Source: a virus. Taken from it: DNA of 23,658 bases. The notes under the pieces are model-generated. The model ran no database searches and was not told the DNA's origin. It was given only the letters and a program-made list of their open reading frames with translations. Location of the stretch: IMG/VR virus record IMGVR_UViG_3300047377_000032, positions 1-23,658 of that record. One strand, 5' to 3'. The position numbers were made by a program, and so were the translations under genes. Shown one piece after another: positions 1-23,658 of the stretch (position 1 is the first letter of the stretch; every line of letters begins with the position of its first letter).

Positions 1-1
1 C

Positions 2-1474
2 CCAGTTGTTCAACCCACCCCGTCTAACGGGACGGTAAATGACATCATGCAAATGGCGGTAGGTAATCTTGATCCCGACATGCAATATGATGGAAATGGA
101 GATGGGCGTATAACAAGCAGAGACGCTTTAATCTTTCAACAATCTGGACTTGCGGAAGTACCCCCTCCGGTTGCACAAGTAGAACCTGTTGCGCCACCGG
201 TTGTGAAACCAGAAGCGGTTGTTCCACCACCTGTAACACCTACGGTTGATCCGTCTTTGTACAGTGATCCTGAATTAGGTAGAGGTGTTGAACCCGGTTT
301 TGGCGGTACACGTGGTGTATCGCCCATGAGTCCCAGAGAACAAATGGGTTCTAACTATGTTGAACCTAGGGATGGGCCCGGTCAGGTTCCGCCCGGTCAA
401 ACGGTCGATATAAGCGAGCCTACAGGCATTGAAACAATGGCCGAGACGGTTGGACAAGGTGATTATCTTGGAAATACCGCAGATACCACAAATGCTATAC
501 AGTTGCCTGACGGCAGCACTTTTGATCTTGGCAGTTTAGATTTAAGTGGCATAGGCCAAGACCTTGGCGGTTTTGAATTAGGCAACGTTAACCTCGGCGG
601 CGTAGACCCCTCTTTATATAGCGATCCAGATTTAGGGGGAGGTACTCGTGGAGAACCTTTACCGGATACAAGGGGCGGGGAACCGGCGTTTGATCCATTT
701 GCGGGCGTTACTAGCGGGCTTGGTCCCGGTGGTTATGGCCCAGAAGGTGGTGGCTTCTCACCGGAAACCGAACCGGCATTTAATCCCCCACAAGGCGCTG
801 TAGATGAAGTGGGCGGCGCTAACTTTACCCCAGAGTTTGCGGCTGACCCCGGTTTAGATTTCAGCAATCTTGATCTGTCCGGATTAAACCTTAACCTTGG
901 AGATGGGTTTGATGCCAACGGGTTTGAACCAGACTTTACCTTCGGTGGACCACAAGGCGGTCCCGGAATGGGCAACGGTCCCGGTAACAACATGGGTAAT
1001 CAAGGAAACCAAGGTGGTGACCCTTATAACCCTACCGTAAATGATACGGACAACCCCTATCCCTTCATTCCAGATGGGGTCAATATTGATGGCATGACGC
1101 CAGAAACGTTAGCAGGTCTTAACAATTTCTACGAAATGTACCCTAATGGTTTCGATTATAGTGGTATAGATTTAACCGGTATTGGTGGCAGCTTCCCCGG
1201 TGGCTTTATGGGCGGTTCCACCGGAGGCACTGGAACAGACGATGGTAGCTATACCGTTGATCCAGTAGACCCTGTTGGCGACTTAGGTGTAGGTGATGAT
1301 ACCGGTGACGCTAGTGACCCTATTGATGTTACTACTCCGTATGTTGTACCGGATGTTCGTTCAGCTAGTTCGTTTGGTTTGACAGGCGCAACGCAGACAA
1401 TGCCCGTATCAGCTAATCCATTTAGACGACCCGAATCACAACAAGGACTGGGTTCGTTAGCCGGGGGTGGTTAA
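2..1474 (+). CDS. Gly/Pro-rich phage virion-type protein with an EF-hand/dockerin-like loop, 5' end cut by window
   Basis: The frame is open from base 2, upstream of the first ATG at 47, so this is the C-terminal part of a longer gene. A textbook 12-residue calcium loop lies at bases 89-124 (DGNGDGRITSRD), with Asp, Asn and Asp at positions 1, 3 and 5, Gly at 6, Ile at 8 and Asp at 12. This is the pattern of EF-hands and dockerin repeats. The rest is low-complexity Gly, Pro, Asp and Asn, with recurring patterns: 'VDPSLYSDP' twice and 'FD(L/Y)S(G/S)(I/L)DL(S/T)G(I/L)' variants three times. No membrane segment is seen. The holin gene starts two bases after its stop. I do not recognise a named family. 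An internal or accessory virion protein is inferred from its composition and context. Confidence 0.6.
   Translation, partial: PVVQPTPSNGTVNDIMQMAVGNLDPDMQYDGNGDGRITSRDALIFQQSGLAEVPPPVAQVEPVAPPVVKPEAVVPPPVTPTVDPSLYSDPELGRGVEPGFGGTRGVSPMSPREQMGSNYVEPRDGPGQVPPGQTVDISEPTGIETMAETVGQGDYLGNTADTTNAIQLPDGSTFDLGSLDLSGIGQDLGGFELGNVNLGGVDPSLYSDPDLGGGTRGEPLPDTRGGEPAFDPFAGVTSGLGPGGYGPEGGGFSPETEPAFNPPQGAVDEVGGANFTPEFAADPGLDFSNLDLSGLNLNLGDGFDANGFEPDFTFGGPQGGPGMGNGPGNNMGNQGNQGGDPYNPTVNDTDNPYPFIPDGVNIDGMTPETLAGLNNFYEMYPNGFDYSGIDLTGIGGSFPGGFMGGSTGGTGTDDGSYTVDPVDPVGDLGVGDDTGDASDPIDVTTPYVVPDVRSASSFGLTGATQTMPVSANPFRRPESQQGLGSLAGGG
89..124 (+). other. EF-hand / dockerin-type calcium-binding loop
   Basis: These twelve codons encode DGNGDGRITSRD. 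All canonical liganding positions (1, 3, 5, 12) are acidic or Asn, with Gly at 6 and Ile at 8. The residues around it (hydrophobic before, ALIFQQ after) fit the flanking helices. Only one copy lies inside the window. Dockerins normally carry two, and the partner could lie upstream of base 1. Confidence 0.7.
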
Positions 1475-1476
1475 AA

Positions 1477-1848
1477 ATGTTACAACAATTAATAGGGCCT
1501 GTTACAGGCCTACTCGATAAATTCATTGAGGATAAAGATCAGAAAGCAAAGCTGGCCCATGAGATTGGGACCATGGCAGAAAAACATGGGCAAGAGATTG
1601 CCCTTGCGCAGATTGCGCTAAATACCGCCGACGCTAAAGGGAACTTTTTCCAATCATCTTGGAGACCCTTATGCGGACATGTTTGTGTTCTTGGTTTAGC
1701 CGTAAATTTTTTAATCTCGCCAATCGCCGCAGGTTTTGGCATAACAGTCCCACAAGCAGACATGTCGGTAATGATGCCGGTGTTGATGGGAATGTTGGGT
1801 CTAGGCGGACTCAGGTCATTCGAAAAGACGAAAGGCGTAGCAAAATGA
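1477..1848 (+). CDS. Holin, GTA-type (3TM-like) family
   Basis: A 123-residue membrane protein that probably forms the lysis pore in the inner membrane and releases or activates the endolysin encoded next. The N-terminal 50 residues are charged and helical. They are followed by the family signature of an Ala/Asp-rich stretch, Phe and 'SSWRPLCGHVCVLGLAVNF' at about 60-78, then a hydrophobic segment to about 89 and a second at about 96-112. A basic tail (KTKGVAK) ends the protein. The 'WRP' followed by Cys/Gly and transmembrane helices is typical of gene-transfer-agent-type holins. The stop overlaps the endolysin start (ATGA), so the two lysis genes are translationally coupled. The start at 1477 is chosen because it follows the previous stop by two bases. 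Confidence 0.82.
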   Translation: MLQQLIGPVTGLLDKFIEDKDQKAKLAHEIGTMAEKHGQEIALAQIALNTADAKGNFFQSSWRPLCGHVCVLGLAVNFLISPIAAGFGITVPQADMSVMMPVLMGMLGLGGLRSFEKTKGVAK

Positions 1849-2315
1849 GTTTTAAGTTATCACAACGCAGTCTAGGTAAACTGGACGGTGTTCACCCTAA
1901 ATTACAAGAAGTGGTTAAGTTGGCTATTGGCTACACAAACGTAGACTTTGGTGTAACTTACGGGGTACGTGACCCAGAGGAGCAAGCTCGACTTGTAGCT
2001 TCTGGTCGATCACAAACAATGAAATCAAAACACTTGGTCCAAGAGGACGGGTTTTGTCACGCAGTAGACGTGGTTGCCTATGATGGATCAGACGTGGTTT
2101 GGGAAATAAATGTTTACGATGACATTTGTGATGCTTTTAGAAAAGCAGCAATAGAGGTGGGTATCTCAATAAAGTGGGGTGCCGCGTGGTCCGAAGGTGA
2201 CATTCGTAGTTATGAAGGCACGGCAGAAGAAGCCATGAACGCCTATATTGACTTGCGTAGAAGCCAAGGACGTAGGCCTTTTATAGACGGGCCTCACTTC
2301 GAGATAATCGCATAA
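1845..2315 (+). CDS. Endolysin: M15-type D-Ala-/L-Ala-D-Glu peptidase
   Basis: A 156-residue zinc peptidase predicted to cut peptide cross-links or stems of host peptidoglycan at lysis. The M15/VanY-like zinc ligands are visible as His63 (SKHL), Asp75 (HAVD) and His151 (GPHFE). Asp148, three residues before the last His, fits the catalytic base. Compared with the compact 'SxHxxGxAxD' of T5-type enzymes, there are about five extra residues between His63 and Asp75. A longer insert (about 118-145, with 'GTAEEAMNAYIDLRRSQGRRP') precedes the final His. The start is ATG 1845, which overlaps the holin stop. A longer open frame reaching back to 1659 runs inside the holin gene and is not used. No signal peptide is seen, so export should depend on the holin. 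Confidence 0.87.
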   Translation: MSFKLSQRSLGKLDGVHPKLQEVVKLAIGYTNVDFGVTYGVRDPEEQARLVASGRSQTMKSKHLVQEDGFCHAVDVVAYDGSDVVWEINVYDDICDAFRKAAIEVGISIKWGAAWSEGDIRSYEGTAEEAMNAYIDLRRSQGRRPFIDGPHFEIIA

Positions 2316-2330
2316 AGTAACAGTTTGTCC

Positions 2331-2385
2331 TAGCACATCCTATACATACTGTGCTACGATAATATCAGACATTGTTTGATATTAT
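2331..2385 (+). promoter_or_regulatory. Two tandem hairpins in the leader of the head module
   Basis: The first hairpin pairs TAGCACA (2331-2337) with TGTGCTA (2350-2356) around a 12-base loop. The second pairs ATAATATCAGAC (2359-2370) with GTTTGATATTAT (2374-2385) around the loop ATT, twelve pairs with one G-T wobble. Its 3' arm ends two bases before the Shine-Dalgarno-like GAGGGG (2388-2393) of the next gene. No T-tract follows, so it does not look like an intrinsic terminator. It could be an RNA processing site, a translational control element or a DNA operator. I see no convincing -35/-10 pair here. Confidence 0.6.
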
Positions 2386-2396
2386 GCGAGGGGTAA

Positions 2397-2594
2397 ATGG
2401 AAGACATTTATTTGGCCGAGGCGGTTTTTAGAATCTTGAGAGAAAGACGCCAAGGTATAGTAGACTTAATGATATATGGTAATGTTAAGTCTATGGAGCA
2501 ATATCGTGAGCTTATGGGCAATCTGGAATGTCTAAATCACGTGGAACAGGAACTCAAGAGCCTGCTAGATAAACAGGAGCGATCTAATGACTAA
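2397..2594 (+). CDS. Small helical protein of unknown function
   Basis: A 65-residue, largely helical, acidic/basic-mixed protein (LAEAVFRILRERRQGIVDLMIYG..., then a heptad-like C-terminal helix ending in SLLDKQERSND). It has no membrane segment and no catalytic motif that I can recognise. GAGGGG stands just three bases before its ATG, a rather tight ribosome-site spacing, and a strong hairpin abuts that site. Its 3' end overlaps the co-chaperonin gene by eight bases, so the two are probably translationally coupled. Small proteins of this kind commonly precede head genes in environmental podoviruses. A role in capsid assembly or regulation is only inference. Confidence 0.65.
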   Translation: MEDIYLAEAVFRILRERRQGIVDLMIYGNVKSMEQYRELMGNLECLNHVEQELKSLLDKQERSND

Positions 2595-3102
2595 ATCTAA
2601 AATAGATTTGTCTGCCGCACCCAATGCTGCTTTTCAAATAGAAAGCGAATCGGGTCCGTCAGAACCAATCAAACCAGCGCCAGAAAAGAAGGGCACGACC
2701 CCTAATTTAGCTGACGCATATACTGAAAAGCCTCGTCTCAATCCTGAGATGATTGGTAAAACACTTCTGGATAGAATGCCGAGCCCTACCGGGTGGCGCA
2801 TCTTAATTCTTCCGTATCAAGGCAAAGGCAAAACCGCAGGCGGTATTTTCTTGCCAACTGATACTGTAGAGAAAAACCAAGTATCAACGCAAGTTGGTTA
2901 CGTCTTAAAAGTAGGTCCTTTGGCTTACAAAGATAAAGACAAGTTTCCTACGGGTGCGTGGTGCGAAGAAAAGCAATGGGTAATGTTTGCCCGTTACGCT
3001 GGTTCTAGGTTTCAAATAGACGGTGGGGAGGTTCGTATTCTTAACGATGACGAAATCTTATCTACCATTCTTGATCCTGAAGATATTCACCAATTAACGT
3101 AA
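2587..3102 (+). CDS. Phage co-chaperonin, GroES/Cpn10-like
   Basis: A 171-residue protein whose residues about 68-165 follow the GroES fold in order. It starts with a first strand (GWRILILPYQ). Next is a mobile loop, GKGKTAGGIFLPTD, at about 79-92, matching the E. coli 'TKSAGGIVL' loop whose hydrophobic tripeptide binds GroEL. Then come 'VGYVLKVGP' (like GroES 'GEVLAVG'), a core strand (VMFARYAG) and a C-terminal strand/helix, 'EVRILNDDEILSTIL', paralleling GroES 'EVLIMSESDILAIV'. The first ~60 residues are a Pro/Ala/Lys-rich extension absent from bacterial GroES (about 97 residues). It lies directly before scaffold and capsid genes, suggesting it caps host GroEL to fold capsid protein, like T4 gp31. 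That role is inferred; family membership is strong. Confidence 0.85.
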   Translation: MTKSKIDLSAAPNAAFQIESESGPSEPIKPAPEKKGTTPNLADAYTEKPRLNPEMIGKTLLDRMPSPTGWRILILPYQGKGKTAGGIFLPTDTVEKNQVSTQVGYVLKVGPLAYKDKDKFPTGAWCEEKQWVMFARYAGSRFQIDGGEVRILNDDEILSTILDPEDIHQLT

Positions 3103-3108
3103 GGAGAG
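3102..3108 (+). promoter_or_regulatory. Strong ribosome-binding site of the scaffold gene
   Basis: AGGAGAG stands six bases before ATG 3115 and overlaps the co-chaperonin stop codon. It fixes the scaffold start and fits high translation of an assembly protein. Confidence 0.7.
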
Positions 3109-3114
3109 ATAATT

Positions 3115-3981
3115 ATGGCTGATGCCGAAAAAGAACAAGTCGAACTAGACTTGGGGGATTCACAAGAAACTGAAGTAGAAGTTTCTGAAGACCTTTCAAA
3201 CGATAACGGGCGCTCGTCGAGTGATGACGATCAGTTCCAAAAAGCTGAAACCTCTACACAAAAGAGGATTGATAGGCTTACTAAAAAGATGCGAGAAGCC
3301 GAGAGACGTGAGCAAGAAGCTATACGTTACGCTCAAGGTGTACAGAACGAATCGCAACAAATTAAACAACGGATGCAAACTTTGGACACTAATTACGTGT
3401 CTGAATATTCCAATCGTGTGTCTACGCAAATGCAGCAAGCCGAATCGGCTTTAGCGAGAGCGATAGAGATTGGTGATAGTCAAGCAACCGTAGAAGCACA
3501 ACGAGCTTTGACTGGTTTGGCCATTCAAGCTGATCGTGCAGCGCAAGCAAAAGCACAATCTGCGAGGGCTCAACAACAAGCTCAAGCCGCAGCACAGCAG
3601 CAGGTTCGTCAACCTATGCCTGCTCAACAGCCTAAAAGACCTGACCCTAAAGCAGAGCAATGGGCCTTAAAAAATAGCTGGTTCGGCTCTGACGAAGCAA
3701 TGACTTATGCTGCCTTTGGTATCCACAAAAAACTGGTGGAAGAAGAAGGATTTGACCCCCAGAGCGATGACTACTATACTGAGTTAGACAACCGTATTAG
3801 TTCTAAGTTTAATACGGGTGCTACGGCTTCTAACAGACGACCCGCTCAGACGGTTGTAGGAGCCTCAAGAAATTCATCTGGGCGCAGTGGGAAAAAGGTT
3901 AGACTCACCCCTAGCCAAGTCGCGATAGCGAAGAAACTGGGTGTGCCGCTTGAAGAATATGCGAAATACGTGAAGGAGTAA
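3115..3981 (+). CDS. Capsid assembly scaffolding protein
   Basis: A 288-residue protein with scaffold architecture. The N-terminus is very acidic (1-40), followed by charged, Gln-rich coiled-coil helix at about 45-165 (TQKRIDRLTKKMREAERREQ onward). Next comes an Ala/Gln/Pro linker (about 155-178) and a conserved-looking block at about 182-230 (NSWFGSDEAMTYAAFGIHKK). The basic C-terminal helical end (KKVRLTPSQVAIAKKLGVPL, about 260-279) is where scaffolds such as P22's touch the coat protein. It sits between the co-chaperonin and the capsid genes, as expected. Scaffolds line the inside of the procapsid and leave or are degraded at DNA packaging. I see no protease domain. Identification rests on architecture and position. 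Confidence 0.8.
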   Translation: MADAEKEQVELDLGDSQETEVEVSEDLSNDNGRSSSDDDQFQKAETSTQKRIDRLTKKMREAERREQEAIRYAQGVQNESQQIKQRMQTLDTNYVSEYSNRVSTQMQQAESALARAIEIGDSQATVEAQRALTGLAIQADRAAQAKAQSARAQQQAQAAAQQQVRQPMPAQQPKRPDPKAEQWALKNSWFGSDEAMTYAAFGIHKKLVEEEGFDPQSDDYYTELDNRISSKFNTGATASNRRPAQTVVGASRNSSGRSGKKVRLTPSQVAIAKKLGVPLEEYAKYVKE

Positions 3982-3986
3982 AAGAG

Positions 3987-4472
3987 ATGACTGACCAAAA
4001 TAATGAAATGGGTACTACCATCAAACGTACTGCTCGCGCAAACGAAACTCGGGAGAAGAAGGCGCTTCGTAAGCCTTGGGCTCCACCGTCAATGTTAGAT
4101 GCACCACCTGCCCCTGATGGCTTTAAGCATCGTTGGATTCGCGCCGAAACGCGAGGATTTGATGATACAAAGAACATCAGTGCGAAAATGCGTGAAGGTT
4201 GGGAATTGGTCCGTAAGGACGAGTACCCTGACTTTGAATCGCCCGTTGTCGAATCAGGTAAATATCAAGGTGTCTTTGGAGTAGGCGGACTGCTTCTTGC
4301 CAGAATACCGTTAGAAACTGTAGCCGAGAGGACTGATTACTTTAATAAACGTAGTCAGGACCAAATGGAAGCGGTAGATCACGATATGATGCGCGAGAAT
4401 GCACACTCAACTATGAAGATCAGCAATGCTGATCGTCAATCTCGTGTAACCTTCGGTGGTCCAAAAAGATAA
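3987..4472 (+). CDS. Conserved head-region protein of unknown function
   Basis: A 161-residue protein starting five bases after the scaffold stop. The N-terminus is basic and Pro-rich (TARANETREKKALRKPWAPP), followed by a compact middle (DGFKHRWIRAETRGFDDTKN, then 'MREGWELVRKDEYPDF') and a short hydrophobic strand 'GVFGVGGLLLARIPLE'. The C-terminal half is charged and helical. There are no Cys residues and no membrane segment. Its place between scaffold and capsid genes suggests a minor head or assembly protein, and related proteins appear at this position in marine podovirus genomes as I remember them. No biochemical role can be given from sequence. Confidence 0.7.
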   Translation: MTDQNNEMGTTIKRTARANETREKKALRKPWAPPSMLDAPPAPDGFKHRWIRAETRGFDDTKNISAKMREGWELVRKDEYPDFESPVVESGKYQGVFGVGGLLLARIPLETVAERTDYFNKRSQDQMEAVDHDMMRENAHSTMKISNADRQSRVTFGGPKR

Positions 4473-4501
4473 TGGACTGCCCTTATTAGGAGAAACTAAA
4501 A

Positions 4502-5152
4502 ATGGCAAATCAAAATACTGCCTATGGTCTTCGTCCTATCGGGCTTACTGGCTCTGCGGCTAATTCTACTGGGGTAACTCAGTACGAAATCGCATCCAAT
4601 AACACTAACGCTATTTTTCAATATGCTATCTGCGTCCCTCTGGCCGCAGGAACTATTGACCAAGCAGGTGCTACCAATGGTGGTACTACGCAAGCGTTAG
4701 GTGTCCTGATGGGGGTGGAGTACGTCGATTCGGTTTCAAAGAAACCGGTTTTTATTAACTACTGGCCCGGATCGGGTGCAGTAAGCGTTGACACAAATCA
4801 TCCTGTGAAAGCGTTTGTTGCAGACAATCCAAACCAACTGTTCCAAGTAGCGTCTGACGCTTCTTTGACAGACAAAGCAACTGCTCAAGCCGCCGTCTTC
4901 GCGAATGCGTCTTTGGGTACTTCTGCAAGAACGGGATCTACCGACAACGGTAATTCCACATCCGCCTTGGGTGTTTCAACAATCAATACTACTGCGACGC
5001 TTCCACTTCGTATAGTTGGTATTATGGATGACGCAGGTAACAGTGATTACACTGCTGCCGGTATTCCTTTAATTGTGAGACTAAACGCTCATTTCAATTC
5101 ACCAAGTAGCCGTTTTGATTCGCAGACTACTGCGTCTACAACGGGCATTTAA
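4502..5152 (+). CDS. Probable capsid decoration / minor head protein
   Basis: A 216-residue, Ala/Thr/Asn-rich, beta-strand-like protein (MANQNTAYGLRPIGLTGSAA... 'YEIASNNTNAIFQYAICVPL'). Such proteins, with an N-terminal 'N(T/A)xxGxRP' and a '(N/G)xIFQ' block, commonly accompany capsid genes in environmental tailed phages. Decoration or head-stabilising function is assumed from that. TTAGGAGAAAC precedes ATG 4502, and the stop is followed by the capsid gene's ribosome site. There is no Cys-rich, enzymatic or membrane feature. It could instead be a second coat subunit, but the next gene is the clear HK97-type major capsid protein. Confidence 0.6.
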   Translation: MANQNTAYGLRPIGLTGSAANSTGVTQYEIASNNTNAIFQYAICVPLAAGTIDQAGATNGGTTQALGVLMGVEYVDSVSKKPVFINYWPGSGAVSVDTNHPVKAFVADNPNQLFQVASDASLTDKATAQAAVFANASLGTSARTGSTDNGNSTSALGVSTINTTATLPLRIVGIMDDAGNSDYTAAGIPLIVRLNAHFNSPSSRFDSQTTASTTGI

Positions 5153-5159
5153 GGAGGGC
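5151..5159 (+). promoter_or_regulatory. Near-consensus ribosome-binding site of the capsid gene
   Basis: AAGGAGGGC is the closest match to the anti-16S consensus noticed in the window and stands six bases before ATG 5166. This fits the major capsid protein being the most translated product. It overlaps the stop codon of the upstream gene. Confidence 0.75.
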
Positions 5160-5165
5160 TAAACA

Positions 5166-6074
5166 ATGGCTATTTCTAGAGCCCAACTAGCGAAAGAGCT
5201 AGAACCCGGTCTAAATGCACTATTTGGATTGGAATATAACCGTTACGAGAACGAGCATGGCGAAATCTTTGAGGAAGAGTCTTCGGACAGAGCCTTTGAA
5301 GAGGAAGTAATGCTTGGTGGTTTCTCAACTGCACCAGTTAAAGGTGAAGGCACTGCCATCAACTTTGACGATGCACAAGAGACATATACCGCTCGTTACA
5401 CTCACGAAACCATCGCTTTAGCGTTCTCAATCACTGAGGAAGCTATTGAAGATAACTTGTATGACCGACTAGCGTCGCGTTACACCAAGGCATTGGCTCG
5501 TTCAATGGCTCAAACCAAGCAGATCAAAGCTGCCGCTATCCTGAACAATGCGTTCACGGCGGGTGCTTCTGCAATTGGTGATGGTGCAGCACTATGTTCT
5601 ACGGCTCACCCAAGTTTATCTGGTAACCAGAGCAACCTTCTCGCCACAGCGGCTGACCTCAACGAAACTTCGCTTGAGCAAATGCTGATTGAGATTGCTG
5701 GTATGACCGATGAGCGTGGTTTGAAAATCGCGGTACGTGGTATGAAGCTTGTAATTCCAAAAGAGCTTCAGTTCATCGCAGAAAGAGTTCTGAACTCTAA
5801 CTTGCGTTCGGGCACTGCTGACAACGACAACAATGCAATGAAGAACATGGGTATGATTCCTGACGGAGCCGTGGTTAACCACTTCCTGACTGACTCAGAC
5901 GCATACTTCATCAAAACTGACGCGCCTAACGGCTTCAAGTTCTTCAACCGTTCGCCTATTAAAACGGCAATGGAAGGTGACTTCGATACCGGTAATATGC
6001 GTTTTAAAGCGCGTGAGCGTTACAGTTTTGGCGTATCTGATTGGCGTTCTGTTTTCGGTACACCCGGAGCGTAA
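5166..6074 (+). CDS. Major capsid protein, HK97 fold (Mu gpT-like)
   Basis: A 302-residue coat protein that builds the icosahedral shell. It has the features of the HK97-fold branch resembling Mu gpT. The N-terminal helix is 'ISRAQLAKELEPGLNALFGL'. An E-loop-like acidic region follows ('ENEHGEIFEEESSDRAFEEE'), then 'YTARYTHETIALAFSITEEA' and a long spine-helix region at about 95-125. The 'GDGAALCSTAHP' motif lies at about 139-150 and a P-domain strand in 'RGMKLVIPKELQFIAERVL'. The end, 'RYSFGVSDWRSVFGTPGA', is typical. No N-terminal protease-processed delta domain is evident; a separate scaffold is encoded upstream. An intrinsic terminator lies about 55 bases after the stop. Confidence is high from sequence pattern plus context. 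Confidence 0.87.
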   Translation: MAISRAQLAKELEPGLNALFGLEYNRYENEHGEIFEEESSDRAFEEEVMLGGFSTAPVKGEGTAINFDDAQETYTARYTHETIALAFSITEEAIEDNLYDRLASRYTKALARSMAQTKQIKAAAILNNAFTAGASAIGDGAALCSTAHPSLSGNQSNLLATAADLNETSLEQMLIEIAGMTDERGLKIAVRGMKLVIPKELQFIAERVLNSNLRSGTADNDNNAMKNMGMIPDGAVVNHFLTDSDAYFIKTDAPNGFKFFNRSPIKTAMEGDFDTGNMRFKARERYSFGVSDWRSVFGTPGA

Positions 6075-6128
6075 ACTGTGCTATAAAGGAGTTGTCGATT
6101 TCATATTGACTTCTCCCTGTAGACTCGG

Positions 6129-6160
6129 AAGGGGTAACGCAAGTTGCCCCTTTCTTTTTG
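6129..6160 (+). terminator. Intrinsic terminator after the capsid gene
   Basis: AAGGGGTAAC (6129-6138) pairs with GTTGCCCCTT (6143-6152), ten pairs with one wobble. The loop GCAA is a stable GNRA tetraloop. A T-rich run, TCTTTTTG, follows. It closes the head transcription unit and should at least reduce read-through into the small-protein cassette. Confidence 0.88.
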
Positions 6161-6177
6161 TGTAGTCTTATTGTATC

Positions 6178-6219
6178 CTGACAGTATCCCTGACAGCCGC
6201 ATGGTGCGTCTGACATAAC
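6178..6219 (+). promoter_or_regulatory. Possible promoter / CTGACA repeats upstream of the second structural unit
   Basis: CTGACA occurs three times, at 6178, 6190 and 6210, the first two within TATCCTGACAG / TATCCCTGACAG direct repeats. CTGACA at 6190-6195 and CATAAC at 6214-6219, 18 bases apart, resemble a weak sigma-70 promoter. The start site would then fall almost on the ribosome site AGGAGA of the gene at 6238. Location right after a terminator supports a promoter in this gap. The exact element is uncertain. Confidence 0.3.
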
Positions 6220-6237
6220 CCACGACAGGAGATACAT

Positions 6238-6711
6238 ATGGGTACTACAACTTTTTCCGGACCAATTAAAGCCGGAACCATCAAAGAAACCACGGGTACG
6301 TCCCTTGGTTCAAACATTAAAAACACTGGTCAAGTCGTAATGGCGCAATCGTTTACTACCGGCTCTTTAGCAGGTGGTGCTTCTGCGGCTAACGTTACTA
6401 ACGTCGTTATTCCAGCAAATTCACAAATCATTGATTGCGTAATTGATTGTCCTACAGCAATGGGCAACGCTACTGCGGTATTGAGTGTTGGTGATACTGT
6501 GGGCGGTAACGCTACGTTTGTTAACGCTTTTTCAATCACTGTAGCCTCTGGTGCTGGACGTAAATATCCAACTACCGAAGCTGGTGGTGCATTGGCTTGG
6601 GCAGATATTGGAACCGCGGACAAGAGAATCACTTGGACAACTGCTGGTGCAACAAACGCTGGCGAAATTCGAGTAACGGTTCTGTATCAGCAAAACGCTA
6701 ACCTCGTTTAA
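6238..6711 (+). CDS. Small beta-rich virion-associated protein, probably head decoration
   Basis: A 157-residue Gly/Ala/Thr-rich protein beginning 'MGTTTFSGPIKAGTIKETTG', with alternating strand patterns throughout (NVVIPANSQIIDCVIDCPTA; GEIRVTVLYQQNANL). It is the first gene after the capsid terminator and has a good ribosome site (AGGAGATACAT). Proteins with this 'TTFSGP(I/V)(K/R)AG' opening are frequent next to coat genes of environmental podoviruses. A surface decoration or fibre-like role is inferred, not shown. There are two Cys residues in 'DCVIDC' and no membrane segment. Confidence 0.6.
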   Translation: MGTTTFSGPIKAGTIKETTGTSLGSNIKNTGQVVMAQSFTTGSLAGGASAANVTNVVIPANSQIIDCVIDCPTAMGNATAVLSVGDTVGGNATFVNAFSITVASGAGRKYPTTEAGGALAWADIGTADKRITWTTAGATNAGEIRVTVLYQQNANLV

Positions 6712-6722
6712 AGGGGGTTTGC

Positions 6723-6995
6723 ATGGCTGGTTCTGATGTAAGATCAAAAAGATTAACCGCCACCGGCTCTGCCGGTGTTGGACCTGCGCGTATTCGTCAG
6801 GTTCAGGTTAAAACAACTACTGGATCGCCTCGCATCACTTTTACTGACGGTAACGGTGGTACAACCGTGCTAGACATGGACTTGGACGCTTCAGATACAC
6901 ATTCTGTGAACATTCCGGATGAGGGTATTAGAGTAAGCGATATATACATATCTGTGTTTACGGCTTGTACCTCTGTAACGGTGTTTCACAGCTAG
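6723..6995 (+). CDS. Small structural-type protein, paralog A of a tandem pair
   Basis: A 90-residue beta-rich protein of the same family as the next gene. Both open with 'M(A)xSDV(R/K)', have an 'LTA(T/S)GS' block, carry a central '(V/Y)(N)(I/L)PDEG(I/M)' motif and end in '(V)TVF(H/F)'. Paralog A runs 'NIPDEGIRVSDIYISVFTAC' near its C-terminus. The size and strand pattern resemble small beta-barrel decoration or head-fibre domains, but no named family is recognised. A strong ribosome site, AAGGGGG, lies just before ATG 6723, and the gene lies 11 bases after its neighbour. Confidence 0.65.
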   Translation: MAGSDVRSKRLTATGSAGVGPARIRQVQVKTTTGSPRITFTDGNGGTTVLDMDLDASDTHSVNIPDEGIRVSDIYISVFTACTSVTVFHS

Positions 6996-7006
6996 AGAGG
7001 TAAATC

Positions 7007-7276
7007 ATGGCGTCTGATGTAAAGGCCACCTTTTTGACAGCTTCTGGTTCTGTTTTTGCAGGCCGGACTCGCGTTAAGGCTATTCATTACCAAGCGGGGT
7101 CTAGCCCCACTTTGGTATTAAAAAACAACGATGCTAATGGTGCCACTCAGTTAACCTTGGCTTTTGCCGATAACACTGACGATAACGTGTACTTACCCGA
7201 TGAAGGAATGTTGTTTTCTGACGGGTGTTTCGCTGTTCTAACCAACGTCACCAACGTAACGGTGTTTTTTAACTGA
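7007..7276 (+). CDS. Small structural-type protein, paralog B of a tandem pair
   Basis: An 89-residue paralog of the preceding protein. Its 'YLPDEGMLFSDGCFAVLTNV' aligns with 'NIPDEGIRVSDIYISVFTAC', and both end 'TNVTVFFN' / 'TSVTVFHS'. Length and strand order are the same while the DNA has diverged, so the duplication is old. It lies 11 bases after paralog A with its own AGAGGTAAATC ribosome site. A head-surface or minor virion role is inferred from position. Possible alternatives are subunits of a hetero-oligomer, with one copy having acquired a new binding surface. Confidence 0.65.
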   Translation: MASDVKATFLTASGSVFAGRTRVKAIHYQAGSSPTLVLKNNDANGATQLTLAFADNTDDNVYLPDEGMLFSDGCFAVLTNVTNVTVFFN

Positions 7277-7284
7277 GGGTTAGC

Positions 7285-7569
7285 ATGGCTACTACAAAGA
7301 ACGTCACTCGAACTCCATCAGGGAGAATTAAGTACCGGGGAGAAACCTTTGCAGGTTACAACAAACCAAAAAGAACGCCCGGTGCAAAGAAAAAGAGTGC
7401 CGTTTTGGCTAAAAAGGGCTCTGAGATTAAACTTGTTAGATTCGGGGACCCTAAGATGTCTATTAAAAAAGACCAACCTAAAAACCGTAAAAGTTTCCGC
7501 GCACGACATTCCTGTGACACGGCCAAAGATAAATTTAGTGCCAGATACTGGTCTTGTAAAGCGTGGTGA
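7285..7569 (+). CDS. Small Lys/Arg-rich conserved phage protein with two Cys
   Basis: A 94-residue, strongly basic protein: 'KNVTRTPSGRIKYRGETFAG' at the start, a Lys-rich middle (PKRTPGAKKKSAVLAKKG), then 'LVRFGDPKM' and a C-terminal block 'SFRARHSCDTAKDKF' followed by 'SARYWSCKAW'. The two cysteines about 13 residues apart, with a His just before the first, could bind a metal. Close relatives with the same 'RFGD...RARH.CD...YW.C' layout are common in marine phages as I remember them. No function is established to my knowledge. Nucleic-acid binding is a guess from charge. It starts eight bases after paralog B. Confidence 0.7.
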   Translation: MATTKNVTRTPSGRIKYRGETFAGYNKPKRTPGAKKKSAVLAKKGSEIKLVRFGDPKMSIKKDQPKNRKSFRARHSCDTAKDKFSARYWSCKAW

Positions 7570-7576
7570 TGAGTAC

Positions 7577-7759
7577 ATGGAAGTGAAAGAAGTATTAGCT
7601 AAACTCGAAAAACATGAGGCTGAGTGCAATCTCAGGTATCAGAGAATAGAAGAGCGTTTAGCTGAACATAAGAGCGCCTTATCGGCATTGGACGTAAAGC
7701 TTTGGGCACTGGCGGTCTTGATTATAATCGCACCTTTTGTGCAGAAATTTTTAGGGTGA
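7577..7759 (+). CDS. Small coiled-coil plus single-TM protein
   Basis: A 60-residue protein. Residues 1-38 form a charged helix with heptad character (VLAKLEKHEAECNLRYQRIE). Residues about 42-57 are a transmembrane segment (LWALAVLIIIAPFVQ), followed by a short end, 'KFLG'. The open frame extends upstream to 7349 but that part overlaps the previous gene out of frame. ATG 7577, seven bases after that gene's stop and preceded by GGTGATGAG, is the sensible start. The helix-then-membrane design resembles XhlA-like lysis accessory proteins. It could equally be a minor virion membrane-contact protein. The true holin candidate is at 1477. Confidence 0.6.
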   Translation: MEVKEVLAKLEKHEAECNLRYQRIEERLAEHKSALSALDVKLWALAVLIIIAPFVQKFLG

Positions 7760-7763
7760 CCGC

Positions 7764-7949
7764 ATGGCGTATTCTAAAAAATCTAAAAAAGCTTCCTCTA
7801 AAAGCAAAGGAAGCAAAATATGTCCCAAAGGAAAAGCTTGGGCCGAGCGTACTTTCGACACTTATCCTAGTGCGTATGCCAACATGGCCGCTTCTAAATA
7901 CTGCAAAGACCCTAACTATGCGAAAAAAAGTAAGGGGAAAAAGAAATAA
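7764..7949 (+). CDS. Tiny Lys/Ser-rich protein with 'YPSAYAN' motif and two Cys
   Basis: A 61-residue protein with Lys/Ser-rich ends (AYSKKSKKASSKSKGSK ... KKSKGKKK) around a conserved-looking core, 'CPKGKAWAERTFDTYPSAYA' followed by 'NMAASKYCKDPNY'. The 'PSAYAN.(A/W)AS.YC' motif recurs in small proteins of many marine phages and some large DNA viruses. Its role is unknown to me. The two Cys may pair or bind a metal. Its stop overlaps the next start (TAATG), coupling translation of two basic proteins. It sits four bases after the membrane microprotein. Confidence 0.68.
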   Translation: MAYSKKSKKASSKSKGSKICPKGKAWAERTFDTYPSAYANMAASKYCKDPNYAKKSKGKKK

Positions 7950-8329
7950 TGGGCAAGTTGAAGGATTGGGTCGATGAAGATTGGGTCAGAATTGACAGCC
8001 AAGGTAATATCGCAGGTAAATGCGGTACTTCAAAGAATAAAAAAAATCCTGACAGGTGCTTACCTCGATCTAAAGCTAATAGTCTTAGCAAGTCTGAAAG
8101 GGCTTCGACGGCTCGTAAGAAAAAGCGCGAAGGCTCTAAAGGAAAGCAAGTGGTTTCAAACACCAAAGCCGCCAAAGTGGTAAAGAAAGGCGACGGTGGA
8201 GTAATTTCTACCAAACCTAAACGACCATTTAATGGAAAATCACAAGCTGGTACAGCCATAGCTAGAGGTTGCGGCAAAGTCATGAACAACCGACGTAAAC
8301 GAACAAAGGGATCGGTGACACAATCATGA
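7949..8329 (+). CDS. Basic Cys-containing phage protein ('KDWVDEDWVRI' family)
   Basis: A 126-residue protein, very rich in Lys/Arg/Ser. The N-terminal block 'LKDWVDEDWVRIDSQGNIAG' is followed by 'KCGTS...NPDRCLPRSKANSLSKSER'. A basic stretch (STARKKKREGSKGKQ) comes next, and the end reads 'AGTAIARGCGKVMNNRRKRT'. The N-terminal block resembles a small family seen in cyanophages, other marine phages and giant viruses. The C-terminal 'ARGCG.VMNNRRK.TKG' is also found as a separate phage microprotein, so this may be a fusion of two microprotein types. The stop overlaps the next gene's start (ATGA). Function is unknown; DNA binding is inferred from charge only. Confidence 0.68.
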   Translation: MGKLKDWVDEDWVRIDSQGNIAGKCGTSKNKKNPDRCLPRSKANSLSKSERASTARKKKREGSKGKQVVSNTKAAKVVKKGDGGVISTKPKRPFNGKSQAGTAIARGCGKVMNNRRKRTKGSVTQS

Positions 8330-8913
8330 ACTTAGCCTTTTACAACCAACCTGTAGAAAAAGCTATTGTAGAAGAAATACTACAATGGTCTACAGAAGCT
8401 TTGGAAAAGCCTAGTTCGTTTTACAACGACTTACCCCCGTGTCCGTATGCTCGTAAAGCTTGGATGGACGACAAAGTTGCCATTCTATTTAAGTATGATG
8501 ACTCTTATCAAACCTTATATTCTTGTATATCCCAGTTCGACGATAATTTTGATTTAGTAATTATTGTAGACCTAGCTAACGATAAAGACCCTGAAGCATT
8601 CCACGATTACTTTTACGCACTTAATGAATTTATTGCGGCGGGTACGTTTATTGATAAAGACATCTGGTTGATGGGGTTTCACCCTGACGATGAGATAACC
8701 GAAGCTGCCGAAGCTACTGCTATAGAGGCAGTAACTGACACAGAATACAGCATGATATTCGTACAACGATTGTCCAAGCTACAAGAAGCAGCAGACAAGT
8801 TGGACAAAAAGGGATATTATGATAGTTATGATGGCGAATACAACGCTTGTGAGATATTTGACAAGCGAGAGCAATTATACAGGAGACTGAAAAATGGCGA
8901 TGAAACCACGTAA
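8326..8913 (+). CDS. Acidic unknown protein with a 'PPCPYARKAW' motif
   Basis: A 195-residue acidic alpha/beta-looking protein, unlike its basic neighbours. Visible marks are an N-terminal helix (VEEILQWSTEALE), the motif 'LPPCPYARKAW' at about 36-46, a strand pair 'KVAILFKY' / 'FDLVIIVDLAND', 'WLMGFHPDDE' at about 114-123, and a charged helical C-terminus. The Cys-Pro-Tyr-Ala-Arg block resembles 'CP(Y/F)A' motifs of uncharacterised bacterial proteins, but I cannot place it in a named family. An enzyme or redox/metal role is possible because of the conserved-looking Cys and His-Pro-Asp-Asp. It is coupled to the gene before (ATGA), and its end overlaps the next microgene by 20 bases. It is an accessory-type gene inside a virion module. 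Confidence 0.65.
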   Translation: MNLAFYNQPVEKAIVEEILQWSTEALEKPSSFYNDLPPCPYARKAWMDDKVAILFKYDDSYQTLYSCISQFDDNFDLVIIVDLANDKDPEAFHDYFYALNEFIAAGTFIDKDIWLMGFHPDDEITEAAEATAIEAVTDTEYSMIFVQRLSKLQEAADKLDKKGYYDSYDGEYNACEIFDKREQLYRRLKNGDETT

Positions 8914-9025
8914 GAAAAAAGCACCGGCTAAAAAAATGAGAGCAGGTGGAATGGTTAAGAAAATGCGCGGCGGCGGCATGGTAAAGAAGATGCGCGGCGG
9001 TGGAATGGTTAAGAAGAAGAAATAA
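8894..9025 (+). CDS. 43-residue repeat microprotein (KKMRGGGMV repeats)
   Basis: A 43-residue gene starting inside the end of the previous gene in another frame. After 'MAMKPRKKKAPA' it consists of three nine-residue units, KKMRAGGMV, KKMRGGGMV and KKMRGGGMV, then KKKK. By count, 18 of 43 residues are Lys or Arg and none is acidic. AGGAGA (8881-8886) precedes ATG 8894 by seven bases, and the stop overlaps the next start as TAATG, so both ends look genuine. Similar '(K)(K)MRGGGMV' microproteins occur in marine phages as I recall. It may bind nucleic acid or an acidic virion surface, but nothing proves it. The third codon (8900) is a second possible ATG start. Confidence 0.75.
   Translation: MAMKPRKKKAPAKKMRAGGMVKKMRGGGMVKKMRGGGMVKKKK
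8930..9010 (+). repeat. Three tandem 27-base coding repeats
   Basis: Three head-to-tail units encode KK-M-R-(A/G)GG-M-V. Units two and three are nearly identical in DNA (AAGAARATGCGCGGCGGYGG core) and the first has diverged. All remain in frame, so unit number can change by slippage without breaking the gene. Confidence 0.85.
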
Positions 9026-9693
9026 TGACTGTTTCTAATAGCAAAGATTTTGAACTGGACGTTGCTGAATACGTTGAAGAAGCGTTTGAGCGATGCGGCC
9101 TTGAGGTGCGTACTGGTTACGACCTGAAGACGGCAAAGCGTTCGTTAAATCTATTGCTGGCCGACTGGGCTAACCGTGGGTTAAACCAGTGGACCATTAA
9201 ACAGCGTTCTTTAACTCTTGTGCAAGGCACTGGAGAATACAACCTGAGTGGCGATATTATTGACGTATTGTCTGTAATCATTCGCAGAGACGGCACAGAT
9301 TATGCTTTAGAGCGTTTAAGCCGGGATGAATATCTGACAATTCCGACGAAAACGACACAAAGTAGGCCTAATCAGTTCTTCTTAGACCGTCAGATCACTC
9401 CAAACCTCAAAATTTGGCCTGTTCCACAGAACAGTACGGACGTTATTTATTACGATGCACTTACTCGTATGGACGATGCGGACGTTTACACCAACACAAT
9501 GGACCTACCTTTCAGGTTTTACCCGTGTTTGGCAGCAGGACTGGCTTATTACATTGCGTTGAAGCGGGCTCCGAATAGGGTTCAAATGCTCAAAGCTATG
9601 TATGAAGAAGAATTTGATAGGGCCGCAACCGAGGATCGTGATAGGTCTTCATTTAACGTTGTCCCTAGATATGAATACTATAGGACGGGCTGA
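9025..9693 (+). CDS. Head-tail connector / tail accessory protein (P22 gp4-like, tentative)
   Basis: A 222-residue protein with a helical N-terminal half: 'VAEYVEEAFERCGLEVRTGY', then 'TAKRSLNLLLADWANRGLNQ'. The '(S/A)LNL(L/M)xADWxNRG' block resembles the helix of P22 gp4-type adaptors, which bind beneath the portal. The C-terminal half is beta-rich with 'RPNQFFLDRQITPNLKIWPV' (a recurring adaptor pattern ending in a '(I/V)WPxP') and ends in helix (AAGLAYYIALKRAP). It overlaps the microprotein stop (TAATG) and is the first of two adaptor-type genes before the tail proteins. Connector assignment is from pattern and order; which adaptor contacts the portal cannot be told. Confidence 0.65.
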   Translation: MTVSNSKDFELDVAEYVEEAFERCGLEVRTGYDLKTAKRSLNLLLADWANRGLNQWTIKQRSLTLVQGTGEYNLSGDIIDVLSVIIRRDGTDYALERLSRDEYLTIPTKTTQSRPNQFFLDRQITPNLKIWPVPQNSTDVIYYDALTRMDDADVYTNTMDLPFRFYPCLAAGLAYYIALKRAPNRVQMLKAMYEEEFDRAATEDRDRSSFNVVPRYEYYRTG

Positions 9694-10052
9694 TGGCAAA
9701 GTACGCATCGGGTAAAAACGCATACGCTATTTCAGACCGCTCTGGTTTCAGATACCCCTACAAGGTAATGAAAAAAGAGTGGAACGGATTGCTTGTGGGT
9801 CCAGATGAGTACGAACCAAAGCAGCCACAACTGGGTCCTTTTAGAACTGTATCTGATCCGCAGGCCTTACAAGGCGCTAGACCAGACTCTCCTAACCCTA
9901 CCAGTGCTTTTCTTATTGTTACTACAAATGGGATTGTTTACTTAGGTAATGGTAACTGGAGTACAGCGGGAACAGCAGAAATGCCTTCGGAACTTGATAT
10001 AACTGACGCTTTACAAGGTGCCGTGGGCACCGTATCGGTGGTGACACCATGA
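9693..10052 (+). CDS. Small conserved structural protein between the adaptors
   Basis: A 119-residue protein starting 'MAKYASGKNAYAISDRSGFR', continuing 'YPYKVMKKEWNGLLVGPDEY' and then a Pro/Gln-rich stretch. The C-terminal half has strand character (AFLIVTTNGIVYLGNG). The N-terminal 'AISDRSG(F/M)x(F/Y)xYxxMxxEWNGxxV' pattern is widespread in environmental phage structural modules and is usually unnamed. The start codon overlaps the previous stop and its stop overlaps the next start (ATGA), so it is locked between the two adaptor-type proteins. A neck or connector accessory role is inferred. Confidence 0.65.
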   Translation: MAKYASGKNAYAISDRSGFRYPYKVMKKEWNGLLVGPDEYEPKQPQLGPFRTVSDPQALQGARPDSPNPTSAFLIVTTNGIVYLGNGNWSTAGTAEMPSELDITDALQGAVGTVSVVTP

Positions 10053-10699
10053 GTTTTACATACGATCAGTTAAAAACAGCGATACAAGACTACGCAGAGA
10101 ACGATGAAACGTCTTTTGTAAACAATTTGCCTGTGTTCATACGTCAGGCGGAGGAAAGAATACTCAAAAACGTGCAGTTGAGCCTGTTTCGCAAGAACGT
10201 CAGCGGCAATATGACGCAGGCAAACCAGTATTTGGCTTGTCCTAGTGACTTTTTAGCCCCGTTTTCGCTTTCTTTTGTAGATGCTAACAGCGACAAGACG
10301 TTTTTAGAGTTTAAGGACACTGATTTTGTACAATCCTTTAACCCAAACCCCGCAACGACGGGTAATCCGCGGTTTTACGCGGTATTTGACGTTGATAATT
10401 TTATTATCGGTCCTACTCCCGATGCAGCAAGGGCTGTGGAGTTACATTACTTCTATAGACCGGCTAGTTTAACGGCTGGAGCAGGTTCAGGGACCACGTG
10501 GCTTAGTGAAAACGCACAAATGGCCATGCTTTATGGCAGCTTAATTGAAGCATATATCTATATGAAGGGTGAACAGGATATAATGGCTGCGTATGAAAAA
10601 AGATTTACAGAAGCGATGACCGGCATGAAAATGTTGGGTGAAAACAAAGAAGTAACCGATGATTATCGCACTGGTATGTTAGTGAGGCCGAAACAATGA
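10049..10699 (+). CDS. Phage adaptor protein (SU10-adaptor / gp11-like)
   Basis: A 216-residue protein of the family that bridges portal and tail hub in podoviruses. Recognised pieces are 'TYDQLKTAIQDYAENDETSF', 'LPVFIRQAEERILKNVQLSL' and 'CPSDFLAPFSLSFVDA', a middle with 'NPATTGNPRFYAVFDVDNFI', then 'IGPTP' and an 'ELHYFYRP' strand, and a C-terminal helix (LYGSLIEAYIYMKGEQDIMA). The order of an N-terminal helix pair, a beta domain and a C-terminal helix pair is typical of these adaptors. It begins in the ATGA overlap with the previous gene and ends in one with the next. The main uncertainty is the division of labour with the protein at 9025. Confidence 0.77.
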   Translation: MSFTYDQLKTAIQDYAENDETSFVNNLPVFIRQAEERILKNVQLSLFRKNVSGNMTQANQYLACPSDFLAPFSLSFVDANSDKTFLEFKDTDFVQSFNPNPATTGNPRFYAVFDVDNFIIGPTPDAARAVELHYFYRPASLTAGAGSGTTWLSENAQMAMLYGSLIEAYIYMKGEQDIMAAYEKRFTEAMTGMKMLGENKEVTDDYRTGMLVRPKQ

Positions 10700-10995
10700 G
10701 CTTCCCAGCATTAGAACTAGATATGAACCCTGACTTCAAGGTGGAAGTACACACCACTCAGAACCGGGGATTCACACCAGAGGAAATTGCAGAGAGATGC
10801 GCTAATAAAATAATATCTATTAGTGATTCTGCAAACCCTGCAATACAGGCACAAGCACACGCCTTTCGTCAACACATTGTAAAAGTTTTAGAATTTTACA
10901 TGCGCGAAGCGATAAAAAGTGATAGAACAACCGTGTACAACGCAATTATTGATTCTGGTAATCAAGAACTTGCGGAACTAATTAGGAGACTGTAA
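10696..10995 (+). CDS. Small helical protein coupled to the adaptor gene
   Basis: A 99-residue, mainly helical protein: 'NRGFTPEEIAERCANKIISI', then 'SANPAIQAQAHAFRQHIVKV' and a charged C-terminal helix ending 'LAELIRRL'. No membrane or enzyme signature is seen. Such '(G)(F/H)(T/S)PEE(I/L)AxR(C/A)xx(K/R)I' proteins of about 100 residues travel with adaptor genes in podoviruses and remain unnamed. It starts in the ATGA overlap with the adaptor and the next gene follows after two bases, so it is certainly co-expressed. A minor virion or assembly role is inferred. Confidence 0.65.
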   Translation: MSFPALELDMNPDFKVEVHTTQNRGFTPEEIAERCANKIISISDSANPAIQAQAHAFRQHIVKVLEFYMREAIKSDRTTVYNAIIDSGNQELAELIRRL

Positions 10996-10997
10996 CC

Positions 10998-11450
10998 ATG
11001 GCTTTCAGCGGAAACTTCATGTGTACATCGTTCAAGAAAGAGCTATTGTACGGTGTCCACGACTTTGATCTCTCTTCGGGAGATGCTTTTAAAATTGCTC
11101 TTTACACCAACAGCGCCTCTTTCGATGCTACGACTACTGCGTACACTACCAGTAACGAAGTAAGTGGAACAGGTTACACTGCTGGTGGCGGAGCTTTGAC
11201 TAACGTCGATCCTACTTCATCCGGAACTACGGCACTAACGGACTTTCAAGACGAAACGTTCTCAAATGCAACAATTACGGCACGTGGGGCATTAATATAT
11301 AATACTACTCCCAATACTACGTCACTTTCGGTAACCAACCCGAGTGTTGTAGTTTTGGATTTCGGCGCGGACAAAACATCCACCGCAGGTGATTTTACGA
11401 TTGTTTTTCCAACTGCTGATGCAAGTAACGCGATTATACGGATAGCGTAA
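10998..11450 (+). CDS. Conserved small structural protein, beta-rich
   Basis: A 150-residue protein: 'MAFSGNFMCTSFKKELLYGV', then 'GDAFKIALYTNSASFDATTT', 'EVSGTGYTAGGGAL' and strands to the end (VVLDFGADKTSTAGDFTIVF). The 'F(K/L)xALYTxxAxL.(A/S)xTxxYTxxxE(V/I)xGxGYxAGG' pattern is one of the commonest motifs in phage structural regions and marks small beta-sandwich virion proteins, but the exact location in the particle is not known to me. It overlaps the next start as TAATG. There is a single Cys at residue 9. Confidence 0.7.
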   Translation: MAFSGNFMCTSFKKELLYGVHDFDLSSGDAFKIALYTNSASFDATTTAYTTSNEVSGTGYTAGGGALTNVDPTSSGTTALTDFQDETFSNATITARGALIYNTTPNTTSLSVTNPSVVVLDFGADKTSTAGDFTIVFPTADASNAIIRIA

Positions 11451-12343
11451 TGGCTGACGTAATCGTCCCAATAGGCGGCTGGGGCCGTTCAGGTTGGGGC
11501 GCAGGCCCGTGGTCCCAGAGTGGGCTACCACAAGCTGCGGGTTCTGTAGGTTCAGTAACGGTCGTGGCGGAAGCCAACGTTCCGGTTACAGGACTACAAG
11601 CAACAGGTAGTGTTGGCAGCGTAACAATAAACGCAGCAGCCAACGTGTCTGTAACAGGGGTAGCTGGTACTGGCCAAGTGGGCAGTGTCACTACAACGGC
11701 AGATGCCAATGTTAACGTTACAGGCGTAGCGGGAACAGGGCAAGTCGGTTCGGTCAGCATAACTGCTGGTGCGAACGTACCCGTCACCGGATTGGCCGGA
11801 ACTGGAGCAGTAGGCTCCGTATCGGTCACCGCAGATGCAAACGTAAACGTTACGGGTGTGTCGGGAACAGGGGTCGTAGGCTCCGTAAGCGTCGAAGCTG
11901 GCGCAATTGTACCCGTCACAGGACTTGAGGCCACAGGGTCCGTTGGTTCAGTAACGATTGTTGCAAAAGCCAATGTTTTCCCAACAGGTCTTCAAGCTAC
12001 TGGTCAGGTAGGCGACGCCACTGTAGATGGCGAAGCCAATGTACCGGTAACAGGCTTGTCTGCGACAGGCACCACTGGATCAGTTTCAGTAAGAACGGGT
12101 CAGACAATTAACGTTGGTGGTGTGAGTGGAACAGGTCAAGTCGGAAGTGTCACAGTAGAAAGTGATGCTGTAATAAATGTAATAGGAGTCAGCGCAACAG
12201 GTGGTGTCGGAAACGTACTGGTATACTCTAACATTGTCCCGGATCAAAATCCGGGTTATAGTGAGATAGATGTTAACCAGTCGCCGTCATGGTCGGAGGA
12301 AGAACCAACCCAGAGCGCAAATTGGACGCAAATAGCAGCGTGA
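11450..12343 (+). CDS. Repeat-built virion protein: eleven 22-residue repeats plus Trp repeats
   Basis: A 297-residue protein in three parts. Residues 1-25 hold a Trp/Gly motif (GGWGRSGWGAGPWSQSG). Residues 26-265 are eleven tandem units with the pattern '(L/V)xxTGxVGSVxVxAxANVxVTG'. Each is 22 residues except the first (23) and the last (19, truncated). Residues 266-296 are three 11-residue units (QNPGYSEIDVN, QSPSWSEEEPT, QSANWTQIAA). The alternating Val/Gly/Thr repeats suggest a stacked beta structure such as a fibre shaft. It lies just before the tail fibre gene, so a fibre or virion-surface role is likely but inferred. The TAATG overlap couples it to the previous gene. The same Trp/Gly block occurs in the tail hub protein. 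Confidence 0.75.
   Translation: MADVIVPIGGWGRSGWGAGPWSQSGLPQAAGSVGSVTVVAEANVPVTGLQATGSVGSVTINAAANVSVTGVAGTGQVGSVTTTADANVNVTGVAGTGQVGSVSITAGANVPVTGLAGTGAVGSVSVTADANVNVTGVSGTGVVGSVSVEAGAIVPVTGLEATGSVGSVTIVAKANVFPTGLQATGQVGDATVDGEANVPVTGLSATGTTGSVSVRTGQTINVGGVSGTGQVGSVTVESDAVINVIGVSATGGVGNVLVYSNIVPDQNPGYSEIDVNQSPSWSEEEPTQSANWTQIAA
11525..12244 (+). repeat. Eleven tandem ~66-base coding repeats
   Basis: Each unit encodes about 22 residues (first 23, last 19). The strongest positions are the TG, (V)GSV and VTG elements. DNA varies at third positions between units (for example ACAGGACTACAAGC versus ACAGGGGTAGCTGG), so selection acts on the protein. All units stay in one frame. Confidence 0.88.
12245..12340 (+). 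repeat. Three 11-residue C-terminal repeats (Q-x-x-x-W/Y-S/T)
   Basis: Units start at 12245, 12278 and 12311 and encode QNPGYSEIDVN, QSPSWSEEEPT and QSANWTQIAA. An aromatic residue sits at position 5 of each. They form a separate C-terminal module after the 22-residue repeats end. Confidence 0.75.
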
Positions 12344-12354
12344 GGATAAAATAG

Positions 12355-15300
12355 ATGCCAAGTACCTATACAGTTAACCTCGGTATTGAAAAACCGGCCA
12401 CTGGTGAGCAGTCGGGTACATGGGGTGATACTACAAACGTCAATTTCGATATTCTGGATCAAGCGATCAATGGCGCAGAGCGAGTTACGCTCACTAGCGC
12501 GGGTTCATCCGGATCACCAAATGCTTTAAATATCACTAACGGTGCGACCTCTGATGGGCGCAACAAGTGGATTGAATTTTACAGTTCAGGCGATCTTGGG
12601 GGTTCTGTATACGTTCAGTTAGTCCCAAATGACGCTGAAAAAATAGTTTTTGTAAGAAATAGTTTGGCAAGTAGCCGGTCTATTTTACTTTTCCAAGGCA
12701 CATATAACTCTGGTCGGGACTTAGAAATACCGGCGGGCGTAGACATGGTAGTTAAGTTCGATGGTGGCGGCGCAAGTGCAGCTACTGTTACTGACGTTTT
12801 TACCAAGTTACGTGCTACTGAAATTACCACACCTACTTTAACCGCTACTACTGCCGATATTAACGGCGGTACTATTGATAACTCTGTTATTGGTGGTTCT
12901 ACAGCGGCAGCAGTAACCGGTACAGCGGTTGTTGCTAATACAAGTTTAAACATTGCAGGTGACGGCGCGACTGTTACCGGCATTAAAGACGAAGACAATA
13001 TGGCGTCTAATAGCGCCACAAAGCTTGCTACTCAGCAATCTATTAAAGCGTATGTTGATTCACAGGTAGGCACGGTCGATACATGGGCCGAGGTTCTAGC
13101 TAATGGAGCTACGTCTGGATCAACCAACCCGGAGGTTACTGCGGGTCAGGCACTTAAAACTAATACTATTAACGAAACGTCTGCGGGCAGCGGTGTCACA
13201 ATTGACAGTGTTTTGCTCAAAGATGACGTAGTTAATGCTACGGATATTGAGACGAGCAGTATTTCTGCAAATGACGGTACGCCATCGGCAACCATTGCTA
13301 ACACTACCGGTAACTTTACGATCACCAATTTTGTATCGAACTCCGTAGATATTGGTGGCGGTGCTATTGATGGCACTGTAATTGGCGGCGCAAGCACGGC
13401 AGCGGGATCGTTTACTACTTTGGATGCTTCAGGTGCTTTTACTGGAACCACGGCTACTTTAACTACCGCTGATAACGCTACGCAGCTAACCCTTGTTTCT
13501 ACAGATGCAGATGCAAGTCATGGACCTGTTCTGGATTTAAAAAGGGATAGTTCTAGTCCAGCAGATAATGACCCTTTAGGATTAGTAAGGTTTCTTGGAG
13601 AAAATGATGCGGATGGAGCGCTCACATACGCAAGAATATACGCAACTATTAGAGACGCTTCTAATGGCACAGAAGATGGAATGCTGTCCTTTAATACCGT
13701 AAGCGGTGGTGCGAATAAATCAAGATTAGAACTTGATACTACAGAGTCTGTATTTAACGAAAGTGGTGCAGACATCGACTTTAGGGTGGAAACATCCAAT
13801 GCTTCCCACGCTTTGTTTTTAGACTCAGCTAATGATCGTATGGGCATTTTTGAAAGTTCTCCTGTCTACACATTTGATGTAGATGCGGAGACACGGTTTC
13901 AAAAACAAATAAATTACGGGGGTTACACTTCTGAATACCCTGCCGATGTAGTGACAGTCACTAGAGGAAGTGCTGCAAGCGATACCGCGTGGGTAAAAAT
14001 AGGAACGCTAGACAATCCCGGTCAAGCTGACATTTTATATAGTTGCGGAACCTCTGCCAGTGAAGAGACTGGAATTATTAGTTTAGTACAGACTTATTCA
14101 GGTTCAAACCTCGGATTGACGGTAAAAAGACAGACTTACAACCGACAAGTTACTAAAGTACGTGTTGTGCAGGTCGGTGCAGGCGGAACCGACTATGAAA
14201 TTTGGGTACAGATTGATAACGGAAGTGACCAGACCAGTGACCCGTATGTCAGAGCAATAGTTAAATTAGCGCAGACACTTTCGATTGCTAATCGTTGGAC
14301 TTACGCTATGTCGGTGGGAACACCGGGAACTGCTGCAACAGAAGTAGACCTTGACGTCTCCGCAGGGGGGTCTGCTTCTAGCGCTAGAAACCAAACCGCC
14401 TATGCTGGTTTTACTAACAACTCTTTGGGCGCAATCTTCAACAATGACGGAGCCGATTCGGATTTTCGGGTGGAATCTGCTAATAACACCCATACGTTAT
14501 TTGTTGATAGTAGTGCTGACAAAGTTATGGTCGGCACATCAGTTGCACCAAACACGTTTAGCGTTTTAGGTAGCTTTTACAACGCTGGTTTTTATCGAAA
14601 CTTTACGGGTGCAGGTACTGCCGCTAATTATGTGGGAATAGGCCGAACAGACTCTGCCGGAAATTTAGTTGACGGCGTTCGAATTACTGGTGGCGGCGAT
14701 GAAAATGCCGAAGCAAGTCATAATGGTTACTTTAACCTTGAGATTAGAAATAGCGGAAACTTTAGAAGCTTGCTGTCGGCTTTTAGTAGCGGAAATGAAC
14801 TTGTCGTAAATGACGGTGGTCTTGACATGGACTTCCGCGTCGAGTCTGACTCTAACGTAAATATGCTTCTTGTTGATGCAGGCAATAACAGGGTAGGCGT
14901 TGGTGTCTCTCCTACAGCTAGGTTTGAAATACAAGATACTAATAATGTTTCTATAAAATTTGGGGATTTAGCATCATACCCTAGTAATGTAGTACCTTGT
15001 TTTATAGGTACAGGAACGTCTGCTTTAGCGGGTGTTAATGGTGATTTAATATTAGTGCCCAGAACAAGTGACCAAGGAAAAATAATATTTGCCACTGGTC
15101 ATAACGGTGCGGCTTCTGAAAATATGCGTGTTTTTGATGGTGGCATTACTATTAACGAGGATGGTGCAGACCGTGACTTCCGCGTTGAATCAAACAACAA
15201 CGCTAATATGCTGTTTGTTGATGGCGGTAATGATAAGATTGGCGTGGGCACAAATGCCCCGACCGAGATGCTTGAAGTTTTTAGTGAAGCCGCAAGTACA

Positions 15301-16149
15301 GCTATTGAAGTAAGTGCAGGTAAAGCCTCCACAACAACGGGCGAATCAAAACTTGTTTTAAGATCACTACACGCAGCATCTGGGACATCTTACTCAAGGT
15401 CTGAAATTGCATCTCTTGCAGTTGCGGGCGGTGATTCGGATTTAATTTTCCGTACAACGACTGATACTAACGGGCCGCAAGATCGGTTAAAACTAGATGC
15501 TGAAGGCAACTTCGACTTTAACCCTAACGAAAACAACAACATCTTTAGAGTAAGAAACGGTAGTTTGAATGATGCGTTGGTTGTTCAAGGCGGCGGTTCG
15601 GGTGTAGGCATTGTAGGAATTGGTACAGATGCGGCTTTGTTTTCTTCGGGTGAGGCCCTTGGTGTTAAGTCAGCATCGACCCTTGCTATTGGGGGTGAAA
15701 ACAACAGCACCAGTGCTGCTACGCTGTATTTAAAAAATCTAGCTTACGACGGCACTTCAACTGAACGAACTTTAGTTTTTTTCCAAGCTAATAGTGGAAA
15801 TCGTGGGTCTATTACAAGTAATGGGTCAGGGGTTACTTATAATACAAGCTCGGACATAAGACTTAAAACAGATATTCAGCCTATTAAAAACGCCGCTGAA
15901 ACGCTTCTGTCCATGAATCCCGTGACCCATAAATGGAAAGCCGATCCAGAAGCAGACACAGTTCACGGCTTTATTGCACAGGAAATGCAAAACATCGTTC
16001 CTGAAGCTGTCTCAGGTGATCCTGATGGGGAAGAAATGATGTCTATGGATTATGGACGTATTACTCCAATAATCGTAGCTGCCCTGCAAGACGCCACAAA
16101 CGAAATTAAAGCTCTTAAAGAAAGAGTAAAAGAACTGGAGGCTTCTTAA
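12355..16149 (+). CDS. Tail fibre/spike protein with C-terminal S74 intramolecular chaperone
   Basis: A 1264-residue receptor-contact protein. The N-terminus (MPSTYTVNLGIEKPATGEQS, then 'GTWGDTTNVNFDILDQAI') is the usual virion-attachment start of environmental phage fibres. The middle is Thr/Ala/Gly-rich and contains four copies of a block 'G(A/L)DxDFRVES...(M/T)LFVD...(D/N)(K/R)xxVG' near residues 466, 694, 817 and 931, with a fifth, weaker copy near 1052. The end is an S74 domain: Ser1166 and Lys1171 in 'SDIRLK' form the Ser/Lys pair for self-cleavage after trimerisation, followed by 'HGFIAQEM' and a final coiled coil. The released chaperone would be about 99 residues. Host range cannot be read from it. 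Confidence 0.87.
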   Translation: MPSTYTVNLGIEKPATGEQSGTWGDTTNVNFDILDQAINGAERVTLTSAGSSGSPNALNITNGATSDGRNKWIEFYSSGDLGGSVYVQLVPNDAEKIVFVRNSLASSRSILLFQGTYNSGRDLEIPAGVDMVVKFDGGGASAATVTDVFTKLRATEITTPTLTATTADINGGTIDNSVIGGSTAAAVTGTAVVANTSLNIAGDGATVTGIKDEDNMASNSATKLATQQSIKAYVDSQVGTVDTWAEVLANGATSGSTNPEVTAGQALKTNTINETSAGSGVTIDSVLLKDDVVNATDIETSSISANDGTPSATIANTTGNFTITNFVSNSVDIGGGAIDGTVIGGASTAAGSFTTLDASGAFTGTTATLTTADNATQLTLVSTDADASHGPVLDLKRDSSSPADNDPLGLVRFLGENDADGALTYARIYATIRDASNGTEDGMLSFNTVSGGANKSRLELDTTESVFNESGADIDFRVETSNASHALFLDSANDRMGIFESSPVYTFDVDAETRFQKQINYGGYTSEYPADVVTVTRGSAASDTAWVKIGTLDNPGQADILYSCGTSASEETGIISLVQTYSGSNLGLTVKRQTYNRQVTKVRVVQVGAGGTDYEIWVQIDNGSDQTSDPYVRAIVKLAQTLSIANRWTYAMSVGTPGTAATEVDLDVSAGGSASSARNQTAYAGFTNNSLGAIFNNDGADSDFRVESANNTHTLFVDSSADKVMVGTSVAPNTFSVLGSFYNAGFYRNFTGAGTAANYVGIGRTDSAGNLVDGVRITGGGDENAEASHNGYFNLEIRNSGNFRSLLSAFSSGNELVVNDGGLDMDFRVESDSNVNMLLVDAGNNRVGVGVSPTARFEIQDTNNVSIKFGDLASYPSNVVPCFIGTGTSALAGVNGDLILVPRTSDQGKIIFATGHNGAASENMRVFDGGITINEDGADRDFRVESNNNANMLFVDGGNDKIGVGTNAPTEMLEVFSEAASTAIEVSAGKASTTTGESKLVLRSLHAASGTSYSRSEIASLAVAGGDSDLIFRTTTDTNGPQDRLKLDAEGNFDFNPNENNNIFRVRNGSLNDALVVQGGGSGVGIVGIGTDAALFSSGEALGVKSASTLAIGGENNSTSAATLYLKNLAYDGTSTERTLVFFQANSGNRGSITSNGSGVTYNTSSDIRLKTDIQPIKNAAETLLSMNPVTHKWKADPEADTVHGFIAQEMQNIVPEAVSGDPDGEEMMSMDYGRITPIIVAALQDATNEIKALKERVKELEAS

Positions 16150-16583
16150 TGAGTAGTCCTAACATGACCCCTGTTGGTCTTTTTCACCAAAGCGATGTCA
16201 CAGATACGCGGCGTCGAATAATTTCAGGTTATTACGGTGTAACTAACGGCACTGCTACTAACTTTATTATTAACCAAGGCGGCTATGCTCGTATGTTTGT
16301 TGAGACGTTTATGCAAGCACAACATGGTTCTAACGGTTTTATGTATAGAATAGATGAGATTTCGCGTTATGGGCATAACCCAATAGCGTCAAATCAATCG
16401 TTTAATGGTTCTGTGGCGTACACGTCAAGTATAGGAGGCAACGCTAACCATAACGGTTTGACCATAACACCCTCCTCAAATGCAACATATAACTTCCACA
16501 TGAACGTTTATTATTTTAATACAGAGACAGGGACGGAGGTTGGTTTTCCCTCGGCTTTGACACTTATAGGCGTGGGGATTTAA
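16149..16583 (+). CDS. Tail-fibre-associated protein of unknown family
   Basis: A 144-residue beta-rich protein with many Asn, Gly, Ser, Tyr and Phe residues ('RRRIISGYYGVTNGTATNFI', 'FVETFMQAQHGSNGFMYRID', 'TYNFHMNVYYFNTETGTEVG'). It starts in the TAATG overlap with the fibre gene, so it is made together with it. The aromatic, Asn-rich strands resemble small tip or sugar-binding domains of fibres, but no motif proves that. A separate receptor-binding tip encoded just after the fibre shaft, or a fibre chaperone, are both possible. There is no membrane or signal sequence and no Cys. Confidence 0.58.
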   Translation: MSSPNMTPVGLFHQSDVTDTRRRIISGYYGVTNGTATNFIINQGGYARMFVETFMQAQHGSNGFMYRIDEISRYGHNPIASNQSFNGSVAYTSSIGGNANHNGLTITPSSNATYNFHMNVYYFNTETGTEVGFPSALTLIGVGI

Positions 16584-16585
16584 TC

Positions 16586-16882
16586 ATGGCAGTACATTCT
16601 TTAGACGACGGAACGATTATTTACGATACGTCCAATAAAAAAATAACGGGCGAACAAGAACGGTTTGCTTTTTTTGAATTTGTGGAAGCTGAACAACTTA
16701 GAATGCTGCGTAATGATCGAAACAAGCGACTGGCAGATTGCGACTGGGTTGTAACCAAACATGTAGAACAAGGACTGCCTGTTCCACAGGATTGGCAAAC
16801 GTATCGACAAGCGTTGAGAGATGTTACAAACGACCATTCTTCTCAACATGATGTAACATGGCCCACTGAGCCACAACAATAG
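16586..16882 (+). CDS. Probable tail fibre assembly chaperone
   Basis: A 98-residue protein whose C-terminal half has the tail assembly chaperone pattern: 'LRNDRNKRLADCDWVVTKHV', then 'PVPQDWQTYRQALRDVT' and a 'WP' end. This equals the 'RNxxLAxxDW...WxxYRQALRDI...WP' of small fibre-assembly proteins that follow fibre genes in many phages. The N-terminal half (DDGTIIYDTSNKKITGEQER) is charged. It lies two bases after the fibre-associated gene, the expected site. It would help the fibre fold and join the virion and need not remain in the particle. There is one Cys in 'ADCDW'. Confidence 0.68.
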   Translation: MAVHSLDDGTIIYDTSNKKITGEQERFAFFEFVEAEQLRMLRNDRNKRLADCDWVVTKHVEQGLPVPQDWQTYRQALRDVTNDHSSQHDVTWPTEPQQ

Positions 16883-16891
16883 GAGAAATTT

Positions 16892-17218
16892 ATGTCAATT
16901 TCAACAACATGGTCTATAAACCAAATGGTACACACCGTTGCTGACGGTGGTGTTTTTAGCATTTACTGGAGTGCTGTTGGTGCCAACAGTGAAGGTCCTG
17001 AAATCGCGTCTGATGGAGGACAACTTTTCGTGGAGTACGATGCGTCTTCCCCTTCGTTTGTACCTTATGCAGACCTAACTCAAGACGAAGTTCTTGGTTG
17101 GGTGTGGGAAACTCAAGGCTTCGACAAAGCTGGAATAGAGACAACGCTTACTGAAAAAGTCCAAAAGCAAATTGACGTTAATACGACAACAGCCGATGGG
17201 CTTCCTTGGGACGCTTAA
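16892..17218 (+). CDS. Small conserved phage protein ('TTWSINQM' family)
   Basis: A 108-residue protein: 'TTWSINQMVHTVADGGVFSI', then 'YWSAVGANSEG', 'FVEYDASSPSFVPYADLTQD' and 'VLGWVWETQGFDKAGIETTL', ending 'NTTTADGLPWDA'. Proteins with 'WxIxxMxxxxxxGGVxxVxW' at the start and a 'GLPW' end are common near the fibre genes of cyanophages and other marine phages and have no named function that I know. Good ribosome site (AGGAGAAATTT) before ATG 16892. A role near the fibre or baseplate is inferred from order. Confidence 0.68.
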   Translation: MSISTTWSINQMVHTVADGGVFSIYWSAVGANSEGPEIASDGGQLFVEYDASSPSFVPYADLTQDEVLGWVWETQGFDKAGIETTLTEKVQKQIDVNTTTADGLPWDA

Positions 17219-17243
17219 TTTAACTTAAATAAGGAGACTTATA

Positions 17244-17480
17244 ATGGCGAAAAATGAAAAGAAAACCATTACTGTCAACGATGTGGAACACAACGTTGCC
17301 GACCTAACTGAGCAACAAGTTGCGATGGTTAACCATATTACTGATTTAGATAAGAAGCTAGGAAACCTACGCTTCAACATGGATCAGCTAAACGTAGGCC
17401 GCGAGGCTTTTGTCAATATGCTCGCAGCGTCTCTTGCTGAAGCGGAGAGTGCTGAAGAAGCTGAAGTAGTGAACGGATGA
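17244..17480 (+). CDS. Small helical coiled-coil protein
   Basis: A 78-residue protein with a short strand start (KTITVNDVEHNVADLTEQQV), a long helix 'AMVNHITDLDKKLGNLRFNM' with heptad-like hydrophobics, and an acidic Ala/Glu end. The order of an 'I(T)V(N/D)...(Y/H)xVxDL(S/T)xE' strand and a coiled coil ending in 'GREAFVxML' is a known type of unnamed phage microprotein next to tail genes. A near-consensus ribosome site (AAGGAGACT) lies before ATG 17244. The tail hub gene starts one base after its stop codon. Oligomer formation through the helix is likely, and the role is unknown. Confidence 0.68.
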   Translation: MAKNEKKTITVNDVEHNVADLTEQQVAMVNHITDLDKKLGNLRFNMDQLNVGREAFVNMLAASLAEAESAEEAEVVNG

Positions 17481-17481
17481 T

Positions 17482-19425
17482 ATGCCCTTACAAAAGTTAC
17501 AGTTCAGGCCCGGAGTAAACAGAGAAACCACTTCGTATAGTAACGAGGGCGGTTGGTTTGACTGTGACAAAGTAAGGTTCCGTTTCGGCACCCCAGAGAA
17601 GATAGGCGGCTGGGAAAAATATTCAGGAAAGAGCTTTCTAGGCACTTGCCGGGCATTGAAACCATTCGTTGCACTAGATGGCGCAAGCTATTTGGGTGTC
17701 GGAACGCATCTAAAATACTACATTAACGAAGGTGGTGGTTATAACGACATCACTCCTATTCGTGCGACGACTGCTGCGGGTGACGTAACGTTTTCCGCGG
17801 TCAACGGCTCATCTACTTTAACAGTAACTGACGTAAACCACGGTGCTAAAGAAAACGATTTTGTTACCTTTAGTGGCGCGGTAACACTTGGCGGTAACGT
17901 AACAGCCGCCGTTCTTAACCAAGAATATCAAATATCTAGGATAGTAAACTCTAGTTCTTACGAAGTTTTGGCCAGAGAAGTTGCTTCACTCAACGACATT
18001 ACCGTAAACGGTGTTTATAGCCCTACACTTGTTGTAGCTAATGGTTCCGATACGGGTAATGGTGGTAGTTCTGTTGTAGGCGCTTACCAAATTCAATCCG
18101 GTTTGGACACGACTGTCGCCGGAACGGGTTGGGGCGCAGGTACTTGGTCCCGTGGATCATGGGGTTCAGGCGCTAATCTGACCGCTGTAGGCGACATTTT
18201 GCGTATTTGGAGCCACGACAACTTTGGTGAAGACCTTATTATCAACGTCCGTAACGGTGGTATTTACTACTGGGACAAATCTACCAGTTCAGCACCTTTT
18301 GCACCGGCAGTAGAAATATCTCAACTTGCTGGCGCAGACCCTACAACACCGACTATCGCAAAACAGGTCATGATTTCGGATCGTGACAGGCACGTTATTG
18401 TGTTTGGTTGTGATGCTCAAGACGATATTGGGGTACAAGACCCCTTACTTATTCGCTTTTCTGACCAAGAAAACCCTTTGGTATGGTCCGCACAAGCAAC
18501 TAATACGGCTGGTGATCTACGGATCGGTACGGGCTCTGAGATAATCACGGCCCTCGAAACACGGCAACAAATACTGGTGTTTACCGATAAATCGCTACAC
18601 GCCATGCAGTATTTGGGACCACCTTTCACGTTCGGTATCTCTATGATTTCCGAAAACATTACTATCGCTAGTCCTTTGTCCGCTATTGCGGTAGATGACA
18701 TGGTGATGTGGATGGGTGAAGAAGAGTTCTATATCTACACTGGTCAGGTGCAAAAGCTACCATGCTCTGTCCGCGCCTACGTTTTTAACGATTTTAACCA
18801 AGACCAAGCTGAGAAAGTTACCGCAGCCGTAAACTCCTCTTTTTCTGAAATATGGTGGTATTACCCGTCTGCTACAGTAACAAACGGGATAATGAACCAA
18901 GATATTGATAGATATGTTGTCTACAACTATCAGGAACAGGTCTGGTACTACGGAACATTGTCTAGAACGGCGTGGATTGACCGCGGTATTGGTCAATACC
19001 CTATTGCAGCAAGCTCTGACGGCTACCTTTACTACCATGAATTTGGTCAAGATGACGGCAGCGTAAACCCACCAGCCGCTATTAGCTCCTACATTGAGAG
19101 TAGTGAAATGTCGATTGGTGCTGGAGACAACTTCGTGTTGTTGAGCAAGCTAATACCTGACGTGACGTTTGACGGTTCTAGTTCGCCGTCTCCAAACGTA
19201 GACTTTACTCTTGAAACCAGACGTTTTCCGGGCGAAGACTATACACAAACAACAAATAGCAATGTAATTCGTACCTCTACCGTGCCTGTAGAGCAGTTTA
19301 CCAATCAAGTAAGACTGCGTTTGCGGGGTAGATCGTTTGCATTAAAAATAGAATCAGACAATACCGGCGTAGAATGGAGACTAGGTACGCCGCGTGTTGA
19401 ATTAAGACCGGATGGACGTAGATGA
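17482..19425 (+). CDS. Tail hub / DNA-stabilisation protein, P22 gp10-like
   Basis: A 647-residue beta-rich protein. The start 'MPLQKLQFRPGVNRETTSYS' followed by 'GGWFDCDKVRFRFGTPEKIG', and the middle 'HVIVFGCDAQD', 'DPLLIRFSDQENPLVWSAQA', 'ILVFTDKSLHAMQYLGPPFT' and 'VDDMVMWMGEEEFYIYTGQV', are the propeller-like strands typical of gp10-type tail hubs that plug the podovirus portal. P22 gp10 is about 470 residues. The extra length includes a Gly/Thr-rich insert at about residues 95-235, within which lies 'GWGAGTWSRGSWGSG' (about 216-230), a motif also found in the repeat protein at 11450. It supports short-tailed morphology. The end overlaps the next gene by four bases. Confidence 0.8.
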   Translation: MPLQKLQFRPGVNRETTSYSNEGGWFDCDKVRFRFGTPEKIGGWEKYSGKSFLGTCRALKPFVALDGASYLGVGTHLKYYINEGGGYNDITPIRATTAAGDVTFSAVNGSSTLTVTDVNHGAKENDFVTFSGAVTLGGNVTAAVLNQEYQISRIVNSSSYEVLAREVASLNDITVNGVYSPTLVVANGSDTGNGGSSVVGAYQIQSGLDTTVAGTGWGAGTWSRGSWGSGANLTAVGDILRIWSHDNFGEDLIINVRNGGIYYWDKSTSSAPFAPAVEISQLAGADPTTPTIAKQVMISDRDRHVIVFGCDAQDDIGVQDPLLIRFSDQENPLVWSAQATNTAGDLRIGTGSEIITALETRQQILVFTDKSLHAMQYLGPPFTFGISMISENITIASPLSAIAVDDMVMWMGEEEFYIYTGQVQKLPCSVRAYVFNDFNQDQAEKVTAAVNSSFSEIWWYYPSATVTNGIMNQDIDRYVVYNYQEQVWYYGTLSRTAWIDRGIGQYPIAASSDGYLYYHEFGQDDGSVNPPAAISSYIESSEMSIGAGDNFVLLSKLIPDVTFDGSSSPSPNVDFTLETRRFPGEDYTQTTNSNVIRTSTVPVEQFTNQVRLRLRGRSFALKIESDNTGVEWRLGTPRVELRPDGRR

Positions 19426-19718
19426 GTAGAGGCTTAGTACAACCCTTATTCCCAAACGCGCCTTCTGACTATAACTCAGAGTATATGTCGGAAGTTGTCC
19501 GTGCTTTCTCTGTTTTTCTGCAACAAGTAAACAACCCCGGTCCATGGCAAGCGTCAGCTTTGACTTTGCCAAACTTACAGACCGACAACTATAACCTTCC
19601 TCTTGGTGGTATTTTTCAGTACGGCGACGAATTGCGCATAACTGTAGCTAACAAGCCGTACCTGAGAGGATCACAAGCAGCGGGGGCCGTGGGTAACGTC
19701 ACGGTGACAATAACATGA
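19422..19718 (+). CDS. Small structural protein after the tail hub
   Basis: A 98-residue protein: 'LVQPLFPNAPSDYNSEYMSE', a short helix 'VVRAFSVFLQQVNNPG', then strands (LPLGGIFQYGDELRITVANK) and a Val/Thr-rich end (GAVGNVTVTIT). It starts in an ATGA overlap with the gp10-like gene and ends in one with the zinc-ribbon gene. Its final strand pattern 'AGAVGNVTVT' resembles the '(G)xVGSVxV' units of the 11450 repeat protein, which may be chance in a Gly/Val-rich context. A minor tail or hub-associated role is inferred. Confidence 0.65.
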   Translation: MSRGLVQPLFPNAPSDYNSEYMSEVVRAFSVFLQQVNNPGPWQASALTLPNLQTDNYNLPLGGIFQYGDELRITVANKPYLRGSQAAGAVGNVTVTIT

Positions 19719-19948
19719 GTGATGGAACAATAATTAATATGCCTGACGGCAGTCAGTGGAAACCTTCCACTAGCACAGACATGGTACATTGTGCTAACTG
19801 TACTAATAAGGTCGATACTCCGGAGGAAATACTGTCCTATCCGAGTGGAAATTGCCCTGAATGTGGTTCTTCATGGACTGGAGGAGAGAACCGAAGTACA
19901 ATAATACAGGTAACCATGCCTGAAAGCATTACTGGTGGAGCGGGATAA
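19715..19948 (+). CDS. Small zinc-ribbon protein
   Basis: A 77-residue protein with two Cys-x2-Cys knuckles, Cys26/Cys29 (HCANC) and Cys47/Cys50 (NCPEC), eighteen residues apart between the inner Cys. This is a complete zinc ribbon. The N-terminal 'IINMPDGSQWKP' and C-terminal 'TIIQVTMPESIT' look like strands. There is no helicase or nuclease part. Overlaps on both sides (ATGA with 19422, ATGG after TAA with 19948) tie it to the virion genes. Zinc ribbons of this size may serve in assembly, in nucleic acid contact or as a structural knot. Target unknown. Confidence 0.75.
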   Translation: MSDGTIINMPDGSQWKPSTSTDMVHCANCTNKVDTPEEILSYPSGNCPECGSSWTGGENRSTIIQVTMPESITGGAG

Positions 19949-21783
19949 TGGCAAAAGAAGCATTAATGGTTGAAGAAACCGAAGAATTAGAAGAACTGGA
20001 AGTCCCGACCGGTGGTATTGGCGATTTTGTCATGGAAGATGACGAACTCGAAGAAGTTTACGGAGATGACTCCGAAACAGATGCTAAAGAAGAGTTTGGT
20101 GACAACGGTATAGCACAATTTCCTGCGCTTGCAGAGCGCATGGCTAAGTATGGTCGAAACGAAGACAACATGCTGGCCCACGTTGCAGAGGGTGAATTAG
20201 TCATTCCAGCACAATTCCTCGAAGACGAGGTAATGAAGCAACGTATCTACGATATTCTTACAGAAGCCGGGGTTGAAGACCCTGAAGCTTATGTTGTTGG
20301 CGCAGAAGCTAACGATCTTAACCCTACTACAGGCCTACCTGAGTTCTTTTTGAAGAAGTTATTCAAAGGAATTGGTAAAGCTATTAAGAAAGTGGTTAAG
20401 GCGGTTGTTAAAGTCGTCAAGAAAGTCGCTCCTATTATCCTACCTATTGCATTGGCGTTCACGCCTCTCGGACCAATTTATGGTGCCGCGATGGGTTCAG
20501 GTATTGGAACACTTCTAAACGGTGGAAGCATCAAAGATGCCCTCAAGTCTGCACTTATATCGGGTGCGGTAGGTGGTGTTACTGCCGGATTCACCGGATC
20601 AGGTTCCTTTACTCAAAACATATCTGATGCTGCTTCAGGGTTTGGCGCTCGTGTAAGTCAAACAGTTTCTGGTGCAGGCTCTACCTTTACCGGTGGCGGA
20701 TTTACTGGAGAAGGCAACTTGTTTAGTGATTATGTGCCTACACCGGGTGCAGAAGTTGCTTCCGCCGCGGAATCTGCGACGTCACTCACTACGCAACCAA
20801 TTCAACAAGGCGATACTTTGAGTCAAATTGCGCAAGCAAATAATACTTCTGTTGACGCTTTGATGGCGGCTAACCCGCAAATTACTGATCCAAACATGAT
20901 TATTGCAGGCGAAAGCCTCAATATTCCGCCTGTAAGTGCCGGTGGTACATCACTTTCTGAAAGTGTAGTGAAAAACGTCGGAGAAGATGTAGCCGAAGCA
21001 GCGGCAGGAGAAACCGCAGAGCGTAGTTTCTTAGAGAAAACAGGCGATTACATGTTCCGTGGTGGTCAATCACCCGAGGCTATAGCGAGCGCTAAAGAAA
21101 TTGCTGGGCAAGAATATATTGCGGACATGGCGGCTAAAGGTCTTAATGCGTCTGAAGCGGGTCTTAATGCCGCTAAAGCAGCCGCGGGACCCGGTATGCT
21201 AACTAGGTTTGGTCCTACCGCACTCGCGGGAACAACATTAGCGGCAGGGGCGGGTTTCTTTGATGTTCCAGAGATAGAGCAAGCTAACTTTATAGACTAC
21301 AATCCTGACGGTACACCTACTACAGGTAGAGACCTGATCGACGCTGATCCCGGTAAGTACCTTGTACATAACTTAGGTCAGTTGCAGTTAAATCCAGAAA
21401 CAGGTGAGTACGAGGCTGTTGGTAATCAAACTGCTTTTGAAGAAGAAGACTTAGTAGGTTATGCCCCACCTGAACAAGTAGCGGTGTTGCCCCCACAAAA
21501 CCAACAAAACTACTTAACAGCTAGTACCCCCGGCGGACCATTTGCACGTCCCTACGTGACAGCCGCAGAGGGTGGACCGATCTTCCCGCGTCGCACAGGC
21601 GGCATTGCACCCACTGAAGGTACTCCGGGTGAAGATAGCGTTCGAGCCATGTTAATGCCCGGTGAGTTTGTAATGACTACCGATGCAGTACGTGGTTTAG
21701 GAAACGGAAATCTTAACAACGGAATCCAGAATATGTATTCAGTAATGCGTAATCTTGAGAGCCGTGGGAGGGCTACGGCGTAA
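19948..21783 (+). CDS. Large virion protein with cationic amphipathic segment and LysM domain
   Basis: A 611-residue protein, a candidate internal or ejection protein. Domains in order: an acidic N-terminus (1-55), then 'AERMAKYGRNEDNMLAHVAE' followed by 'GELVIPAQFL', a pattern often seen at the start of such phage proteins. A Lys/Val-rich amphipathic stretch at about 135-160 (FKGIGKAIKKVVKAVVKVVK) runs into a hydrophobic segment (IILPIALAFTPLGPIYGAAM). A LysM domain follows at about 283-328 (IQQGDTLSQIAQANNTSVDA, 'GESLNIPP') for peptidoglycan binding. The C-terminal block 'PGEDSVRAMLMPGEFVMTTD' is common in phage virion proteins. Together these fit crossing or anchoring in the cell envelope during DNA entry. 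No lytic catalytic motif is seen. Confidence 0.7.
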   Translation: MAKEALMVEETEELEELEVPTGGIGDFVMEDDELEEVYGDDSETDAKEEFGDNGIAQFPALAERMAKYGRNEDNMLAHVAEGELVIPAQFLEDEVMKQRIYDILTEAGVEDPEAYVVGAEANDLNPTTGLPEFFLKKLFKGIGKAIKKVVKAVVKVVKKVAPIILPIALAFTPLGPIYGAAMGSGIGTLLNGGSIKDALKSALISGAVGGVTAGFTGSGSFTQNISDAASGFGARVSQTVSGAGSTFTGGGFTGEGNLFSDYVPTPGAEVASAAESATSLTTQPIQQGDTLSQIAQANNTSVDALMAANPQITDPNMIIAGESLNIPPVSAGGTSLSESVVKNVGEDVAEAAAGETAERSFLEKTGDYMFRGGQSPEAIASAKEIAGQEYIADMAAKGLNASEAGLNAAKAAAGPGMLTRFGPTALAGTTLAAGAGFFDVPEIEQANFIDYNPDGTPTTGRDLIDADPGKYLVHNLGQLQLNPETGEYEAVGNQTAFEEEDLVGYAPPEQVAVLPPQNQQNYLTASTPGGPFARPYVTAAEGGPIFPRRTGGIAPTEGTPGEDSVRAMLMPGEFVMTTDAVRGLGNGNLNNGIQNMYSVMRNLESRGRATA

Positions 21784-23658
21784 TGGCTGAACAATCCACA
21801 CAGATAGTCCGCGAAGCACCGGAAATCGAGGCTTATAAACTAGGCCTCTTACAATCTGCAAAAGCACTTGCTGACCAAGGACAAACTATTCCGCCCTATA
21901 TGGTTGCGGAAATGTCTGGTCTACAGATCAAGGCAACTGAATTAGCAGAAGCGGGTATTGGCGGGTATCAACCTTATTTAGCAGAAGCTGGCTTTACGCT
22001 AGGCGACGCACAGACCGCCATGGGCGGTGTAATGACCGACGCTAAACCGTTCCAAACGGAAGCGTCAGCACTCATGACCGCAGGCGCGGGAAATATTCCC
22101 GGACAAGTTGAAGCCGCACAAACAGGTATTGCGGGCGCTATTACTGCGGGCGGCACAGCAACGACCGCCGCACAAAATGCTTTAGATGCTGCTGCCTTGG
22201 GTGGTAGAACTGCTGCCGGTGGTGGTCAGACTGCTTTAGGTACTGCCGCTGCTAATATTCCCGGCGTAATTTCAGATACCGTTGCAGCTAACACCGCGGC
22301 AAATACCGTAGCGGGTCAAGCTGTTGCTGATGCGCGGTATTCTGGTCGGGAAACAGAACAAAAACGTCGTTTAGGGGCTGTTGACGAAGCGTCTAGGAAC
22401 TTGGCGGCTACCGTAGGACAAGCGGGTTTAACGCAAGCGGGTGCTACACAAACAGGATTAAACGAAGCTGCCGCAGCCGCGCAACAAGCCGCTACTGCGG
22501 GTCAAACCGGTCTTAATGCTGCCACTTTAGCCGGACAACAAACGGCTACCACCGGACAAGCCGGTTTAAGTGCCGCGGCGCGAGAAGCTTTAAACGCTAG
22601 GGCGCTTGCCCAACAAAGCGGACAGGATTTAGGAACGGTAGCGGCTAACGCAAGACAACAAGCTCTTACTGGACAAACCACTTTAGGTTCTGCTGCCGGA
22701 ACTGCACAAGGACAAGCTCGTGACGCGGGAGCCGGAGCGCAAGCCTCGGCCCTACAAGCAGGTACAGATTCTGCTGCGGCAATTGCGAACGCACGTCAAG
22801 CCGTTACCGGCGCGGGTGCAGGTCTTACTCAGGCAGGCATTGGTGGTTTACAAGCGGCGCAAGAAGCCGGTACTGCCACAAATGCAGCCATTCAAGCTGC
22901 AAGAGCCCAAGCTGCTGGTGGACAACAAGCTCTTGGCGCAGCCGGATTAGCCGGTGCAGATGCTGCTGCTCAAGCAGGATTAGGTGCAAGACTAGGTGCC
23001 GCGGGAACTGCGGCTGGATTAGGCGGAATAAGTGGACAAGCTAGATCAGACGCACAAGCGGCTGGTGCTGGCGGAATAGGCGCTTATGAAAAAGCTATTG
23101 GCGGAATTGACGATGTTGCGACAGCGGCTAGAAATGTTGCAGGCCAAGCTCGAACTGGCGGACAAACAGCAGCGCAACAAGCTGCTCAACAGACTCAAAC
23201 CGCAATTTCCGGCGCTAGGGGCATCACATCCGATGCTGCACAAGCTTTACAGCAAGCCGGAGCATTAGGAACACAAACAGCACAATCAGGTATTGCTGGT
23301 TTAGCGGGTACTACTGGTGCATACGATCCTGCTTCGGCTGGTTCGTTTATGAATCAGTATGAAGATGCAGCCGTTCAGCAAGCTTTAGCGGATATTCAAC
23401 GTGCAGGTAATATACAAGCCAATCAAGTTGGCGCACAAGCAGTTGGAGCGGGTGCCTTTGGCGGATCACGTCAGGCGGTAGCTGAACAAGAATTACAAAG
23501 AAACATACTAGAACAGCAAGGTCGTACTGCTGCGGGTATGCGTCAGCAGGGCTTTGAAAGTGCTTCACAAAGAGCGCAACAAGCCTTTGAATCACAACAA
23601 GCTAGGGCTCAACAAGCCGCACAACTTACTGGCGCACTGGGGGCTCAAGGTTCTCAGG
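21783..23658 (+). CDS. Ala/Gly/Gln-rich internal virion (ejection) protein candidate, 3' end cut by window
   Basis: The frame opens at ATG 21783 (in the TAATG overlap with the previous stop) and stays open for 625 codons to the window edge. After 'APEIEAYKLGLLQSAKALAD' the protein is mostly Ala, Gly, Gln and Thr in irregular repeats of about 10-12 residues (GQTGLNAA, GQAGLSAA, GQTTLGSAAG), which read as long helices. Near the edge come 'DPASAGSFMNQYEDAAVQQA' and 'GAQAVGAGAFGGSRQAVAEQ', the 'GAFGGSR' block typical of a family of podovirus internal proteins. Low sequence complexity makes homology away from those ends hard to judge. An ejection role is inferred from this block, size and place. 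Confidence 0.7.
   Translation, partial: MAEQSTQIVREAPEIEAYKLGLLQSAKALADQGQTIPPYMVAEMSGLQIKATELAEAGIGGYQPYLAEAGFTLGDAQTAMGGVMTDAKPFQTEASALMTAGAGNIPGQVEAAQTGIAGAITAGGTATTAAQNALDAAALGGRTAAGGGQTALGTAAANIPGVISDTVAANTAANTVAGQAVADARYSGRETEQKRRLGAVDEASRNLAATVGQAGLTQAGATQTGLNEAAAAAQQAATAGQTGLNAATLAGQQTATTGQAGLSAAAREALNARALAQQSGQDLGTVAANARQQALTGQTTLGSAAGTAQGQARDAGAGAQASALQAGTDSAAAIANARQAVTGAGAGLTQAGIGGLQAAQEAGTATNAAIQAARAQAAGGQQALGAAGLAGADAAAQAGLGARLGAAGTAAGLGGISGQARSDAQAAGAGGIGAYEKAIGGIDDVATAARNVAGQARTGGQTAAQQAAQQTQTAISGARGITSDAAQALQQAGALGTQTAQSGIAGLAGTTGAYDPASAGSFMNQYEDAAVQQALADIQRAGNIQANQVGAQAVGAGAFGGSRQAVAEQELQRNILEQQGRTAAGMRQQGFESASQRAQQAFESQQARAQQAAQLTGALGAQGSQ

Follow-up and report, generated by a model that had tools for sequence, protein, structure and literature searches.

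Why a phage should carry a GroES gene when bacteria possess their own has, to our knowledge, been little studied beyond T4. The question arises here from a virus record in IMG/VR, 23,658 bases long (the window, by which we mean the whole of this stretch), in which three genes separate a groES-like ORF from the gene for the major capsid protein (MCP). Cellular-type groES genes occur in eight of the nine bacterial assemblies that also hold a contig of such a phage, and with a host GroES present the need for a phage GroES is not obvious.

Identity and fold of the GroES-like protein

The gene and its parts are as follows.
2587..3102, plus strand: groES-like co-chaperonin gene, 171 aa (ORF from ATG to TAA, with Pfam Cpn10, PHROG 3188 and fold)
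2587..2700, plus strand: N-terminal tail, residues 1-38 (pN/pS, low pLDDT and variable length)
2701..2781, plus strand: constrained N-terminal segment, residues 39-65 (pN/pS and column conservation; DSSP on the model)
2782..3069, plus strand: Cpn10 domain, residues 66-161 (Pfam match at 67-160; VIA-align Z 8.1 to 4pj1 and 8.0 to 4v4o)
2821..2898, plus strand: mobile-loop region, residues 79-104, with GKTAGGIFLP (alignment to GroES; low pLDDT)
2881..2892, plus strand: four-residue insertion at the C-terminal end of the loop, residues 99-102 (17 versus 13 residues; placed by MAFFT and approximate)

The Pfam Cpn10 model PF00166 matches residues 67-160 (E 5.9e-10, 39.5 bits, the cut-off being 21.1), as it does all 24 of the aligned proteins, and PHROG 3188, labelled 'co-chaperonin GroES', matches the ORF with E 2.2e-16. 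Ten NCBIfam GroES equivalog or subfamily models also match (E 9.9e-11 to 9.3e-4), the best of them with 41.5 bits against a cut-off of 96; scores so far below the cut-offs mark the protein as a divergent GroES and no cellular equivalog. Over residues 66-161 the pN/pS among 44 distinct proteins from close relatives is 0.11, which indicates purifying selection and hence a maintained gene. A chance or misread ORF is ruled out by this selection together with the existence of the relatives. An AGGAG stands at 2575-2579 ahead of the ATG, and the groES starts of relatives are likewise preceded by purine-rich sites. A later start, at the ATG of residue 55 or 64, would leave no N-terminal extension, and is disfavoured because residues 39-65 are constrained in frame and the ribosome site lies before the first ATG.

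An AlphaFold2 model built from 24 window and IMG/VR sequences is of moderate confidence (mean pLDDT 63.8, pTM 0.56), with no residue at 90 or above, 68 residues at 70-90, and values below 50 at residues 1-5 and 10-38 and in the loop at 82-87 and 92-97. In a Foldseek search with this model the best 34 rows were all Cpn10/GroES chains (4pj1 with E 6.7e-06), T4 gp31 (1g31) following as row 35. VIA-align gave Z scores of 8.1 to human Cpn10, 6.9 to gp31 and 5.0 to the top unrelated row; as Z below 8 may reflect a common arrangement, the case for Cpn10 relies jointly on sequence and fold. An earlier note, made from the letters of the DNA alone, had read a retained GroES core in this ORF, and Pfam, PHROG 3188 and Foldseek agree with it; the Cpn10 fold that the note presumed for residues 68-165 holds by Pfam, Foldseek and VIA-align. 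The product of 2587-3102 is a Cpn10/GroES-type co-chaperonin.

The gene block from groES to the coat protein gene

The neighbours of the gene, from the upstream side, are the following.
2397..2594, plus strand: small gene upstream (65 aa), its last 8 nt shared with groES (PHROG 32603; upstream of groES in most loci examined)
3115..3981, plus strand: p288, 288 aa, candidate scaffold by position only (PHROG 28737; counterparts in CRP-901, RW, MW202785 and MinM2)
3987..4472, plus strand: p161, 161 aa block protein (PHROG 36003; synteny)
4502..5152, plus strand: p216, 216 aa block protein (PHROG 37556; synteny)
5166..6074, plus strand: MCP, 302 aa, 33.0 kDa (Phage_capsid_4, E 2.5e-15; PHROG 371)
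6127..6154, plus strand: terminator-like hairpin, about 52 nt past the MCP stop (fixed place after the MCP gene in relatives)

From groES to the MCP gene the gaps are 12, 5, 29 and 13 nt, and p288, p161 and p216 have masses of 18-32 kDa. The earlier note placed groES ahead of scaffold and capsid genes. The capsid gene is confirmed by Phage_capsid_4 and PHROG 371, but the scaffold is not, as p288 has no Pfam or NCBIfam match at E 0.001 and PHROG 28737 carries no functional label. A sequence search up to E 1 returned no solved relative of the window MCP. Past the head genes, at 7285-8329, lies a series of small ORFs very rich in lysine (94, 61 and 126 aa), two of which were scanned with no Pfam match over the cut-off.

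We sampled the neighborhood of this gene in three sets of 80 IMG/VR loci gathered with three different queries. The order groES-p288-p161-p216-MCP, on one strand, is present in all 157 loci whose sequence continues for 3 kb or more past groES (56/56, 41/41 and 60/60), these loci being related and hence fewer than 157 independent events; the remaining 83 end too early for the count. The profiles first used included proteins of CRP-901, RW, MW202785 and MinM2 that had been chosen by position. Circularity of the count is ruled out by profiles rebuilt from the window, DSL-LC04, HTVC023P and HTVC027P only, which left it unchanged (56/56, 41/41, 60/60). The same order is seen in seven named phages (DSL-LC04, HTVC023P, HTVC027P, 023Pt_psg01, CRP-901, RW and MW202785), while MinM2 shows groES and the following two genes before its record ends. 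The rebuilt profiles recognise all five proteins in CRP-901 and RW (RW p161 only with E 7.5e-5) and four of the five in MW202785, whose gene at the p161 position is unmatched by sequence.

A terminator-like hairpin lies within 170 nt after the MCP gene in 57/57, 10/38 and 59/59 regions of the three sets and in five of the seven named phages, against 5/161 mononucleotide-shuffled regions (1/57 for the first set) and 1/161 regions after groES; near-copies inflate these counts, and the second set is mostly negative under the criteria used. The groups differ in their stem sequences, so that the hairpin as such appears to be conserved. Across 1850-6300 neither predicted promoters (4 versus 5.8) nor terminator-like sites (5 versus 4.6) exceed the numbers in shuffles, and only the place after the MCP gene stands out.

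A tree of 51 rows separates the 21 block proteins from all others at a branch with support of 98/97, which 98% of 200 bootstrap trees recover; with the bootstrap unsettled, several long rows and rows drawn partly at random, this is good but rough support for a single tree lineage. The block proteins come out as one lineage of co-chaperonins, firmly tied to a set of capsid genes. The records of block-bearing phages name Pelagibacter, Roseobacter, Caulobacter and gammaproteobacterial hosts. Three phage records with different host names (OQ594354.1, OL906435.1 and PP438419.1) are all 65,014 bases long and give the same 37.1% GroES match; they are possibly one phage deposited thrice, with an uncertain host label.

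The nearest named relatives are HTVC023P (gp36), HTVC027P (gp55), 023Pt_psg01 and DSL-LC04, whose GroES proteins are 49-55% identical to that of the window and share with it the block ahead of the MCP gene, a loop exceeding that of cellular GroES by four residues and an N-terminal extension. The annotated GroES of the Roseobacter phages CRP-901/902 is 35-38% identical; CRP-901 has the block order and the longer loop in common with the window and differs in its short N-terminus. PMC9599517 counts GroES among 13 core genes of HTVC023P-type phages, and a genome-figure legend in PMC10149686 names it for CRP-901-type phages. The GroES identity in this phage group is therefore already published, and the window is a further member. 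It has the groES-to-MCP order of the HTVC023P-type group; the criterion for that group is a PolA at least 45% similar to those of cultured members, and no replication gene was identified in the 23.7 kb of the window.

The recognised genes of the window are those of lysis, head and tail. In a tail fibre of 1264 aa (12355-16149) a Peptidase_S74 domain, 'chaperone of endosialidase', lies close to the end (residues 1166-1219, E 6.8e-16), and a 611 aa protein (19948-21783) contains an internal LysM domain (E 3e-11). The 297 aa ORF at 11450-12343 consists of about eleven diverged repeats (counted by eye) like ATGSVGSVTVxAxANVPVTGL, with no Pfam match and none listed by a DNA-level tandem repeat finder. 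At 47-1474 a Gly/Pro-rich ORF of 475 aa begins with a dockerin-like calcium-loop motif (DGNGDGRITSRDA), for which Dockerin_1 scores only E 0.029, below its cut-off, and no PHROG matches.

The window phage is aquatic. Its GroES also gave 31 matches in genome contigs, from MAG and single-cell assemblies of many phyla (L251-L281, labelled Verrucomicrobiota, Euryarchaeota, Pacearchaeota, SAR86, Pelagibacteraceae and others), the nearest, at 83%, being in a MAG labelled Oceanicoccus. Many of these are likely to be co-binned phage contigs, and those from single cells may be true infections. Since the matches mostly look co-binned, we claim no host.

The mobile loop and the N-terminal extension

The segment GKGKTAGGIFLPTD (residues 79-92) contains GGIFL at residues 85-89, a loop with a hydrophobic GroEL-binding tripeptide; the near-intact mobile loop with IFL that the earlier note had described is confirmed by alignment to GroES. 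IFL is typical of the group: at position 26 of the tripeptide, 142 of the 160 distinct block proteins have F, Y or L, against I or V in 55 of the 67 cellular GroES, and G at E. coli position 24 with I, L or V at 25 occurs in 159/160, the exception being a row cut by the start rule. The position of Tyr71 is Tyr in 160/160 block proteins and aromatic in cellular GroES (Tyr in 52/67). The roof segment, G44-Y71, spans 25-29 residues in 160/160 block proteins and 25 in 60/67 cellular ones, a comparison of length only.

The length of the loop sets the lineage apart. Between the equivalents of E. coli G24 and G38 it has 17 residues in 160/160 distinct block proteins and 13 in 67/67 cellular GroES, as counted by alignment with annotated starts used for L086-L089; the cellular set comprises phmmer matches of at least 30 bits to E. 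coli GroES among L251-L357, in part only the best-scoring loci, up to 30 per search, of the genomes covered. Phage-type proteins in bacterial assemblies have 17 residues in 29 of 30 cases, the other (L279) being a broken fragment that counts 0. In seven phage Cpn10s from outside the block, a subset of 71 phage records matched, the interval is 11-13 residues (7/7). As far as sampled, the four extra residues thus appear to be a mark of the block lineage and not of phage Cpn10s generally. Some other records filed as phage (the Listeria LM series, Salmonella contigs and faecal Bacteriophage sp.; H18-H30) carry a GroES that shares 44-54% identity with the cellular query, and are likely to be host DNA within the phage collection.

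The kept loop bears on the idea that a Cpn10-fold protein was reused as a structural or assembly part and is no longer a co-chaperonin. Its position among head genes and its divergence from cellular GroES would suit such a history, but a structural protein has no reason to keep a GroEL-facing loop, and we regard this reuse as very improbable.

A different reading of the longer loop is a remodelling like that of gp31, in which the lid is lifted and the chamber enlarged for a phage client. In PMC6318259 the gp31 loop is given as 22 residues against 16, with a chamber 8% larger and roof loops absent, and the four added residues in the block proteins speak for an analogous effect; these figures are taken from that source, our MAFFT alignment of gp31 to GroES being unreliable and unused. 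Weighing against it, the mass is 33.0 kDa for the MCP and 18-32 kDa for p288, p161 and p216, and the roof segment is no shorter than that of GroES (25-29 versus mostly 25 residues), whereas gp31 is without roof loops. We consider remodelling of this kind unlikely. The suggestion in the earlier note that the cage is enlarged fares poorly for the coat protein, since an MCP of 33 kDa fits the ordinary cage, unlike T4 gp23, for which PMC6318259 gives about 56 kDa; an enlarged cage is hence weakly motivated, and would be better attached to the four-residue loop insertion than to the extension.

The extension amounts to about 65 residues, the Cpn10 match beginning only at residue 67, so that the roughly 60 residues noted earlier are real but prove to be of two kinds. 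Across the 44 distinct proteins from close relatives, pN/pS comes to 0.64 in residues 1-38, 0.17 in 39-65, 0.11 in 66-161 and 0.17 in the loop region (79-104). Residues 1-38 are a loose tail, variable in length and sequence and, by the model, probably disordered. Residues 39-65, with the pattern ..NLADAY..KPRLNP..IG..LL.RMP, are a constrained segment leading into the Cpn10 domain, and DSSP on the AlphaFold2 model predicts a helix at 53-63 within them. That bacterial GroES has no such extension was correctly stated in the earlier note, single-domain GroES chains in the PDB being 94-114 residues long.

How far the extension matters can be judged from its distribution. DSL-LC04, HTVC027P and 023Pt_psg01 have a DAY or DKY motif followed by P.P.GW or P.P.GY; HTVC023P has the P.P.GY run and lacks the DAY/DKY motif, and the window's clade has an N-terminal sequence of its own. 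By-eye counts give about 24 residues before the Cpn10 domain in CRP-901, about 18 in MinM2 and fewer than 10 in MW202785, phages which share the gene block. Hence the extension was added in part of the lineage and is inessential to what the block does, and the proposal that it selects the substrate or enlarges the cage is weakened accordingly. It could nonetheless act as a tether that holds the MCP or the scaffold at the folding cage: the constraint on residues 39-65, the predicted helix and the motif shared ahead of the proline run in three phages point this way, and HTVC023P without the motif, together with the short N-termini of CRP-901, MinM2 and MW202785, whose block is intact over the stretch in view, points the other. 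On balance we think a tether improbable.

Another alternative is one of dose, with the phage protein an ordinary GroES substitute that raises the supply of lids during bulk coat synthesis, and the extension and the loop length neutral marks. It is helped by the poor constraint on residues 1-38, by the short extension in some block-bearing phages and by the small MCP. It explains less readily why residues 39-65 should be under almost the same constraint as the domain (pN/pS 0.17 versus 0.11) and why the loop is fixed at four extra residues in 160/160 proteins. We hold it to be a real possibility, short of an even chance.

A proposed lid for host GroEL and its known counterparts

Based on these observations we propose, with good though not complete confidence, that the phage GroES caps host GroEL to fold head proteins, chiefly the MCP, in late infection. 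The supporting base consists of the predicted Cpn10 fold, the intact loop, the strong selection and the fixed MCP block; a Cpn10-type protein with a mobile loop in a conserved coat-gene block has head-protein folding via host GroEL as its most likely role. The groES block would be co-transcribed late, lid and coat protein thus coming from one set of genes; Cpn10 subunits would form a ring, which would cap host GroEL via the mobile loop, and the capped GroEL would fold head proteins, most likely the MCP. Ring formation, GroEL binding, the MCP as client and late co-transcription are the parts of this scheme that we infer. No Cpn60 gene was found in the records of 11 relatives (37-56 kb, of uncertain completeness), the same search being positive in 14/14 control genomes, and the partner would therefore be the GroEL of the host.

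As the candidate client is small, the usual explanation by cage size does not apply to this lineage. In our preferred account a dedicated stock of lids is produced in step with the head genes, and residues 39-65 may dock a client. More speculatively, and with considerable doubt, the block proteins may represent a separate capsid-dedicated co-chaperonin lineage, widespread among aquatic phages with very different hosts, having a GroEL loop invariably longer by four residues and, in many members, a constrained N-terminal helix that docks coat or scaffold at the folding cage; if true, this would be a lid with client selectivity, built unlike gp31. What a phage GroES is for becomes testable through two features, the longer loop and residues 39-65. 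Neither the longer loop nor the two-part extension was named among the open-licence papers listed by our searches, and both look undescribed.

Among known systems, cellular GroES/Cpn10 resembles the window protein in fold, loop core, hairpin length and the aromatic residue at the Tyr71 position, and differs in a loop four residues shorter (67/67) and in having no such extension. The Cpn10s of Vibrio D93, Flavobacterium immuto, Vibrio 1.083.O, Motura, BcepSaruman, PBECO4 and DAC16 share the domain, with loops of 11-13 residues. That of PBECO4 adjoins a gene annotated as virion structural protein and that of Vibrio 1.083.O sits among head and tail genes, an annotated MCP being present in the 3-4.5 kb flanks of one of the seven (Vibrio 1.083.O, upstream). 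T4 gp31 is, like the window protein, a phage co-chaperonin of the same fold class (1g31 at rank 35, Z 6.9). It is absent from the PDB sequence matches up to E 10, a weak test as the identity of gp31 to GroES is only 14% according to PMC6318259. The roof segment, kept by length in the block proteins, corresponds to roof loops that gp31 lacks according to the same source. In T4, gene 31 has rIII and 31.1 as its neighbours, and the 22 kb examined contain no gene annotated as capsid. The analogy with gp31 drawn in the earlier note is thus limited to function.
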